From Salinarchaeum sp. IM2453 (GTDB lineage Archaea > Halobacteriota > Halobacteria > Halobacteriales > Salinarchaeaceae): 64,000 nucleotides of DNA. Below are positions 1 through 64,000 of the stretch, piece by piece. The notes beneath the pieces were generated by a model. That model searched no databases, was not told the origin of the DNA, and saw only the letters and a program-made list of their open reading frames with translations. The DNA lies in assembly GCF_019693215.1 (NCBI RefSeq), contig NZ_CP081183.1:2049226-2113225 (forward strand), given 5' to 3'. The translations under genes and the position numbers were made by a program. Numbering within the stretch: the first letter of the stretch is position 1; each line of letters opens with the position of its first letter.

Positions 1-627
1 CACCATGGAGCAAATCAAATAGCAAACGAATTGAGATCACTAGATATAATCCCAGCTGTTACAACTGCATCTGAAATTGCTGGTAGACAAAGCGTAGAAC
101 AACATGCGGACACTCTCAACGCTACAATTGAAAATCGCCCATCGACTGTTGCGACAAATCTAGCAATTCTTGAAGACAATCTTGCGCCAATTGTCCGTGT
201 CGATGGCCCGAGTGCTGTTCTTGTGGACGACCAAACAACAGTTCTTAGCCGCAATGTAAATGACGGAGTTGTCATTGGTACTGGAAGTAAATCAGGAGCT
301 ACGAAGGAACAATTTCTCAGTGCTTGGCAGTCAACACTTGCTACAGCTGACCTTTCGTTTGAGGATGTTGAGTGTATCGCTACGGGTACGTGCAAACAAG
401 ACGAATCAGGATTATTTTCTGCGGCACAGCAATTGGATTTAGGCGTTGTCTGCTTTGACAAGAACACACTCTCACAGCATCAAGGTCCGTCTGAATCAAA
501 AGCAGCCGAGATATTAAACTGGCCAGGTATCGCGGAAGCAAGTGCAATCGCCGCTGGACAGGACCATGAACTGTTGGTCAAGAAGCAGCAGCATGAGAAG
601 ACAGTAACGGTGGCGGTTGCACGATGA
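1..627 (+). CDS. cbiG: Cobalt-precorrin-5A hydrolase CbiG, 5'-truncated by the window edge
   Basis: The reading frame is open from base 1 and ends at 627. The first in-window residues, HHGANQIANEL, followed by PAVTTASE and GRQSVE, match the conserved CbiG N-terminal core (HHGAN...L, TTA, GR..VE). The C-terminal part (about residues 110-205, ending in TVAVAR) is the CbiG C-domain with an ATGTCK..E segment. CbiG opens the delta-lactone of cobalt-precorrin-5A and releases acetaldehyde in the anaerobic B12 route. The true start lies upstream of the window; the internal TTG at 31 is not a start. The gene overlaps the next one by 4 nt (ATGA), so they are co-transcribed and probably translationally coupled. 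Confidence 0.9.
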   Translation, partial: HHGANQIANELRSLDIIPAVTTASEIAGRQSVEQHADTLNATIENRPSTVATNLAILEDNLAPIVRVDGPSAVLVDDQTTVLSRNVNDGVVIGTGSKSGATKEQFLSAWQSTLATADLSFEDVECIATGTCKQDESGLFSAAQQLDLGVVCFDKNTLSQHQGPSESKAAEILNWPGIAEASAIAAGQDHELLVKKQQHEKTVTVAVAR

Positions 628-1445
628 CTGAAAATACTGGTAAGCTCTACGTTGTGGGTATTGGACCTGGGCTTCCTGAGCAGATGACCACCCAAGCACA
701 AGAAATAATTAAAACTGCCGACTGTATTATCGCAGCTCCACTTTACCAGCAATTCCTCCGGCAGGGAAATATTATTTCTCAAACAGAAACGGAGCGTACT
801 CCTGACGTGCTTGACTCTTCAATGGACCGACAATCAGAGCTAGCAACAGAGGCGTTCCAACGAGTAAGAGAAGGACAAACCGTAGTTCACATCTCTGGCG
901 GTGATCCGAATGTATACGGTAAATCTGACCTTCTGTTTATCATTGCCCAACAGCAGAATATCACGGATATTCCAATTGAGGTTATCCCCGGTGTTACTGC
1001 CGGACTAAGTGGTGCCGCAAAGCTTGGTGCTCCACTTTCAAGCGACTTCTGTACAATCTCTCTGGGAAGTAACTGGCGGGATTGGACTGAAATTGAAACC
1101 AAAATACAGGCTGCTGCCGAAGGCGGATTCGTTATTGTGCTGTACAATTGCTGGCGAAACTATAGTCAGGCTATTGATGTATTGCAGGCTGTTCATGCTC
1201 CAGAGACGCCTGTCGCAGTTTTCTCCGATATAGGTCGCAAAGACGCCGGCCGTCATCCAAACGGGGAAGATCATCATATCACTACGTTAGGTGACATAGA
1301 TGAGATTAATTCACACATCAATGGAATGTCTACCTCAATCTTAGTCGGTAATGAAAATACTGTCATTTGGTCGAATAACCATCGGAAGTACCTTATCACA
1401 CCTCGAGGTACAGAGGTGCCAGAGAAATTTCAACAGTCGCTATGA
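624..1445 (+). CDS. cbiH: Precorrin-3B C17-methyltransferase family protein, copy 1
   Basis: A SAM-dependent tetrapyrrole methylase of 273 residues. It has the N-terminal GIGPG loop (residues 12-16), SGGDPNVYG (91-99) and IPGVTAGLSGAAKLGAPLSSDF (about 121-142), which place it in the CbiH/CobJ group. That group methylates C-17 and contracts the ring. The segment usually read as YNP in this group is YNCWRN here (residues 174-179), so this copy has diverged from the next gene. The start ATG overlaps the cbiG stop, and the gene's own stop overlaps the next start. Which of the two copies performs the C17 reaction cannot be decided from sequence. Confidence 0.88.
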   Translation: MTENTGKLYVVGIGPGLPEQMTTQAQEIIKTADCIIAAPLYQQFLRQGNIISQTETERTPDVLDSSMDRQSELATEAFQRVREGQTVVHISGGDPNVYGKSDLLFIIAQQQNITDIPIEVIPGVTAGLSGAAKLGAPLSSDFCTISLGSNWRDWTEIETKIQAAAEGGFVIVLYNCWRNYSQAIDVLQAVHAPETPVAVFSDIGRKDAGRHPNGEDHHITTLGDIDEINSHINGMSTSILVGNENTVIWSNNHRKYLITPRGTEVPEKFQQSL

Positions 1446-2242
1446 CAACTACACAACACAGTTCTGATTCTGAATTGAACGGACATATTTTTGCCATCGG
1501 CATTGGTCCCGGGAGCCTCTCAGGAATGACTCAGCGAGCACACAGCGCCCTGAGATCAGTTGACGCTATTGTTGGATACAGTACGTACGTGGAATTACTT
1601 CCGGATGAGATTCTTGAATCCACAGAAACAGTCCATCAAACAGCGATGGGTGGTGAAGTATCCCGTACAGAGAAAGCTATTGACTATGCAGAAACCGGCA
1701 AGGAGGTTGCACTCATTGGTAGTGGCGATCCGAATGTGTATGCACTTGCAGGTTTAGCGCTTGAGATTTTAGAATCACGATCGGCCACAGATATTGAATT
1801 TACTGTTGTTCCAGGAGTTCCAGCAGCCCAATCATGTGCTGCTCGGCTGGGAGCACCGCTGGTTACTGATACGGTAAGTATTAGCCTCTCTGATTATCTT
1901 GTTCCAGCCGATCAAATATTATCTAAACTGCGTGCCGTTGCTGCTGAAGAGTTTGCGATTGCAATTTATAATCCATGGAGTTCTCGTAGAACAGGGATGT
2001 TTCAGCAAGCGTGTGATATCCTGCTTGAACACCGCTCTCCATCGACGTTGGTCGGAATTGTACAAAACGCAGGGAGAGACGAAGAGAGAACTCGAATTAT
2101 CGAACTTTCCGACCTTTTGTCGGCCGGAGATACCGATCTGATTGATATGCGGACAACTGTGTTGATTGGAACAACTGAGACCTACGAGTGGAATGGGCAT
2201 ATGATCACCCCACGCGGATACGAACAAAAATATGACTACTGA
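1442..2242 (+). CDS. cbiH: Precorrin-3B C17-methyltransferase, copy 2
   Basis: A second CbiH/CobJ-type methylase of 266 residues in tandem with the first. It has GIGPG (20-24), SGDPNVY (94-100), VVPGVPAAQSCAARLGAPL and the canonical YNPWSSRR segment from residue 176. The YNP motif is kept, so this copy looks closer to standard CbiH than its neighbour. The start ATG overlaps the upstream stop by 4 nt, and the 3' end overlaps cbiX by 11 nt. It acts in the cytosol on cobalt-precorrin-3, adding the C-17 methyl during ring contraction. Tandem cbiH paralogues are known in haloarchaeal B12 clusters (recalled, not checked). Confidence 0.9.
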   Translation: MTTTQHSSDSELNGHIFAIGIGPGSLSGMTQRAHSALRSVDAIVGYSTYVELLPDEILESTETVHQTAMGGEVSRTEKAIDYAETGKEVALIGSGDPNVYALAGLALEILESRSATDIEFTVVPGVPAAQSCAARLGAPLVTDTVSISLSDYLVPADQILSKLRAVAAEEFAIAIYNPWSSRRTGMFQQACDILLEHRSPSTLVGIVQNAGRDEERTRIIELSDLLSAGDTDLIDMRTTVLIGTTETYEWNGHMITPRGYEQKYDY

Positions 2243-3164
2243 TCATGACGAGGCCATCCTCCTTATTGGCCACGGATCACCAGAAGAACAGGCAAACAGC
2301 CAGGTTGAGACGATTGTAGAAGCATTTGACCAGCATATTGATGTGCCGGTTCAAGCTGCGTTCGTTGAACAAGCCCACCCAGCAGTTGACGAGGCAATCA
2401 TCTCATTAGCCGATGACTATGACGAGATCGTTGTCCTTCCGTTGTTATTGTTTGGTGCGAAGCACGTTAAGATAGATATCCCTCTTAAGATAGAACAAGC
2501 TCGAAAAGAAATCACTGGGGCTACTGTTCGATATGGATCACATCTCGGCGTGCACGCTGGAATGATTGATTTAGTTGCAAATCGAATCGCAGTTGCCGAG
2601 TCAGAACTCGAAGCTGACCGCATATCTGATGAAATTGCTGTCGTGTTCTGTCCTAAGGGGTCCAGTGACCCAGATGCAAATGCAGATACATATAAATTTG
2701 CTCGGTTACTCTATGAAGGAAGAGAATTCACGACGGTTAACCCTGCTTTCCTTACGATGACTGATCCGGTACTTGATGATGTTCTCCACATGACGGCAAA
2801 CCAATCCCCCGACGCAATCATCGTTGTACCGTACATGTTCGGAGACGGTGTACTAACAGAACGAATCCGAAATCAGGCTGATGATTTTACAGCGGAATAT
2901 AGTGATATAGAGGTAACAACTACGAATGTCGTCGGGAGCGATGTTGATCTGATTGATGTCCTTATTGACCGGTGGAAAGAAGCAAGAGGTGATGCTGTCA
3001 GTATGTCTTGTGACACATGTCAATACCGAATGACACTTGCTGATCTCGAAACTGAGGTAGGTGGTAAAGATGCACTTATCCAAGCGATTGAGCACCAACA
3101 CGCACATGATCATGACCACGGTCACAGCCATGATCACAGTCATGGACATACACACAGTCATTGA
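2232..3164 (+). CDS. cbiX: Sirohydrochlorin cobaltochelatase CbiX with C-terminal His-rich tail
   Basis: 310 residues. LIGHGS (11-16) is the chelatase N-terminal signature. The protein holds two CbiX-like halves, the second around VVPYMFGDGVLTERI. A CxxC pair lies at C260/C263 (MSCDTC), where long CbiX proteins often carry a redox-cluster motif. The last 23 residues (about 288-310) alternate His with Asp, Gly, Ser or Thr and contain 12 histidines. This is a likely metal-binding or Co(II) storage tail, known in CbiX relatives. CbiX inserts cobalt into sirohydrochlorin, the early-insertion step. It ends the first plus-strand run of the cluster; the next gene is on the other strand. Confidence 0.92.
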   Translation: MTTDHDEAILLIGHGSPEEQANSQVETIVEAFDQHIDVPVQAAFVEQAHPAVDEAIISLADDYDEIVVLPLLLFGAKHVKIDIPLKIEQARKEITGATVRYGSHLGVHAGMIDLVANRIAVAESELEADRISDEIAVVFCPKGSSDPDANADTYKFARLLYEGREFTTVNPAFLTMTDPVLDDVLHMTANQSPDAIIVVPYMFGDGVLTERIRNQADDFTAEYSDIEVTTTNVVGSDVDLIDVLIDRWKEARGDAVSMSCDTCQYRMTLADLETEVGGKDALIQAIEHQHAHDHDHGHSHDHSHGHTHSH

Positions 3165-3296
3165 GTCTCGCGCCTATATCAACGATTTCGGAGTTAAGTC
3201 CTGTGGCATCTGTCTCGATATTTCTGTGAAACGAAATAAGCAAAAACACTCTGAGTTATATAGTTGAAATCCTCTGCGGAATAGATTATGTCGCAG

Positions 3297-5306
3297 TTAT
3301 TGTAGCGTCTTTTCAACGTATTCAGCTGAGAGTTCCTCAATCGAAATTCGGGTAGTATTTGGGAACTTCACTATTTGATCGGTTACTCCGGCATAATCAG
3401 TATTATCGCTGGTGTCCACAAGAAGTAATTTAGCGGCTTTTTCGGTAAGGTTCCTCGCAGCAGATTCCGTTGCTTCAGTTATATCTCCGGTGGCCGTGTT
3501 TGCTTTTCCATCAGTTACCAATACTATAGTACCTTTAGCTGGGCTGACATCAGAAAGTAGCTTGGCTGCTGTGTTTAACCCTGCTGGCAATGGTGTTTTG
3601 TCACCTAGTGGCAGTTCCTTCAGATGGCGGGCAGCAAGTGCTACACTGTCCGTTGGTGGTAACACAATGTCAGCATCTTCTCCTGCAAACGTTATAAACG
3701 CGATCTCATCTCGGTTCTGATAGCTATCTTTGAGCAGTTCCATAACTACGCTTTTTGCCGTTCGTATCGCCGGTTTCATCGATGCACTCGCATCAACAAC
3801 GAATACAACAAGAGCAGTTTCCTGACCCTCTTTTACGGACGTTTGTAAATCCGATTTGGAAAGCTCTGTATCTCCACGTTGTGCAGCCTGGCGAATTGAT
3901 GCAGATACATCAATATCGTCCGCATTGTCAGCTTGCTCAGTTCTGATTTTTGCCCCTGTATTTGCTGCGTCTGCAACGGATGCAAGCCGTCCAGTTTCTG
4001 ATGTGCTCTCTGGATCTGTATCAGGAAAATCCACTGAAAGTGAACCAACATCTGTTAGCTCCGTTGACTGCTCGTTAGCTTCTGAGATAGACTTATCTGA
4101 ATATTGATCATTATCCTTTAACGATCCTTGACTTACACCTCTGTCCGAATCTGATCCGTTCTTTTCTGCACTTGTTGAGTCCCCATCTATGTCCGGGGAA
4201 ACATTGTCATTCTTACCATTGGCGTCTTTTTTTGGATCTCGGTTGCGTGTCTCATCATTGCCATCACGATTAGATGCTGAATCTTGCTCATCGGAATTAT
4301 CATTTAGGTCGTTCTCGAGCACATCTTCAACGTCTGGCTGCTCCTCAAACGGGGAACTCTGAAGACGGTGAGGAAGTGCTAAACGAGCTGCAGTATGGAT
4401 ATCTGACGCTGTTACCCGTGTTCGTTCATTAAGCGCGGCAAGTGCTAACGAGCCCCGAGCAGTAGCAATATCTGCTCGGTGCCCATCAACTCCTGCATTT
4501 CGACACAGAGTTGCGATTTCTCGACGCAGTGAATCAGGTAAATCAACATCTGATAACCGTTCTCTGGCGTGACTGATTTGCTCCCTGAGTTTGCTGACTT
4601 CATCTTGGTGGGACTCCGTAACCGCTTCTTGATTGAGCGCCCGATCAATTACCGTAACCCTTTCATCAATCTCTTCAGCCCCCTGTACCGATACTTGCAT
4701 AGCAAACCGATCTTTGAACTGCGGTCGGAGGTCTCCTTCTTCAGGATTCATCGTGCCAACAAGCATGAATGACGCAGGGTGAGTAATACTCATACCTTCC
4801 CGCTCTACACGATTGATTCCACTCGCTGCGGCATCAAGAAGAACATCAACGAGATGATCATCGAGAAGATTTACTTCATCAACATACAGTATTCCCCGAT
4901 TAGCCTGCGCAAGCAGTCCTGGATCAAATGTTGCATCTCCTGAGAGAGCATCCGAGACTGAGAGTGTTCCAACTACCCGCTCACGAGTTGCTCCAAGAGG
5001 CAATGTTACGAGTGGCACTGGTCGTGTATCAACAGGTACGTCATCACGACTCTGGCAGTCTTCACATTGTAGTTCTGGATTCTCTGGATCACATCCATAA
5101 GGACAGTCTGAGATTACCTTCTGCTCTGGAAGAACTTCAGAAAGAGCCCGAACTGCTGTTGACTTTGCGGTCCCTTTTTCTCCCCGGATCAACAACCCAT
5201 CAAGTGAATCGTTCACTGCAAGCACGAGTAATGCCTGTTTGAGGTCCTCCTGCCCAACAATCGCTGGGAACGGGAGGTAGGCATCTGAATCCTCCAAACC
5301 AACCAT
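3297..5306 (-). CDS. Fused ChlI/ChlD-type chelatase ATPase with VWA domain, probable CobN partner
   Basis: 669 residues from the ATG at 5306. The AAA+ MoxR/ChlI domain has Walker A GEKGTAKST (42-50), Walker B GILYVDEVNLL (138-148) and MNPEEG. A four-Cys insert (C68, C72, C81, C84) is the type seen in ChlI-like subunits. A long Asp/Asn/Ser-rich acidic linker (about 330-470) leads to a VWA domain from about residue 500 with the MIDAS motif DASAS at 505. Such fusions stand in for CobS/CobT and drive ATP-dependent cobalt insertion with CobN, the next gene. A longer frame to 5357 would overlap the divergent cobN start, so I chose 5306, just before the conserved VGQEDLKQALL segment. Only 34 bp separate the two starts. 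Confidence 0.88.
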   Translation of the reverse strand: MVGLEDSDAYLPFPAIVGQEDLKQALLVLAVNDSLDGLLIRGEKGTAKSTAVRALSEVLPEQKVISDCPYGCDPENPELQCEDCQSRDDVPVDTRPVPLVTLPLGATRERVVGTLSVSDALSGDATFDPGLLAQANRGILYVDEVNLLDDHLVDVLLDAAASGINRVEREGMSITHPASFMLVGTMNPEEGDLRPQFKDRFAMQVSVQGAEEIDERVTVIDRALNQEAVTESHQDEVSKLREQISHARERLSDVDLPDSLRREIATLCRNAGVDGHRADIATARGSLALAALNERTRVTASDIHTAARLALPHRLQSSPFEEQPDVEDVLENDLNDNSDEQDSASNRDGNDETRNRDPKKDANGKNDNVSPDIDGDSTSAEKNGSDSDRGVSQGSLKDNDQYSDKSISEANEQSTELTDVGSLSVDFPDTDPESTSETGRLASVADAANTGAKIRTEQADNADDIDVSASIRQAAQRGDTELSKSDLQTSVKEGQETALVVFVVDASASMKPAIRTAKSVVMELLKDSYQNRDEIAFITFAGEDADIVLPPTDSVALAARHLKELPLGDKTPLPAGLNTAAKLLSDVSPAKGTIVLVTDGKANTATGDITEATESAARNLTEKAAKLLLVDTSDNTDYAGVTDQIVKFPNTTRISIEELSAEYVEKTLQ

Positions 5307-5340
5307 ACTTGTAGTAGGACAATAACAATTTAACAAAGTT

Positions 5341-8300
5341 ATGTTGCGGGTCGTCATCTATACCGCGACAACGAACGAAGTGGGAGCAATCCAAAAAGCA
5401 GCATCTCAACTAGATGAGATACAGCTTGTAATACAAACACCAGACAACCTTGAGACAACAACGGACATCAAAGAGTTCTGTACCACAGCAAGCACCGCAA
5501 CAGCTGTCGTCTGCTGGCTACACGGCTCTACGGATGATATGCCCGGATATGAAAAATTACGACATAGCCTATATGACCGCGATATACCATTTATCGTTCA
5601 ATCCTCGGGAAAATCACGCAGTGTCCGTGATACAACGGCTGATGAGACGGTGAGGGAAACAGTCTCTCAGTATCTTGAACACGGCGGGGTTGTGAATTTT
5701 ACTAATCTTGTCCGATACCTTGCAACGGAATACACTGAATGGTCCGGGTCATATCAACCGCCAATCGAGCTACCGACAGAGGGAGTTTATCACCCTGATT
5801 ACCCAGCGGCGTCGTATGATGAATTGCTCGCTAACTTTGATCCACATCGACCGACAGTGGGAATCTGGTTTTACCGGTCTCATTGGACACATGAAAATAC
5901 ACAATACATTGATGCTCTTATTCGAGAGCTCGAAGCACGTGATATTAATGCACTTCCTGTCTTCTGTTCTCCGGTCAGTGATAATCAAGACCAGCATGAC
6001 GCCCGTTGGGTTGCACAGAATTGGTTTCAAAACGGAGATGACACGATTGTTGACGGAGTCATTACTGGGTTTATGTATTCACTTTCGATGAGCCAACGAG
6101 GCCGTGATAGCACTATTGACATTGATCCTGAAGATATCTTTCTACGTGAGCTTGGAGTCCCCGTTTTTCAGGTAGTCACCAGTATGCAGACTCGATCAGA
6201 GTATATGGGGAACCCAGCTGGATTACAAGGATTTGAACTTGCATTGGCAGTTACACTTCCAGAACACGATGGTAATATTATTACCCACCCGATAAGCGGA
6301 AAAGAGCCCGTATCTGGTCAAGACAATATTGATGCTACCCCAACACAACATCGTCCCATTGCCGATCGTGTTGGACATGTCGCAGGCCTCGTTCAGAAAT
6401 GGGCAGAATTGCGATACACCCCTAACCCAGACAAAAGAATTGCGATTATTCTGCATAATTACCCACCAAGTGATGACGGCATCGGAACTGCATTTGGCCT
6501 TGACACTCAAGCAAGTCTGATCAATTTTCTTCAAGAATTACAGTCCCGGGATTACAACTTGCCAAAACTGCCTGAGTCTGGCCAAAAAATCATCGAAGAG
6601 TTAATTGAACAACTTACCGGACGAAATCACTGGCCGGATCCACAACAAACACATGTTACATATGCCGACTATCTCGGACCAGATACCTACCAAGATTGGT
6701 TCGAGTGCCTTAGTGAAGAGGTGCAATCCCAAATAAAAAAAGAGTGGGGGGACACACCAGACCATCCAATTGCAATCCCAGGAGTTCAGTTTGGTAATGT
6801 TATAATTACTGTACAGCCCCCAAGAGGATTCAATATAGACAGATCAAAAGTATACCATGACTCTGATTTAGTTCCTCCTCACGAATATATTGGATTTTAT
6901 CTGTGGCTTCAATACAGGTATTGCGCAGATGCGGTTGTTCACTTTGGGACTCACGGCAGTCTTGAATGGCTCCCTGGAAAAAATGTGGGGCTTGACTCGA
7001 CCAGTACACCTGATCAGCTGATTAATGATCTGCCAAACATCTACCCTTATATCATTAATAACCCTGGTGAAGGGACACAGGCCAAACGACGATCATATGC
7101 AACAATTGTTGATCATCTTACTCCGGCCATGACAACGGCAGGTACATATGACGAACTTGAAGAACTCCAAGAGCTAGCGAACCAATATTATACAGCTGAA
7201 TCAACATCTACGAAGGAACGTTCTGAATTTGCCAAAACAGTCTATAATCACGTTGATGAGCTGGATCTCTGGACGGAGCTTGGAATTAAAGACCCATCAT
7301 CGGTATCTCTTGAAACCGTTGTCGACAGACTACATGAATATATTACAGATATTAAGCAAACACAAATCAAAGCAGGATTACACACCTTAGGGGCCCCACC
7401 AACTGATGATGAGTTAGTGGAATTCATCGTTTCGCTTACTCGCTATCCGAATAACAAAGCACCAAGCCTCTACAATACTGTCGCTCAGTGTCTAGGCATT
7501 GATCCTTCCTGCATTACTGATATACCACAGGACTGTATTCCTGGGACTACCAAAACATATAGTGCAGTCGCAGAAACTATACAAGAACAATGTGTTGAAC
7601 TTGTTACATGGCTTGCCAAACATGATTACAACCAAGAGCACATTGACTTAGACTTGATTCACGCTAAGCTTGATCCAATACGTCCCAATAACGTTCCAGA
7701 TTCTGCATATGAACAACTGCATACGGTGCTTGAATATATATGCGATACGGTATACCCTGTTCTCATGCAGACATCACAGGAGGATATACAGGTTGCTAAT
7801 GCACTCGAAGGAGAATACATCCGACCCGGCGGATCAGGTTCACCTACAAGAGGGGGCGTTGATCTTTTACCCTCTGGACGAAATTTCTACACACTTGATC
7901 CAAGAAAGATTCCTGCTAAGAGTGCTTGGAATATCGGACAACAACTTGCAGATGAGATACTTGAGCGGCACGTCGAAGAAAACGACACTTATCCTGAAGA
8001 AGTTGGTATTGTTACGTGGGGTACCCCAACTGTCCGAACTCGTGGAGAGACGATCGCTCAAATCCTTGCACTGATGGGAGTGCAACCAGTCTGGAATGAT
8101 GCCGGTCGCGTCAAAGACATTGATGTTATCCCTCTGAATACTTTGGAAAGGCCCAGGATAGATGTGACAACACGAGTCTCAGGCCTGTTTCGAGATTTGT
8201 TCCCTCAAACAGCGGGTATAATCAATGATGCTGTTGAGATGGTTGCTGCATTGAATGAATCCTACGAAGATAATTATGTGAAAAAACATGTTGAGAAAGG

Positions 8301-9069
8301 TGACAGTACAGATGATACAAATCGGGTTTTCACGACTAAACCCGGGGGATACGGTGCTGGGGTGAACAAGGCAATCACCGAGAGCAACTGGGAAACGGGT
8401 GAAGATCTTGCGGAAGTATTCATGCAATGGAGTGGTTATGCAATGAAAAGTGATGGTGCCGTCATCCCAGCACACGATGCGCTACAAGAGCGACTGAGTC
8501 GCATCGAAGCGACTGTCAAAATAGAAGACACGATGGAACAGGATGAGTTCGATAGCTCCGATTGGTATGCCTTCCATGGTGGATTGCAACGCGCTGTTAC
8601 AGAAATAAGTGGAAGTAGCCCTCAGGCATATGTTGGAGATACAAGTGATCCTGAACAGGCGACCGTTTACACAAACACAGAAAAAGTTCGTAAGACAATG
8701 CGGACTCGCGTACTTAATCCTAAATGGATAGATCGCATGAAAGAGCACGGATACAAAGGAGCCGGTGACCTCTCCACAGGCGTTGATGTCGTACTAGGAT
8801 GGGACGCAACAACCGAGGTTATTTCTGACCCTCTCTGGGAAGATGTCGCTGATACGTACGTATTTAATGACAATCTCCGCGAGTGGATGGAATCCGTTAA
8901 TCCGTGGGCTGTGCTGAATATTTCACAAACACTGCTGGAAGCCATCGACCGTGAACTATGGGATGCAGATGAAGAAACTGAGAAACATATCCAAGAGATT
9001 CATCTTGAAATTGATCGTTCGTTAGAATCGAGTCAATCAAGCCGTGAAGCAACTGAGAGTGAGAACTAA
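5341..9069 (+). CDS. cobN: Cobaltochelatase large subunit CobN
   Basis: 1242 residues, full length for CobN/BchH-type chelatases. The family's metal/tetrapyrrole segment HFGTHGSLEWLPGKNVGL is present near residue 540. YIRPGGSGSPTRGGVDLLPSGRN (about 827-849) and the WGTPTVRTRGETIAQILALMG block are also typical. CobN binds hydrogenobyrinate a,c-diamide-type substrates and inserts cobalt using an AAA/VWA partner. The divergent ChlI/ChlD fusion 34 bp away is the obvious partner. Cobalt insertion here would be late, alongside the early-insertion CbiX encoded just upstream. The stop codon overlaps the start of cbiC, so the downstream genes form an operon with it. Confidence 0.95.
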   Translation: MLRVVIYTATTNEVGAIQKAASQLDEIQLVIQTPDNLETTTDIKEFCTTASTATAVVCWLHGSTDDMPGYEKLRHSLYDRDIPFIVQSSGKSRSVRDTTADETVRETVSQYLEHGGVVNFTNLVRYLATEYTEWSGSYQPPIELPTEGVYHPDYPAASYDELLANFDPHRPTVGIWFYRSHWTHENTQYIDALIRELEARDINALPVFCSPVSDNQDQHDARWVAQNWFQNGDDTIVDGVITGFMYSLSMSQRGRDSTIDIDPEDIFLRELGVPVFQVVTSMQTRSEYMGNPAGLQGFELALAVTLPEHDGNIITHPISGKEPVSGQDNIDATPTQHRPIADRVGHVAGLVQKWAELRYTPNPDKRIAIILHNYPPSDDGIGTAFGLDTQASLINFLQELQSRDYNLPKLPESGQKIIEELIEQLTGRNHWPDPQQTHVTYADYLGPDTYQDWFECLSEEVQSQIKKEWGDTPDHPIAIPGVQFGNVIITVQPPRGFNIDRSKVYHDSDLVPPHEYIGFYLWLQYRYCADAVVHFGTHGSLEWLPGKNVGLDSTSTPDQLINDLPNIYPYIINNPGEGTQAKRRSYATIVDHLTPAMTTAGTYDELEELQELANQYYTAESTSTKERSEFAKTVYNHVDELDLWTELGIKDPSSVSLETVVDRLHEYITDIKQTQIKAGLHTLGAPPTDDELVEFIVSLTRYPNNKAPSLYNTVAQCLGIDPSCITDIPQDCIPGTTKTYSAVAETIQEQCVELVTWLAKHDYNQEHIDLDLIHAKLDPIRPNNVPDSAYEQLHTVLEYICDTVYPVLMQTSQEDIQVANALEGEYIRPGGSGSPTRGGVDLLPSGRNFYTLDPRKIPAKSAWNIGQQLADEILERHVEENDTYPEEVGIVTWGTPTVRTRGETIAQILALMGVQPVWNDAGRVKDIDVIPLNTLERPRIDVTTRVSGLFRDLFPQTAGIINDAVEMVAALNESYEDNYVKKHVEKGDSTDDTNRVFTTKPGGYGAGVNKAITESNWETGEDLAEVFMQWSGYAMKSDGAVIPAHDALQERLSRIEATVKIEDTMEQDEFDSSDWYAFHGGLQRAVTEISGSSPQAYVGDTSDPEQATVYTNTEKVRKTMRTRVLNPKWIDRMKEHGYKGAGDLSTGVDVVLGWDATTEVISDPLWEDVADTYVFNDNLREWMESVNPWAVLNISQTLLEAIDRELWDADEETEKHIQEIHLEIDRSLESSQSSREATESEN

Positions 9070-9740
9070 TGACAGAAAATGATGAATACATCGACTTAGG
9101 AGCAACAACGGAACAGGGTGAAAAAATCGCTGATACTAGTATGGAATATGTTCGTAAACTAGTACCAGAAGAGACCGTTACCGACAGGTTACGGCAAAAG
9201 GCGGTGCACGCAACTGGTGATCCAGAATTTGCACATCTTCTCCGGACTCAGCACGATCCAGCTATTGCTGGAGGCCATGCTATCCTCGATGAGTGTATGA
9301 TAGTTACTGACGTGACTATGCCGTATCATGGAATTACTGACCGAGGTCATAACTGTCAAAAAAGATCAGCAATCAATTACGATTCTTCCTCTATAGAGCA
9401 AGAGGAGATAACACGAACTGCAGCATCTATCTTCGCGATGGACAGGGACGGTCTCCTTGAGAATGGGATTATCGTTATCGGAAATGCGCCAACAGCAGCT
9501 TTTGCTCTTGCTGATTGCATTAAGGCTGGTACACAACCGGCGGTAATCGTTGCCACTCCTGTTGGCTTCGTCAAAGCCGATGAAAGTCGTAAAACAGTTC
9601 GAGATGTTGCGGAGAAGTATAACATACCGGCAGTTACAAACGTTGGCCGCCGAGGTGGAAGTGGCTTAGCAGCTGCGCTAACAAATGAATTCGTGCATAT
9701 TGCAACCGATATTCGTAATGGAGAGGTCTCTGAAGAATGA
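9069..9740 (+). CDS. cbiC: Cobalt-precorrin-8 methylmutase CbiC
   Basis: 223 residues, usual length. It has VHATGDPEFAHLL (about residues 46-58), the conserved GHNCQKRSAINY segment with a basic catalytic environment, and GNAPTAAFAL (139-148), all hallmarks of CbiC/CobH. The enzyme moves the C-11 methyl to C-12, giving cobyrinate. The start ATG uses the last base of the cobN stop (TAATG arrangement), and the stop overlaps the cbiE start by 4 nt. Together these indicate a tightly coupled cobN-cbiC-cbiE transcript. Confidence 0.94.
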   Translation: MTENDEYIDLGATTEQGEKIADTSMEYVRKLVPEETVTDRLRQKAVHATGDPEFAHLLRTQHDPAIAGGHAILDECMIVTDVTMPYHGITDRGHNCQKRSAINYDSSSIEQEEITRTAASIFAMDRDGLLENGIIVIGNAPTAAFALADCIKAGTQPAVIVATPVGFVKADESRKTVRDVAEKYNIPAVTNVGRRGGSGLAAALTNEFVHIATDIRNGEVSEE

Positions 9741-10486
9741 CTGATCAGTATAATCTTGACTCTGGACCAGACCCTGCGTCGTTCGCTGAATCAACCCCAG
9801 AGATCCATAACTCAGACAGTCCAGTCTATGTAATTGGAATTGGACCAGGACCAACAGATTTTCTAACAAAACGAGGTGAGAAATTGATTGCGTCTGCCGA
9901 TGTTGTTGTTGGATTTGATTCCGTTGTCGAGTATATTAAGCCGATAACAGATGCAGAATTCCTGACCTGTGGGTATCATGATGAACTACAGACTCTTGAT
10001 GAGTTTGCACAGCAGATTGCTAAAGGAAATCAGGGAGTAGCAGTGACAATGGGTGACCCGAATCACTCAGGATACCAGTTCGTTGGAAAAGTACAACAAG
10101 CAGTTGACGCTCCTGTCCAAATAATCCCTGGAATCTCGTCAATACAGATTGCTGCAAGTCGAGCACGAACACCACTTGAAAAAAGTAAATTTGTTACATT
10201 ACACAAAAGCGGTGGCATTGATGATGAATTGGAGCAGTTAGTAGAACACGTTGGAACCCGCCACCTGTTGATTTTACCCCGTCCATATGACTGGATGCCA
10301 GAGGATATTGCTGCGTATCTTTTAGAGCACGGAGCTTCGCCGTCACTGTCCGTATTTGTCTTTGAGCATCTCACACAGCAAGAAGAAAAGATAACAGACA
10401 CTACCCTGCAGGCACTACAAAGCACAAATACTGACGACTCAACCTATTCCGACCTTTCTGTTTTAGTCGTACGCAGTTCAAGTTGA
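9737..10486 (+). CDS. cbiE: Cobalt-precorrin-7 C5-methyltransferase CbiE
   Basis: 249 residues. After a 28-residue polar N-terminal extension come YVIGIGPGPTDFLTKRG and VAVTMGDPNHSGYQF, then IIPGISSIQIAASRARTPLEKSKFVTLHKSGG. These are CbiE-like tetrapyrrole methylase features, and the GDPNHSG wording separates it from the CbiH copies upstream. It methylates C-5 while CbiT handles C-15 and decarboxylation. No cbiT is fused or adjacent, so CbiT must be encoded outside this stretch, probably upstream of cbiG. This is the last gene of the cobN run; an element relic follows at 10512. Confidence 0.87.
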   Translation: MTDQYNLDSGPDPASFAESTPEIHNSDSPVYVIGIGPGPTDFLTKRGEKLIASADVVVGFDSVVEYIKPITDAEFLTCGYHDELQTLDEFAQQIAKGNQGVAVTMGDPNHSGYQFVGKVQQAVDAPVQIIPGISSIQIAASRARTPLEKSKFVTLHKSGGIDDELEQLVEHVGTRHLLILPRPYDWMPEDIAAYLLEHGASPSLSVFVFEHLTQQEEKITDTTLQALQSTNTDDSTYSDLSVLVVRSSS

Positions 10487-10863
10487 ATCCGTTCTGGCCT
10501 TAGATGAACTTTGTACAGGCGGTCGAGGCGACAGCTCCGGGGATTGACCCCGGAGAGGTTCACCAACAACCAGGGAGGTGGCTTCAAGGATTGGCCTCTG
10601 AGCGTGTTCAATTGGATGGATACGCTTCATTGATTACCGAAGTCAATGTACTCTGTCCAGATCAAATAATATTGAAGTATAACAAATGCAATTGTACTTC
10701 TATGCAAGAAATCCCAACTGTGTGTTGTTGTATACAGACGTCAAACTCTGGTGCTCAGGGTCAGGTAGTGAATACTGAACTTAGTTGCTCTTATCATATG
10801 TATATAGATAATAGACGGGAAACCTCAGAAACTTTGGTATAAAAAGATACTTCGACAGTCACT
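10487..10863. other. 377-bp intergenic region between cbiE and cobA with an element end and AT-rich promoter zone
   Basis: The first part holds an IS200/IS605-like right-end relic (10512-10563). The rest shows no convincing gene. An open frame over it on the plus strand has non-haloarchaeal composition, being Cys-rich and low in acidic residues, and no recognisable domain. TATA-like runs occur around 10797-10815 and at 10836-10846, the latter about 20 nt before the cobA ATG. This suggests cobA has its own promoter. Confidence 0.6.
10512..10563 (+). repeat. Solo transposon right end, type B (ends in TTCAC)
   Basis: The stretch carries TGTACAGGCGG, then CCGGGGATTGACCCCGG (a short palindromic stem), and ends GAGGTTCAC. 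The same pattern (ACAGGCGG, a TTGA-centred CCCGAGG stem, TTCAC end) recurs at 48575-48628 and, degenerate, at 14710-14742, 17328-17358 (minus) and 30722-30752. I read these as ends of an IS1341/IS605-type element left without the body. No transposase lies next to this copy. Confidence 0.6.
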
Positions 10864-11682
10864 ATGGCTAAACAACAAGCAAGCAAAGACGAGCAGAGTT
10901 CGAGTGCAACTGATCAGGAGCTCGGCCGCGTAGCGTTAGTCGGTGCTGGCCCAGGTACCCCAGAGTTACTTACTAGACGAGCGTGGAAGCGACTACAAAA
11001 TGCAGATGTCGTGCTCTATGACTCTCTTACAACTGATGCAATTATTGACTCTCTTCCGCAAGCAGTCGAAGCAATTGATGTTGGCAAGCGTTCCCCTAAC
11101 CGAAGGACTCAACATGAGATTAATAGATTAATGCGCGATCGAGCTCAAATGGGTGATAATGTTGTTCGACTTAAAGGAGGGGACCCTAATGTCTTTGGAC
11201 GAGGGGGAGAAGAAGCAGAATATTTAGCAGGTGCAGAGATTTCTTTTGAAGTTGTTCCAGGCATATCTAGTGTACTCGCTGTATCAAGTGTTAGTGGTAT
11301 TCCTCTTACTCATCGAGATTATGCATCCAGCCTGATGGTCATCACAGGACACCAAGATCCTACGAAAGATGAAAGTGCAATTGACTGGACAGCTGTTGCA
11401 AATACACTTACAGCAGGCGGAACAGTCGTCATCTTAATGGGTGTAAACACCTTGTCAGAGAACGTTGCTATGCTTAAAAAGGAGGGAGTTCCGACTGACA
11501 TGCCTGCCGCAATGGTAGAGAAAGCAACGTGGGAGACAGAACAGATCATCACTGGAACGCTTGATACAATTGTATCCCAGCGGGATGAGATGAACATTAC
11601 CCCACCTGCAGTCACAATCATCGGCGAAGTTGCCAAAGTTCGGGAAAATGTTATTCAATTTATGCAAGAGGGATTAGGTTAA
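10864..11682 (+). CDS. cobA: Uroporphyrinogen-III C-methyltransferase (SUMT)
   Basis: 272 residues. It shows ALVGAGPGTPELLTRRAW, ADVVLYDSL, RLKGGDPNVFGRGGEEAE and VVPGISSV...SGIPLTHRDYASSLMVITGH, the full SUMT signature set. It converts uroporphyrinogen III to precorrin-2, the shared precursor for B12, siroheme and, in archaea, heme. It has no fused HemD or CysG dehydrogenase domain. An acidic 20-residue N-terminal extension precedes the fold. The gene is separated from cbiE by 377 bp containing an element relic and seems independently transcribed, which would suit its role in more than one pathway. Confidence 0.95.
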   Translation: MAKQQASKDEQSSSATDQELGRVALVGAGPGTPELLTRRAWKRLQNADVVLYDSLTTDAIIDSLPQAVEAIDVGKRSPNRRTQHEINRLMRDRAQMGDNVVRLKGGDPNVFGRGGEEAEYLAGAEISFEVVPGISSVLAVSSVSGIPLTHRDYASSLMVITGHQDPTKDESAIDWTAVANTLTAGGTVVILMGVNTLSENVAMLKKEGVPTDMPAAMVEKATWETEQIITGTLDTIVSQRDEMNITPPAVTIIGEVAKVRENVIQFMQEGLG

Positions 11683-11789
11683 TCGATCTTTTACCAAGCA
11701 ACCTCTCAACATAGTGTATGGATTGACAGACCTCTTATAGAACGGTCCGACCAACAACCCATTGACCAACTGTGTATGGCCATTTGACT

Positions 11790-11948
11790 ATGTCGGTAAC
11801 GTGTACACTTTGTCGGCGTGTTATTCCAGACGAACAAATTCCATACTCACAGATTGTTCAAGAACACCTCCTCCGTCGTGAAGAACAAGACAGCCGTCCA
11901 ACAGTCATGCTCTCTCGTCCTCAAGGAGCCGCCAACGGCGGCGAGTAG
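11790..11948 (+). pseudogene. 5' fragment of a small CxxC zinc-ribbon gene, ending inside an element end
   Basis: A 52-codon frame starting MSVTCTLCRRVIPDEQIPY, with one CxxC pair and a basic/acidic helical stretch, ends PQGAANGGE. The last 9-10 codons lie in a repeat end (11921-11963) that also occurs inside another small gene near 39.7 kb. The native 3' end of the gene therefore appears to be missing or displaced. It may still be expressed as a short protein. I cannot name a function; CxxC mini-proteins are common in haloarchaea. Confidence 0.45.
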
Positions 11949-11963
11949 GCAGGGGTAGTTCAC
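11921..11963 (+). repeat. Element end, type C (GGAGCCGCCAACGGCGG stem, ends in TTCAC)
   Basis: This stretch contains TCAAGGAGCCGCCAACGG, GGCGAGTAGGCAGGGG and a terminal TTCAC. The inverted counterpart at 39727-39769 is nearly identical, including the AGTTCACTAT junction. The GCCGCCAACGGCGGC core is self-complementary and would form a hairpin. I read it as the right end of a mobile element, not a gene part. Confidence 0.6.
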
Positions 11964-12070
11964 TATTCGTCGGTGAACTTTCTTTGCACAGTGGTGCTGA
12001 CTTTTTTCAGGCAACGACTTCCAAGTAAGTCTTCGAACTGCTTTTGTCAACTAGTTTCGTTTGTTTTACT

Positions 12071-12457
12071 GTGTCGCCCCAAGCGACTGAAATTGAACTT
12101 CGTAAGCGGAAGACAATACAATTTAGGGATAAGAATATACAGGTACATCACTCCGAACATGATTCCGTGACAATTGAGACTCGAGCAATTCAACGCGTCT
12201 CAATGAAACTTGTTGACTGGAATCTGGTTAGTCTCAGTGCCCTTCTGCTTTTATTTGGGGGATATTTTGCCTACACGACGCACGTGCTTGGAGGGCTGTT
12301 GTTTATTGTACTTGGTTCTTGGAGCCTATATCGAACCTACCAGAACCGATATGCGGTATATATTTGGACTGATGGGAAAGCCGGACCAATTACAATATAC
12401 CCCGTTGCTCCCAAGCGTTGTCACTCGCTACTCACATCGCTTATTCAGCAAAAATAA
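12071..12457 (+). CDS. Small membrane protein with two hydrophobic segments, unknown function
   Basis: 128 residues from a GTG at 12071; the frame is also open to a TTG at 12044. The N-terminal soluble part (EIELRKRKTIQFRDKNIQ, then VTIETRAIQRVSM) looks beta-rich. It is followed by two adjacent hydrophobic spans (VSLSALLLLFGGYFAY and GGLLFIVLGSWSL) and a YAVYIWTDGKAGPITIYPV tail. The layout resembles small PH-like membrane proteins, but I do not recognise a family. It stands alone between an element relic and the NCS2 permease. The start is uncertain. Confidence 0.5.
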   Translation: MSPQATEIELRKRKTIQFRDKNIQVHHSEHDSVTIETRAIQRVSMKLVDWNLVSLSALLLLFGGYFAYTTHVLGGLLFIVLGSWSLYRTYQNRYAVYIWTDGKAGPITIYPVAPKRCHSLLTSLIQQK

Positions 12458-12674
12458 ATTCTTCTGACATAGGTGATAGTCATTCAGCTATTCGATAGGC
12501 TGGTAATATCACCACATCATATCTCTCAGATACTCAAATGATTCCATCACGAGACAATCTTAGAGTGATCAGATAAGCTCTATTTTTCTCTTGCAAAATT
12601 TTCGGAGAATATCCATTGATATAAACCGGCCTAGGTATCATATTCGTGTGGTCAATGATGACCGAGGGAATGGT

Positions 12675-14270
12675 ATGAGCGGTTCCGAAGATGTATCGAT
12701 TGACGGAAACGGGGATGACGCCAATCCAAGAACAGCGTCTCCGTCTGAGAATGATGCAATTGAATTTGGCATTGATGATAAGCCACCAATTGGTCAATCG
12801 GCACTGCTTGGTGTCCAGCATTATCTGACAATGATTGGGTCAACCATCGCAGTTCCGCTCGCGATGGTTGGAGCAATGGAGGGAGTTGGTGCCGATCCAG
12901 CAACCGCCCAACTTGTTGGTACCTTCTTCATTGTTGCCGGTGTGTCAACGGTTTTACAGACAACGATAGGGAACCGGTATCCGCTCGTTCAAGGAGCTAG
13001 CTTTGCGATCCTTGCACCTGCGCTTGCAATCATTGGAACACTCGGTGCAGCAGGGACAACGAACTTTGAGAGTATAATGGTAGAACTTCAGGGGGCAATG
13101 ATCGCTGCTGGTATCTTCCAGATTATTATCGGCTATTCTGGACTCTTTGGATATCTTAAGCGTTTCTTAAGTCCCGTTGTTGTTGCTCCTGTAATTGCAT
13201 TAATCGGACTCTCGTTATTCGATGTTGGACAGATTACAGCAGCTGACCAAAGTCTTTGGCTTATAGGTCTGACACTTGCTCTAATTGTTCTTTTTTCACA
13301 ATATCTTGGCGGATACAGTCGCATCCTGAATCTATATCCAGTATTACTTGGACTTCTCGGCGCATGGCTTGCTGCTGCTGTCCTTTCTACCACAGGGGTC
13401 GTGTCTGAAGATTCAACTGCGTTTGTCGAGGTCAGCGCCGCTACTGAACCGGCTCTCATCCAACCAATCGTTCCATTCCAGTGGGGAATGCCAGAATTCA
13501 CAACTGCGTTTGTTATTGGGATGACTGCTGGTGTTGTTGCTTCGATGATTGAGAGTTTTGGCGATTACTACGCTGTTGCCCGCATGTCTGGTGAGAATGC
13601 GCCAAGTAGCCAACGAATCAACCATGGCCTCGGCATGGAAGGTGTTGGTAACCTTTTTGCTGGTATCATGGGTACTGGGAACGGTGCAACTTCCTATTCT
13701 GAGAATATTGGAGCAATCGGGATTACCAACGTAGCCTCCCGTTATGTCGTTCAGATTGGTGGTATTATTATGATTATCGCTGGATATATCGGAATTGTTG
13801 GTGGCTTTGTGCAGACGATTCCTGACCCAATTGTTGGTGGCCTGTTCTTGGTAATGTTCGCTCAGATTATCGGCGTTGGACTATCCCAGCTCCAACACGT
13901 CGATTTGAATAAGAACCGAAACGCCTTCGTCGCTGGTTTAACACTCCTCTCTGGGCTTTCAGTACCAACATACGTTGGACAATTTGAGGCTGGTGATATC
14001 CAAGCTGGACTCGTTGATCTTTCTGTCCTTGGATCGCTGTTAGATGCACAACCTCTTGGAATTCAGATCGCAGAGGTGATAGCTCAAGTGCTGTTTGTTG
14101 TCGGTACAACCGGTATTGCGGTGGGACTGATTGTTGGTTTTATCCTTGATAACACAATTTCTGGCACTCGTGATGGCCGAGGCCTTTCTGCCTGGGAAGA
14201 ACTCACCGAAGACGATGACGACTTTGAGGCAGTCCATGAACGCTATCTGACTGGTAATCGCGATAAGTAG
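12675..14270 (+). CDS. NCS2-family xanthine/uracil permease
   Basis: 531 residues from the ATG at 12675, preceded by a GAGGGA ribosome-binding-like stretch. After an acidic cytoplasmic N-tail come 12 or more hydrophobic spans. Family signatures are LLGVQHYLTMIGSTIAVPLAM in the first span, ESFGDYYAVARMSG at about residues 295-308, and the NCS2 block GNGATSYSENIGAIGITNVASR. Members take up uracil, xanthine or urate with a cation. A longer frame back to a TTG at 12591 adds a basic segment not expected here. The substrate cannot be fixed from sequence. No nucleobase gene is adjacent, though nucleoside phosphorylase and PurC genes lie 11-16 kb away. Confidence 0.9.
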   Translation: MSGSEDVSIDGNGDDANPRTASPSENDAIEFGIDDKPPIGQSALLGVQHYLTMIGSTIAVPLAMVGAMEGVGADPATAQLVGTFFIVAGVSTVLQTTIGNRYPLVQGASFAILAPALAIIGTLGAAGTTNFESIMVELQGAMIAAGIFQIIIGYSGLFGYLKRFLSPVVVAPVIALIGLSLFDVGQITAADQSLWLIGLTLALIVLFSQYLGGYSRILNLYPVLLGLLGAWLAAAVLSTTGVVSEDSTAFVEVSAATEPALIQPIVPFQWGMPEFTTAFVIGMTAGVVASMIESFGDYYAVARMSGENAPSSQRINHGLGMEGVGNLFAGIMGTGNGATSYSENIGAIGITNVASRYVVQIGGIIMIIAGYIGIVGGFVQTIPDPIVGGLFLVMFAQIIGVGLSQLQHVDLNKNRNAFVAGLTLLSGLSVPTYVGQFEAGDIQAGLVDLSVLGSLLDAQPLGIQIAEVIAQVLFVVGTTGIAVGLIVGFILDNTISGTRDGRGLSAWEELTEDDDDFEAVHERYLTGNRDK

Positions 14271-14738
14271 CACTTCTATACCAGTTGAGAACCCGTTTAG
14301 CAATCTCATCTGGAGTCAACTGCCCCACGCCCGGTGGCACAGGGATTATTAGTGATCTTGGACTCTTACAGCGATGGCAAGGCGAACTCCCACCCGCTTT
14401 AGCCGTGAAGCCGACAACTGGGAATCTCTCCACGGACGTAACCACGGCTGGATATTCAACGTCAAAAATCAAAGTTATGCAAGTAAAATACCACGCATAA
14501 TTGCCGACATAAAACAACGGTACCTCCGAATCACCGAAGCAGAACCACGTTCCAACCGGCGGATAGGAGGAACGGCTTCAGTGTGGCCCTTGCCTCGCTG
14601 TCAGCGTAAACATTTTTGTTTCTACCGAAAATGAGAATGGATTGCTCAGTCAGCTACTAACTCGAAGATCACTTCAGCCGACAGATGTGATCGACAAAGA
14701 AATAGACAGAGTGCCTCGAGGCTTGATCCCAAGGTACT
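14271..14738. other. 468-bp gene-free stretch with element relics
   Basis: The stretch contains a left-end hairpin copy (14366-14435) similar to the one at 41027-41102. Then comes a GGATAGGAGGAACGGC segment at about 14560-14580 that matches GGATAGGAGTAACGGC near 41281, and finally a degenerate type-B end at 14710-14742. It looks like a decayed, internally deleted IS200/IS605-type element. No coding frame here is convincing. Confidence 0.6.
14366..14435 (+). repeat. Left-end hairpin of an IS608-like element
   Basis: It begins TTACAGCGATGGCAAGGCGA, has a CCCACCCGCTTTAGCCGTG stem-loop, then the tail CCGACAACTGGGAATCTC. The copy at 41027 has the same order and the same CAACTGGGAATCT tail. TTAC immediately before AGCG fits the classical IS608 target, where insertion occurs 3' of TTAC. 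No matching TCAA right end was found downstream. Confidence 0.6.
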
Positions 14739-14742
14739 TCAC
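14710..14742 (+). repeat. Degenerate solo element end, type B
   Basis: GTGCCTCGAGGCTTGATCCC, then AAGGTACTTCAC, resembles the end at 48598-48628 (GTGCCTTGGGGCTTGACCCC, then GAGGCGGTTCAC). Its last bases overlap the 3' end of the minus-strand gene at 14739. Confidence 0.5.
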
Positions 14743-14933
14743 ATTCGTGACGCTTCCTTGGCTTCTTCAGCGCGTTCAAGTGCAAACTCAAGTTGCTTTT
14801 TATGTAGATCTTGAAGGACCTCGGGATCGGCATCGGACAACTGTGTGGTGACAGAAATTCCGGGAAGTGAGGTTATCATCTGGTCTCCACTGCTTTCTGG
14901 TTCCACATCTTGTTGCGATTGATCTTCGGACAT
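14739..14933 (-). CDS. Small acidic protein, unknown function
   Basis: 64 residues from the ATG at 14933. The sequence starts MSEDQSQQDVEPESSGDQM, then ITSLPGISVTTQLSDADPEVLQDL, and ends in a charged helical tail (KKQLEFALERAEEAKEA). No Cys and no membrane span are seen. The composition is typical of haloarchaeal coding DNA, which supports a real gene. It is divergent from gcvPA, with a 133-bp shared upstream region. I do not recognise the family. Confidence 0.55.
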   Translation of the reverse strand: MSEDQSQQDVEPESSGDQMITSLPGISVTTQLSDADPEVLQDLHKKQLEFALERAEEAKEASRM

Positions 14934-15066
14934 ACTGCTATGTATGGTGTTGATGACTAAAAGATGCCGTACCGTGACAAACGAATATCCCAAGTGCTAC
15001 GGAATTTTATATACAATTTTGTCACATAGCACATAAGCTAAATCACTTCAGCACATTAGGTGGTCT

Positions 15067-16422
15067 ATGGTATCACATCACACTAGTGTCGGAACACCAT
15101 ATGCGCCACATGATGAGGAAGACAAAAAGGCGATGCTGGATGCAATTGGTGTGGCTGATGTTGAAGAGTTGTACTCTCTTCCATCTGAACTACAGTACGA
15201 TGGATCCTTCGGAATCGAACCTCGAAGTGAGCAGAGGACTATCCAAGAAGTTAGTTCTCTTCTTCAGCACAATGAAGATGTGATCGAGTTCCTTGGACGG
15301 GGACATTACACGCATTACGTTCCGTCATTGGTTGATCACCTCTCTGACCGATCTGAATTCCTGACAAGCTATACACAGTATCAACCTGAAGTCTCACAAG
15401 GATTCCTCCAAGCACTTTTTGAGTATCAATCTGTGTTTTCTGAGTTAACTGGCCTTCCAGTTGTTAATTGTTCACTTAATGATCCGGCCACTGCTCTAGG
15501 AGAAGCAGCTAGAATGGCTGCTCGCGTTCGTGCGGCGGATGGGGATACAATTTTGATCCCAGAAACATTGCCAGATCGACAGCATGAGGTGCTTCATACA
15601 TATGTTGATGCTACTGGAATTAGTATCCAATCCTATGCATACAATGATGGTGTCACCGATCCAGCGGCTATTGAAGAGCATGTTGATGAAGACATATTGA
15701 TGATATATACTCCGTCACCGACAATTCTTGGAACAATCGAGCCCAATCTCGAGCAAATCGGTAATCTTGCGTCGGATCATGATGCCCTCTTCTGTGTTGG
15801 GTCAGATCCAGTTGCTTTGTCGATACTTGAATCTCCGGAATCCGTTGGTGCAGATATTGCAATCGGCAACGCCGGTGTCTTAGGCATGCAAACGAGTTAT
15901 GGATTTGATGTAGGATTCTTTGCGACCAGAGATGATTTTATCCGGCAGTTACCAGGTCGGCTAGTTGGGGCAACAACAGATGCAGACAATAACCGTGCTT
16001 ACACTATGGTGCTACAAACGCGCCTTCAGCATATCCGCCGAGAGCGTGCTACATCAAATATTTGTACAAATGCTGCGTGGGCTGCACTTCGATCAGTGAT
16101 GCATGCAGCAATGCTCGGACCACAGGGCTTGGTTAATTTAGCTTCGACATGTATTGAAGCACCAAAACAACTTGCTGACGAGCTTGATTCTATCCAAGGT
16201 ATTGATGCCCCAGTACATGACCAACATCATTTTCGCGAATTTGTTTGTCGTACGGAGAAATCAGCAGCACATATTGCCGATCAGTTGCTGGATGAAGGAT
16301 GCGCAGTTCATGTCATCGATGATCATCAAATTCAGATTTGTGTTACGGATATGAACCGCGAGCACAGTGACAAGCTAGTTAGTGCAGTCAAACAGGCAGT
16401 ATATGGCCGGGCTGTTCAATAA
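15067..16422 (+). CDS. gcvPA: Glycine dehydrogenase (decarboxylating) subunit 1-like protein, solitary
   Basis: 451 residues with the GcvPA layout: GTPYAPHDEEDKKAMLDAIGV at the N-terminus, FLGRGHYTHYVPSLVDHLSDRSEFLTSYTQYQPEVSQG (about residues 75-112), then LQALFEYQSVFSELTGLPV. In typical GcvPA the next part reads NASMYDGATA; here it is NCSLNDPATALGEAARMA, a marked deviation. The PLP lysine of glycine decarboxylase lies in subunit 2 (GcvPB), so this protein cannot work alone. No gcvPB, gcvT or gcvH is within tens of kb here. It is probably a divergent paralogue or a subunit working with a remote partner. Confidence 0.8.
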   Translation: MVSHHTSVGTPYAPHDEEDKKAMLDAIGVADVEELYSLPSELQYDGSFGIEPRSEQRTIQEVSSLLQHNEDVIEFLGRGHYTHYVPSLVDHLSDRSEFLTSYTQYQPEVSQGFLQALFEYQSVFSELTGLPVVNCSLNDPATALGEAARMAARVRAADGDTILIPETLPDRQHEVLHTYVDATGISIQSYAYNDGVTDPAAIEEHVDEDILMIYTPSPTILGTIEPNLEQIGNLASDHDALFCVGSDPVALSILESPESVGADIAIGNAGVLGMQTSYGFDVGFFATRDDFIRQLPGRLVGATTDADNNRAYTMVLQTRLQHIRRERATSNICTNAAWAALRSVMHAAMLGPQGLVNLASTCIEAPKQLADELDSIQGIDAPVHDQHHFREFVCRTEKSAAHIADQLLDEGCAVHVIDDHQIQICVTDMNREHSDKLVSAVKQAVYGRAVQ

Positions 16423-16471
16423 CTAACTTCATATAGCTATAATAATATTGTAACTTTGCAAGATTAGTTCT

Positions 16472-17197
16472 TCATTTGGTACCTTGGTTTGGTCCATATA
16501 TTCGATTTTCAGAATAAATCTGTTCACCTGTTTCGGCTCGATGACGAAGTTTGTCTGCCCATCCATCATATAGTGGCGGAATCTTGGCAAGCTCACCAGC
16601 GAGTTTCTTGTCATCTGGCATCTGAAATCGGACATTTGTTGTCCGGTCAATTGTCCATTCAGGATGAGGACGTTCAACGAGTTGTAGCTGTTGTCCAGCC
16701 TGTACCTCTCCCGGGTCTAACACACGCATGTACCATCCAGTGTATCCTGTTTCTTCGAATTTTACTGCTAAGTCAGGACATTCCCACCGTCGAGCGAGCT
16801 TCCAACATGGTGATCGAGGTTGTGAAACCTGTATTGTCGCTGTTCCAACTTCATATATGTCCCCAATGCATGCTTCAGATTCCATTAGGCCTCTTGTCGT
16901 AAAGTTTTCTCCAAATGCCCCTAGGGTTAACTCGACCTCAAGCACTTCTCTCCAGTGACTGTAGTGTTCCTCAGGATAAACGCAGACGGCCTTTGCTGGT
17001 CCTCCGTGATTGTTTAAGTCCGCTTGTTGGTCGCCCTCAATCCCCGACTTATCAAGATAAACAGCCCGATCAATCGGAGTCTTGAACATCGCAGTTTCCC
17101 ATTGCCGGTTCATCGGGTTTTCAGCATCTGAATCACCTCTGACTTCAGGTGTACCAATTTGCAGTGATAGAATCGTTCCAGTTGGCACATATTGCAT
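16472..17197 (-). CDS. MOSC domain protein (YiiM-like)
   Basis: 241 residues from the ATG at 17197; an upstream TTG is possible but less likely. It reads GTILSLQIGTPEVRG, FKTPIDRAVYLDKSGIEGDQQADLNNHGGPAKAVCVYPEEHY and LGAFGENFTTRGL...CIGDIYEVGTATIQVSQPRSPCWKL. This is the standard MOSC core, with the conserved Cys in SPCWKLARR. A C-terminal three-helix region follows. MOSC proteins bind molybdenum cofactor or sulfur; the YiiM type reduces N-hydroxylated bases. It is convergent with gcvPA. I have no evidence for a dedicated partner here. Confidence 0.88.
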   Translation of the reverse strand: MQYVPTGTILSLQIGTPEVRGDSDAENPMNRQWETAMFKTPIDRAVYLDKSGIEGDQQADLNNHGGPAKAVCVYPEEHYSHWREVLEVELTLGAFGENFTTRGLMESEACIGDIYEVGTATIQVSQPRSPCWKLARRWECPDLAVKFEETGYTGWYMRVLDPGEVQAGQQLQLVERPHPEWTIDRTTNVRFQMPDDKKLAGELAKIPPLYDGWADKLRHRAETGEQIYSENRIYGPNQGTK

Positions 17198-17327
17198 ATC
17201 AAATTGAAATGACTTGTATGTACAGACATGAGCAGAAATTGACAAGCTCTATCAGAGTGATCATATGCTGAAATCAGTATCTCCTCTTATAGGATGAAGC
17301 CTCACCTCGAATGTTTCTCGGACAAAG

Positions 17328-17358
17328 TGAACTGCCTCGGCCTGCTCCGCCTGTAGAT
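17328..17358 (-). repeat. Short solo element end, type B
   Basis: On the minus strand this reads TCTACAGGCGGAGCAGGCCG then AGGCAGTTCAC. The first 20 bases are identical to the start of the end at 48575-48628, but the central TTGA stem is deleted. It sits in the region between the MOSC and glutaredoxin genes. Confidence 0.55.
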
Positions 17359-17434
17359 TCTATGTTATATCGAATAAATCTTGGTTGAAGACACTTTTAC
17401 CCAACTCCGGCCCTTTTCTCCGATGTGATCCCTG

Positions 17435-17683
17435 ATGTCATCACTGACTCTTTATCGATTGCAGGCATGTCCATTCTGTGAGCGTGTCGTCAAGGTACTG
17501 CAGAATCTGAATCTCTCATACCAATCTAGATTTGTTTTACCGATGCATTCGGATCGATCAGTAGTCAAACGCATCACCGGTGCTCGTACAGTTCCCGTAC
17601 TGATTGATGATCAGACTGGTGCTGTCGTAGCTGAAAGTGACACAATAGTCACATACTTACAGAAAACCTACGGTGATCGATAA
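17435..17683 (+). CDS. Glutaredoxin-like protein
   Basis: 82 residues. It has an N-terminal LTLYRLQACPFCERVV with the redox pair C12/C15 (CPFC), a TVPVLID segment with the cis-Pro of thioredoxin folds, and a GAVVAESDTIVTYLQKTYG C-terminus. It would reduce disulfides in the cytosol, using a low-molecular-weight thiol or a flavoprotein. Its stop overlaps the start of the redoxin-like gene (TAATG), so the two are probably produced together. A second glutaredoxin gene of the same type is at 38490. Confidence 0.9.
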   Translation: MSSLTLYRLQACPFCERVVKVLQNLNLSYQSRFVLPMHSDRSVVKRITGARTVPVLIDDQTGAVVAESDTIVTYLQKTYGDR

Positions 17684-18198
17684 TGGATGTCCCATTCGAT
17701 CTCCCGAAGTTCTCTTCAATTGATCCTCCAGACATAGATACGACAGCTCCTGACTTTACCCGGACGTTAGTAACTGAGGAGTACTGGGAAAATCAATCAC
17801 TCTCTGACCTTACTCAAGATCGATCTGTGCTACTGTGTTTCCATCCGATGATCGGGAGCTTTCCTGCAATATATTTCTGGAATGAGGTCGCTGATCGAGA
17901 TTGGGAAAATGAATATAACGTCCGGGTGGTTGGCTGCACTATTTCAACGCCGTATGCACTGATTGAATTCATCAAAAAACGTTCTCTTCCCTCTCCGATT
18001 TTTAGTGATCCAGCAAATACGGTCGCTGAACGATTTGATATCGCTCACGACCTCGATGGCATGGCCGGTGTTTCTGAGCCGCGACCAGCAACGTTTTTAA
18101 TTGATCACGAAATGACTATCCGTCACCGATGGATTGCCGAAGAATGGCCGGAATTCCCTCCATATGATGCGATTGAGACAGCACTACAGGAGATCTAA
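17683..18198 (+). CDS. Redoxin/AhpC-TSA-fold protein lacking the peroxidatic cysteine
   Basis: 171 residues. The fold is recognisable from DTTAPDFTRTLVT, the beta strand VLLCFHPMIGSFPAIYFWNEV, VVGCTISTPYAL and a C-terminal RPATFLIDHEMTIRHRW. In peroxiredoxins the peroxidatic Cys sits in the loop after the first strand (PxxxTxxC). Here that loop is HPMIGSFPAIYF with no Cys. The two cysteines present, C52 and C84, lie in strands. It is unlikely to be a classical peroxidase. Overlap with the glutaredoxin gene suggests a shared redox or assembly role. Confidence 0.8.
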   Translation: MDVPFDLPKFSSIDPPDIDTTAPDFTRTLVTEEYWENQSLSDLTQDRSVLLCFHPMIGSFPAIYFWNEVADRDWENEYNVRVVGCTISTPYALIEFIKKRSLPSPIFSDPANTVAERFDIAHDLDGMAGVSEPRPATFLIDHEMTIRHRWIAEEWPEFPPYDAIETALQEI

Positions 18199-18392
18199 CA
18201 TACTTTACTCGTTAGTGTCCGTGTTGATACTCCCTCAACTAGTAAACTACCGTTCTGATTTTCAGTAGTATTTGGAAGCATTCAATCATATTCAGTAGTA
18301 CTGGCGAGGATGTACCGTGTGATACTCCCGCCGGACAACTGCTGTCCGGTGTTACTACCGTTGTTTTGATGCAATCCACCCGTGTGTGTCTC

Positions 18393-19202
18393 TCATCGTT
18401 TCGCAGTGAGTGACAACGAACAGCATCGAGACAGGTGGGTCTGACGACCGATCGCCTGATCCTGTTGAGTATCGGTCGCGGACTGAACGCCAGACATCCC
18501 GGCAGTTTGTGACTCTGCGGGGGCAGCAGAACGGGCACCCTCTGAAGGTGATGAGAAGCTGGCGTGGTTCTCCGCCGAGCTATACTCAGCAGGGTTCGCC
18601 TCCTCCATCTTGCTTTTTGAGAGATATTTCCGCCCGACGTTGACCGCTCCAACCACATCACGGTCGCATTCATACCCGCAGTGCGGACAGTGGAAATACC
18701 CACCGTGACGACACTCCGTGTGGTCGTTCGGTTCGTTCACCGTCTCTCCACGTTCACCGCATCGGGGACAACTCCGACTTGTTCCCCACGGATTCACCGT
18801 CGTCACGTCGATCCCAAATAACCCGGCCTTGTACTCGACGTGATCAAGCAGTTCACCCCGTGCCCACGAACTGATCAACCATCCCACCGTACCGCTTGCA
18901 TCGGACGACTCTATCTGCCCAAGAGACTCAAACACGGTGGTTTCACAGTCGTTCTCAACAGCCAGCCACATCAGTTGGCTCGCCACGTCGTGTTGGATTT
19001 GCTCGCGTAGGCGACGTTCCTTCCGGCGCATCTGGCGATACTCACTGAGTAAGTGGTCAAACCGTTCCGTGTGTACTTTCTCCTGTCGCCGGAGTTCTGC
19101 CGGCCGGTCGTTGATGCCTTCGGCGTCGGCTTTTACCCGGAACAGTTTGTCTTTCGCTGGATGGTCGATGAACTTGGACGGCGCAACCTGCTCGTGTGTC
19201 AC
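18393..19202 (-). pseudogene. TnpB (IS1341-type) fragment, N-terminal half missing
   Basis: 269 residues from a GTG at 19202; the frame reaches back only about 15 codons to a TAG. It keeps the RuvC-II glutamate (VFESLG), the four-Cys zinc finger (CPRCGERGE...CRHGGYFHCPHC) and the final acidic residue in CDRDVVGAVNVGRKY. The N-terminal WED/REC part and the RuvC-I aspartate are lost. Full TnpB proteins in haloarchaea run to about 400 residues. A Ser/Ala-rich tail follows the zinc finger. It cannot be an active nuclease. A strong stem, CCGGACA/TGTCCGG, lies just downstream at about 18331-18350. Confidence 0.8.
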
Positions 19203-19304
19203 GTCACCGCCGTTGAGGACGGGGACATAGCCTGTGGAAGTTAAATGAGTCCTGACACACTAAAACATGTCATCTGTGAAATACCAAAGAACACGCAGCT
19301 CAGA

Positions 19305-19463
19305 TTATACATTTATTTCTTCAAGCTGCTCTGTTGTCCCACACAGTGGGCAGCACAAATCGTCTACACTGTGGTCTTCTGCGATCTCATATGTATAATG
19401 GTTCTCCCACATATCTAGCTCGCAACGTTCATTTTGACACTTGATTTCCATTGTCGAAGGCAT
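19305..19463 (-). CDS. Small zinc-ribbon protein (CPxCG type)
   Basis: 52 residues beginning MPSTMEIKCQNERCELDMWE, with a second Cys pair in LCCPLCGTTEQLEEI. The spacing (CxxxxC and CPLCG) fits one zinc site. LDMWENHYTYEIAEDHSVDDL between the pairs is acidic, as expected for a haloarchaeal protein. The size and layout match conserved haloarchaeal mini-proteins of unknown role (from memory). The ATG at 19463 is followed immediately by coding composition. It has no obvious operon partner. Confidence 0.7.
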   Translation of the reverse strand: MPSTMEIKCQNERCELDMWENHYTYEIAEDHSVDDLCCPLCGTTEQLEEINV

Positions 19464-19642
19464 ACTATTATATACTACACCATATTATCAGTCTACCGTC
19501 ACAATAGCCTTGTGATCCACTAAACAAGAATTGTGCCCTGAATTTTTCTCTCAACTATTAGCAGAATGTGGTGTATGTTGACATTATCTCTTGCTCTCCG
19601 AAATCGGAACCAATAGATGATACATCAGCAAATGAATAGTTG

Positions 19643-20392
19643 ATGGGTACTGATCAAAAGGCACAGTTAGCCGATAGTAGCGATTCCTCGGAAGATTCAC
19701 CTGTTTCTGATAGTTCGATGGTTGAGTTTCGAGGGATCAAAAAAGGATTTGTGATGTGTGTGCCCCTTGCTCTCGGTGTTGCCGGATACGGAGTTGGATT
19801 TGGATTACTAGCCAACCAGGCTGGACTGAGTGTGCTTGAAGCGGCATTAATGAGTGCAACAGTGGTTGCTGGTGCTGCACAGATTGTCGCAATTGAGATG
19901 TGGTCTGATCCTATACCGGTTAGTGCAATTCTACTGGCGGTATTTGCTGTGAATCTTCGATATTCGCTTATGGGCGCTGCATTACATCCTTGGTTCAAGC
20001 GTTTATCATGGAAACAAACCTACGGCAGCCTCTTTTTTATGGCCGATGAGAATTGGGCACTGACAATGAACGATCTCCAGTCTGGGAGTGGCCGTGGAGC
20101 CTACCTCCTTGGAAGTGGCTTAGCAATCTGGTCATTCTGGATTCTTTCAACAGTATTTGGTGCTGTAGCTGGAGGATTGATTGATAACCCGGCAACGTAT
20201 GGTTTTGACTTTATCCTTGCAGCCGTATTTACAGCTCTTGCTGTTGAGCTCTGGGATGGAAAAAAGACAGTTCTTCCATGGGGGGTCGCTTTATTTGTCG
20301 CCGTGTTCACTGCTGAAATTACGACCGGTGAATGGTATATTCTCGCCGGAGGAATAGCAGCAGCGATCGTGGAGGTGATTCGATATGATTGA
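19643..20392 (+). CDS. azlC: AzlC-family branched-chain amino acid exporter, large subunit
   Basis: 249 residues from the ATG at 19643, just after a TTG. An acidic Ser-rich N-tail precedes GIKKGFVMCVPLALGVAGYGVGFGLLA, then SATVVAGAAQIVAIEMW and AVNLRYSLMGAALHPWFKRLSW, which are AzlC signatures, with about 7 hydrophobic spans. It exports branched-chain amino acids together with AzlD. The 3' end overlaps azlD by 8 nt, consistent with a two-gene operon. Confidence 0.92.
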   Translation: MGTDQKAQLADSSDSSEDSPVSDSSMVEFRGIKKGFVMCVPLALGVAGYGVGFGLLANQAGLSVLEAALMSATVVAGAAQIVAIEMWSDPIPVSAILLAVFAVNLRYSLMGAALHPWFKRLSWKQTYGSLFFMADENWALTMNDLQSGSGRGAYLLGSGLAIWSFWILSTVFGAVAGGLIDNPATYGFDFILAAVFTALAVELWDGKKTVLPWGVALFVAVFTAEITTGEWYILAGGIAAAIVEVIRYD

Positions 20393-20705
20393 CAGTAGCG
20401 CACTTACTGTTGATCCCTATATTCTGAGCATTATTGCTGGAATGGCAATTGTGACCTATATTACGAAGGCGGGTGGACTCTGGCTTCTTAGTCGATTTGA
20501 CGTTAGTGACCGCGTAGAAGCTGGGCTCTCAGTGCTTCCTGGTGCAATTGTCATTGCCATCCTTGGACCGGAACTCGCTGATGGTGGGCCTCCAGAATGG
20601 GCTGCAGCTGGTGTTGTACTGCTCGTAATGGTAAAAACTGAAAATATCCTACTTGCACTGATTGCTGGGCTTGGTGCTGTGTTGCTTTTCCGTACGCTAT
20701 TTTAG
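20385..20705 (+). CDS. azlD: AzlD-family branched-chain amino acid transport subunit
   Basis: 106 residues with four hydrophobic spans. It has MAIVTYITKAGGLWLLSRF, where the Thr-Tyr...Arg pattern is typical, then VLPGAIVIAILGPEL and a hydrophobic C-terminus ending at LFRTLF. It is the small partner of AzlC, and the overlap with azlC supports co-translation. A minimal hairpin element relic begins 35 bp after the stop. Confidence 0.9.
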   Translation: MIDSSALTVDPYILSIIAGMAIVTYITKAGGLWLLSRFDVSDRVEAGLSVLPGAIVIAILGPELADGGPPEWAAAGVVLLVMVKTENILLALIAGLGAVLLFRTLF

Positions 20706-20739
20706 CTTTTGAAGCAACACTCAGGTGAATTGCTCCGGA

Positions 20740-20787
20740 TTGTCCTCCTCCCCCAGCTAAAGCTAGGGGCGCTCACCTCGCACTGCT
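20740..20787 (-). mobile_element. Minimal hairpin element, 48 bp, TTAC-flanked
   Basis: On the minus strand the flank TTAC (20791-20788) precedes AGCAGTGCGAGG. Then comes a stem CCCCTAGCTTTAGCTGGGGG, and the element ends GGAGGACAA, a one-base variant of TCAA. The layout equals the 50-bp copy at 32556-32605. It looks like a left end fused directly to a right end, with no body. It lies between azlD and the aminotransferase gene. Confidence 0.55.
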
Positions 20788-20921
20788 GTAAGCTTCGAAG
20801 CACTCTTCCTGTTTTCTCTGGATATCCCTGGTGCCAAGCTGTTTTCTGTAAATACTTTTGATACTCTTTCCGGTACTGTGACTGATAAGTGCCAAGAAAT
20901 AGCAAGTATATAGCGTGGAAT

Positions 20922-22232
20922 ATGGAGCCAAATCGATCCGTAGCTGAAAGTAAGCGTCTCCACCAACGGGCACTCGATACACTTCCTGGTGGTGTTTCGC
21001 ATAATGTTCGATATGAAGATCCGCATCCCATATATATTGAGCGAGCCGAGGGCCCTCACGTCTGGGATGCCGATGGAAACAAATATGTTGACTTTTGGAT
21101 GAATCATCTTGTTAGCGTGCTCGGACACTCATATCCGGATGTTGTTGAAGCAGTACAGAAACAAGCTGAACAGGGACTCCACTACGGAGCAATGAATAAA
21201 AAAGCACTTCGGCTAGCTGAACGTGTGCAGGATTTTGTTCCCTCAGCTGAGCGGGTTCGATTCTGTGCTTCTGGAACAGAAGCAACAATGTATGCTGTTC
21301 GGCTTGCCAGAGCGCATACTGGTAATGATGTCATTCTCAAACCGACCGGAGGTTGGCATGGAGGAAGTACGGATCTTTCTGCATATGTTAATCCGCCGCT
21401 TGAACAGCCGGAATCAGCTGGATTACCATCTGGGTCCGTTGATGATCTTTATGGCTTTCCGATGAATGATACTGATGCTGTTCAAGCCCTACTTGAGAAA
21501 CATGATGTCGCTGGTGTTATCTTGGAACCCGTGCTGCTGACTGGGGCTGGAGGATCTCTTGATACATCGTTCCTACAGTTTCTCAAGGATGAAAGTGAAG
21601 AACGTGGATTTGAGCTGATTTTTGACGAAGTTGTAACCGGCTTTCGTGTCTCTCCAGGTAGTTATCAGGCCCGCATCGACATTGTCCCTGATATCACTAC
21701 GCTTGGAAAAGTTCTCGGTGGCGGATTGCCGGTTGGAGCACTATGTGGTCGTGCTGAACTTTTTGAAAATACACGTCCCGATACCGATATTTCTCCTGAT
21801 GAACGTGTTCTCGCTGGCGGGGGCACATTTACTGCGAATCCAATGACTGCAACTGCCGGCCTGAAAACCTTAGAGGTTCTTGATAATGAACCGGTATACC
21901 AGCACACAGAACAAAAGGCGAGTAGACTCCGAGATGAACTTAACGCTATTTATGAAGAGCTTGGTATTGATGCTGTTACTAAAGGCTTGAGTTCACTCTT
22001 CTTATCCCATTTTCAACCAGAGTCTTCACTTAACGACATTCGTAGTATCAAGGAAGAGACAAATAAAGAGGCACTACATGAATTCCACACCCGGCTTGCT
22101 GACCGCGGCTACTATTTCCTTCCTGGACATACCGGAAGCATTTCATACCAGACGACTGACGAACACATTGACGGATTTATAGCAGCAGCAGAAGATGTGG
22201 TCGCTACAATGCAATCTAAAGGAGCGCTCTGA
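20922..22232 (+). CDS. Class III aminotransferase, glutamate-1-semialdehyde aminomutase-like
   Basis: 436 residues from the ATG at 20922. It contains HQRALDTLPGGVSHNVRY, FCASGTEATMYAVRLARAHTG, the FDEVVTGFR segment with the PLP-contact Asp, and TTLGKVLGGGLPVGALCGR with the PLP lysine. These match the HemL/GSAM branch. HemL makes 5-aminolevulinate for tetrapyrroles, but this gene is not next to other ALA genes. The tail SLFLSHFQPE...YYFLPGHTGSISYQT is that of GSA-like paralogues, so the substrate may differ. A GTG 33 nt upstream is an alternative start. Confidence 0.82.
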   Translation: MEPNRSVAESKRLHQRALDTLPGGVSHNVRYEDPHPIYIERAEGPHVWDADGNKYVDFWMNHLVSVLGHSYPDVVEAVQKQAEQGLHYGAMNKKALRLAERVQDFVPSAERVRFCASGTEATMYAVRLARAHTGNDVILKPTGGWHGGSTDLSAYVNPPLEQPESAGLPSGSVDDLYGFPMNDTDAVQALLEKHDVAGVILEPVLLTGAGGSLDTSFLQFLKDESEERGFELIFDEVVTGFRVSPGSYQARIDIVPDITTLGKVLGGGLPVGALCGRAELFENTRPDTDISPDERVLAGGGTFTANPMTATAGLKTLEVLDNEPVYQHTEQKASRLRDELNAIYEELGIDAVTKGLSSLFLSHFQPESSLNDIRSIKEETNKEALHEFHTRLADRGYYFLPGHTGSISYQTTDEHIDGFIAAAEDVVATMQSKGAL

Positions 22233-22267
22233 GGTTACTGAGATAGCAAAATAAATACTGACTATGA

Positions 22268-22936
22268 TTAGATCGACTCAACAATTTCGACCCCTGATGA
22301 TGCACCTATTCTTGATGCCCCAGCCTCAACAACCTCAATAACCTCCTCAAATGATCCAATCCCCCCAGACGCTTTGATCTCCACCGACGAACTTACCGCA
22401 TCCTTAATTGCTTGCACCTCATCTGGATCCGTTGGACCACTGTATCCAACCGCAGTCTTCACGAAATCAGCACCTGCCTTTTCTACCAACTGTGCTGCAT
22501 GCCTAATTTCATCGCGTTCCAGCTCTGGAGACTCAATTATACATTTCAACTTCCGATCGCCGATCATGTCTTTGATGGCTGTGATTTCACTTACAACTGT
22601 CGTCTCATCGTTATTAGCAAATGCTGTTCTATTAATTACCATATCAATTTCGTCAGCGTACTCAAGTATTGGCTCAATCTCTGCTTGTTTGGCGTCTCCA
22701 TTTTGTACGCCATATGGGAACCCGATAACGACCCCTACATTTGCTTCGTCCCCGAGAATATCTGCTGATAGCTCAGCATGATACGGGACAACAACTGCAG
22801 AACGGAAGCCATATTCCAGCACCTCTTCGCATAGCGTACGAATCTCTGATTTGGTTGCCGTTGGATCAACATTCGTATGATCTATAATCTCAGCAACTTG
22901 GTGGGGATTTTCACGAAGTTCGGATGCTGTAACCAT
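22268..22936 (-). CDS. deoC: Deoxyribose-phosphate aldolase
   Basis: 222 residues, usual length. DHTNVDPTATKSEI is the N-terminal block. EIDMVINR keeps the catalytic Asp, DFVKTAVGYSGPTDPDEV carries the Schiff-base lysine, and EIKASGGIGSFEE carries the second lysine. It cleaves 2-deoxyribose-5-phosphate to acetaldehyde and glyceraldehyde-3-phosphate in deoxynucleoside breakdown. The VVVPYHAEL stretch replaces the usual VCV start of the second strand. Nucleoside phosphorylase and PfkB kinase genes lie 6-8 kb away. Confidence 0.93.
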   Translation of the reverse strand: MVTASELRENPHQVAEIIDHTNVDPTATKSEIRTLCEEVLEYGFRSAVVVPYHAELSADILGDEANVGVVIGFPYGVQNGDAKQAEIEPILEYADEIDMVINRTAFANNDETTVVSEITAIKDMIGDRKLKCIIESPELERDEIRHAAQLVEKAGADFVKTAVGYSGPTDPDEVQAIKDAVSSSVEIKASGGIGSFEEVIEVVEAGASRIGASSGVEIVESI

Positions 22937-23065
22937 TATACTAATATTTTATTTTAAAACTCTTGAATATTTGGTATAAGCTACCATGGTAGACAGTACT
23001 TCCCTGTCTATCAACTTTTCGACTGGACCGATATACCTAAGCCGTTCTTTGTTGTATAATGATAC

Positions 23066-23206
23066 ATGGTCTTATTCGATTCAGTTCAAAGTCTCTTGAA
23101 GTACGGACTGATGATTATTGGCATGGCAACAGTGCTTTTCTTCGTCCTTGCATACGGCTGGGACGGTGAACCACCGGAAATTAGCCTTTCTGCTGAGCAG
23201 ACATAA
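23066..23206 (+). CDS. 46-residue single-span membrane protein, unknown function
   Basis: The sequence starts MVLFDSVQSLLKYGLMIIGM, continues through a hydrophobic span (LMIIGMATVLFFVLAYGW) and ends in an acidic tail DGEPPEISLSAEQT. One transmembrane helix with the C-terminus probably outside the hydrophobic core. The composition and the clean start and stop suggest a real gene. It stands alone between deoC (divergent) and the lipoamide-dehydrogenase-like gene. No family recognised with certainty. Confidence 0.55.
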   Translation: MVLFDSVQSLLKYGLMIIGMATVLFFVLAYGWDGEPPEISLSAEQT

Positions 23207-23374
23207 TCACTTACCTGTCGGGTTCTGTCGTAGAGTATTGCCTGGTTATTCTCTTACCCAAAAAGCATAGTTCCCACCAGAGTTTTTGTTTCTCTCGGTT
23301 GATGTCCTGCAAATTGACTAACGCCCAGCACTCCATAATCTGAGCGAGACGCACTGTAGAGTGTAATGGTACCA

Positions 23375-23385
23375 CTTAACATATA
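23375..23385 (+). promoter_or_regulatory. TATA-like box upstream of the disulfide oxidoreductase gene
   Basis: CTTAACATATA is centred about 26-27 nt before the ATG at 23406. That spacing fits an archaeal TATA box for a leaderless transcript and favours 23406 over the ATG at 23400. Confidence 0.45.
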
Positions 23386-23405
23386 TAGCGCGTATATACA
23401 TGTGT

Positions 23406-24830
23406 ATGAACGAGTATGACTTCATTGCCATCGGAACTGGATCTGGGCTTGACGTCGCTAATGTCGTTGCAAACCAAGGGCAGGCGGTTGCAGTAGTCGA
23501 AAAAGGTCCGTTGGGTGGAACCTGTCTTAATAGGGGTTGTATTCCATCAAAACGGCTGCTTTACCACGCAGATATCAAGGAAACAATCGATCGATCGGAA
23601 GCATTTCATATTGAATCTGAGATTACGAATGTTGACTTTGAGTCTATTGTCAATGAGGTGAATGAAGACATCGCATCTGACGCTGCTTCCATTCGAGAGG
23701 GAATCAAATCTGCGGATTCAATTGACTTGTTTGAGGGTACTGCAGCCTTTGTTGATGATAAGACAATTGAGATTCAGGAGGGACAGGATGCTGGAAAAAC
23801 AATAACTGCTGATGAGATCCTCATTGCAGCTGGTACTCGGCCTACTGTTCCAGATATCGCTGGGATTAACTCAGTTGATTATCTGACTAGTCAGGAGGCT
23901 CTTGAGTTAGCCTCTCCCCCCGAACACTTAGTCGTAATTGGTGGTGGATACATTGCCGCCGAACTTGCACACTTCTTTGGTTCATTCGGTAGTGAAATTA
24001 GCATAATTGGTCGACGACAACATCTGCTTCCACATGTAGACGAAGAGGTAGCCAAATTCTTTACCGCACAGTACAGTGACCGATTCAATGTTTACACTGG
24101 GTATGAAGCAGTTGAGGTCAACCAAGCTGGGGAAACCATATCGGTTACTGCTTGTCCATATCCCTCTGATGAATCCAATGGAGGTTCAATCGAAGTCTCG
24201 GGAACTGAGTTGCTAATTGCTGCTGGTCGTCGTCCGAACACTGATCTACTTGAAATGGAAAACACAGCGGTTGAGACCGACGAACAGGGGTATATTGAGG
24301 TAAATAAATACCTCCAAACGAGCGTTTCAGGAAACTGGGCGCTCGGGGACATCGTGGGGGAGTATTTACTGAAACATAACGCAAATCACGAGGCGAAAAC
24401 CGTTGTTGATAACCTCTATGGAGAAGAGCTCACTGCTGTCGATTATACAGCTATGCCATATGCTGTCTTTGGCTCTCCAGAGGTTGCTGGTGTTGGAGAT
24501 ATTGAACAAGACTTGGATTCAGAAACGGACGACTATGCTACACGGACATATCAGTACGAGGATACTGCTAGAGGTGCTGCAATGAAGCAATCAGGGCTCG
24601 TGAAAGTAATCATTGATTTCGATGGTAACATCCGCGGGTGTCATATTGCCGGTCCTGATGCATCTACGGTTATCCAAGAGGTTGTTGTTGCAATGAAGGC
24701 TGGGAGTGGTACAATACGCGATATTCGAGACTCAGTCCATATTCATCCTGCTCTCTCTGAGGTCGTACAACGAGCGTTTTCCGGACAGTTTGTCCCAGCC
24801 GGAAAACGCCACGAACACCATCACCATTGA
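23406..24830 (+). CDS. Dihydrolipoamide dehydrogenase-like pyridine nucleotide-disulfide oxidoreductase
   Basis: 474 residues. It has an FAD-binding GTGSGLDVANVV, the redox disulfide GGTCLNRGCIPSKRLLYHAD, an NAD(P)H-binding VIGGGYIAAELAHFFGSFG, the second FAD contact NWALGDIVG, and the C-terminal catalytic HIHPALSE. It belongs with haloarchaeal lipoamide dehydrogenase paralogues; bis-gamma-glutamylcystine reductase is a possible alternative in this group. No 2-oxoacid dehydrogenase genes are adjacent, which argues against a complex-bound Lpd. The protein ends HEHHHH, a natural poly-His tail. The start at 23406 is chosen from TATA spacing; an ATG 6 nt upstream is also possible. Confidence 0.82.
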   Translation: MNEYDFIAIGTGSGLDVANVVANQGQAVAVVEKGPLGGTCLNRGCIPSKRLLYHADIKETIDRSEAFHIESEITNVDFESIVNEVNEDIASDAASIREGIKSADSIDLFEGTAAFVDDKTIEIQEGQDAGKTITADEILIAAGTRPTVPDIAGINSVDYLTSQEALELASPPEHLVVIGGGYIAAELAHFFGSFGSEISIIGRRQHLLPHVDEEVAKFFTAQYSDRFNVYTGYEAVEVNQAGETISVTACPYPSDESNGGSIEVSGTELLIAAGRRPNTDLLEMENTAVETDEQGYIEVNKYLQTSVSGNWALGDIVGEYLLKHNANHEAKTVVDNLYGEELTAVDYTAMPYAVFGSPEVAGVGDIEQDLDSETDDYATRTYQYEDTARGAAMKQSGLVKVIIDFDGNIRGCHIAGPDASTVIQEVVVAMKAGSGTIRDIRDSVHIHPALSEVVQRAFSGQFVPAGKRHEHHHH

Positions 24831-24928
24831 TAGCTGCAGTACTCTTCATCCATAGTAGGTAATTTTAGTTTAGATCGATAAGATTGCGTTATGTTATATT
24901 GTATTGTATTGAATATACTACAAAAGAC

Positions 24929-24937
24929 TCTTATTGA
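24929..24937 (+). promoter_or_regulatory. TATA-like box upstream of the VKOR gene
   Basis: TCTTATTGA is centred about 27 nt before the ATG at 24960. This matches a leaderless promoter arrangement common in haloarchaea. Confidence 0.4.
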
Positions 24938-24959
24938 ATAAGTCTGTACGTACACTTAT

Positions 24960-25580
24960 ATGGGACAGACACTATCCCAGATCGAAACTGAGACTGAATA
25001 TGGACGTAACTCAATAGTCAACAAGCTCATCGGCAGCTTCATTGTCGTTGCTGTTATTGGATGGTTCGCCAGCGTTTTTCTCACTGCAGTGCACTTCTAT
25101 GCTCTCCCAATGATCGACTCTCCTGGAAGCCTTGATGGATCTATCGCTGTACTCGGCAGTGAGTGGGCATATATTGGTCCTATCCCTCTTGCAATGCTTG
25201 GAGCAGGTTACTATCTGACAATGATGGTGCTTGGTGGACTGTGGTTGCAAACAAAAGACCAGCGGATTGAGCTTCCAATTATCGTTATTACCGTCACCGG
25301 GCTGCTTGCGTCGGCATATTTTGTGTACTTACAGTTAGTACCGATTGGTGAAATCTGTCCTTTCTGTATGCTTTCTGCTGCAGCTACAACGACGCTGTTC
25401 TCCATTGAACTGATTGTCAAGTACATTGGCGGCGGAACCGCTGCCCCACCAGTTGATGGTGTTCGTATCTGGCCAATGTTGTTTGTTGGAACTATTTTGA
25501 TGACAGTTGTTGCAATGTATGGTGTGACACTTGCTCCAATTCCAACAGAGCCAGTTTTGGATACGCCATTTTGGGCGTGA
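24960..25580 (+). CDS. VKOR-family membrane protein with only the CxxC cysteines
   Basis: 206 residues with about five hydrophobic spans. EICPFCMLSA (C133, C136) matches the quinone-facing CxxC of vitamin K epoxide reductase homologues, and YIGPIPLAMLGAGYYLTMMVLGG is typical of the family. Most VKORs also carry a second pair of cysteines in the loop after the first span. Here the loop (IDSPGSLDGSIAVLGSEWAYIG) has none, and the protein contains just these two Cys. It may take electrons directly from another redox protein or have lost DsbA-type coupling. No DsbA-like partner gene is adjacent. Confidence 0.78.
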   Translation: MGQTLSQIETETEYGRNSIVNKLIGSFIVVAVIGWFASVFLTAVHFYALPMIDSPGSLDGSIAVLGSEWAYIGPIPLAMLGAGYYLTMMVLGGLWLQTKDQRIELPIIVITVTGLLASAYFVYLQLVPIGEICPFCMLSAAATTTLFSIELIVKYIGGGTAAPPVDGVRIWPMLFVGTILMTVVAMYGVTLAPIPTEPVLDTPFWA

Positions 25581-25631
25581 TTCAAAAATCAAACCAACAT
25601 GTTTCTTATTATTTCTCCACATATCTTATAA

Positions 25632-26666
25632 CTACAGTTCAACGAGTTTCTTGATTTCATCTATAGTCGAGTCAATCTCAGGTGCATCGAATAGTTGTTG
25701 GTCGATGTATGCGTTTGCTCCACTCGCATACATATCCCTCACTATTTGAATTACCTTATTATCCAGTGGCTCTGGTGATTGATCACAGATTGTTCGCCAA
25801 TCTGCTGTATCTGTACTCTTTGCCCGTCTTTTGGCTTCCTTTACTGCGGTAACCCAATCTGATTGTGTCTCTCGATGGTACTGTCGTAGTACTTCTTTTG
25901 AAAGTTGCTGGCCATCATAGGTAAACCGGTTCTCATCGAATGTACCGACAACGTCTGCCACCTTCAGCTCTCCGCTGTGATAAAATACTTCGATTTTTCC
26001 ATCCTCGTGTGTGAATCCTTGTTGGTTAGCATGCTCAGTAATGATCTCATTTACTTGCTGCGCTAGTGAGACTAACGCGTCGATATCTGCGTGTCCGGCT
26101 ATATCATTCGCTTCGTCTTGAGACAGATATCGATCGGATTCTTCATACTTTGTCGAGAACTCAACGATTGGATCGTCCAGTTCGACTTGGCTTTCCGGCC
26201 AGTTATCATACGATAGTCCGTGGTCTGCTGGATCAGTTCGTCGTCTGAGGCTTGATCCAATTGGTACTCGATTTCGGAATACGATCTCCAACGGGACAAG
26301 ATAGTTCTCTCCAGCTTCGTCATGATATGACGTATAGTCATAGCCGTTTCCTGTATATGGTAAATCAGGAACTTGCGTGAGCTCAATTGCCATCTCTGTT
26401 GGAGGTTCTGTGATCTTGTCTATACTTACTGGATCTGATTGACCGTCAGGCACTACCCCTTTGTAGTGTGTTGAAACTCCGTTTTTCTCAAGTAACTCAA
26501 AGTTATATCCACCCATGACACACAGTGATGCACCCTTATCTGGAATTGGATCTGGCATTTGTCCCCAATCGAAGATCGAGTATGCATCAGTAAACAAAAA
26601 CGAGCCTGATCCAAGTGCGTCAGACTCAGCGGGTATGTCGATTACAAACTCTTTGACACTGGTCAT
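25632..26666 (-). CDS. purC: Phosphoribosylaminoimidazole-succinocarboxamide synthase
   Basis: 344 residues from the ATG at 26666. It has FTDAYSIFDWGQMPDPIPDKGASLCVMGGYNFELLEK, VPLEIVFRNRVPIGSSLRRR and KIEVFYHSGELKVADVVGTFDENRFTYDGQQLSKEVLRQYHR, all SAICAR-synthetase blocks in the long haloarchaeal form. It joins CAIR and aspartate in purine synthesis. On the minus strand a CATTATTGT box lies about 25 nt before the start. It lies next to, but is not clearly in an operon with, the tRNA-modification gene to its right, which is also on the minus strand with about a 90-bp gap. Confidence 0.93.
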   Translation of the reverse strand: MTSVKEFVIDIPAESDALGSGSFLFTDAYSIFDWGQMPDPIPDKGASLCVMGGYNFELLEKNGVSTHYKGVVPDGQSDPVSIDKITEPPTEMAIELTQVPDLPYTGNGYDYTSYHDEAGENYLVPLEIVFRNRVPIGSSLRRRTDPADHGLSYDNWPESQVELDDPIVEFSTKYEESDRYLSQDEANDIAGHADIDALVSLAQQVNEIITEHANQQGFTHEDGKIEVFYHSGELKVADVVGTFDENRFTYDGQQLSKEVLRQYHRETQSDWVTAVKEAKRRAKSTDTADWRTICDQSPEPLDNKVIQIVRDMYASGANAYIDQQLFDAPEIDSTIDEIKKLVEL

Positions 26667-26756
26667 ATACACAATCCTGCGCGCTACAATAATGTGTATT
26701 ATGACTCAGAGACAGATCTTTGCGCTTCGTATATTTGAATATATAAAATTACCAGG

Positions 26757-28037
26757 CTAATCTGCCGCTGCAATTTTTTCTTCTGTTTCTACTGGCTCAG
26801 CAAAAACATACATTGGCTGACTAGCAGTCACTTTGACAGTCAAAAAGTCTCCTGGAGTAATCCCCCGTTCTGCAGCATCTTGAATAATTATCTGCCGGTA
26901 GGCTTGATCTCGACATTTGACAGAATCTTCTCGGCCTTCCTCAACAACAAGAACATCCTGCTTTTTGCCAACCATCTCCTGGTGAACTGTCTCACAAAGA
27001 GATCGCTTTCGCTCACTCAGATCTTTTGATCGCTTTTTCTTTGTTGGCCCTCCAAGTCCGTCCATTTTTGCCGCGTCAGTTTTGGGACGCTTTGAAAATC
27101 GCGTTACGTTAATTTTTTCCGGCTGAATTTCCTCAAGTAGATTTATACTTTTTTCATGATCTGATTGACCTTCTGTTGGAAATCCAGCAATAAAGTCAGT
27201 TGCAAGAGTCCAATAGTCAAGTTGCGTCTCAAACGTATCAACAATTTCTCGAAATTCAGCAACCGTATGCTGTCTCCGCATATCACGTAAAACAGCATTT
27301 GATCCTGATTGCACAGGTAAATGTAGGAAATTGTATATTTGGTTATGTTCTGCAAAGACAGCAGCAAGCTCCTCTCGAATATCGTGTACTCCTCCCGGAT
27401 TGGCCATTCCGAGTCGAACGCGGAACTGTCCTGAAACTTCCGTACAAATCTGGTCAAGCAACTCTGGAAGTAACGCTACTCCTTGGTTAAGATCCCAGCC
27501 GTATACTCCAGTGTCCTGTCCCGTTAGTCTAATCTCTCGAGCACCAGAATTAACAAGCTCTTGTACGCGGCTTACGTTTTCACGAACTGTGCGACTGGTA
27601 AGACGCCCTGTTGCCTGCTTTGTGATACAATATGAGCAATTGCTCATACATCCCCGAGCGATTGGCAGAATTCCAATCTGGCCTTCAAGGATTGGTTCAG
27701 TATCTGCGGTCGCCGTTGGACATTCTCCGTTTCCAACTGCGGCCGGTACATTATCCCAGTGTATAATTCGACAGTCGATGTCTTCAAATTCTTCGTGCTG
27801 AGCGAGCGCCATACAGCCTGTTATAATTAGGTCATTAGTTGCATTTGTGAGTTCTTTGGCCCGGCGCAACATTCGATGTTCAGTTGTTTCAACAACGGTA
27901 CACGTATTCATAATTGCAACATCGGCTGTCTCTAGCTCTGTTGGTCTATGACCAGCGTTCTGCAGCTTTTGCTCGATTTCTTGGCTCTCACCTCGGTTCG
28001 AGGTACAACCGTATGTCTCGATGTAGTACCGGGCCAT
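26757..28037 (-). CDS. tRNA (N6-threonylcarbamoyladenosine37) methylthiotransferase, CDKAL1/MtaB type
   Basis: 426 residues with three regions. The N-terminal UPF0004 domain has cluster cysteines C11, C46 and C75. The radical SAM core has ARGCMSNCSYC (C130, C134, C137). The C-terminal TRAM-like part ends in KVTASQPMYVFAEPV. ETYGCTSNRGESQE at the start is the methylthiotransferase opening. The archaeal group converts t6A to ms2t6A at position 37 of tRNAs. It is a monocistronic-looking gene divergent from the DUF63 gene, with a 96-bp gap. Confidence 0.9.
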   Translation of the reverse strand: MARYYIETYGCTSNRGESQEIEQKLQNAGHRPTELETADVAIMNTCTVVETTEHRMLRRAKELTNATNDLIITGCMALAQHEEFEDIDCRIIHWDNVPAAVGNGECPTATADTEPILEGQIGILPIARGCMSNCSYCITKQATGRLTSRTVRENVSRVQELVNSGAREIRLTGQDTGVYGWDLNQGVALLPELLDQICTEVSGQFRVRLGMANPGGVHDIREELAAVFAEHNQIYNFLHLPVQSGSNAVLRDMRRQHTVAEFREIVDTFETQLDYWTLATDFIAGFPTEGQSDHEKSINLLEEIQPEKINVTRFSKRPKTDAAKMDGLGGPTKKKRSKDLSERKRSLCETVHQEMVGKKQDVLVVEEGREDSVKCRDQAYRQIIIQDAAERGITPGDFLTVKVTASQPMYVFAEPVETEEKIAAAD

Positions 28038-28133
28038 CTGTTTTCGTTATACACTCAGTGCGGATATTCGTGACGGGTCTGACCGAGAGATATGGGTTTT
28101 TATTCCCTGGTGGACAACCGGCTCACGTAGGTA

Positions 28134-28937
28134 ATGACATATTCATTCATCGTTGGCGTTGAATTTCCCCCTCTTCCGGTAGTTGCTGTCCTGTTTGGTA
28201 TTCTTATTGTTTCTGGTTGGTATCTTATCTCTTCACGGCCGGTTATTTCTGATCGACTGGTTCTTGGAACTGCTTCATGGATTGTTGCTGGTGGCATCTT
28301 ACACGCACTGCATCAACTTGATGTCTTCTCCAGTAGTATTGCCCCACTATTCAATACTGGAGGAGTTTATTTAACGATGGCAGCTGCGTATCTATTCACC
28401 CTTTCTCTTGCAGTTGCTATTCAAGATGACCCTGATATCGTGATTGGCGTGGCCGGTAGTGTCATCGCTATCTTTGCAGGTATACTTAGTGTTCTCTATG
28501 GGACATCTCTTTCATTTCGCTGGCCGATTATAATCGTAATAGCTACTGCAGTGGTTACCGTTGGGACGTGGCAAGTACTCACCAGTACAGTAGATGAGAT
28601 CACCTCTTTGTCTGGATACACTGGCTTGCTAGTTATATTTGGGCATCTCCTTGATGGAATCTCTACAGCAGTTGGCTTTGATGTGCTGGGTGCTGGCGAG
28701 CGGGTTCTATTATCGCGTATAATTCTTGAATTTGGTGCGTCGCTTCCCACTGCTGATATTCTCGGTGGAGGATGGGTGTTCATCGTCACTAAACTGCTAT
28801 TGAGTATCGTTGTCCTGTATCTGTTCCGTGGATACCTCTCTGAAGAACCGGAAGAGGCAAGGGTATTTTTGACAGTGATTGCAGCCGTAGGTCTTGGCCC
28901 AGCAACGCATAACTTGGTTCTGTTCATGTTTGCTTGA
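28134..28937 (+). CDS. DUF63 family membrane protein
   Basis: 267 residues, almost entirely hydrophobic with about 8 spans. ISDRLVLGTASWIVAGGILHALHQLDVFSS, HLLDGISTAVGFDVLGAGER and AVGLGPATHNLVLFMF match the DUF63 pattern of polar HALHQ, HxLDG and GP..RN-like motifs in membranes. The function is unknown. The 3' end is followed after 97 nt by the PfkB kinase start in another frame; the two may be co-transcribed. Confidence 0.85.
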   Translation: MTYSFIVGVEFPPLPVVAVLFGILIVSGWYLISSRPVISDRLVLGTASWIVAGGILHALHQLDVFSSSIAPLFNTGGVYLTMAAAYLFTLSLAVAIQDDPDIVIGVAGSVIAIFAGILSVLYGTSLSFRWPIIIVIATAVVTVGTWQVLTSTVDEITSLSGYTGLLVIFGHLLDGISTAVGFDVLGAGERVLLSRIILEFGASLPTADILGGGWVFIVTKLLLSIVVLYLFRGYLSEEPEEARVFLTVIAAVGLGPATHNLVLFMFA

Positions 28938-29034
28938 GCGACACACCGAGACCGAATCTGATCGTGGTGGTGTTCTCTCTGCTGGAAACTCTGAACCGGT
29001 GGACATATTCTCACGCGTCGGTCAAGTAACTCGT

Positions 29035-29910
29035 ATGGTGCAGGTGCTTGTAGCGGGACACATCAACTGGGACGTGACGATGGAGGTAGACCGTCTTCCG
29101 CAGGCCGATGATGAAGCAACAATTCAAGATCAATATGGTACTGGCGGTGGTAGTGCTGCAAATGTTGCAGTTGGACTTGTGTCTCTTGACATTCAGACTG
29201 GTCTCATTGGTTCTGTTGGGACGGACCAACATGGAGATAGACTGAAATCTGAACTCGATGCAAAAGGAGTCGATACTGCAGGAGTTGTAGCCGCAAAGGG
29301 TCCGACTTCAACCAAGTATTTGCTTGTTTCAGATGATGGTGACGTTGCAGTTCTTGGTAATGATGGAGTCAATGAGTCATTTACTGCCGATTCTGTTCCG
29401 CAGGAATACCTCAATACAGCCGATCATTTGCATATTACCAGTTTACACCCCGAGATTGCTTCAGAACTCGCAGAAATAGCGGTCGACGCAAACATGACAC
29501 TAAGTATTGATCCAGGACGTCGAGGCCCTGATCGAGCGTTTACCCGTCCGCTTGAACTGTCGCAGTTGGTTTTTGTCTCTGAACTTGAGGCACAGCGTCT
29601 ATTTGACACACCCCCTGATATCGCTGCAACAGCCGATCAGACAATTATTGTGACAAAAGGTGAACGAGGAGCGAGTTTACATACAGGCACAGAAACAATT
29701 ACTCATCCTGGCTATGATATTGATCCGGTTGACACAAGTGGGGCAGGCGATGCGTTTGCTGCTGGCTTTCTTTCCCAGTGGCTTACTGGGGCTACAAACG
29801 AACAAGCAATGCAGTACGGTAATGCCTGTGGTGCAATTGCAAGCTCACAGCAAGGTGCTCAAACAAAATTAAGCCCAGATCAAATCGAAACATCATATCT
29901 GGACAACTAA
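29035..29910 (+). CDS. PfkB-family sugar/nucleoside kinase
   Basis: 291 residues from the ATG at 29035; upstream frame continuation back to 28894 overlaps the DUF63 gene and is not needed. It has VAGHINWDVTMEVDRLPQADDE, the substrate-binding GGGSAANVAVGL (37-48) and the catalytic DTSGAGDAFAAGF near 233-245, where the Asp is the base. The family phosphorylates ribose, nucleosides or ribose-1-phosphate. The next gene is a nucleoside phosphorylase 84 bp downstream, so ribose-1-phosphate or nucleoside kinase activity is the best inference. Confidence 0.88.
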   Translation: MVQVLVAGHINWDVTMEVDRLPQADDEATIQDQYGTGGGSAANVAVGLVSLDIQTGLIGSVGTDQHGDRLKSELDAKGVDTAGVVAAKGPTSTKYLLVSDDGDVAVLGNDGVNESFTADSVPQEYLNTADHLHITSLHPEIASELAEIAVDANMTLSIDPGRRGPDRAFTRPLELSQLVFVSELEAQRLFDTPPDIAATADQTIIVTKGERGASLHTGTETITHPGYDIDPVDTSGAGDAFAAGFLSQWLTGATNEQAMQYGNACGAIASSQQGAQTKLSPDQIETSYLDN

Positions 29911-29994
29911 TTGCTACTACGATTATCTGGAAGGGGAATCGTCACCGGATCAGGAACCATCGATACTTAGTAGATAGCAACATGAACATCATAC

Positions 29995-30720
29995 ATGGCG
30001 AAGCAACCACATCTTTTGGTTGAGTCTGGAGATCTAAATGACATTGCCCTTGTTCCGGGCGACCCGGGTCGTGTTGACCGAATCGCCGGGCACTGTGATA
30101 ATGCAAATGAGGTAACACACAATCGTGAATACAAGATTGTTAATGCAACATATGAAGGGCAACCTCTAACAATCTGTTCTACCGGTATTGGATGTCCATC
30201 TGCTGCTGTCGCAATTGAGGAACTCGCTGCTGTTGGTGTAGACACTGTTATTCGTGTTGGCACGACAGGTGCATTGCAATCTGGCATTGAAATCGGTGAT
30301 ATGATAATTGCAACAGGGGCCGCCAAGGATGAGGGAACAACAAAACGATATGAATCAGCTACCTTTCCTGCAGTTCCTGATCACACCGTTTTGAACGAAC
30401 TGGTTACGGCTGCTGCGGAGGACCCTGGCACTGTTCATGTTGGTCCAATAGCCACAGATGATGCTTTCTATGCAGAGACCGATGATTATGCTACTGAACG
30501 AGAGGAGGCAGGTTTGTTAGCCGTTGAGATGGAGGCTGCATCTATTTTCACACTCGCTCGACGACGTGGAATGCGATCAGGTGCGATCTGCACAGTTGAT
30601 GGTAACCTAGTTGAGGGCACGCAAAAGGGCGAAACTGAAGATGATGAGCTTCCAGAAAAAGCAAAAGATAATGTGGAGCGAGCTATCTCTATTGCGCTTG
30701 ACGCTACAACCAAACTGTGA
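29995..30720 (+). CDS. udp: Uridine phosphorylase / purine nucleoside phosphorylase (PNP_UDP_1 family)
   Basis: 241 residues. LVPGDPGRVDRIAGHCDN is the phosphate-binding start; ICSTGIGCPSAAVAIEEL, VIRVGTTGALQ and VEMEAASIFTLA (the ribose-contacting Met-Glu) follow. It splits nucleosides with phosphate into base and ribose-1-phosphate. The pfkB kinase upstream fits a joint pathway for ribose-1-phosphate use. The exact base preference cannot be read from sequence. Confidence 0.92.
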   Translation: MAKQPHLLVESGDLNDIALVPGDPGRVDRIAGHCDNANEVTHNREYKIVNATYEGQPLTICSTGIGCPSAAVAIEELAAVGVDTVIRVGTTGALQSGIEIGDMIIATGAAKDEGTTKRYESATFPAVPDHTVLNELVTAAAEDPGTVHVGPIATDDAFYAETDDYATEREEAGLLAVEMEAASIFTLARRRGMRSGAICTVDGNLVEGTQKGETEDDELPEKAKDNVERAISIALDATTKL

Positions 30721-30721
30721 A

Positions 30722-30752
30722 CTACCTCGGGGCTTGATCCCGAAGCACCTTG
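30722..30752 (+). repeat. Decayed solo element end, type B-like
   Basis: CCTCGGGGCTTGATCCCGAAG resembles the TTGA-centred stem at 48598-48620 but has lost the TTCAC end. It lies immediately after the nucleoside phosphorylase stop. Confidence 0.4.
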
Positions 30753-30849
30753 ATGATCTCTCTGTCGAAACTACTGCCATTCCCTGTGATATTTTGTGTT
30801 TGGATCAGCGTTAGTCTAGTCAAGTTCAAGATGCTGCCGCTGTTATTGT

Positions 30850-31119
30850 ATGTCAATGCAATGGCGACTGTTTGCTGATCTCCGTGAACGGGCAGGAACA
30901 GACACCGTAGAGGTCCAGACAAATGTAATGACTGTTCAGGCAGCACTAGACGAATTACTGAGTCAGCACGAAGAATTAGAGACTCGTGTCCTTGATGAAG
31001 ATGGCAACGTTCAAGATCACATTAACATTCTTGTAAATGGTGAAAGTATCTCAGATCTTGATGCTCAAATTAGCGCGGATGATGAGCTGGCCCTTTTTCC
31101 ACCGGTAAGTGGTGGTTAG
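30850..31119 (+). CDS. samp1: Ubiquitin-like small archaeal modifier protein SAMP1 / MoaD family
   Basis: 89 residues (or 87 from the ATG at 30856). MQWRLFADLRERAGTDTVEV at the start and DDELALFPPVSGG at the end match Haloferax SAMP1 closely, from memory. The C-terminal GG is adenylated by the E1-like UbaA and then conjugated to lysines or thiolated for molybdopterin synthesis. No uba or moaE gene is adjacent. The 3' end overlaps the convergent gatD gene by 4 nt. Confidence 0.92.
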   Translation: MSMQWRLFADLRERAGTDTVEVQTNVMTVQAALDELLSQHEELETRVLDEDGNVQDHINILVNGESISDLDAQISADDELALFPPVSGG

Positions 31120-32408
31120 GTCCACGGAACAGACTGCTCAGTTATTTCTCCGGCAAGTGATTTTTGCATTGTTCTCTGTGGATCGTCTTTATTCGATAGT
31201 ACCCACATCAATTTGACCAGTGCTGTTTCTGGAAGTGTATCTTCTGCCTCAACTACGCCTGCATCAAGTAAATCTCGACCAGTATCGTACACGCGGTCGC
31301 AGACCCGACCTTCAATACACTGACTGGTCATTACGACAACCGTGCCGCTGTCAACCAGTTCCTCTACTGCCGGAATTAAATCAGTGCTTATGTGTCCAAG
31401 TCCTGTGCCTTCAATGATAACTCCTTCAGTATCTGCCAACGATCTGATTCGCTCTTCATCCATCCCTGGCGTGAATTTAATTAAGTCAACATTGGATTCT
31501 ATGTCTGGCTGAATATCCGGGGTCACCTCTCCGCGGCTCGTGTACTCCCGATCAAACGAGAGATGTGAATCAATTGTCGTGTTGTCTTCTACGTCTGTAA
31601 TATATTCTTGATTTGCAACACTGTAATCAACCGTTCCTAGTGGTTTATTCCCGACTGTTTCAAAGGCATCGCGACGGGATGTATGACTCTTCCGTGCCCG
31701 TGTCCCCCGATGTAATGCACATTTTGTATCAGAGCTTTCCTTGTGCATACAGATCATGACTTCAGCACAGTCTGACTTTGCCGCTTCCACAGCACAAACT
31801 GCGTTCATAACGTTATCAGATGACGGGCGATCTGCAGATCGTTGACTTCCAGTAAATACAATCGGAACTGGAGTGTCAATCATAAATCCCACAGCTGCTG
31901 CACTGTACTGCATTGTGTCCGTTCCGTGCATCACAACAACGCCGTCTGCTCCGGATTCAATCTCTTTGTAAATTGCTTCCGCAAGCTCCTGCCAGACATC
32001 CGGAGTCATGTTTTCTGAGAGGATATTTGTCACAACTTTTCCTCTGTAGTTTGCACGTCCTGCTAAGTCCGGGACTGCCCGAAGCACATCTTCGGCATCG
32101 AATTGAGCCGTAACTGCCCCTGTCCGATAATCAACAGTTGATGCAATTGTACCCCCTGTTGAAATAAGTGAAATTGTTGGTAGTGACTCATCAGCTGTAA
32201 TCTCGGATGTCCCTTCTCCGGCACCGGCATCAGAAAAGTCATGTACGGCTTTTTCAAGTACCGAAACCGATGCCTCTGCTCGATCAATACCGACGTTGTA
32301 TCCGTCATCTAGCTTGAGAACAAGCCGATCAGATGCGCTTGATGGTAACACCGTCCCCTCGTACTCAACATCCGCTTGCTCAACGCGGATACGGTCTCCT
32401 GGTTGCAT
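31116..32408 (-). CDS. gatD: Glutamyl-tRNA(Gln) amidotransferase subunit D
   Basis: 430 residues. An N-terminal beta domain (MQPGDRIRVEQADVEYEGTVLP) is followed by an asparaginase-like domain with LISTGGTIAST, MHGTDTMQYSAAAVGFM and GSQRSADRPSSDN. This is GatD, which releases ammonia from glutamine for the archaeal GatDE route to Gln-tRNA. GatE is not in the window; in haloarchaea the two genes are often apart. It is convergent with samp1, with a 4-nt overlap at the stops. Confidence 0.94.
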   Translation of the reverse strand: MQPGDRIRVEQADVEYEGTVLPSSASDRLVLKLDDGYNVGIDRAEASVSVLEKAVHDFSDAGAGEGTSEITADESLPTISLISTGGTIASTVDYRTGAVTAQFDAEDVLRAVPDLAGRANYRGKVVTNILSENMTPDVWQELAEAIYKEIESGADGVVVMHGTDTMQYSAAAVGFMIDTPVPIVFTGSQRSADRPSSDNVMNAVCAVEAAKSDCAEVMICMHKESSDTKCALHRGTRARKSHTSRRDAFETVGNKPLGTVDYSVANQEYITDVEDNTTIDSHLSFDREYTSRGEVTPDIQPDIESNVDLIKFTPGMDEERIRSLADTEGVIIEGTGLGHISTDLIPAVEELVDSGTVVVMTSQCIEGRVCDRVYDTGRDLLDAGVVEAEDTLPETALVKLMWVLSNKDDPQRTMQKSLAGEITEQSVPWT

Positions 32409-32849
32409 ATCAGTATTCTTGATGCTGGCATGACTTGAACGGTTCCCATTCGGTCACAGAATACAAGTAGACGCCACTAGGCTCAGACGATAATCGAGGC
32501 TGATTCCTGCCTCACTGTGTGCAGGTCCATCAGTCGTCCGGCCGGAAGAGAGACATTGATCCCCTCCACACGGCTAAAGCCGGGGGATTTCGCCTCGATG
32601 CCGCTGTAAATATACTCTTAAGCCAGGATTAAGGACACTAAGCTGGCTGAACCCACCAGTCCACCCAGTTGAGTCAGAGTTCGAGCTCACTGACAGGCTT
32701 CGCGTCACCGTCCACTGGGCAGCTGACTACTTATCTGAGATGTGTTTCGTTGGAAGCCGCTACTGACTACTGAAAGCAACATAGTATGTAACTGACGGTT
32801 CCGTCCCTTTCAGGAACGGGAGTATTGGCATCTCGGTTTTACCATTTAG
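32409..32849. other. 441-bp gene-free stretch upstream of gatD with a mini-element and a short hairpin
   Basis: It holds the 50-bp hairpin element (32556-32605) and a CCGTCCC/GGAACGG-type stem near 32798-32821. Otherwise I see no gene. The gatD promoter should lie just after 32408. No coding-like frame of haloarchaeal composition is present. Confidence 0.5.
32556..32605 (-). mobile_element. Minimal hairpin element, 50 bp, TTAC/TCAA-bounded
   Basis: On the minus strand TTAC (32609-32606) is followed by AGCGGCATCGAGGCGAAATC, a CCCCCGGCTTTAGCCGTGTGG hairpin, and a terminal GGGGATCAA. The start matches the left end of the 1-kb element at 48743-49753, and the end matches its right end. It therefore looks like left and right ends joined without a body. 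TTAC target and TCAA right cut are the sites known for IS608. Confidence 0.6.
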
Positions 32850-33077
32850 CTATTCTCCAACTATCGACGAGATCCCCAGCAGGACGTATAGAGGCGAAAT
32901 TCGTGTCAGCCCGGTAATGAACATATATATCGCAAAAAAACCCAGAACGGGCGCAACTATTTCAGGTATATCGAGATATCCTTTGACAGTTCCAGCCGCA
33001 ATAGGCCCACACACCGCCCCTGACCAGATACGAACTGCTCGGTCTGTCTCACCAATATTCTTTTTCACGACAATCAC
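32850..33077 (-). CDS. DUF2892-like small inner-membrane protein
   Basis: 75 residues. KKNIGETDRAVRIWSGA at the start and two hydrophobic spans (IVAPVLGFFAIYMFITGL, ISPLYVLLGISSIV) give the DUF2892/YgaP-tail pattern of an N-terminal NxGxxDRxxR motif plus two helices. No rhodanese domain is attached. The function is unknown; some members sit with sulfur or redox genes. The start could also be a few codons downstream. Confidence 0.75.
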   Translation of the reverse strand: MIVVKKNIGETDRAVRIWSGAVCGPIAAGTVKGYLDIPEIVAPVLGFFAIYMFITGLTRISPLYVLLGISSIVGE

Positions 33078-33104
33078 TCTTCACCTAGCTAATTTATCAG
33101 TCCA

Positions 33105-33692
33105 TCATTCTTCATCTGTGGGCTGTTCCTCCGACGGTGGGTTGCGTTCATGCCCACAGTTTGGACATTCTTCATATCGTAGTTCTGCGCTGGACTGGCG
33201 CACTTCCTGCATAACCTGTGATATCTGATCTTCAGCATCAAGCTCATCCTCTACAGACAATTCAACACCTTCAACCTCAAGCAAAAATTTGGCAACTTCA
33301 GTTGCCTCATACATTATGTCATCCAACTCTTCTGCGGTGAAAAAGTCAGACATGGCTCCGTAGAGGAACGTTGCCCCTGCCATTCGAACTTTCTCTTCGA
33401 ATGACGCACGGGCTTGATTGACTGCTTGCGGAGAGTATGTGTCTGTCATAAACGGTACTAACTCGGGAAGGTTGTCCCCAATTTTTGTCATCTCAACACC
33501 AGTTTCTGTTCGGAAGTCAGAACAAAGACGAGCAATCGCCCATTCTCGAGCGGTAATATGCGTTCGATCTCTGAGAAACTCATTCACTCGCTCATATTCA
33601 GCACCGTCAACTTTTTTGAATCGATCATACTTTTGTACATCAGGCGGCGCCTTGTCATCGATATCCGCAGACGATTCGCCTTCTTGGTCCAT
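33105..33692 (-). CDS. Conserved haloarchaeal protein with C-terminal CPNCG zinc motif
   Basis: 195 residues. The core YDRFKKVDGAEYERVNEFLRDRTHITAREWAIARLC and VEMTKIGDNLPELVPFMTDTYSPQAVNQARASFEEKVRMAGATFLYGAM is mostly helical. A lone CPNCG near the end and an acidic tail follow. I recall this as a widespread haloarchaeal DUF (possibly DUF5806), not verified. The N-terminal part reads like a DNA-binding-type helical module, but no function is known. It is co-directional with the DUF2892 gene, with a 27-bp gap. Confidence 0.7.
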   Translation of the reverse strand: MDQEGESSADIDDKAPPDVQKYDRFKKVDGAEYERVNEFLRDRTHITAREWAIARLCSDFRTETGVEMTKIGDNLPELVPFMTDTYSPQAVNQARASFEEKVRMAGATFLYGAMSDFFTAEELDDIMYEATEVAKFLLEVEGVELSVEDELDAEDQISQVMQEVRQSSAELRYEECPNCGHERNPPSEEQPTDEE

Positions 33693-33724
33693 ATAGGACA
33701 GTACGGACGGACACGGAAAAAGCG

Positions 33725-34129
33725 CTAGTCACTAGATTCTTGTGGATCTCTACCAGTGGCATGTTCTTTTAGTGTTGATAGATCAACCTGATTCAGTGCT
33801 GCCTTGTTTGTCGCCTCAAGCACAACTGGAGGAGCGACACCAGCATTATAAGCCTCTATCCATCGTCCAACACACAAACACCACTGGTCTCCGGGAGAAA
33901 GCCCCGGGAAGTTTAGATCAGGTCGTGGCGTGATTAAATCATTTCCTTGTTCTTGTGAATACTCAAGAAATTCCTTCGTCACTTCTGCACAGAGATAATG
34001 AGCTCCTTGGTCTGATGCTGTTGCCGTACAGCGTCCATCTCGAAGGTATCCTGTCTTGGGATCTAGACTGCACGGTTCAAGAGGTTCTCCGAGCACATTT
34101 TCTTGCTCTTCTGGTTCCGGGTATGACAT
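33725..34129 (-). CDS. DUF2237 family protein
   Basis: 134 residues from the ATG at 34129. It has NVLGEPLEPCSLDPKTGYLRDGRC, GAHYLCAEVTKEFLEYSQEQGNDL and PGDQWCLCVGRWIEAYNAGVAPPVVLEATN, the DUF2237 core with four conserved cysteines. The role is unknown. Homologues occur in bacteria near photolyase or stress genes (from memory). The divergent neighbour here is a photolyase/cryptochrome gene, 84 bp away, which may be meaningful. Confidence 0.85.
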   Translation of the reverse strand: MSYPEPEEQENVLGEPLEPCSLDPKTGYLRDGRCTATASDQGAHYLCAEVTKEFLEYSQEQGNDLITPRPDLNFPGLSPGDQWCLCVGRWIEAYNAGVAPPVVLEATNKAALNQVDLSTLKEHATGRDPQESSD

Positions 34130-34213
34130 ACACCTGTTATCGTATTGAATGCTATTAGATGTTTGTCCTTCTGAATCCACAACATCTGTTAGGCGGAATC
34201 CTCTATTAGAAAT

Positions 34214-35632
34214 ATGGATACGGCTGTTGTCTGGTTTCGTGACGATCTTCGAGTTACGGATAACCCAACGCTAGCTGATGCTGTTAATCAGGCCACTAAG
34301 GTATTACCGATATATGTCTATGACCCAAGACGATATGGTCAAACACAGTATGGGACTCAAAAAATTGGTGGTTTTCGCGCGCAGTTCCGCCATGAAAGTC
34401 TAAGTGATTTACGCAACTCACTTCAGGACCTTGGTGGTGATCTGTTTGTCAGAAGTGGTCACGTTGAAGATGTCATCCCGAAGCTTGTACGGGAAGTAGA
34501 CGCCGATGCTGTATTTGCACAAACAAAGCCAGCAACTGAGGAGTTGGAACGCGAACATCTTGTTCGTGAATCATTGCCCTCTGATGTCTCTTTGAAACGT
34601 CGTTGGACCCACACTCTATACCACATCAATGATTTACCGGAGGAATATCACAATATTAACGATACATTTACACCGTGGCGAAAAACAGTCGAACAGCAAT
34701 CGTCTGTTCGAGATTCAATCCCAGCACCCAAAGTGGTGAATACCCCCCGCATCGATTCTGGTGATCTCCAGTCACCAACCGAGTTGGATATTGAGCCTCA
34801 GAAAATCGATAATCGGACAGTGCTTGAATTTACAGGCGGTGAAACTGCAGCTAAACGACGTCTAGACAAGTACTTCTGGGAGGGTGATCACCTTCGTGAA
34901 TACAAACAAACACGAAACGGAATGCTCGGGGCGAATTACTCATCAAAGTTTTCACCTTGGCTTGCTGCCGGCTGCATATCTCCTCGTTGGATCCACGGAG
35001 AAATCGAGAAATATGAGAACCAACGAGTCTCAAATGAGGACACATATTGGCTTGTCTTTGAGTTACTTTGGCGAGATTTCTTTCAGTTTCAATTTGTTAA
35101 GCATGGCGCTGACTTCTTTATGCCAGGTGGCATCCGCAATGTTGATAAACCGTGGAAGCAGGACAAACAGCAATTCACTCAGTGGAAAAATGGAGAGACG
35201 GGTATTCCATTCATCGATGCGAACATGCGAGAGCTGAATCAGACTGGATATATGTCAAACCGAGGCCGGCAAAATGTTGCCTCATTCCTTGTTGACGGAT
35301 TACAGATTGACTGGCGGTGGGGGGCAGCATACTTTGAAGAGCAATTGGTAGATTACGATGTTGCCTCCAATTGGGGTAACTGGGCATACCAAGCTGGAGT
35401 TGGTAATGACTCTCGAGATAACTACTTCAATGTTCTCACACAGGCGGAGCGATATGACTCAGATGCTGAACACATTAAAACTTGGATTCCAGAGCTATCG
35501 GAGCTTCCAGCCGAATATGCGCATCGGCCATGGGACATGACTAAAGAGCAGCAGGTGACGCATAATATAGAACTTGGTATTGATTATCCTCGCCCGATGA
35601 TTGACCTCGAAGAACGGTATCGGTCAATATGA
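34214..35632 (+). CDS. Cryptochrome/photolyase, DASH-type
   Basis: 472 residues. The N-terminal photolyase domain AVVWFRDDLRVTDNPTL and the FAD domain with GGETAAKRRLDKYFWEGDHLREYKQTRNGMLGANYSSKFSPWLAAGCISPRWI are the DASH layout. Helical-domain WGNWAYQAGVGNDSRDNYFNVLTQAERYD and ANMRELNQTGYMSNRGRQNVASFLV follow. DASH enzymes repair single-stranded pyrimidine dimers with blue light and bind FAD and MTHF. It is followed by a DNA ligase and a beta-lactamase-fold nuclease on the same strand. Confidence 0.93.
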   Translation: MDTAVVWFRDDLRVTDNPTLADAVNQATKVLPIYVYDPRRYGQTQYGTQKIGGFRAQFRHESLSDLRNSLQDLGGDLFVRSGHVEDVIPKLVREVDADAVFAQTKPATEELEREHLVRESLPSDVSLKRRWTHTLYHINDLPEEYHNINDTFTPWRKTVEQQSSVRDSIPAPKVVNTPRIDSGDLQSPTELDIEPQKIDNRTVLEFTGGETAAKRRLDKYFWEGDHLREYKQTRNGMLGANYSSKFSPWLAAGCISPRWIHGEIEKYENQRVSNEDTYWLVFELLWRDFFQFQFVKHGADFFMPGGIRNVDKPWKQDKQQFTQWKNGETGIPFIDANMRELNQTGYMSNRGRQNVASFLVDGLQIDWRWGAAYFEEQLVDYDVASNWGNWAYQAGVGNDSRDNYFNVLTQAERYDSDAEHIKTWIPELSELPAEYAHRPWDMTKEQQVTHNIELGIDYPRPMIDLEERYRSI

Positions 35633-35718
35633 GTTATAATATAGCCCCGGTTTGGCCAACCAGTCGCATCTCGTTGGAACTTCTTATTTAGTGCCAGTCT
35701 CTACCTATTACTAAGAAA

Positions 35719-37398
35719 ATGCAGTACGCTGATCTCGTCGACGTGTATGCAGACCTCGAAGATACCAGCTCAACGCTTGAGAAAACAGCCATTTTGTCGG
35801 ATTGCTTCAGCAAGGTTGACGATACGGATCTTCCTCGTGTCGTCAGACTAGTTCGTGGGAAGGTATTTGCGCCATGGGAGTCAGAAGATATTGGCATTTC
35901 AACATCTCTAATGAGCGATGCCATTGCTAAGGCAACAGGAATCGACTCAACTCAGATTGAAACGTGGTGGCGCGAACGTGGTGATCTGGGTAACGCCGCT
36001 GCTGTTGCAATCAATCAGCGCCAACAACAACCCCTTTTTTCCGAATCACTGACTGTTGAACAAGTATATGAAACACTTCGTGAAGTAGCAACATACGAAG
36101 GAGATGGAAGCCAGCAAAGACAGATTGATACGGTCTCTGGACTCCTAACCCATACCTCTCCGAGCGAAGCTCGATATCTTGTTCGTACTGTTGTTGGAGC
36201 GATGCGTTTGGGCGTCGGCGAAGGACTTGTCCGTGATGCAATTGCCGATGCGTTCTTTGGTACTGAGGGTGGAAAAAGTGCAGTCAAGCAGGCTTATGAG
36301 GTGACCAATGATTTTGCGATAGTTGCTGAGCGGGCCAGATCCGGCGATAAATCCGCACTTGCTGAACTTGACGTTGAGTTATTCCGCCCAATCAAACCGA
36401 TGTTGGCCAAAAAATCTGAAGATATTGACACGGCGGTTTCTGAACTCTCTGATGCTTCTGGAGCTGTACTACTAGAGGCTAAATACGATGGTATCCGAGC
36501 AAAAATTCACAAGCAGAATGATGAAATACGCGTTTTCACCCGTCGGCTAGAGGAAGTTACAAGGCAATTCCCTGATGTTGTCGCTGCTGCAGGAGAGCAG
36601 ATTACTGCTGATGAGTACATCATCGAGGCGGAAGTCGTTGCGTATGATCCCAAATCTCATGACCCAGTACCATTTCAAGAGCTATCCCGACGTATCAAAC
36701 GGAAGTATGATATTGATGAGCTTGTAGAGACCGTGCCTGTTCGCACCTACTTATTTGATCTCATCCAACTTGATGGCACAAGTTACATTGAATGCCCTCT
36801 TCGTGAACGATTGTCCCATCTTGAGGAAATTCTTGACCCCGACCAACAACGAATTGCACGAGCAGAACATCTTCAGACCAATTCGGTCGAACAAGCGCAA
36901 AACTTCTATGAGAATGTTCTTAGTGCTGGACATGAGGGAGTCATGGCAAAAAACTTAGATGCAACATACCAACCGGGATCTCGAGTTGGATATCAACAGA
37001 AAATTAAACCAACCATGGAACCGCTTGATCTCGTTGTTACCCGAGCTAAGTGGAGTGAAGGTCGAATTAGTGACTTTCTCGGCCGTCCGTATCTTGCGTG
37101 CCGGAATAATAATGGATTCAGCGAGGTGGGACGAATGCACACTGGATTTACTGATGCACAACTTGAGGAATTTATGGACTTGGTTGAACCGCTAATTCGG
37201 GAAGTTGATGGTAGAGAAGCGAAACTCAAGCCTGAAGTTGTACTTGAAGTAGAATATGAAGAGATTCAGAAATCGCCGCAGTATGATTCTGGATATGCAC
37301 TGCGGTTTCCTCGACTCAAGCGCATCCGGCACGACTTAGATCCCGACGACACTGACACAATTGATAGAGTCAAGGAGCTATATCAACAACAAAGCTGA
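35719..37398 (+). CDS. lig: ATP-dependent DNA ligase
   Basis: 559 residues, the usual archaeal size. The N-terminal DNA-binding domain (residues 1-200) is followed by the nucleotidyltransferase motif [13 protein letters not shown] with the adenylated lysine K255. [14 protein letters not shown] (motif III region), [31 protein letters not shown] and KIKPTM (motif V-type lysines) complete it. It seals nicks in replication and repair. The start is at ATG 35719; a gap of 86 bp separates it from the photolyase gene. A nuclease gene follows after 16 bp. Confidence 0.95.
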
Positions 37399-37414
37399 TC
37401 CATAGAGATATGCG

Positions 37415-38401
37415 ATGAATTCTGACATATCTGTACAACTTCGTGACGGCATTGAGATTACATTATCAACCGGAGAACAGATTGTTCTTGATGGTGCTAA
37501 AGAGGACCTCACTCCGGTTGTCAGTCATGCACATGGAGATCACATTGTCGATGGAACGACAGAAATCGTCGCCTCAAATCTTACCGCAGCATTAACCTCT
37601 GTGCGACAAGACCACAATATTAAATCATCTAGCAATCCCGCAGTTACACTTCACGATGCTGGACATATTGCGGGCTCACGAGCGATAGAGATAACTGATC
37701 AAGAATCCGAGATAACTTACCTTTATACTGGTGATTACAGTACTCGTGATCGGTTTTATCTCTCTGGGTTTGATCCAATTGATGCAGACATCCTAATTAC
37801 GGAAACGACATATGGGAAACCAGAGTACACATTTCCTCCAACAAAAGAGGTCGTTCGAGAGATTAACGACTGGCTTGAAGCAACGATGGATGAAGTTGTA
37901 ATTTTATTTGGATATGCACTTGGACGTGCACAAAAACTACAGCGCATCCTTGCAGGCTCTTGTCGGAATACAATATATGTCACCGACGCTGTTGCAGATC
38001 TCAATGATGTTATTACCTCATACTGTGATGTCCAGTTTCCAGCCAAGAGGTATTCTACTGAAACGACGTTGGAGGAGGGCGATGCACTCGTATTACCGAT
38101 GCAAACATCACGATTAGCTTGGATTGAATCCCTAATCGAGAAACATGATGCAATTACTGCCGGATTCTCTGGTTGGGCAGTTGATGATTCGTTTATTTAC
38201 CGACGGGGGCTTGACCGGGGATTTGTCTTGTCTGATCATTGTGACTACTCTGAGCTCGTTGATGTTGTGGAGTCTGTTGATCCAGACCAAATATACACTT
38301 ATCACGGGTTCAGTGAAGAATTTGCCACACACCTAGCCACTGAGATGGGATATTCTGCACAAGCGCTTAAGCAAAACCAGTCTACGCTGTCTGACTTCTG
38401 A
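37415..38401 (+). CDS. Beta-lactamase-fold mRNA/DNA 3'-end processing exonuclease-like protein
   Basis: 328 residues. Motif HAHGDH (38-43), HDAGHIAGSRAIE, YTGDYSTRD with the metal-binding Asp, and a final GFSGWAV...VLSDHCDYSEL are typical of the metallo-beta-lactamase/beta-CASP nuclease group. Its position 16 bp after the DNA ligase resembles bacterial ligase-associated exonuclease pairs. A repair role for the pair is likely. RNA processing cannot be excluded. Confidence 0.87.
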   Translation: MNSDISVQLRDGIEITLSTGEQIVLDGAKEDLTPVVSHAHGDHIVDGTTEIVASNLTAALTSVRQDHNIKSSSNPAVTLHDAGHIAGSRAIEITDQESEITYLYTGDYSTRDRFYLSGFDPIDADILITETTYGKPEYTFPPTKEVVREINDWLEATMDEVVILFGYALGRAQKLQRILAGSCRNTIYVTDAVADLNDVITSYCDVQFPAKRYSTETTLEEGDALVLPMQTSRLAWIESLIEKHDAITAGFSGWAVDDSFIYRRGLDRGFVLSDHCDYSELVDVVESVDPDQIYTYHGFSEEFATHLATEMGYSAQALKQNQSTLSDF

Positions 38402-38458
38402 AATCTCTATTTTCCGCCTAGATAATTGTGCTAAGAATGGACAATATTATACAATACA

Positions 38459-38466
38459 CTTATATT
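38459..38466 (+). promoter_or_regulatory. TATA-like box, glutaredoxin gene
   Basis: CTTATATT is centred 27 nt before the ATG at 38490, so transcription would begin at or very near the start codon (leaderless). Confidence 0.5.
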
Positions 38467-38489
38467 CTGGCAGAAAAATCTCTATAACT

Positions 38490-38798
38490 ATGGGGCAGTC
38501 ACATAATATTGAACTCTACCAACTCGATGGATGTCCACACTGTATTAAGGTAAAACGGGCGCTAAACGACCTCAAAATTGAATATGAATCTAATCGTGTT
38601 CCTCGAAGCCCCGATGAACGTGATAAGGTGATGCGTTTGAGTGGTCAGCGTGAAGTACCAGTACTCGTTGACCGTGCTAATGATGTTAAAGGCCTGAACG
38701 GAAGCGACGAAATTGTGGAATACCTATACGAAACGTATGGAGACGGAGAGCCTGATCCGTCTGGGCTCCTCGATCGCTTTATTTATAAATTATTCTAG
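38490..38798 (+). CDS. Glutaredoxin-like protein
   Basis: 102 residues with the redox pair C15/C18 (CPHC), VPRSPDERDKVMRLSGQREVPVLVD with the cis-Pro, and SDEIVEYLYETYG. It resembles the 82-residue protein at 17435 (the N-terminal half and the YLYETYGD ending are similar) but has an extra C-terminal tail (PDPSGLLDRFIYKLF). It would be a monothiol or dithiol exchanger. A leaderless promoter is visible just upstream. Confidence 0.9.
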   Translation: MGQSHNIELYQLDGCPHCIKVKRALNDLKIEYESNRVPRSPDERDKVMRLSGQREVPVLVDRANDVKGLNGSDEIVEYLYETYGDGEPDPSGLLDRFIYKLF

Positions 38799-38807
38799 CC
38801 ACTGACT

Positions 38808-38838
38808 TCTTCCCCTGGCTTTATCCGTGGAAGGTCAA
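38808..38838 (+). repeat. Decayed element right end ending in TCAA
   Basis: TCTTCCCCTGGCTTTATCCG then TGGAAGGTCAA has the same order as the mini-elements (a CCCC..GGCTTTA..CCG loop, then AGGTCAA). It lies between the glutaredoxin and thioesterase genes. The left half with TTAC is gone. Confidence 0.4.
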
Positions 38839-38873
38839 GTTCCGATTATCCTCTAACACTTGGCTAAGTACGC

Positions 38874-39299
38874 TCAGGTAGTGTTTTGGCTGGTTTCCCG
38901 GTATGCAACAACTGCGTTAAGCCACTCCTCTGGAATCTGCCGTGGTGTCTGGTTTTCACTGTCATATGCGACTTGTACCGATTCAGCGGTTGCAACACGA
39001 GAATTATCCTCAGTAAACACCTCATAGCGAAGTGCAAACGAATGCTCCCCTACTTCCTCCATCGGAACAGTGAGACCTACTGTTATTGTATTCTCAGTCG
39101 TTACAGGTTGTTCGTAATCAACTGAGAGTGACGCTACCACAATACCAGCATCGGCAGGTGTTATTCCAACAACTTCCTCAAGAAACGCCACACGAGCTTG
39201 CTCAAGATATGTTACGTATACTGCATTGTTCACATGACCAAGGGTATCAAGATCTCTAAATCGAACCTGTATCTCTGTGGTATAGTCAAAACTATCCAT
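38874..39299 (-). CDS. Acyl-CoA thioesterase, 4HBT (hotdog) family
   Basis: 141 residues from the ATG at 39299; a GTG directly upstream is an alternative. QVRFRDLDTLGHVNNAVYVTYLEQARVAFLEEVVG contains the conserved Asp-x-x-GHVNN active-site region of 4-hydroxybenzoyl-CoA thioesterase-like hotdog proteins. The rest (VDYEQPVTTENTITVGL, SFALRYEVF) completes one hotdog. The substrate is unknown. Confidence 0.85.
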   Translation of the reverse strand: MDSFDYTTEIQVRFRDLDTLGHVNNAVYVTYLEQARVAFLEEVVGITPADAGIVVASLSVDYEQPVTTENTITVGLTVPMEEVGEHSFALRYEVFTEDNSRVATAESVQVAYDSENQTPRQIPEEWLNAVVAYRETSQNTT

Positions 39300-39409
39300 C
39301 ACATATTATGAATAGTTTACAAGAAACATAATCATTGGCTCCTTTGCCAGCAAATAAATCCGACGTGAATGTTCTTCACCTACTGTTTCTTGTCGTCATT
39401 ATGGATATT

Positions 39410-39643
39410 TCACGGAGCGGGAATAGCAACTTCCGATAGTTCCACATGATCAGCGAGTAACTCTTCAGTTACATGCGCTGGTATGGTGCCGCTAGGACCA
39501 TGCCCTTCACCCGTTGTTGATCGAATGTGTGTTCGTAATTGATTCATCCCCACGTTTTCTGGTTTATTTGTTTCTGACAGTGCAGTCATCGATTCACCAC
39601 AAATCGGACATTCACATTGAATACCAGTTGGCCCACCTGTCAT
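39410..39643 (-). CDS. Small zinc-finger protein with CPICG and His pair
   Basis: 77 residues. CECPICGESMTALSETNKP has the Cys pair, then NQLRTHIRSTTGEGHGP supplies two or three His in C2H2-like spacing. The acidic tail HVTEELLADHVELSEVAI follows. It could be a nucleic-acid-binding or protein-binding mini-protein. The start overlaps the 3' end of the relic frame at 39612-39872. No family is known to me. Confidence 0.6.
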   Translation of the reverse strand: MTGGPTGIQCECPICGESMTALSETNKPENVGMNQLRTHIRSTTGEGHGPSGTIPAHVTEELLADHVELSEVAIPAP

Positions 39644-39872
39644 TCAAGTTTGTGTGTTCTCGGCAGCCGTACATAAATCGTTCCTTCTCGGTGTATCGCA
39701 TGTGATCGCGGAGCCTTCCAGACATAGTGAACTCTCCCTGCCTACTCACCGCCGTTGGCGGCTCCTTGCAGCAGTGGCTTCCTGATCTCAGGACACACTT
39801 TGCAGAAACATCATCAGCTGTCGTCTCAGTGTCCACAGTGAGCGCAGTCTCCACAGGTGTTGATTCGGCCAT
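39612..39872 (-). pseudogene. Small cysteine-containing gene interrupted by an element end
   Basis: 86-codon frame: MAESTPVETALTVDTETTAD then DVSAKCVLRSG looks like a normal acidic haloarchaeal N-terminus. It is followed by residues encoded within the type C element end (39727-39769), then MSGRLRDHMRYTEKERFMYGCREH, which reads like a zinc-ribbon C-terminal half. The in-frame insertion keeps the frame open by chance. Whether the product functions is doubtful. Confidence 0.5.
39727..39769 (-). repeat. Element end, type C (second copy, ends in TTCAC)
   Basis: On the minus strand it reads GCAAGGAGCCGCCAACGGCG, GTGAGTAGGCAGGG and AGAGTTCAC. It is nearly the same as 11921-11963. Both copies lie inside, or truncate, a small Cys-containing gene. 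Confidence 0.6.
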
Positions 39873-40244
39873 GTTCTGATCTACCCGGTGGTGACGGAAC
39901 TATCGAGTCTGCCCAGAGTATGATCTCGTTCGAAGCCAGCCTCATGAATAGAATTCATCACAAACTATTGTATGGTCAGTATAACATACATGTGTTTGAG
40001 TAGCCTGGGTGACGGCTGTATCCTTTCTCCCCCACTCGCTCCTTGAGGGCAGAGAATCAGCCTGTAGAAGATAAAATCAACTGGCATCTATTCTGTCGTT
40101 TGTGCAATGAGTCAGCTTTTGATCTATATAGCAAATTTTGAGTGGTCTAGTGTAACTCTCCTGTGTGGCTACATATTATTGTTATTTACTGTGGACAATG
40201 TCAGCTAAGATAGACAATTTCAAAAGATAGATTTTCTTTATTTG
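39873..40244. other. 372-bp gene-free stretch with a type D repeat
   Basis: Contains GACGGCTGTATCCTTTCTCC then CCCACTCGCTCCTTGAGGGC (40011-40050). The same order recurs at 63921-63960 and, in part, at 55692-55712. Nothing else is gene-like. The last 60 bp are AT-rich and may hold the promoter of the transporter gene. Confidence 0.5.
40011..40050 (-). repeat. Repeat type D (CTCAAGGAGCGAGT ... GATACAGC)
   Basis: Minus strand: GCCCTCAAGGAGCGAGTGGG then GGAGAAAGGATACAGCCGTC. A second copy is at 63921-63960. The CTCAAGGAGC core is shared with the type C ends, suggesting related elements. Confidence 0.5.
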
Positions 40245-40943
40245 ATGACAGGGATATTACCTCAAGAAGAATCCAAGAATATAGACATGAATCTGAAAGT
40301 CGTATTAACAGTACTATTTGGAGCGAGTATTGTTGTCGCAAATATTACTGCAGCAAAATTAGCATGGTTTACTCTGCCAGTCATTGGTGAGGTTGCTGTA
40401 CCAGCGGGCTTTGTTGCATTTGGTGTTGCGTTTCTTTGTTCTGATTTGCTGGTTGAATTTGAAGGACGCAAATACGCTCACAGTGTAGTCAACGCAACTG
40501 TTCTGGCAATGGTATTTGGATGGATTCTCATTTATATTGCAATCTATCTTCCGGTTGCACCAATTTATGAGGCCCACGATGCGTATATAACAACACTCGG
40601 TCAATCAGCAAACATTGTACTTGCGTCTATTGTAACATTAGTTGTCAGTCAGCATGCAGATGTTCGAATCTTTGCTGGTATCCGAGATCGAACTGGTGCT
40701 GCATACCGGTGGATTCGCAATCTTGGATCCACTGGTGTCTCACAATTTATCGATACAGCAATATTCATAACGCTTGGGTTTGCGCTTTTTCCGTTCATTT
40801 TTGATGGTGATCCTATGTGGGGAACAGCGTTACTCGGCACTATTGTTGGCCAATATACTGTCAAACTTATTGTCGCTATCTTGGATACACCGATTTTCTA
40901 TGCCGTAACATCAGCTATCAAAACGACAAGGGAGGCTCACTAA
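40245..40943 (+). CDS. Queuosine/archaeosine-precursor transporter, VUT (DUF165/YhhQ) family
   Basis: 232 residues from the ATG at 40245. Six hydrophobic spans are seen. VVANITAAKLAWFTLPVIGEVAVPAGFVAFGVAFLCSDLLVEFEGRKYA is the family's first block (DLL.E.YG-like), and SQFIDTAIFITLGF plus GTALLGTIVGQYTVKLIVAILDTPIFY is the second. Members import preQ0/preQ1 or queuine-type bases. In archaea the product would feed archaeosine in tRNA. An internal ATG at 40287 is an alternative start. Confidence 0.88.
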   Translation: MTGILPQEESKNIDMNLKVVLTVLFGASIVVANITAAKLAWFTLPVIGEVAVPAGFVAFGVAFLCSDLLVEFEGRKYAHSVVNATVLAMVFGWILIYIAIYLPVAPIYEAHDAYITTLGQSANIVLASIVTLVVSQHADVRIFAGIRDRTGAAYRWIRNLGSTGVSQFIDTAIFITLGFALFPFIFDGDPMWGTALLGTIVGQYTVKLIVAILDTPIFYAVTSAIKTTREAH

Positions 40944-41429
40944 GTTTCGACACTGCATGATTGCACTGAGACCAGAAGCAGGAGGATACATCCCATCAAC
41001 AATGCGATGAAAACAACCTATAGGCCTTACAGCGTTAGCAAGGCGAAAGCCCACCCGTTTACGGGTGTGGATAAAGCCAACAACTGGGAATCTATCCACG
41101 GGACTGAGCTATCCCGGTGTTTTATCAGCAATCAGAACGTAGGCATGACCACGCCGAGGCGGTTTCGCCGCCCTATTAAACGGATAATATCGGGATTCGG
41201 ACCACACCACGTCTGAAGGAATCCCCTTCAGGCCGCTGGCTGTGGATTCCGGACACACGGTAACTCTGAATCCCATGCCGGGATAGGAGTAACGGCGGCT
41301 TGGCCCCGCCAGCGGTCTGGTCATGCCGACTGGACTGCAAACCTGAAACTCCCAACCAAGCGGGTGCGGTGCCGTGGGAATCCCACCCCGTTCACGGGTG
41401 GGAGGAGGTCAATAATGGCCCATGGAAGC
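40944..41429. other. 486-bp gene-free stretch containing an internally deleted IS608-like element
   Basis: Most of it is the 382-bp element 41031-41412. The interval before it is short and unremarkable. Frames in this stretch are rich in Pro, Cys and Arg and unlike the neighbouring coding DNA, so I call no gene. Confidence 0.6.
41031..41412 (+). mobile_element. Non-autonomous IS608-like element (MITE-like), 382 bp
   Basis: It is preceded by TTAC (41027-41030) and starts AGCGTTAGCAAGGCGAAAGC with a CCCACCCGTTTACGGGTGTGG hairpin. It ends with a second hairpin (about 41376-41402) and GGAGGAGGTCAA. The inside lacks any tnpA or tnpB but shares the CAACTGGGAATCT and GGATAGGAGNAACGGC segments with the relic at 14366-14590. 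This is the order expected for an IS200/IS605 derivative deleted for its genes. Confidence 0.65.
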
Positions 41430-41876
41430 TCAATTTGTGGCACTGTTTTGGTCATCTTCACCCTCTTTTTCAGGCTTTGCAGACTGAAAATGTATATCGA
41501 GCCCTTTTTTCCGCTTATATTCGATTTCAACGTTCGTGTCGTCGATAATCGATTTTAGATCAGCTTTAAACGTATCAAGTCCAACGTCATTTCCGACAAT
41601 ACGGATGTAGTGATCTGAAAACTGAACTGTTACGTCGTGCTCTGCTACGTGCTTATCAATCCGCTTTAGAATGACTGGAACAGATTCATACGCTTTTTGA
41701 GCGCCATCTTTGCTCTTATCAACTAATAGTCGTAGTACACTACGGAGAGCACCGATCATTCTTTTTAACGCATTAGCGGCCCGGCTTCCACCTTCTTTTT
41801 CTGGCGTATTTATACCTCTGTCTGATCCATTCTCTACGGTCGAAGGCTCAAATGTTACGTCGTCTTCAGTTGTCAT
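41430..41876 (-). CDS. Hypothetical haloarchaeal protein
   Basis: 148 residues from the ATG at 41876. After an acidic linker (TTEDDVTFEPSTVENGSDRG) comes a helical, basic stretch (AANALKRMIGALRSVLRLLVDKSKDGAQ). The C-terminal alpha/beta part is HVTVQFSDHYIRIVGNDVGLDTFKADLKSIIDDTNVEIEYKRKKGLDIHF. The end is rich in Lys and Glu. No domain recognised. The 5' end lies 26 bp from the 3' end of the MFS gene on the same strand, so it may be co-transcribed with it. Confidence 0.55.
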   Translation of the reverse strand: MTTEDDVTFEPSTVENGSDRGINTPEKEGGSRAANALKRMIGALRSVLRLLVDKSKDGAQKAYESVPVILKRIDKHVAEHDVTVQFSDHYIRIVGNDVGLDTFKADLKSIIDDTNVEIEYKRKKGLDIHFQSAKPEKEGEDDQNSATN

Positions 41877-41902
41877 TATCTCATCTTTTGTTAGCGACAA
41901 GT

Positions 41903-43183
41903 TCAACGTTTGGGCTCTGATTGAAGCCCCGACTCTGCTGGCGGACGAAGAACCATTGCCCCAAGCGCTGCCAGTATTGCCAGTATGCCGCCGATGAGAA
42001 ATGTCACTGACCATCCAACTGCCACGACAAGATAGCCGGCAACAACGCCGGAAAACACTCCGCCTCCGATTTTAGCTGTATACACGATTGCATAATTCCC
42101 CGAACTATATTCAATCCCATAGTACTCAGAGATCATACTCGGGAAGTACACATACAGTGGTGAGGAGAAAAACATCGCGAGAACTACCATGAGGATAAAT
42201 AATATTTGGAATTCAGCAATTCCGGTATACACAAGGATAATACGAAATAGTCCAGCCAATGCAAATGAGACAGCCATGACGTATCGGGAATGAAACCGAT
42301 CATAGAACTCTCCAAGTATGATACGTGACACACCCGAGGCGAGTGGTAACACAGTCGCTGACAGTGTTGCAATGACCGCTGCAAATCCAACGTGTTCTGC
42401 ATACCCAACGATATTTGCGATTAAAAGCAGGTCTGCGCTAGCCACGGCAATAAACATCGCATACAACAGCCAGAATTGCCAAGTTTTGAGCATTTCTATG
42501 GCAGTATATGACTTACCACGTAGCGATGCGGCAAGATCTTGATCGTCTTCGTCGGTGGCTTCAATCCAGTCTTGTGGTGGATCTCGGAGAACGACAGCCC
42601 CGATCAAAATTGCAACTAGGATCACAATTCCAACATTCCGAAGCACTGTTGCATAGGCATCAGGAACAGCATAAGCACGCACATACGGAACGACAAGAAC
42701 ACTACCGGCTGCAAATGCCATCGTTCCGACCCCCGTTGTAAATCCAGGCCGGTCTGGGAACCATTTGACAGCAGTATTTACAGCAACAGTATAAATAATA
42801 CCTACACCGACTGCTCCCAGTGAATATAGCATATACAACTGCCATAGCTCAGTTGCATATGCTAGTCCAATATATCCACCTCCCGCCAGCAAAGCAGCAA
42901 GAATTGTCAATTGTCGTGGGCCATATCGGTCTCTGATCCATCCAGCCGGGAACTGTGAGAGTGACTGAAACACAACGTACAATGAGAATACTGCACCAAG
43001 AGCGGGTAATGCAATATCAAGACTTTCAGCAAGAGGCCTCTCAATGGACGACCATACATATTGATATGGACTGACTGCTGCCATCATCAGTGCTGCAGCA
43101 ACCAACTGCCACCATCGTGAAAACCCGAGGATTGACTTTGCCCTCTTTGAATAACTAAATGATTGAGAATTGTCATCACTCAT
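41903..43183 (-). CDS. MFS transporter, OFA (oxalate:formate antiporter-like) family
   Basis: 426 residues with 12 hydrophobic spans. RWWQLVAAALMMAAVSPYQYVWSSI, SLSQFPAGWIRDRYGPRQLTILAALLAGGGYIGLAYA and GVGIIYTVAVNTAVKWFPDRPGFTTGVGTMAFAAGS match the OFA subfamily, with its FP.R.G..TG motif between spans 4 and 5. It likely carries a monocarboxylate or related anion. No metabolic partner is adjacent, so the substrate is open. Confidence 0.87.
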   Translation of the reverse strand: MSDDNSQSFSYSKRAKSILGFSRWWQLVAAALMMAAVSPYQYVWSSIERPLAESLDIALPALGAVFSLYVVFQSLSQFPAGWIRDRYGPRQLTILAALLAGGGYIGLAYATELWQLYMLYSLGAVGVGIIYTVAVNTAVKWFPDRPGFTTGVGTMAFAAGSVLVVPYVRAYAVPDAYATVLRNVGIVILVAILIGAVVLRDPPQDWIEATDEDDQDLAASLRGKSYTAIEMLKTWQFWLLYAMFIAVASADLLLIANIVGYAEHVGFAAVIATLSATVLPLASGVSRIILGEFYDRFHSRYVMAVSFALAGLFRIILVYTGIAEFQILFILMVVLAMFFSSPLYVYFPSMISEYYGIEYSSGNYAIVYTAKIGGGVFSGVVAGYLVVAVGWSVTFLIGGILAILAALGAMVLRPPAESGLQSEPKR

Positions 43184-43380
43184 TCTACTAGTCTCACCTT
43201 CGTAATTATATCTTATCTGCCAGTTAGATGTAATCGAACATACGGATAATCCGAATACACACGTTCTATTTCGCTATTGAACCGGGAATCGTATTCAATC
43301 CTCTGATGACGAAATAATTACCGTTATAATACCGAGGGATAGGTAGGGCTTAAATTGTCGATTGACTGGTGCTGACCCTG

Positions 43381-43605
43381 TTAGTCGTCTAGGCCGTAGT
43401 CCTCAATAGAATGATAGTGCTTCCACGTGGCAGCTACTCGATCTGCTGTAAAGCGGAGTTCGCCATCGGCGAGATCAACGACAACCATATTATCCTCAAA
43501 CCGCGTGTCATGAAGGTGAAGCTCAACTGGTTCCTCAATCTCTTCGACCTTTGCCATTAGCTCGCCATTTTCTTGAATTTGCGATTTTATATTTTCAACA
43601 TTCAT
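43381..43605 (-). CDS. Conserved small haloarchaeal protein, unknown function
   Basis: 74 residues. MNVENIKSQIQENGELMAKV, then EIEEPVELHLHDTRFEDNMVVVDLADGELRFTADRVAATWKHYHSIEDYGLDD. The C-terminal half reads as a compact alpha/beta domain with a repeated His pattern. The composition is typical of the organism. It faces the big histidine-kinase gene, divergent, with about 105 bp between the starts. I know no function. Confidence 0.65.
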   Translation of the reverse strand: MNVENIKSQIQENGELMAKVEEIEEPVELHLHDTRFEDNMVVVDLADGELRFTADRVAATWKHYHSIEDYGLDD

Positions 43606-43680
43606 TGTGAGCGTTTTGCACCTTGATTAGACAGCATAAAATAACTGGCGATAGAACTGTGATTCTGCTCATGGAGATGC

Positions 43681-43689
43681 TTTTTATTG
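43681..43689 (+). promoter_or_regulatory. TATA-like box, histidine-kinase gene
   Basis: TTTTTATTG is centred 27 nt before the ATG at 43712, consistent with a leaderless transcript and with that ATG as the start. Confidence 0.5.
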
Positions 43690-43711
43690 ATTACTCGCAT
43701 ACGATTAATAC

Positions 43712-46700
43712 ATGACTAAGGCGATCATTTTTGGAAGATCTCCTCCAAAAACTCCCTCATTGCCATCTTTTTCCGTCGAGCGGATGTCAACATCATCCTC
43801 AGTTCAGCAAATTCCCGATACCAATGATACATGTATTCTGGTCTTTGAATGTGAGTATTCTGAAGCAGCGAAAAGCGTAATTGATCTCATTGATACACTC
43901 TCATCACGGACAGGAAATCCTATTGTATATGTAGCCTCCCACACAGACGGAACTAAAGCGAGCGAGGCTCTTCGCGTTGGAGCATCCGGGTACTTTCCGT
44001 TAGATGATTATGCGGATCCTGACAACGAGCTGAATGAATGGCTACAAGAATTTCTGGCAAATCACAGCAAAGTCGGTAACGACTACGAGGACAACAACTT
44101 TGTATCGACTATACGAGATATCTCACAGGCAATAGCAGCATCCAATTCGGACTTTGAAACCCTCATCAATCGACTACTCAAAATCGGCGAAAACATACTT
44201 GATAGTGAAGCCTCGGTTCTTTCTCATATTGATGGGAACCAATATGAGTTCGAGGTACTACGTTCATCTGGGCTTCCACTTGACGCTGGAGATGTCTACT
44301 CACTGGAAGATACATACTGTAAACGAACAGTCTCAGACAAGCAAACAACAGCACTACCAGATGTTGAGCGCGATGCTCCAGATCTTGCTACACTTGGGGC
44401 ATATACTGATCTTGGGCTTGTTAGCTATCTTGGTGTACCAGTCGAAGTAAATGGAGATATCTATGGGACATTCTGTTACTTTGATACTAACCCCCGGGAT
44501 GAGTATACTGCTCAAGAGATCGTCTTAGTTGAACTACTTGGCGCGGTTGCTGAAACGACAATTCAGAGACGCCAATACGAGCGGGAGATCAAAACGGCAC
44601 GGGACGAAGTTGAGGATATTCTTGCTCGGATTCAAGATGGGTTCTTCGCTGTAGATAATAACTGGGATTTCACATACGTTAACCAGACGGCAGCGGAGTT
44701 ATTGGAACGCCCAGCGGGTGAATTAGTCGGGACTAATGTCTGGGATGAGTTCCCAGAGGCAATCCAAGATGCATTCTATGATGAGTATCATCGAGCAATG
44801 GACGAACAGATGCCAGTCTCCTTTGAAGAGTACTTCGCTCCGCTTGATATTTGGTTTGAAGTAAGTGCGTATCCGTCTCCTGATGGTTTATCAGTATACT
44901 TTAGTAACGTTACTGAACGAAAGCGGTACGAACGAGTACTAAGCGGACTTCTTGAAACAAGCCAAGCTACACAGCAGCTCACGGAAAAATCAGCACTCGC
45001 TGAACGGGTCGTTGATGATATACAGACTGTCCTGGGGTTTGATGCAAGTGCAGTATATCTTCAGGGAGACTCAGATAACCTGCTGAAGAAAACAGCTGGT
45101 AGCAAAAATCTCTCTGATGACATAGAAGAAATGATGCAGTCAGTTGCTGTATCCTCATTCTCTGAAATTAATCAGACCAAGGTAGTTAATACAACTACAG
45201 ACAAAAGTAAAGAGTCATATGCAGTCCTTGCTGTTCCACTTGCTGACTACGGACTGATTATTATCAAAAGTGACAGTGAGACTCCATTTACCTCGAATGA
45301 TATACGGGTCTCAGAGTTACTTGGCACAACAGTCTCATCTGCATTAGAACGAATTGAACGTCAACATGAGATCACTCGCTATGCTAATATACTTGAGACC
45401 GTAGAAGGGATGGTTTGGACCGTTGACGGTTCAGGAATATTTACTTTAGTCACAGAGCCTCTTGCTAGGCTACTGGGATATACGGTTGATGAAATGATTG
45501 GAACGTCTTTTGAACGGTATATTCAAGACGAAGATATACTGCCCATCCGAGAAATGGCCAACGAAATCCGACAAGATCCTACTCAATCAAGCCAGCAATA
45601 CCAAACAGTTGCCATTACTGCTGATGGCGATGAAATCCCTCTTGAAATCGAATTATCTACGTTTGATGAGCATAGCAACGATCAAGAAATAGTTGGTATC
45701 GCTCAAAATATATCAACACTTCGAGCAAAAGAGCAGCAAATAAAACAGGAGCGTGAGCGTTTTCGATATTTGTTTGAACATCTCCCTGATCCTGCAGTTG
45801 AGCTTGAATACTGTGATAATAGAATACAGATCCAGACGGCAAACAATGCATACACTGACCTAGTGCAAACTTCTGAAAAGGATATGAAAGGGGAGAAAAT
45901 CGAATCAATGACAAATACACTGATCCCAGGAGACCCCAACACTTTCTCCCCGTCTACTATTATGACACAGGAGATTACTGAAACGACAAAGAGCGGCCGA
46001 AAACATTTCCTATGTCATCAGATTCCATACTCAATCTCTGGTCGTTCTCGTAGCTTCAGAATTTACACTGACATTACCGGCATTAAGCGTCGCGAAGAGC
46101 AATTAACCGTTCTTCACCGTCTTCTTAGGCATAACCTTAGAAATGAATTGACAGCGATCACAGGATTTGCTGAAGTGATGATGGACCAATTGGAGGAACC
46201 ACATAGAGAGTATGCGCGACGTGTCTATAATTCTGGCTCAGAATTACAAGAGCTCAGTGAGACAGCAAAGCGTATCGCGGAAACAATCACTGACGATCCA
46301 GCTCCGATGGATCCGATCAATCTAACGAGCGTTCTATCTACAATAATCAGCAAACTAGAAAATGAGTTCCCAACAGCAGTAATCGATATTAATTTTTCAG
46401 AGGATGTTTACGTTCTTGCGGATGATCGACTGGATATTGTGTTCGAAGAACTAATTGATAATGCACTACGATATGTGAACACAGGCAACCCTTACACTGA
46501 AATCAACCTGAACCAAACAAACGGTGCTGTAGAAGTCGAAATTGCGGACAATGGCCCAGGGATTGATCCTGTCGAGTGGGAGGTTGTTACCCGAGAGCGG
46601 GAGGTTACACAATTAAGCCACGGAAGTGGACTGGGATTATGGCTTGTCACATGGCTTATTGAAGACTATGCTGGGGAATTAGACTACACCTCGACTGAAA

Positions 46701-46768
46701 ATGGCAGTATTGTCACGGTTCGATTACAGACGACTGCAGCTGACTCTTTCGAAAAAACATCATATTGA
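43712..46768 (+). CDS. Multi-domain PAS/GAF sensor histidine kinase
   Basis: 1018 residues. In order: a receiver-like domain (about 30-115; acceptor region degenerate), GAF (about 135-295), PAS (about 300-410), second GAF-like (about 425-560), PAS (about 565-690), PAS (about 690-800). The kinase core has H807 in RLLRHNLRNELTAITGF, the N-box ELIDNALRY, DNGPGID and GSGLGLWL. There is no membrane span, so it is cytosolic, probably sensing light, redox or a ligand through PAS/GAF. The TATA box supports the start at 43712; an internal Met 24 codons on is possible. No response regulator lies next to it. Confidence 0.9.
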   Translation: MTKAIIFGRSPPKTPSLPSFSVERMSTSSSVQQIPDTNDTCILVFECEYSEAAKSVIDLIDTLSSRTGNPIVYVASHTDGTKASEALRVGASGYFPLDDYADPDNELNEWLQEFLANHSKVGNDYEDNNFVSTIRDISQAIAASNSDFETLINRLLKIGENILDSEASVLSHIDGNQYEFEVLRSSGLPLDAGDVYSLEDTYCKRTVSDKQTTALPDVERDAPDLATLGAYTDLGLVSYLGVPVEVNGDIYGTFCYFDTNPRDEYTAQEIVLVELLGAVAETTIQRRQYEREIKTARDEVEDILARIQDGFFAVDNNWDFTYVNQTAAELLERPAGELVGTNVWDEFPEAIQDAFYDEYHRAMDEQMPVSFEEYFAPLDIWFEVSAYPSPDGLSVYFSNVTERKRYERVLSGLLETSQATQQLTEKSALAERVVDDIQTVLGFDASAVYLQGDSDNLLKKTAGSKNLSDDIEEMMQSVAVSSFSEINQTKVVNTTTDKSKESYAVLAVPLADYGLIIIKSDSETPFTSNDIRVSELLGTTVSSALERIERQHEITRYANILETVEGMVWTVDGSGIFTLVTEPLARLLGYTVDEMIGTSFERYIQDEDILPIREMANEIRQDPTQSSQQYQTVAITADGDEIPLEIELSTFDEHSNDQEIVGIAQNISTLRAKEQQIKQERERFRYLFEHLPDPAVELEYCDNRIQIQTANNAYTDLVQTSEKDMKGEKIESMTNTLIPGDPNTFSPSTIMTQEITETTKSGRKHFLCHQIPYSISGRSRSFRIYTDITGIKRREEQLTVLHRLLRHNLRNELTAITGFAEVMMDQLEEPHREYARRVYNSGSELQELSETAKRIAETITDDPAPMDPINLTSVLSTIISKLENEFPTAVIDINFSEDVYVLADDRLDIVFEELIDNALRYVNTGNPYTEINLNQTNGAVEVEIADNGPGIDPVEWEVVTREREVTQLSHGSGLGLWLVTWLIEDYAGELDYTSTENGSIVTVRLQTTAADSFEKTSY

Positions 46769-46823
46769 TCACAATAAAACAAATTAAACATCTTGGAAGC
46801 TCAACCAGAGACAGTTTATATTA

Positions 46824-48209
46824 TCAGCCAGTAGTTGGTAACACCAATTTAACCTTTGTCCCGCTGTCAATGTTGTTAAATGATACTGCTCCCTGCATCT
46901 GTCGAATGCCCCATTTAATCAGCCATAATCCCAGACCACTTCCATGGTGTAACGCCGTTTCTGTGCCATCAATAAGTGGTCTTAACTCTTCTTCTGGTAT
47001 GCCCGGACCGGTGTCTTGTATACAGATTGTCATATGCTGATCGACTCTCTTGGTTTTAACACTCACTTTTGGTGTCGCCGTATCGTTATGCTCGACAGCA
47101 TTCTCAAATATTTCTCTGAGAATCACTGTAAGTAGGTCTTTGTCAGCTTGTACCGTGTCATTTGGACAGATATTTAGTTGAATATCAACTGCTTTGTCTT
47201 GGGACTGAAACTCTTCCTTGATCTGGCAAACAACTGAGCTGAGATTCACAGACTCGTTTTGTGTTGTTTCTGTTAACAGTTCATCAAATTGCCTCGCCTC
47301 TTCTCCTACTTCGATTAACCTTACCGCTTCATCTTTGATTATCTCAGCTATTCGACTCTCGTTCTCTGCTATGGAAGATTTTATTTCCTCTGCATATCCA
47401 TGGATAACTGTCGCGCTGTTTCGTAAGTTGTGACGAAGAATCCGATTCAGTACTTCTAGCCGCTGTTTACGAAGTTTTTGATTAGAAATCTCTCGATTTA
47501 CAGCGATAAACTTTATTGGCGATCCAGATTTGTCGGTGACTGGTGTAATTGTCTGGTCAATTATATATCGCTCCCCGGTTTTTCGCTCATTGACGAGTTC
47601 CCCCCTCCATTTATGTCCGCTAAGTATTGTTTCCCAGAGATCAGCATATAATGCCTTTTTGTGCTCTCCTGACTTTAGTATGCGAGGCGTATTCCCTTGT
47701 AACTCTTCTCTACTATAACCTGTTTTTTCAACGGCTGCAGTATTTGCGTATTCGATTATCCCATCTGTATCCGTGATGATAACCGAATGTTCCAACTCGT
47801 TTACCATCGATTTAAACGACTGCAGGTAGCTTCTCCCCTTTTGTCGATCCGTAGTGTCTTGCATAAACACAGTGAGCCCTTCAGAATCTGGATACACCCG
47901 CATGTTGTACCATCGATCGTGTTGATGGCAGTACGTTTCAACTGTTTCCGTTTGCTGTTTGTTCATTGCCCGCCGGAGTGTTTTCCCAATTGTTGTGCCT
48001 TGGATCTCCGATAATATCTGCCAAACTGTACCATTACAAAGTTCTTCTGCAGACGTACGCAGCAACTCAATAGCTGTGGGATTAGCATATGTAAACTGCC
48101 ACTGCGTATCGAGCGCGAATACAGCATCTGAAACCCGGTCAAAAACAACTTGCTTTTGTTCTTCGGAATGAGCAACTACTCTTGGGTCGTCCATCCTGTA
48201 CAACAACAT
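46824..48209 (-). CDS. PAS sensor histidine kinase
   Basis: 461 residues. It has two PAS domains (about 20-125 and 130-245), H260 in RILRHNLRNSATVIHGY, the N-box EIFENAVEHND, DTGPGIPEEE and GSGLGLWLIKWGI. There are no membrane spans. It converges on the other kinase gene with 55 bp between the stops. The H-box HNLRN is the same as in that protein, and this type is common in haloarchaea, where partner regulators are often absent. A second ATG at 48194 is an alternative start. Confidence 0.9.
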   Translation of the reverse strand: MLLYRMDDPRVVAHSEEQKQVVFDRVSDAVFALDTQWQFTYANPTAIELLRTSAEELCNGTVWQILSEIQGTTIGKTLRRAMNKQQTETVETYCHQHDRWYNMRVYPDSEGLTVFMQDTTDRQKGRSYLQSFKSMVNELEHSVIITDTDGIIEYANTAAVEKTGYSREELQGNTPRILKSGEHKKALYADLWETILSGHKWRGELVNERKTGERYIIDQTITPVTDKSGSPIKFIAVNREISNQKLRKQRLEVLNRILRHNLRNSATVIHGYAEEIKSSIAENESRIAEIIKDEAVRLIEVGEEARQFDELLTETTQNESVNLSSVVCQIKEEFQSQDKAVDIQLNICPNDTVQADKDLLTVILREIFENAVEHNDTATPKVSVKTKRVDQHMTICIQDTGPGIPEEELRPLIDGTETALHHGSGLGLWLIKWGIRQMQGAVSFNNIDSGTKVKLVLPTTG

Positions 48210-48412
48210 TTCAAGCTACAGGTATGAGTCCATCGCTTAGTGAGCTCCGTTCGTCGATATGTCTGTCTGTAAAGCATTGCTAAGAGTAGAGCTAAAACAA
48301 CTCGCTGGCAATCATGTGGTGACGATAGACGGCATCTCTCGAACCACCTTGTCCTGAGACGGTTCATAGGCAATTCGATACTGCAATATACCTCCAGAAT
48401 GAAAATTCAAAC

Positions 48413-48502
48413 ATGGAGCTAGCAGCAATTCTTACAATCGGACTGGCTGTTTCAGCGTCAATCGTCGCAGTTCTTATCGCATTTATCGACATTATCATGT
48501 AA
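48413..48502 (+). CDS. Possible 29-residue membrane peptide
   Basis: ATG GAG CTA at 48413 opens MELAAILTIGLAVSASIVAV followed by LIAFIDIIM and a TAA stop. It is one hydrophobic span with acidic ends at residues 2 and 26. It could be a real micro-protein, but 29 codons give little statistical support and no homologue is known to me. Confidence 0.3.
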   Translation: MELAAILTIGLAVSASIVAVLIAFIDIIM

Positions 48503-48574
48503 ACATGCGCCCCAGTCTACACGGTGGTAATTTCCCGTTATGAAGGACCTATATGATAGGCAGCTAGATACTGC

Positions 48575-48628
48575 ATCTACAGGCGGAGCAGGCCGAGTGC
48601 CTTGGGGCTTGACCCCGAGGCGGTTCAC
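48575..48628 (+). repeat. Solo transposon right end, type B (best copy)
   Basis: Reads TCTACAGGCGGAGCAGGCCG, then AGTGCCTTGGGGCTTGACCC, then CGAGGCGGTTCAC. The TTGA-centred stem (CTTGGGG...CCCCGAG) and the TTCAC end are shared with the copies at 10512 and 14710. It lies about 115 bp from the next element's right end. Confidence 0.65.
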
Positions 48629-48742
48629 TCAAGGATCAATAAATCGAATTGTCATCGTATCAGCTGTCCCTGAACAGATAACACGGTAACTCTTATACCT
48701 ATTATCCACAGAGAGCTCTTTTTTTGTCTGTTAGACGTGTAC

Positions 48743-49753
48743 TTGACCTCCCCACACGGCTGAAGCTGTGGGTTTCCTCCCTGGGTATTCCCGGTTGGAT
48801 TACCCCGGCTGTGAATTTGCGGGTTCGCTGACGCTGGGTTGGTCGGGCGGACGCAACTGTTTCCCAAAATCGACGGGTGTCCAGCTGTGTCCATTCCACC
48901 CCCAGTATGCCCCTTCGGTGGGTGCGCTCCTGTCGCGCTCAGCAGACAGGGCAGCGGGCCGGGCCATCGGCCCTCCTTCAGACTGCAAGATGTTCCACGT
49001 CCCTGCCACGTCGCTGTGTGCATCCAACCGACAATCATGACACCGGAATGAATCGCCATTGCGAGCCACCTCACTACTTCCGCACTCGGGACACTCGCTA
49101 CTCGAATCGGCTTCACTCACTTCCTGGAACACAATCCCAACATCACTGAGTGTCAGATCGATCCGAGCCGAGAGTTGCCGATACGACCAAAAAGCGTGAT
49201 TTTTCTGGTTTACCGCAGCACTCCAATGCGTGTCCAGCACATCGGTCAAATCACCAACGTACACCGCGTCAACATTCCGTTCGAGTAGCCAGTCAGCAAT
49301 GTGGTTCACCGCCGAATTTCGACTGTGGTCGCACTTTCGGGTGCGAGTGTCATACAGTCGTTGAATCAGGCGACTTGTGGATTCTTTGCTTAGAAGCTCC
49401 GATTGGAGTCCTGCGATTCGTCCCGAATAGCTCTGAAGCCGCTCAAATTCCGGGCAGGCATGGGACACAGCAGCATTACCGTCTTCTGTGACAACAAACA
49501 ACGTACTGTTCGCACCTACGTCGATGGCGGCTGTCTGCGCCGTGTCCCCGGTGTCGAGTGTGTGAGTGAAGGCATCCTCTCGCTGTTCACGGATCTTGTC
49601 TGGTTGAATGGGGACAGGATGCTTGATACGAAGCTGGGCAGCGTGTTCGTCATAGATGAGTTCCAAGCGCCTATCGTCACCGTCTCATTGTGAATTCTTA
49701 CGGACTTTAACATCCACGCCCCTAAAGGAATGGGCTTTCCCCTCAATACCGCT
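48743..49753 (-). mobile_element. IS608/IS1341-like element with recognisable ends, 1011 bp
   Basis: On the minus strand the flank TTAC (49757-49754) precedes AGCGGTATTGAGGGGAAAGC and a left hairpin (CCCATTCCTTTAGGGGCGTGG). The right end has the hairpin CCCACAGCTTCAGCCGTGTGGG and ends GGAGGTCAA at 48743. The body carries a tnpB lacking its N-terminal part and no tnpA. Ends therefore look intact for trans-mobilisation, while the internal gene is deleted. Confidence 0.7.
48800..49666 (-). pseudogene. TnpB (IS1341-type), N-terminally truncated and lacking the RuvC-II glutamate
   Basis: 288 residues from a TTG; no in-frame start of normal length exists, because a TGA stands 21 nt upstream. It keeps the RuvC-I Asp (AAIDVGANST), the zinc finger CPECGSSEVARNGDSFRCHDC and the RuvC-III Asp (SDVAGTWNIL). 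Where TnpB usually reads EDL, it reads VYVGDLTDVLDTHW, so the RuvC-II glutamate position seems to be Gly. The roughly 100-150 N-terminal residues (WED/REC) are missing. A Pro/Ser-rich tail extends past the zinc finger. A working RNA-guided nuclease is unlikely. Confidence 0.75.
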
Positions 49754-50251
49754 GTAAGAAGCAGCTAAAACACTGTGCAACCATTATTCAGCTATAATAT
49801 AAAGGTGGCGCGTGGCATATAGGTTGGGACCCACTCCACGCGCCATTTTGGTGTAACATCCCCTGACTTATTTTTGTTGTGATTATCTGAGTTAATTTCT
49901 GATACTTTCACATTCAAGAGTACCTTGTGAGAGTAGCCATAGGTACCGAGGAGCGATATCATCGCGAGACCATCAGGAAGACTGTTTATACTATGTGAAG
50001 TCTATCCCCAGATTCTGCAGGCAAAGTACCCGAGACGTGACAATCACCAGTTCTAACAGGATGCTCAAACTAAACGTAATTATCTTTTCAGATACCTATA
50101 ATCTGCATAAAATTGTTATCCGTTGATTATATACTATAAGATGACAAATGTTTAAGTTAGTATTCGCTTAATTCGCTGCTGTCGGAAATATATTCATAGA
50201 GCATAAACTATCAAATACTCTGCCAATGAACTACCAGGGGGGTTGGGACCC
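49754..50251. other. 498-bp region upstream of trmB with a strong hairpin
   Basis: Contains the 10-bp-arm hairpin 49806-49845, a TATA-like CTATAATATAAA just before it, and a long AT-rich stretch to the trmB start. No gene is seen. The 12-mer GGTTGGGACCCA occurs in the hairpin loop and again at 50241-50252, ending on the trmB ATG. Confidence 0.5.
49806..49845. promoter_or_regulatory. Hairpin TGGCGCGTGG / CCACGCGCCA with nested TGGGACCCA
   Basis: The arms 49806-49815 and 49836-49845 pair perfectly over 10 bp. The 20-nt loop contains GGTTGGGACCCA, itself with a TGGG-A-CCCA palindrome. A TATA-like box lies about 10 nt before the first arm. It could be an operator, an RNA structure or a remnant of an element end. 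Role unknown. Confidence 0.5.
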
Positions 50252-51052
50252 ATGACCAACAATTCGGATTACGAGAAAGCTATAGAAATCTTACAGGAAC
50301 TTGGTCTTCGAGAATATGAGGCTGAATCGTTTGTTGCACTTACTCGAACGACAAGTGCAACAGCCAAAGATATTAGTGCTATTTCAGATGTGCCCCGAAC
50401 ACGGGTCTACGATGCGGTTCGAGTGCTTGAATCCAAAGGACTTGTTGAGGTACATCACACAAGTCCACAGGTGTTTCGGGCAGTCTCTGTTGACGCTGCA
50501 ATTGATATTTTAAGACGAGAATATCAGTCACAGACTGACCGACTACAGACAATTCTACACCGACTAGAGCCAATTCCACTCGAGGAAGAACCAGATGTCA
50601 GTCAGGAGGTATGGAGTATAAGCGGCAAAAAGGCAATCTACAGTCACATCAACTCGTTACTCAATGAAGCAGATAGTGAGATTGTTGTCTTATTCGGTCA
50701 GGAAGCACTGATGTCTGATACAGTCATTCAATTACTTCAGGATGTATCCGATATGAATGTCTCACTTACAATTGGAACAACCAGCGAACAGACCTCTGAT
50801 AAACTCAGTTCGACTCTACCGGACGCTGAGGTATTTACATCTAATCTCACATGGCTGGATGAAAGCTATGAAGATGATTCAACAGCTATCGGACAAATAC
50901 TTTTAGTTGATCGATCAAAACTGCTTGTCAGCTCATACGATCAAAATTTTAAGCAACAAAGTAGACAGGCGATTGTCGGGAGTGGGTTTAGCAATGGGGT
51001 TGTTGCCATTATCCGCCGATTAATGCTATCTGGGATACAGACCGACAGTTGA
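50252..51052 (+). CDS. TrmB-family transcriptional regulator
   Basis: 266 residues from the ATG at 50252 (a TTG 9 nt upstream is possible). The winged-helix N-domain, ILQELGLREYEAESFVALTRTTSATAKDIS...SDVPRTRVYDAVRVLESKGLVEVHHTSPQVFRAVS, is the TrmB signature. The C-domain (EVWSISGKKAIYSHINSLLNEADSEIVVLFGQ ... LLVDRSKLLVSSYD) is the effector-binding part of the TrmB/PLD-like type. It would respond to sugars or metabolites. No transporter operon is adjacent, so its targets are elsewhere or are itself. The start overlaps a 12-mer also found in the upstream hairpin. Confidence 0.9.
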   Translation: MTNNSDYEKAIEILQELGLREYEAESFVALTRTTSATAKDISAISDVPRTRVYDAVRVLESKGLVEVHHTSPQVFRAVSVDAAIDILRREYQSQTDRLQTILHRLEPIPLEEEPDVSQEVWSISGKKAIYSHINSLLNEADSEIVVLFGQEALMSDTVIQLLQDVSDMNVSLTIGTTSEQTSDKLSSTLPDAEVFTSNLTWLDESYEDDSTAIGQILLVDRSKLLVSSYDQNFKQQSRQAIVGSGFSNGVVAIIRRLMLSGIQTDS

Positions 51053-51290
51053 TTCCTACTGGAAAGGTCTGCAGTGTCACAGGATTTTCCCTGAGGCACT
51101 CTGTCTGCTACCTCCGTAGCCTGTGATGGTCCACAGGTATCTGAGGTAAGCTTTGTCCCCAGAGGCAGTTGACCAGCATGAAAAATGTCATATACAATTT
51201 TACTATTAATTGTCAGGAATTGCAGATATTATTATGTGACTCGATTAATCACAACAAGTATTATGTATGATGCCTGTGTTAATGCTAATA

Positions 51291-51395
51291 CACGCGGCAA
51301 ATCACTATCCGCCGCGTGGTTGTGTCCGGGCAGTTCGTTCAACATACCCCCCTTCCCCCCGCATGTTTGACAGTACTGCTGATTTTCCGGACACA
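51291..51395. ncRNA. Candidate structured RNA or compound palindromic region
   Basis: Perfect 8-bp arms CACGCGGC (51291-51298) and GCCGCGTG (51311-51318) are followed by perfect 9-bp arms TGTGTCCGG (51321-51329) and CCGGACACA (51387-51395). The inner pair AACAT (51341-51345) and ATGTT (51363-51367) encloses a C-rich loop. The order could make a two-stem RNA of about 105 nt. It may instead be nested ends of a decayed element. Confidence 0.35.
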
Positions 51396-51485
51396 CTTTA
51401 CTTATCAACCAGATGAGATTAGCCTGCGTACAAGTTAACCAATTCGTCAATCAACAGTTTGTCTATAGAGAAGTGGGCTGAGTAT

Positions 51486-51505
51486 CGGGGGGCGTCCCCG
51501 AGGGG
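51486..51505 (-). terminator. Hairpin after the mgtE stop
   Basis: CGGGGGGCGTCCCCG-type pairing lies within 25 bp of the mgtE stop on the minus strand. Archaeal terminators are mostly T-rich; only a weak pyrimidine run follows, so a role in termination or 3'-end stability is tentative. Confidence 0.35.
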
Positions 51506-51509
51506 TAGC

Positions 51510-52526
51510 CTAAATAAGTTCTGCGAGTAGGAAAGCCGCGAGACTGAAGTAAATAATCAATGCAGTCACGTCCTTGACCGTCGTAATCAGTGGGTCAGAC
51601 GCCGCTGCCGGATCGTATCCAAGCTTATGGATAATCCATGGTATGACATATCCGACTACGGAGGCAATGACACAGACGGCCACAAGACTGACGAAGACAA
51701 CTAACGTCAGTTCTGGGGCGAAGTCGTTACCTGCGTACACGCCTTGCCAGAGATACGCGCCTGCAGCACCTAGGAATCCAACGATCAAACCAATAACCCC
51801 GCCAATCAGTCCTTCACGGGCGAAGTGCCGCATTGCGTTGCGATCATCGATGTGTCCGACCGCAAGTCCACGAACGAAGATGGTAGACGCTTGAGTTCCA
51901 ACGTTTCCTCCCATGTCCATGATAACTGGGATAAAAAAGGCTAGTGCAGTAACAGCTTCAAGTTCTTCTTCATACCCACCGATGACAAGTGCAGCCAGAA
52001 GACCTCCGGCAAGGGCGACGATTAGCCATGGAAGTCGAAGCTGAAGGATGCGGCCGATCGATGATTCAAGCACATCAAGACTTCGATCTGCCTCAATGCC
52101 TGCAAATCCTGCTCGTTTGAACATGTCCTCCGTTGCCTCTTCTTCCATTACATCAACGATATCGTCGGCTCGGATCACTCCAACCAACTTTCCGTTATCA
52201 ACAGCAGGTAATGCTGGGAAATCTGTCTCACGAATCAGATTAGCTACATCCTCAGGATCGTCATCAATCTTAACATCAATAACGTCACTTTCCATCAACT
52301 CAGACACAACAGTATCTGGTTCAGCATTCAGTAGCTGTCGAGTTGATACAACACCAACTAACTGGTTGTTCTCATCAGTGACATAAACATAATATACCGT
52401 CGTTGCGTCGTCTCTTGGTGAAAAGGACCGCATTTTCTCAACTGCATCTTCAACAAACGCATCGTCGTCGACAGCTATGTATTCCTCCGATACAACTGGT
52501 CGAATTATCTCAGGTGCGCTCTCCAT
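51510..52526 (-). CDS. mgtE: MgtE-type magnesium transporter without the N-terminal superhelical domain
   Basis: 338 residues from the ATG at 52526; a GTG at 52547 is an alternative. Two CBS repeats (about 1-130, e.g. VYVTDENNQLVGVVSTRQLL and FPALPAVDNGKLVGVIRADDIVDVM) precede five hydrophobic spans. IMDMGGNVGTQASTIFVRGLAVGHI carries the Mg-selective pore motif (PxxxxxGGNxGxQ-like). The N-domain of typical MgtE (about 130 residues) is absent. CBS domains would sense Mg2+ or ATP. The likely regulatory 5' region is the 339-bp gap to the next gene. Confidence 0.9.
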   Translation of the reverse strand: MESAPEIIRPVVSEEYIAVDDDAFVEDAVEKMRSFSPRDDATTVYYVYVTDENNQLVGVVSTRQLLNAEPDTVVSELMESDVIDVKIDDDPEDVANLIRETDFPALPAVDNGKLVGVIRADDIVDVMEEEATEDMFKRAGFAGIEADRSLDVLESSIGRILQLRLPWLIVALAGGLLAALVIGGYEEELEAVTALAFFIPVIMDMGGNVGTQASTIFVRGLAVGHIDDRNAMRHFAREGLIGGVIGLIVGFLGAAGAYLWQGVYAGNDFAPELTLVVFVSLVAVCVIASVVGYVIPWIIHKLGYDPAAASDPLITTVKDVTALIIYFSLAAFLLAELI

Positions 52527-52547
52527 ATCTATTTTCTCGTAGGGCAC

Positions 52548-52886
52548 TTAGTTCGGTGATCTGTCCAGGACGTCCAAGTCCGCATGAACCCGGAGAAATA
52601 GAGGGCGGTTCAGTGGTACTCCACCGTGGTTGCGTATGTATTGAGTGCGCTAACATACATTTGGGGGAATGTTTAGATCCATCTAAAATAGTTTTGCTTT
52701 CATTCCTCTGTGCGTTATGTACCCAATATTCATAGTATCTCTTTGCACTACCTGCTCTGCTTGCATCGCCTGCCACTCTGGGGGGGAAGATTACGGAAGC
52801 GAAAGTCCTTGGTATCGTTGTAGATGTCAATGTCTGCGAACACCTAAACACAACATAAATTTGCGCTCAGCGGGTGTCTATGATTA
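52548..52886. other. 339-bp divergent intergenic region, mgtE and the flavoprotein gene
   Basis: No gene. It serves as the upstream region for mgtE (leftward) and the PPOX-like gene (rightward). A short inverted repeat ATGTA.../...ACATACAT lies around 52630-52660. The sequence is of middling composition, with no clear TATA box visible to me. Confidence 0.45.
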
Positions 52887-54158
52887 ATGCACGTCGGTGT
52901 TATTGGAGCAGGGATCTCTGGCCTAATAGTTACACATGAGCTTAGAAAGCATGGTGTTGATGTCACGACGTTTGAAGCTCGTGAGCGTCCTGGGGGAATC
53001 GTTCAAAGTCGTATTGTCGATGGACATGTTCTTGAACTGGGACCTCAGCGATTGCGACTGGTTCCCTCGCTTTCATCGCTTATTAATGAGCTTGGTCTTG
53101 ATAACGAGTTACGTCGTGGCCATGAGGACTACCCTCTTTTTATACACCATGATGATGACCTTCACGTTGTTCCTCTTTCTCTCCGAGAGGTGATCACCAC
53201 CGATTTGATAAGTTTCCAGGGCAAGGTTCGTGCTCTGAAAGAGCCTTTCACTCCTCCACAACAGCCTAACGAGTCCGTTGATACGTTTCTGACCAGAAAG
53301 TTTGGGGCAGAGATTGCGCGCCGATGGCTCGGGCCGTTGTACAGTGGCCTATATGGCACAGACACTGATGAAATGTTAATGAGGTATTCACTGGGCAGAG
53401 CTCTAAACAAAGCAGATATCAACGGGAGTATCCTACTTAGTGGCCTGCAAAAAGTTCTGAAGGGACGGAATACGCCCCCAGTGTATACGCTTGATTCTGG
53501 CCTTGGAACACTAACCAAACAATTATACCAGGTCAATTCAGATACAATTGAGCTTGATACCCCCGTGAAATCTGTCCAACGGCAAAATGGCGATTACATA
53601 ATCAACACGTCAACACATGAAACAGCGGTTGACGAGCTTGTCATTACTACTCCTGCTAACCAAGCTAGTACATTTTTAAGACCATGTGACTCTCAACTTG
53701 CCGACTTACTTCAACAATTTAATTATAACACTATTGGAATGGTGTTTCTCAAATCGCCATTTGACGGGGAGGGTATTGGGACCCTTGTTCCATCAGATAG
53801 TTCCGTTTCGATTAGTGGACTTACATGGAACCATAGCTTTCTGGATCGTGATAGGCTTTTTACGGCATATGTAGATACAAATAGTTTTCCACGGATGGCA
53901 GATGCCTCAGATAAAGAGTTGGGTGAAGTTGCTGCGACTGCATTTACTGACATTACCGGAGCTCCAGCATCGCCAATTACAGTACATCGATGGAGCCCTG
54001 GAATGCCAGCGTACGATACTTCATGGACAGCACTTGACGAGATATCTTTACCAAGCAACCTCCACTTTTGTGCGAGTTTTACGGATCGTCCGGGTATCAT
54101 CGGACGTGTCCGAAATGCTTCGAGATTAGCGGATATCCTTGCTGACAAGCAAAATTAG
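52887..54158 (+). CDS. Protoporphyrinogen oxidase-like FAD flavoprotein
   Basis: 423 residues. VGVIGAGISGLIVTHELRKHGVDVTTFEARERPGGIVQS is the FAD-binding start; HVLELGPQRLRLVPSLSSLINELGL is the HemY-type second motif; SGLYGTDTDEMLMRYSLGRAL and LDSGLGTLTKQLY fit PPOX/coproporphyrinogen oxidases. The C-terminal GRVRNASRLADIL closes the FAD site. The archaeal heme route goes through siroheme and does not need protoporphyrinogen, so the substrate is uncertain. Another flavin amine oxidase-type reaction is possible. Confidence 0.78.
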   Translation: MHVGVIGAGISGLIVTHELRKHGVDVTTFEARERPGGIVQSRIVDGHVLELGPQRLRLVPSLSSLINELGLDNELRRGHEDYPLFIHHDDDLHVVPLSLREVITTDLISFQGKVRALKEPFTPPQQPNESVDTFLTRKFGAEIARRWLGPLYSGLYGTDTDEMLMRYSLGRALNKADINGSILLSGLQKVLKGRNTPPVYTLDSGLGTLTKQLYQVNSDTIELDTPVKSVQRQNGDYIINTSTHETAVDELVITTPANQASTFLRPCDSQLADLLQQFNYNTIGMVFLKSPFDGEGIGTLVPSDSSVSISGLTWNHSFLDRDRLFTAYVDTNSFPRMADASDKELGEVAATAFTDITGAPASPITVHRWSPGMPAYDTSWTALDEISLPSNLHFCASFTDRPGIIGRVRNASRLADILADKQN

Positions 54159-54230
54159 CTGTTCGGATTTGTTTTAGTCCGCGCATGTCAAACTCAAAAA
54201 ATTAAGTAGATGTAGTGTTTGATGCTGGCT

Positions 54231-54371
54231 ATGGAACAATCACCAACAGGGCGAACAACAGCACCACAGAGTGATTTTACACGAACGCAAGTCCTTATTG
54301 GGGCTTTCGTACTACTTCTTGCAATTGTACTCGTTGTCATATTGCCATTGATCTGGCACATTGGGCTGTAG
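54231..54371 (+). CDS. 46-residue single-span membrane protein
   Basis: MEQSPTGRTTAPQSDFTRTQ is a soluble N-terminus, followed by one hydrophobic span (VLIGAFVLLLAIVLVVILPL) and a short tail IWHIGL. The RTTAPQS.(F/Y)T segment before the span is seen in short haloarchaeal membrane proteins, from memory. It lies 72 bp after the flavoprotein gene. Function unknown. Confidence 0.6.
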   Translation: MEQSPTGRTTAPQSDFTRTQVLIGAFVLLLAIVLVVILPLIWHIGL

Positions 54372-54487
54372 TCCGATTTGAATCCAATATCCCTACCAAT
54401 TGACTAGCCTTGATATGTGTTTTATCAATAAAAAGTACGTGCGTACATTCATAGGGCCAGAGACGAGATATGTGGATATCCACTGCC

Positions 54488-55225
54488 ATGAATAGTAGCA
54501 AACCGACGGTCCTCGTCCCGGTTGATGCGTCAGATCCAGAGACATATGACCGGTCTATTGTTAATCTTTTCCAGACTGCAAAAGTGATCATCTTGGGATG
54601 GTATCCGGTCCCCGATCAGTCTGCTCCATCTCAATTGCGCAATCAGTTTGAAGATGAAGCGAAGCAAAACATTGCTGACCTCAAGCAGGCATTTGAGACG
54701 GCTGATATCGAAGTTGAGACTCTAGTTGCGTTTTCGCACAGCCGTCCGAAGAGCGTTGATAAGGCAGCTGAACAAACACAGGCAGACTTTGTGCTGACTC
54801 CTGGGAAAGCAGACCAATTTGACCGGATTGTAGTCTCAATCCGAGGGGAGGTAAATCTTACTCGTATCACTTCGGTCGTGGGACCATTGCTGTCACAGCA
54901 TGATGGTGAAGTAACAATTTTTGGTGTGATCGCACCAGAATCTGATGAAGAAGACACGCGTCAACTGATGAATACAGCTGTTTCTGAATTTGTTGATGCA
55001 GGCATCGATGAAAGTCGGATCACGTGGGAGACAGCACAATCAGACAATGTAACTGAGCAAGTTGAAACGTTTGTGTCTGGCTACGATTTACTCATTATCG
55101 GAGAATCAGAGCCGTCACTTGCCAGTCTAACAATTGGAACAATTCCAGAACGGATTATCAATGCTGTCTCAATACCAGTGTTGGTTGTGCGGAATCAAGA
55201 TGATTCAAACAATGTATCACAGTAA
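54488..55225 (+). CDS. Universal stress protein family protein, tandem Usp
   Basis: 245 residues from the ATG at 54488 (an ATG 18 nt upstream is possible). The first Usp-like half starts KPTVLVPVDASDPETYDRSIV; the second half ends SGYDLLIIGESEPSLASLTIGTIPERIINAVSIPVLVV, with the ATP-type GxxP-like loop altered. Tandem Usp proteins are common in haloarchaea and act in stress. No operon partner is evident; the RHH regulator lies 33 bp downstream on the other strand. Confidence 0.8.
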   Translation: MNSSKPTVLVPVDASDPETYDRSIVNLFQTAKVIILGWYPVPDQSAPSQLRNQFEDEAKQNIADLKQAFETADIEVETLVAFSHSRPKSVDKAAEQTQADFVLTPGKADQFDRIVVSIRGEVNLTRITSVVGPLLSQHDGEVTIFGVIAPESDEEDTRQLMNTAVSEFVDAGIDESRITWETAQSDNVTEQVETFVSGYDLLIIGESEPSLASLTIGTIPERIINAVSIPVLVVRNQDDSNNVSQ

Positions 55226-55258
55226 CACAGAGTACCAAATCACGGCGGCGGAACTCTG

Positions 55259-55477
55259 TTAGAAAACATACTCATCGTCGTGGCCCATCATCCCGTCATC
55301 TTCGAACCCACTTGGCTCGTCATCTTCATCGGATGGACCACTAGTCTTGTACGCCTTGATTCCTGTTGAGAGCAGTTCTTCAACTGCTTCCTCCTGATTT
55401 AGGAATTCGCCTTTTTCAACTAATTGTGCAATCTGCATCTCGAGATGATCGGGAATAGTAACTTCAACTTTAGGCAT
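55259..55477 (-). CDS. Ribbon-helix-helix (CopG-type) regulator
   Basis: 72 residues. PKVEVTIPDHLEMQIAQLVEKGEFLNQEEAVEELLSTGIKAY is the RHH domain: a beta strand and two helices, residues 2-43. An acidic tail (SDEDDEPSGFEDDGMMGHDDEYVF) follows. It is likely a dimeric DNA-binding protein. No toxin or other typical RHH partner is next to it, so it is probably a lone regulator. Confidence 0.8.
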   Translation of the reverse strand: MPKVEVTIPDHLEMQIAQLVEKGEFLNQEEAVEELLSTGIKAYKTSGPSDEDDEPSGFEDDGMMGHDDEYVF

Positions 55478-55830
55478 CTGGATTGTGGTTTTGCCTGAGT
55501 AGCATTTAAGTTTGACGGGCTACGCCCAATATTGTTAGTTGTCACAGAAATCAAGAATGCAGGTACAGAGAAAGAATGCATATAGTGATGAAACAAGCAT
55601 ACCATTCCTGGGTCAAGCGTGCCCAAGTCAACTTACCGTTCCAATTTTCAGTAGCTTTCAGTAGTACACCGTAAAAAACGGGTACACTGTTGGACGGCTG
55701 TATCCACGCCTTACTTCCACCTCTTTGATTGCTCCTTAATCTCAGAGACTTAGCTTGGAAAAGTCAAATAAAGAAACTGAACTTCTGGAAAAGACATCCA
55801 TAAGGGAGCGTAGGCCCATCTAGTGTATAG
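55478..55830. other. 353-bp intergenic region before menF
   Basis: No gene seen. A repeat-like TTTTCAGTAGC/TTTCAGTAGTAC near 55640-55670 also occurs in similar form at about 18258-18300, and a GGACGGCTGTATCC match to repeat type D is at 55692-55712. Promoter elements of menF should be in the last 60 bp, but I see no clear TATA box. Confidence 0.4.
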
Positions 55831-57165
55831 ATGAAGACGAGAAGTGAGGTGCCGCATCTGATGGAGCAGACGGTAACAACGGTTGCCGTGGAAGTAGATC
55901 CCGCAGACACGGTGAATATCTACCAGTGGCTGTCTCAGCAGACAGCACCTCGGATTTTTTGGCAGGATCGTAACGATATGACTTTTGCCGGGGCTGGAGC
56001 GGCCGCAGTCATACAAGCAACTCACGAAGAAAGTCGCTTTGATGCAATTCATACAGCCGCCGAACAGCTATTTTCAAATATTACGCATATTGGACCAGAA
56101 ATCACTCGGCCGCGCGTCTTCGGTGGATTCTCATTTGATAGCAAACACGTTGCAAAGGACCACTGGAGTGACTTCCCAGCAGGTTACTTTGTCCTACCGG
56201 AACAGATGCTGATTCGAAATGGGGAGCATCTGTATCTTGTTAAGACTGTAGTTGACACAGAGCCTCATGACCCATCACAGCTGGAAGTAGAACTCAAGGC
56301 TGCAGCTACACAACTGCCTGAAAGCTATTACGGCGCTGAACAACCACCAGCGATCGAGACAACAACAATCATCCCAAATAAAGAAGAGTGGATACAGATT
56401 GTCACTGACGCCGTCTCGACTATTGATGAGACACAGTTGCAGAAAATTGTTGTAGCGACTGCTATGGATGTCTCACTCAACAATCGATTAGATATACCGA
56501 CGATTCTCAGACAATTTAGCCTAGAGTACCCGAAGTGCTATCACTTTCTTATCCAGCCTTCAGCGAAAAATGCGTTTTTTGGCCCGCCACCAGAACGGCT
56601 CCTTGCAGTTGATGACATGGATATTGCCACGGAAGCACTCGCTGGTTCTGCTCCCAGAGGAGATACTGAAAAACTGGATCAACAGTATGCCGATTCACTG
56701 CTATCCTCTGAGAAAACCCGTCATGAGCAACAACTAGTGACCGATACAATCACCTCTGCACTCCAATCGTTTGGATCAGTAACAACAGAAGATCGTTCTG
56801 TGAAGAAATTTAATAATATTCAGCATCTTCACACACCTATCTCAGCAAATGCTACATCAAAGACACATATTCTCGATATTCTTAGCATGCTACATCCATC
56901 ACCCGCTGTAGGTGGACTACCAAAGGAATTAGCATTGCGAACAATCCAAGAGCTTGAGCCGTTTCAGCGCGGATGGTATGCTTCGCCTGTTGGCTGGTTT
57001 GATGCTGATGGATATGGAGAATTTGCAGTTGGAATTCGATCAGGAGTCAATACAAACTCCAAATTACGGCTTTTTGCTGGAAACGGGATTGTATCGGACA
57101 GTGTTCCTGAAGAAGAATGGGAAGAAGTGAATCTAAAATATGATCCAGTGCTGACAAACTTATAA
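55831..57165 (+). CDS. menF: Isochorismate synthase
   Basis: 444 residues (ATG 55831; ATG 55861 is an alternative). The C-terminal chorismate-binding domain has IVVATAMDV, YHFLIQPSAKNAFFGPPPERLLAV, ALAGSAPRGDTEKLDQQYADSLLSSEKTRHE (Lys/Glu catalytic region) and LHTPISANA...PSPAVGGLPKELAL. It makes isochorismate, the first step to menaquinone. A short element relic separates it from menD, but both run in the same direction. Confidence 0.94.
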   Translation: MKTRSEVPHLMEQTVTTVAVEVDPADTVNIYQWLSQQTAPRIFWQDRNDMTFAGAGAAAVIQATHEESRFDAIHTAAEQLFSNITHIGPEITRPRVFGGFSFDSKHVAKDHWSDFPAGYFVLPEQMLIRNGEHLYLVKTVVDTEPHDPSQLEVELKAAATQLPESYYGAEQPPAIETTTIIPNKEEWIQIVTDAVSTIDETQLQKIVVATAMDVSLNNRLDIPTILRQFSLEYPKCYHFLIQPSAKNAFFGPPPERLLAVDDMDIATEALAGSAPRGDTEKLDQQYADSLLSSEKTRHEQQLVTDTITSALQSFGSVTTEDRSVKKFNNIQHLHTPISANATSKTHILDILSMLHPSPAVGGLPKELALRTIQELEPFQRGWYASPVGWFDADGYGEFAVGIRSGVNTNSKLRLFAGNGIVSDSVPEEEWEEVNLKYDPVLTNL

Positions 57166-57211
57166 ATTGCGAGGCGAAATTCCCACTCCTTTAGGAGTGA
57201 GAGGAGCTCAA
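57166..57211 (+). repeat. Hairpin element relic between menF and menD, ending in TCAA
   Basis: GCGAGGCGAAATTCCCACTC, loop CTTTAGGAGTGAGAGGAGC, then TCAA. The stem (CCCACTCC/GGAGTGAG) and TCAA end match the right ends of the larger elements. The TTAC flank is not clean on the left. It sits directly after the menF stop. Confidence 0.5.
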
Positions 57212-57261
57212 CATAGTTACCAAAACGATAAACGGCGCTACATGAAAACTACTATCATTGA

Positions 57262-59022
57262 ATGACGGCACCAAACCGAAACACACTGTGGGGCCGAACA
57301 ATCCTTAGCGAGCTTGCGGTAGCAGGAATTGAACAGGTGTGCATTGCTCCGGGGAGCAGATCCACACCACTTACCGAAGCAGCTTTCGCGACAGATGATA
57401 TTACCGTGTATACACATCTTGACGAACGGTCGATGGCCTATTTTGCACTGGGCCAAGCCCGGAGAACAGGGGAGCCTACACCGATCATTTGTACATCAGG
57501 AACGGCAGCCGCAAACTTTCATCCAGCGGTGATAGAAGCAAACCAGGCTCGTGTTCCCATGTTCGTGCTAACGGCTGATCGACCACCTGAATTACGCAAT
57601 AGTGGTGCAAATCAGACTATTGATCAACAGAAGCTCTACGGTGACGCTGTTCGACTATTTCAGCAACTCCCAAAGCCAGCTTCATCACCACGTATGCTAC
57701 GTTCATTGCGGACAACGGTGACACAGGCCATTTCTGCAGCACTGAATCCTCCGAGTGGCCCCGTTCATCTTAACGTTCCATTCGAAAAACCACTTGAGCC
57801 AACAGACATTCCAGAAGATATTCCAGATAGCCTGCAAGAACAGGCACCAGAAGCTGTACAGGGACGAAACGATGCATTTGTGAATCTTACAACAGCCGCT
57901 ACTGTCCCCGAGTCAGTAGATCAGTTGGTATCAAAAATCGAAGACAGCTCTCGTCCACTCATTGTTGCTGGTCCAGCTGATCCAAGGTCCGAAGCTGGTA
58001 AAGAAGTAGTTGAGTTGGCAGCAACTATTGATGCGCCGATTTTTGCAGATCCGCTCTCAAACCTACGATTTAGCTCATATAATAACCGAAATGACATCCT
58101 TATTTGCAGTGGATACGATGCATACATCAGCACAGACCAAATAAACACTATTCCGACTCCGGATCTTGTGCTTCGTATTGGTGCTTCACCAACATCGAAA
58201 TCACTCCGAAAATATCTTGCAGCGATTGATACACAACAGATACTAGTCGATCCAGCCGGTCAATGGCGAGAAGCTGAGTTTACTGCAACAGATTTAGTCA
58301 CGGGAAGTGCTGGAGAAACAATCAAACGAATCACCGCATCTGTCACACCTGCTTCGGATAACGAATTGACCACATGGCTACGCCAGGCCGAGCAGACACA
58401 CTGGCAACTGATCAATGGGATAGATGTTGAACTTGAAGGATCGGCAATAAAGGCAGTTCTCGATACACTACCTGAGAAAGCCACTCTCGTCGTCTCAAAC
58501 AGTATGCCTGTCCGTGATCTTGATCGGTTCGGTCAGGCGAAGGCAGATGAGATTACTGCCATTGGAAATCGTGGAGCAAGCGGTATCGATGGAATCACAT
58601 CAACAGCTTTTGGCGCAGCATCGGCCACCTCAGATCCAACTGTCCTTGTGATTGGCGATTTGGCATTCTACCATGATATGAATGGTCTGTTAGCTGCAGG
58701 ACGGCATGATATTGATCTAACAATTGTGCTTATTAACAATGATGGAGGAGGGATATTTCACAAACTGCCGATTGAATCGTTTGATCCACCATTTACAGAA
58801 GGATTCAAAACACCACATCAACTGAACTTTAGATCAGCAGGAGACTTATATGGAATTCAATATCAATACGTCAATACTGTATCTGAGCTCGCCAAAGCCT
58901 GTAAACATTCGATAAATACATCTGGGACAGATATTATTGAAATTCAGTTTAATTCGGAGATTAGCCACCGAAATCGTGAACAACTTCAGCAACAGTTACA
59001 ATCGAAACTCAGCCAGCGATAA
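57262..59022 (+). CDS. menD: 2-succinyl-5-enolpyruvyl-6-hydroxy-3-cyclohexene-1-carboxylate synthase
   Basis: 586 residues. The N-terminal ThDP enzyme part GRTILSELAVAGIEQVCIAPGSRSTPLTEAAF carries the conserved PGSRSTPL; LTADRPPELRNSGANQTIDQQKLYG follows. The C-domain ThDP motif is DLAFYHDMNGLLA...LINNDGGGIFHKLP. The enzyme makes SEPHCHC from isochorismate and 2-oxoglutarate. It is about 97 bp after menF, and menB follows, so the set is menF-menD-menB. Confidence 0.96.
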   Translation: MTAPNRNTLWGRTILSELAVAGIEQVCIAPGSRSTPLTEAAFATDDITVYTHLDERSMAYFALGQARRTGEPTPIICTSGTAAANFHPAVIEANQARVPMFVLTADRPPELRNSGANQTIDQQKLYGDAVRLFQQLPKPASSPRMLRSLRTTVTQAISAALNPPSGPVHLNVPFEKPLEPTDIPEDIPDSLQEQAPEAVQGRNDAFVNLTTAATVPESVDQLVSKIEDSSRPLIVAGPADPRSEAGKEVVELAATIDAPIFADPLSNLRFSSYNNRNDILICSGYDAYISTDQINTIPTPDLVLRIGASPTSKSLRKYLAAIDTQQILVDPAGQWREAEFTATDLVTGSAGETIKRITASVTPASDNELTTWLRQAEQTHWQLINGIDVELEGSAIKAVLDTLPEKATLVVSNSMPVRDLDRFGQAKADEITAIGNRGASGIDGITSTAFGAASATSDPTVLVIGDLAFYHDMNGLLAAGRHDIDLTIVLINNDGGGIFHKLPIESFDPPFTEGFKTPHQLNFRSAGDLYGIQYQYVNTVSELAKACKHSINTSGTDIIEIQFNSEISHRNREQLQQQLQSKLSQR

Positions 59023-59147
59023 CGCTTTTCAAAAAGATAGTCAAGACGGATTCCCAGCGCCACCGGGCACAGAGCAGTTGTTTAGTCCACATGTGCTGCG
59101 GGTTGGTGAACTCTGGGAACTGTGTTCATACCATCGTTGATAACCGA

Positions 59148-59156
59148 ACATATACC
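59148..59156 (+). promoter_or_regulatory. TATA-like box upstream of menB
   Basis: ACATATACC is centred about 29 nt before the ATG at 59181, suggesting a separate leaderless promoter for menB. Confidence 0.4.
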
Positions 59157-59180
59157 GTTACGAATACACACTAGTTAACT

Positions 59181-60053
59181 ATGGTCTCAGAACTGCTGGA
59201 TCAATCAGAATGGGAGGAAGTGTCTGACTTTGACTTCGAGGATATTACCTATCATCGTCGAGAAAAAACCGTCCGAATCGCATTTGACCGTCCAGATATT
59301 CGAAATGCTTTTCGACCAAAAACAGTCGATGAGCTCTATCAGGCCTTCGAGCACGCAAAGAAGCTGACATCTGTCGGCTGTGTACTACTGACGGGCAACG
59401 GTCCGTCGAGCAAAGATGGTGGATGGGCATTCTCTGCTGGTGGTGATCAAACGGTACGAGGTGAAGAAGGCTATGAGTATGAACATGATTCTGCTGATAT
59501 TGGCCGGCTTCATATTCTTGAAGTCCAACGACTAATTCGACACATCCCGAAGATCGTTGTTGCTGTTGTTCCTGGCTGGGCAGTTGGTGGTGGCCATAGT
59601 CTCCACGTCGTTTGTGACTTAACAATAGCAAGTAAAGAAAATGCTAAATTCAAGCAAACTGATCCAGACGTTGCAAGCTTTGATGGCGGCTTCGGTTCAG
59701 CGTATCTAGCACGACAAGTTGGCCAAAAGAAAGCACGAGAAATTTTCTTCCTCGGGAAATCTTATTCAGCAGAGGAAGCTGCTGAGATGGGGATGGTCAA
59801 TGAAGTAGTTCCACATGTGGAGCTTGAAAATCGAGCGATAGAGGTAGCCGAAATAATAAATAAAAAAAGCCCAACCGCAATGCGTATGCTAAAATACGCA
59901 TTCAATCTCGACTCCGATGGATTGGTCGGCCAGCAAGTCTTCGCTGGTGAAGCTACGCGGTTAGCATATCAGACAGAAGAAGCAAAAGAAGGCAGAGATG
60001 CATTTGTTGATGGACGAGAGCCGGATTTTGACCAATTTGAGTGGCCATACTAA
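59181..60053 (+). CDS. menB: 1,4-dihydroxy-2-naphthoyl-CoA synthase
   Basis: 290 residues. ITYHRREKTVRIAFDRPDIRNAFRPKTVDELY is the crotonase start. AFSAGGDQTVRG with the active-site G-D, VPGWAVGGGHSLHVVCDLTIASKENAKFKQTDPDVASFDGG and AREIFFLGKSYSAEEAAEMGMVNEVVP are MenB hallmarks. It closes the naphthoquinone ring. Its own TATA box implies partly separate expression from menFD. menA, menC, menE and menH/ubiE are not in the window. Confidence 0.96.
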   Translation: MVSELLDQSEWEEVSDFDFEDITYHRREKTVRIAFDRPDIRNAFRPKTVDELYQAFEHAKKLTSVGCVLLTGNGPSSKDGGWAFSAGGDQTVRGEEGYEYEHDSADIGRLHILEVQRLIRHIPKIVVAVVPGWAVGGGHSLHVVCDLTIASKENAKFKQTDPDVASFDGGFGSAYLARQVGQKKAREIFFLGKSYSAEEAAEMGMVNEVVPHVELENRAIEVAEIINKKSPTAMRMLKYAFNLDSDGLVGQQVFAGEATRLAYQTEEAKEGRDAFVDGREPDFDQFEWPY

Positions 60054-60403
60054 CTCTCTCAACGCTGTTATCACATACTGTCTGACTCTGTACCAACGAA
60101 GTTCGGATTAACCACCGTTGCAGCGTCTCAGATCACGAAAAGTTAGCGTTCAGTAGTAATATCACCACCTACAAAATTGTAGTATACTCACACATCTGGT
60201 TTCTCTATAACTTGTATATTTACTAAATGACCAATATAATAGTACAAATCCGTCGTACAGATTAAATTATCTTACTTCAAGAAGAAATGCTGTATTGCTT
60301 TTGTGTACCATATTGTGTTTACTATGCAAAACTATAAGTGACATAGTTCCTAATATGGCCATGTGGAGATTCACAGTTACCGTAAATCAATTAGATCTAA
60401 TCT
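60054..60403. other. 350-bp AT-rich intergenic region before the RND gene
   Basis: No gene seen. The region is markedly AT-rich, with several TATA-like runs (for example ACTATAAGTGACATAG near 60331 and CCTAATATGGCC near 60350). It may contain a regulated promoter for the exporter gene. No repeat family was recognised here. Confidence 0.45.
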
Positions 60404-62983
60404 ATGACTGACGACGACGATAGTATTGTTCGATCGACACTTGGACGTATAGGACGAGCATCAGCGACCCGACGAAGAGCTGTGTTCATCGGTGTTGTTA
60501 TTCTCCTTGGCATCTCGCTTGTGGGTGCAGTTGGAGTACAGATGAGTCTGGGTATGGAATTATACATTGAAGACGACTCAGACACGATGGAAGACTGGGA
60601 TGAGATTCAGGAGGATTTCGATAAGGGTAATGTTGTGTTTGTTGAGATAGAGGCTGATGATGAGACTGACTTATATGAACCGGAAAATACAGAGCAAATT
60701 TCTGAGTTATATCAAAACTACTACGATGACCTGAAACACGATGAGGATATCGAGGCCGCCTCTCTAGTTACTAGTTTCGCTCATCCAATCAAGGCAGGTC
60801 ACGGGGAAATCGACGTTGAAAATGATACTCGTACAGCACTTCTAGAATCTGTTAATCATTCGTTTAATGAACATCGTTCGAATATGGGTGTTATTGCGAA
60901 CCTCCACCCAGACATTCAGGAACACGAGGATTATGATGAATTACAAGATCAGCTCGATGAGGGTGAGTACCCAGTTGTAGCCAAAAATGGAACTGAGATG
61001 TTCGAGGACGGTAGTACTGCAATCATCATGATCCAGTATGGTGATGTCGATATCCCAGAGGATGAAGAAGGAGATTTCTTCGGATTCTTGCCACCAAGTG
61101 AGGACGAGATCATTGAACAGCAGATCCGAGAAACCACGAATGCAACTGGTCTTCCAGACGAATGGGATGTCACTTTTACTGGGTCCCCGATTTTTGAGGA
61201 AGCTGCTTTTGGACTGATGCTTCCTGAGATGATTACGTTATTCGCAGCCGCGTTTCTGATTATTCTGTTTATGGTCGTGTTAATTATGCGAAGCCGGCTC
61301 CGGAAAACACGACGAGTCGCAATTCCGTTAACCACCACTCTTGTTGCGCTGATTGCGATGCTTGGCATGATGGGATTTGTCGGCTTTAATTTCAATGCCA
61401 TTATGCTCGGGGTGATGCCTGTTGCTCTCGGCTTGGGGATTGACTACGGCTTACAAATCCAAACCAGATACGTTGAAGAACGGAAAGCAGGTCGTAGTCC
61501 AGTTGAGGCAGCGGAGATAGCAACACAAACGACTGGATATGCATTAACACTTGCACTTGGTACCACTGCTGTCGGCCTTGGTTCCTTGTTAGCTGCAGAA
61601 GTCCCGCCAGTTCGGCAATTTGGTGTGACTGCTGCGTTCAGCGTTTTCATGGCGATGATTTTATCAGTAACCCTGCTGATTGCATTACTCGTTACGTTTG
61701 ATGATGAGCCTGTTGAGGCACCAACAAGCGCAAGTACCTCTATTGGAGATGTAGAAACCCGTGCAAATGGATCTGGTGCTGACGAAAACCCAACTGGTCT
61801 TGAAGGTGTATTCGATAAGCTCGGCAGTGGGATTTCGGCCCGTCCCCTGCTCGTGATTGTTCTATTAGGTGCCTTGATTGGTGGTGGACTTGTTGCGTAT
61901 CCAGCTGTTGATACACAAGAAGATATGCTCGACTACTGGCCAGATATCGAAGAACGACAAGATATTCGTGATCTTGAGGACAATGTTCCAAGTCCGAACA
62001 TCAACTATATTATCGTTGAATCCGAGAACGACGATGATATTTATACTCGCGAACACTTCGAGGAGATGCAGTCATTCCAACATGAGATAGAAGACTCTCA
62101 TGAGGATGTAATTACAGTAATGAGTGCTGCTAGAGCAATGGAAGTCGGAAATACCACTGTTCCTGTAGAAGGACCTGAGCATGATCAATTACCACCAGAG
62201 GGAGAGGAATTTGATGATGAACTTGAGCTTCGAACCGAAATTGATCGACCTCCACAGCTTGGTCTTCACCCAGACAACCACTCTGACCGGATGGTCATTC
62301 AAGTCTTCGTTGGTGATGTCGAAGGTGAAGAGGAGCGCCAAGTCATCAATAGTCTTGATGAAGCAGCAGACAATGCTCTCAACAACTCAGCATATGACAC
62401 CCGAGTCACTGGTGAGATGGTACTGAACCGGAATGTCATTGAAAATGTGACTTCTGGTCTAACACGGACGACCATTATAAGTTTCACACTCGGTATGGTC
62501 TTCTTAGGCCTAGTGCTCCGATCTGGCCGTGAATCTGTCTTGCTTGTGGGAAGTGTTGCTGCAAGCGCAATGGCGTTAGTTGCCGGAGGGATGTATCTAC
62601 TTGATGTCCCGTGGAACCCACTGACTGTAACAACTGCTTCAATCGTGCTCGGTGTTGGTATCACCTACGGCATTCACATATACGAGCGGTTCCGGGAAGA
62701 ACGTCTCTCTGGAGCAGATCCAGATACAGCAATTAAAACGGCGATCTTACGCAAGTCTCGGCCAGTGCTTGCATCCGGAGCAACGACAATGTTCGGATTC
62801 GGTGTGTTAATGATTTCAGACTTCCCTGTGCTTGCCAACTTCGGTATTGCAATTGCACTTGCGATGGGACTGGCATTACTAACAGCATTCGTATTTATGC
62901 CAGCGATCACACTACTGCTCGCCCGACGTGGATATCTTCCTGCAGGAAATGTTCCCGAAGATACAGAAAGAACAGCCGACTAA
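60404..62983 (+). CDS. RND superfamily exporter, MMPL type
   Basis: 859 residues in two similar halves. Each half has one N-terminal span, a large soluble loop rich in acidic residues, and a cluster of about five spans. Half one: VFIGVVILLGISLVGAVG, then MITLFAAAFLIILFMVV. Half two: VIVLLGALIGGGLVAYPAV, then ISFTLGMVFLGLVLRSG and ASIVLGVGITYGIHIYERF. The loops face outside the cell. GVMPVALGLGIDYGLQIQTRYVEERKAG and VGITYGIHIYERFREER are the MMPL-type proton-relay motifs. The substrate is unknown; archaeal members may move lipids or small hydrophobic compounds. Confidence 0.9.
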   Translation: MTDDDDSIVRSTLGRIGRASATRRRAVFIGVVILLGISLVGAVGVQMSLGMELYIEDDSDTMEDWDEIQEDFDKGNVVFVEIEADDETDLYEPENTEQISELYQNYYDDLKHDEDIEAASLVTSFAHPIKAGHGEIDVENDTRTALLESVNHSFNEHRSNMGVIANLHPDIQEHEDYDELQDQLDEGEYPVVAKNGTEMFEDGSTAIIMIQYGDVDIPEDEEGDFFGFLPPSEDEIIEQQIRETTNATGLPDEWDVTFTGSPIFEEAAFGLMLPEMITLFAAAFLIILFMVVLIMRSRLRKTRRVAIPLTTTLVALIAMLGMMGFVGFNFNAIMLGVMPVALGLGIDYGLQIQTRYVEERKAGRSPVEAAEIATQTTGYALTLALGTTAVGLGSLLAAEVPPVRQFGVTAAFSVFMAMILSVTLLIALLVTFDDEPVEAPTSASTSIGDVETRANGSGADENPTGLEGVFDKLGSGISARPLLVIVLLGALIGGGLVAYPAVDTQEDMLDYWPDIEERQDIRDLEDNVPSPNINYIIVESENDDDIYTREHFEEMQSFQHEIEDSHEDVITVMSAARAMEVGNTTVPVEGPEHDQLPPEGEEFDDELELRTEIDRPPQLGLHPDNHSDRMVIQVFVGDVEGEEERQVINSLDEAADNALNNSAYDTRVTGEMVLNRNVIENVTSGLTRTTIISFTLGMVFLGLVLRSGRESVLLVGSVAASAMALVAGGMYLLDVPWNPLTVTTASIVLGVGITYGIHIYERFREERLSGADPDTAIKTAILRKSRPVLASGATTMFGFGVLMISDFPVLANFGIAIALAMGLALLTAFVFMPAITLLLARRGYLPAGNVPEDTERTAD

Positions 62984-63114
62984 CTAAGTTACATATTTTC
63001 TTATTACTGTCCTTAACTGCTTGAATTAGACCTTTATTCAAGTCGCTGATCTGATATTTATAGGATAATTTATACCTCCGACATCGTTTTACGTGACAAG
63101 ACAAACCATACCAT

Positions 63115-63693
63115 ATGCAAAGAACAGAGGAACAGTCACAGGAACAGAGTAGTGAGAAGACAAACATTGCTGAGCGCGCTAATACCGAACAACGCATTAC
63201 CACTAAACATCGGGATGTCTCTTGGACACGAATATGGAGACGGTATCGACGAATTGCGTCACAGCGTTTTAACCGGCGATGTGAAACATTTCGCTCGGCA
63301 GCCGCTGGAGGAATTTGGTCTGCTATTATTGCAGCACCCGTAGCACTAGCGTTTACTAGCGGTTGGGCAGTTCCTCTGTCGTTTATCCTACTCGTTGGCT
63401 TCGGGATGCATTTATTTGTTGGCTATTTTTCTCGAAAACAGCGAGATCACTTTGTACCAGCGCATACGCTTTCTGGAAGCATTGTTATTGGATTCCTCGC
63501 AGTAACTGGATACATCTCCGGTGAGACTGGGTTACTCTTTGCGAGTTTCTACGCAATGATGATCGCATTTCATCTCCCACTGTTGGGATATGTACTCGGG
63601 TACTTTGTCTCTGACCTGAAACGACTCGACTTTGAAGAAGCAAAAAATAAGACGGGAAATGCGCCCAGAGATGACGAGTGGGGACGGATATGA
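63115..63693 (+). CDS. Membrane protein of unknown function
   Basis: 192 residues. A charged N-terminus with Arg-rich WRRYRRIASQRFNRRC is followed by about four hydrophobic spans (AIIAAPVALAFTSGWAVPL, LSFILLVGFGMHLFVGYF, GSIVIGFLAVTGYIS, LLFASFYAMMIAFHL...LGYVLGYFV). The DDEWGRI tail is acidic. It lies 131 bp after the exporter gene on the same strand; joint expression is possible. No family recognised. Confidence 0.65.
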   Translation: MQRTEEQSQEQSSEKTNIAERANTEQRITTKHRDVSWTRIWRRYRRIASQRFNRRCETFRSAAAGGIWSAIIAAPVALAFTSGWAVPLSFILLVGFGMHLFVGYFSRKQRDHFVPAHTLSGSIVIGFLAVTGYISGETGLLFASFYAMMIAFHLPLLGYVLGYFVSDLKRLDFEEAKNKTGNAPRDDEWGRI

Positions 63694-64000
63694 CCCCAAG
63701 TATGATCAAGTGATCTATCCCACGCTTGCGCTGATGCGCTCTTTGCGGGTGAGGTTTCCTGGTTTTGCGACGCGCTTCTTTACGGGTGCTTGGCTGACGC
63801 TGGTCATCTGCACAGGGAGCGCAGCCTCCATAGGTATGGATCCTAAGTGATCCGCTCCTCCCTAGAGGTGATGTCAAGACTCATCTTGACTGCCGTTCTT
63901 GTCAGGATCGAGGGCCAAACGGACGCTGTATCTTTTCCCTACTGCGCTCCTTGAGAACGGGGCTTAGCGCCTGCAATCAGCTAACGTTACTGTTCAGATT
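63694..64000. other. 307-bp terminal stretch, GC-richer, with repeat type D
   Basis: The segment 63720-63840 is richer in GC than the surroundings, has open frames on both strands, and codes for nothing recognisable. It is followed by the type D repeat 63921-63960 (GGACGCTGTATCTTTTCCCT then ACTGCGCTCCTTGAGAACGG). It probably belongs to a mobile element that continues past the window end. Confidence 0.45.
63921..63960 (-). repeat. Repeat type D, second copy
   Basis: Minus strand: CCGTTCTCAAGGAGCGCAGT then AGGGAAAAGATACAGCGTCC. It matches 40011-40050 in order and in the CTCAAGGAGCG and GATACAGC cores. Confidence 0.5.

Follow-up and report, generated by a model that had tools for sequence, protein, structure and literature searches.

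Short IS605-type hairpin units in a Salinarchaeum chromosome are probably terminal-only PATEs

Introduction

Terminal-only PATEs have been described in Haloquadratum (Dyall-Smith 2011, PMC3119063). In that genus ISHwa23, an element of 1500 bp with a 19-bp repeat, is shortened to 52 bp by deletion of its core, and HqIRS46, with a 22-bp repeat, also has a 52-bp form; four cases are known in which HqIRS46 is full in one strain and 52 bp long in the other, and repeat-mediated core deletion after insertion is documented for these short forms (PMC3119063). All six strain-specific ISHwa23 insertions of Haloquadratum HBSQ001 are of the 52-bp form (PMC3119063). The signals by which such ends can be read are those of IS608, in which the left cleavage site CL (TTAC) goes with the left guide GL (AAAG) and the right guide GR (GAAT) with the right cleavage site CR (TCAA) (PMC5934647). 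Structurally, both T of TTAC are paired in IS608 with the first two bases of the guide, and these guide bases also form triplets with the A and T that lie just 3' of the hairpin.

Bacterial REPs, which are mobilised by RAYT (TnpA-REP) transposases, are short single hairpins that are dispersed in intergenic DNA and linked to Y1 enzymes. Their 5' tetranucleotide is GTAG or GGAG, and they lack a pair of transposon ends.

Results

A fused pair of ends at 32556-32609

The window, i.e. the whole stretch of 64,000 nucleotides that was analysed, has a GC content of 46% and belongs to a chromosome of 2.66 Mb. A preliminary description had placed a hairpin element at 32556-32605; the unit is real, but that span omits the TTAC, and the true extent is 32556-32609 on the minus strand (54 bp including TTAC), reading TTAC and then AGCGGCATCGAGGCGAAATCCCCCGGCTTTAGCCGTGTGGAGGGGATCAA. 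It lies about 150 bp upstream of the ORF at 31116-32408 (minus strand). We call such units, with a left and a right end within 50-57 bp, solos. The features of the window are:

32556..32609, minus strand: solo, probably a terminal-only IS605/PATE element, intergenic
32606-32609 and 32556-32559, minus strand: TTAC and TCAA of this solo; between them a left spacer, a guide region GAAAT, a hairpin round CGGC-TTTA-GCCG and a right tail that runs to TCAA
20740..20791, minus strand: solo of 52 bp, TTAC ... ACAA (right cleavage site decayed), 57.6 bits, in the training set
57160..57211, plus strand: decayed solo of the TTATAGAAATTGCGAGG subfamily with a TCAA end, 29 bits, E 8e-6
38808..38838, plus strand: possible decayed right-end remnant, no model match at E<=0.1
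41027..41412, plus strand: full-length non-coding PATE of 386 bp
48743..49757, minus strand: TnpB-carrying IS605-type element of 1015 bp with left end, right end (TCAA) and PF07282
48800-49666, minus strand: tnpB ORF (PF07282) inside that element
18393..19202, minus strand: another tnpB ORF (269 aa), the second in the window, TnpB-domain match
14366..14417, plus strand: left end of a longer element, AAGCCGACAACTGGG after the hairpin, model match

In a search of the whole host genome with a covariance model built from 13 copies, itself and the solo at 20740-20791 among them, the solo at 32556-32609 scores 75 bits (E 4e-16). This match is far above chance, and a chance origin was rejected. The unit consists of a left end of the IS608 type and a right end, which are fused and have one hairpin in common. 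The preliminary description had proposed such a joining, and full-length elements of the host bear it out: they hold the two ends apart, and joining these at the shared hairpin yields the solo type. The PATE at 41027-41412 may serve as an example of separate ends, with TTAC, AAAG and the hairpin CCCGTTTACGGG on the left and GAAT, the hairpin CCCGTTCACGGG and TCAA on the right. The GAAAT that precedes the hairpin of the solo fits neither the left nor the right guide fully. The solo belongs to an eight-copy GTATCGAGG subfamily. Among the model matches no full-length parent was found that agrees with this subfamily in left end and loop, which counts against an origin by core deletion.

A second copy had been proposed at 20740 with an ACAA end; it is real and spans 20740-20791 on the minus strand, its 57.6 bits being those of a training-set member. 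The supposed decayed forms fared unequally, since the one now delimited to 57160-57211 is matched by the model and its subfamily has further copies in the host genome, whereas that at 38808-38838 is not matched.

Abundance and divergence of solos in the host genome

Searching the host genome with 80 bp round the solo at 32556-32609 returned 31 matches. The covariance model gave at least 142 at E<=1 and at least 83 at E<=1e-5; these counts are lower bounds because about 150 of 1028 candidates were scored. The stretches read round the model matches, about 12% of the host genome, contain at least about 53 solos in the chromosome and about 42 left ends of longer elements, the two classes being set by pattern and by eye with ten doubtful cases excluded. 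Where the right end of a longer element was found, it lay 0.2-0.6 kb off in non-coding PATEs or 1-1.8 kb off in TnpB elements. Units of this kind had been held to be rare, a view that the genome-wide search contradicts. Since 40 other haloarchaeal genomes have 0 to 6 model matches each at E<=1e-5, versus 83 in the host, the solo/PATE family is expanded in the host species. Well-kept 51-53-bp solos with good hairpins occur in many other haloarchaeal genera (L306 of G002, L305 of G006, L292 of G008, and L296, L297, L299, L302 and L304); the copies of the window genome are worn.

TTAC is present in 32 of the 53 solos and TCAA in 40. A reading as REP sequences of the RAYT (TnpA-REP) type was rejected: most copies have TTAC at the 5' end and no tetranucleotide of the GTAG type, and solos, in contrast to REPs, hold both IS605 cleavage sites. 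A broader reading takes the solos for REP-like or regulatory hairpins (terminators, mRNA stabilisers) that are kept by selection and are no transposon remnants. In its favour, about 50 copies are found in one genome and the placement is strongly intergenic, only 1 of 51 solos lying inside an ORF of >=150 aa as compared to 68% of control positions. The survival of insertions predicts the same placement equally well, and we take the intergenic position to show where insertions survive; it has no bearing on mobility. Since, moreover, the hairpins are often imperfect and diverged, both transposon ends can be recognised with their cleavage sites and correspond to those of full elements, Rfam returned no match in the window, and an exactly predicted product (see below) is at hand, we consider a REP-like or regulatory origin highly improbable.

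The host solos differ by about 2-20% even between closest pairs. Three 500-bp PATEs of the host have a mean column identity of 97%. A different type of full PATE (499 bp) is present at four sites that are unrelated to each other, with 99.4-99.6% identity between the copies, which indicates that full elements moved recently and that the diverged solos are mostly relics beside younger full copies. The left halves of solos and the left ends of full elements are not separated from each other (nearest-neighbour fraction 0.60, shuffled mean 0.55), as is expected if solos form repeatedly.

Some left-end hairpins have themselves received insertions. An element with Tn5-like ends (CTGTCTCTT...AAGAGACAG) lies inside left-end hairpins at G000:C1:2225398 (L266), 402540, 516546 and 1740539 and occurs also in G137, G300 and G066; the insert at 2225398 measures about 250 bp and has a copy of the hairpin stretch GGCTTTAGCC on either side. 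In this the inserts recall the MITEs and SMR-A elements of Haloquadratum, whose targets are PATEs. Another insert, the double hairpin CCTCAGAACGCTTCGCGTTCTGATGGGCTGCACAAGACCTTCGGTCTTGTGAAC of about 57 bp, occupies the same position in two left-end hairpins (G000:C1:298438 and 2255251).

TTAC and TCAA mark insertion points

It had been suggested that TTAC and TCAA are the borders of insertion, and two observations confirm this. A 500-bp PATE at 1794394-1794894 lies inside a solo, the remainder of which resumes directly past the TCAA of the PATE; the first bases of the solo are missing after this TCAA, and its TTAC is the left flank of the PATE. In addition, ten identical 52-bp units with unrelated flanks lose their identity exactly at TTAC and at TCAA. 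By reading, the flanks of solos and full copies show no target duplication; as in terminal-only PATEs, the units have no terminal inverted repeat. Empty sites were searched for in several collections: within the fetched DNA, the two flanks of a solo, when joined, had no match other than themselves, the flanks in congeners of three other solo-bearing genomes were too diverged for comparison, and an empty allele of three of the identical 52-mers was not found in plasmid records. Viral contigs gave no exact matches, and phage records no match to the PATE.

A proposed core deletion predicts the solo

Support for an origin by loss of the core comes from repeats within the hairpins of full elements. 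The three 500-bp PATEs of the host carry CGGCTTTAGCCGTG at both ends; the direct repeat shared by the left and right hairpins of this PATE is 14 bp long, and deletion between its two copies is predicted to leave the 55-mer TTACAGCGGTAGCAAGGCGAAAGCCCATCGGCTTTAGCCGTGTGGAGGAGGTCAA, which is of the solo type: a left end up to the shared repeat, followed by the right end past the repeat. An intact TnpB element of 1500 bp in genome G059 (L375) has a 19-bp repeat in its hairpins, and its core deletion predicts TTACGGAGAATCGAGGAGAAAGCCTCGCGCTTCAGCGCGGGGAGGATGTCAA, which is letter-for-letter the observed 52-mer. This 52-mer occurs at ten sites in two families, three of them further sites of G059 and seven outside it (G319, G390, G360 and plasmids of Halorubrum ezzemoulense, Hrr. 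lacusprofundi, Halorubrum sp. PV6 and Halobacterium hubeiense). The comparison of full and solo forms was made between different sites, within and across genomes. Evidence against the reading comes from the CGCGC subfamily, for which the likeness between the two TnpB parents of the host and the solos is limited to a short stretch at the foot of the hairpin. Deletion at the longest repeat that these parents share would leave another loop, so that the true parent is absent among the elements read.

The solos are short non-coding units in which the two termini of a known PATE/IS605 element are combined, the core having probably been lost between near-terminal palindrome repeats (14 bp in the host's own PATE, 19 bp in L375), and the kind is already known as the terminal-only PATE. 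We regard it as probable, at roughly 0.8, that a solo is the core-deleted relic of an IS200/IS605-type element (TnpB transposon or non-coding PATE) with fused ends. The parent would insert 3' of a TTAC by the single-strand pathway of TnpA, and its core would later be deleted by slippage, or by recombination, involving the repeats of the two hairpins, so that 50-57 bp are left. The right guide would go with the core, in which case the solo could not cut its own right end and the copy at 32556-32609 would presumably be a relic rather than an active substrate.

Guides retained and lost

Most left ends consist of TTAC, about 14 nt, AAAG or AACG, a hairpin and ATGAAGCC. Nearly all right ends found in the fetched loci read GAAT, hairpin, about 10 nt and TCAA, in a count of forms found and not of forms missed, as the search pattern itself required GAAT and TCAA. 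The solos combine a left guide of the AAAG/AACG type, one hairpin, right-type bases 3' of it, and TCAA. The right guide GAAT was sought at their hairpin and is absent, so that the single hairpin is accompanied by a left-type guide only and the two ends do not each have a guide of their own (GL and GR). That the left guide is kept along with the right cleavage site, and the right guide lost, is what core deletion between direct repeats of the hairpins is expected to produce.

Supply of TnpA and TnpB

The host chromosome holds one match to a Y1 tnpA, in an assembly from which plasmids may be missing. This gene (G000:C1:1207721-1208119; L149:2722-3120) encodes a protein that resembles solved Y1 enzymes with IS200-type structures. 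Its frame ends 8 residues past the aligned tyrosine, and a T stands at the position of the IS608 metal ligand Q131; we infer from these features that the only tnpA of the host is probably impaired. The frame departs from its relatives right after the catalytic tyrosine, and the adjoining divergent tnpB is broken. The single tnpA stands against 51 TnpB-domain matches in the host genome. Most of these 51 lie in open frames, which are many RNA-guided nuclease genes for 2.66 Mb.

Discussion

Can a solo move by itself? The preliminary description had considered such units as perhaps the smallest substrates of a Y1 transposase. On such a view TnpA acting in trans would excise and reinsert the 52-55-bp unit. 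This agrees with the 52-bp copies that are 100% identical at ten unrelated sites in two families, one genome having three of them. It agrees also with the three copies of G100, which are identical, private to that genome and set in unrelated flanks, with another three identical copies in G075, and with the exclusively 52-bp form of the six HBSQ001 insertions mentioned above (PMC3119063). Yet core deletion of a parent with conserved ends yields exactly the same 52-mer, and repeated core deletion of such parents likewise predicts identical copies at unrelated sites. Without GAAT at the hairpin the right-cleavage rule of IS608 is unmet, and 3' of the hairpin there are bases of the right-end type in place of the AT by which IS608 supports its left guide. 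Most host solos have, furthermore, diverged from their closest relatives, their left halves do not stand apart from the left ends of full elements, and the only tnpA looks impaired. Given the absent right guide and the core deletion documented for the Haloquadratum 52-bp forms, we consider mobility of the solo the less likely reading and an improbable one. The three G100 solos (G100:C1:223549, 313201 and 423849) are identical 52-bp units with a sequence private to this genome, and their parent was not found in the stretches read. The search for it allowed 3 mismatches and a full left end there would show four; the statement that G100 has three solos and no parent was therefore dropped.

A variant assumes that the 52-bp solo is a natural minimal transposon, a single hairpin with a left guide, movable by TnpA and perhaps supplied with a right guide in trans by another element. 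We think this unlikely as well; if true, it would account for the identity of copies that lie in different families and at sites unrelated to each other. A linked speculation starts from the TTAC that a solo leaves behind, with transposon sequence next to it: a TnpB guided to the empty site could no longer recut there, and solos would then be the stable way of losing a TnpB element.

If solos are, as we favour, core-deleted relics, a large class of repeats of about 50 bp in a haloarchaeal genome is explained by the footprints that IS605/TnpB elements leave. The question of 2011 whether the 52-bp form can move is sharpened as well. The IS608 guide rule predicts that the left cut of a solo is possible and the right cut is not, and its application to sister strains would tell how genomes lose TnpB elements. 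New in the present contribution are a further, heavily loaded genome, the application of the IS608 guide rule to solos and the exact agreement of predicted and observed product across genera.

Comparison with known systems

The full elements resemble IS608 in TTAC, AAAG, GAAT, TCAA and a hairpin at each end, whereas a solo has one hairpin, a left-type guide only and no gene. A close likeness is that to the core-deleted forms of HqIRS46 and ISHwa23, which are fused termini of 52 bp with one palindrome that arose by deletion between near-terminal palindromes, as the host solos probably did. Haloquadratum walsbyi is also the same kind of host, with many TnpB elements and scarce intact tnpA. The present genome differs from Haloquadratum in its many diverged solos and its several hairpin subfamilies.
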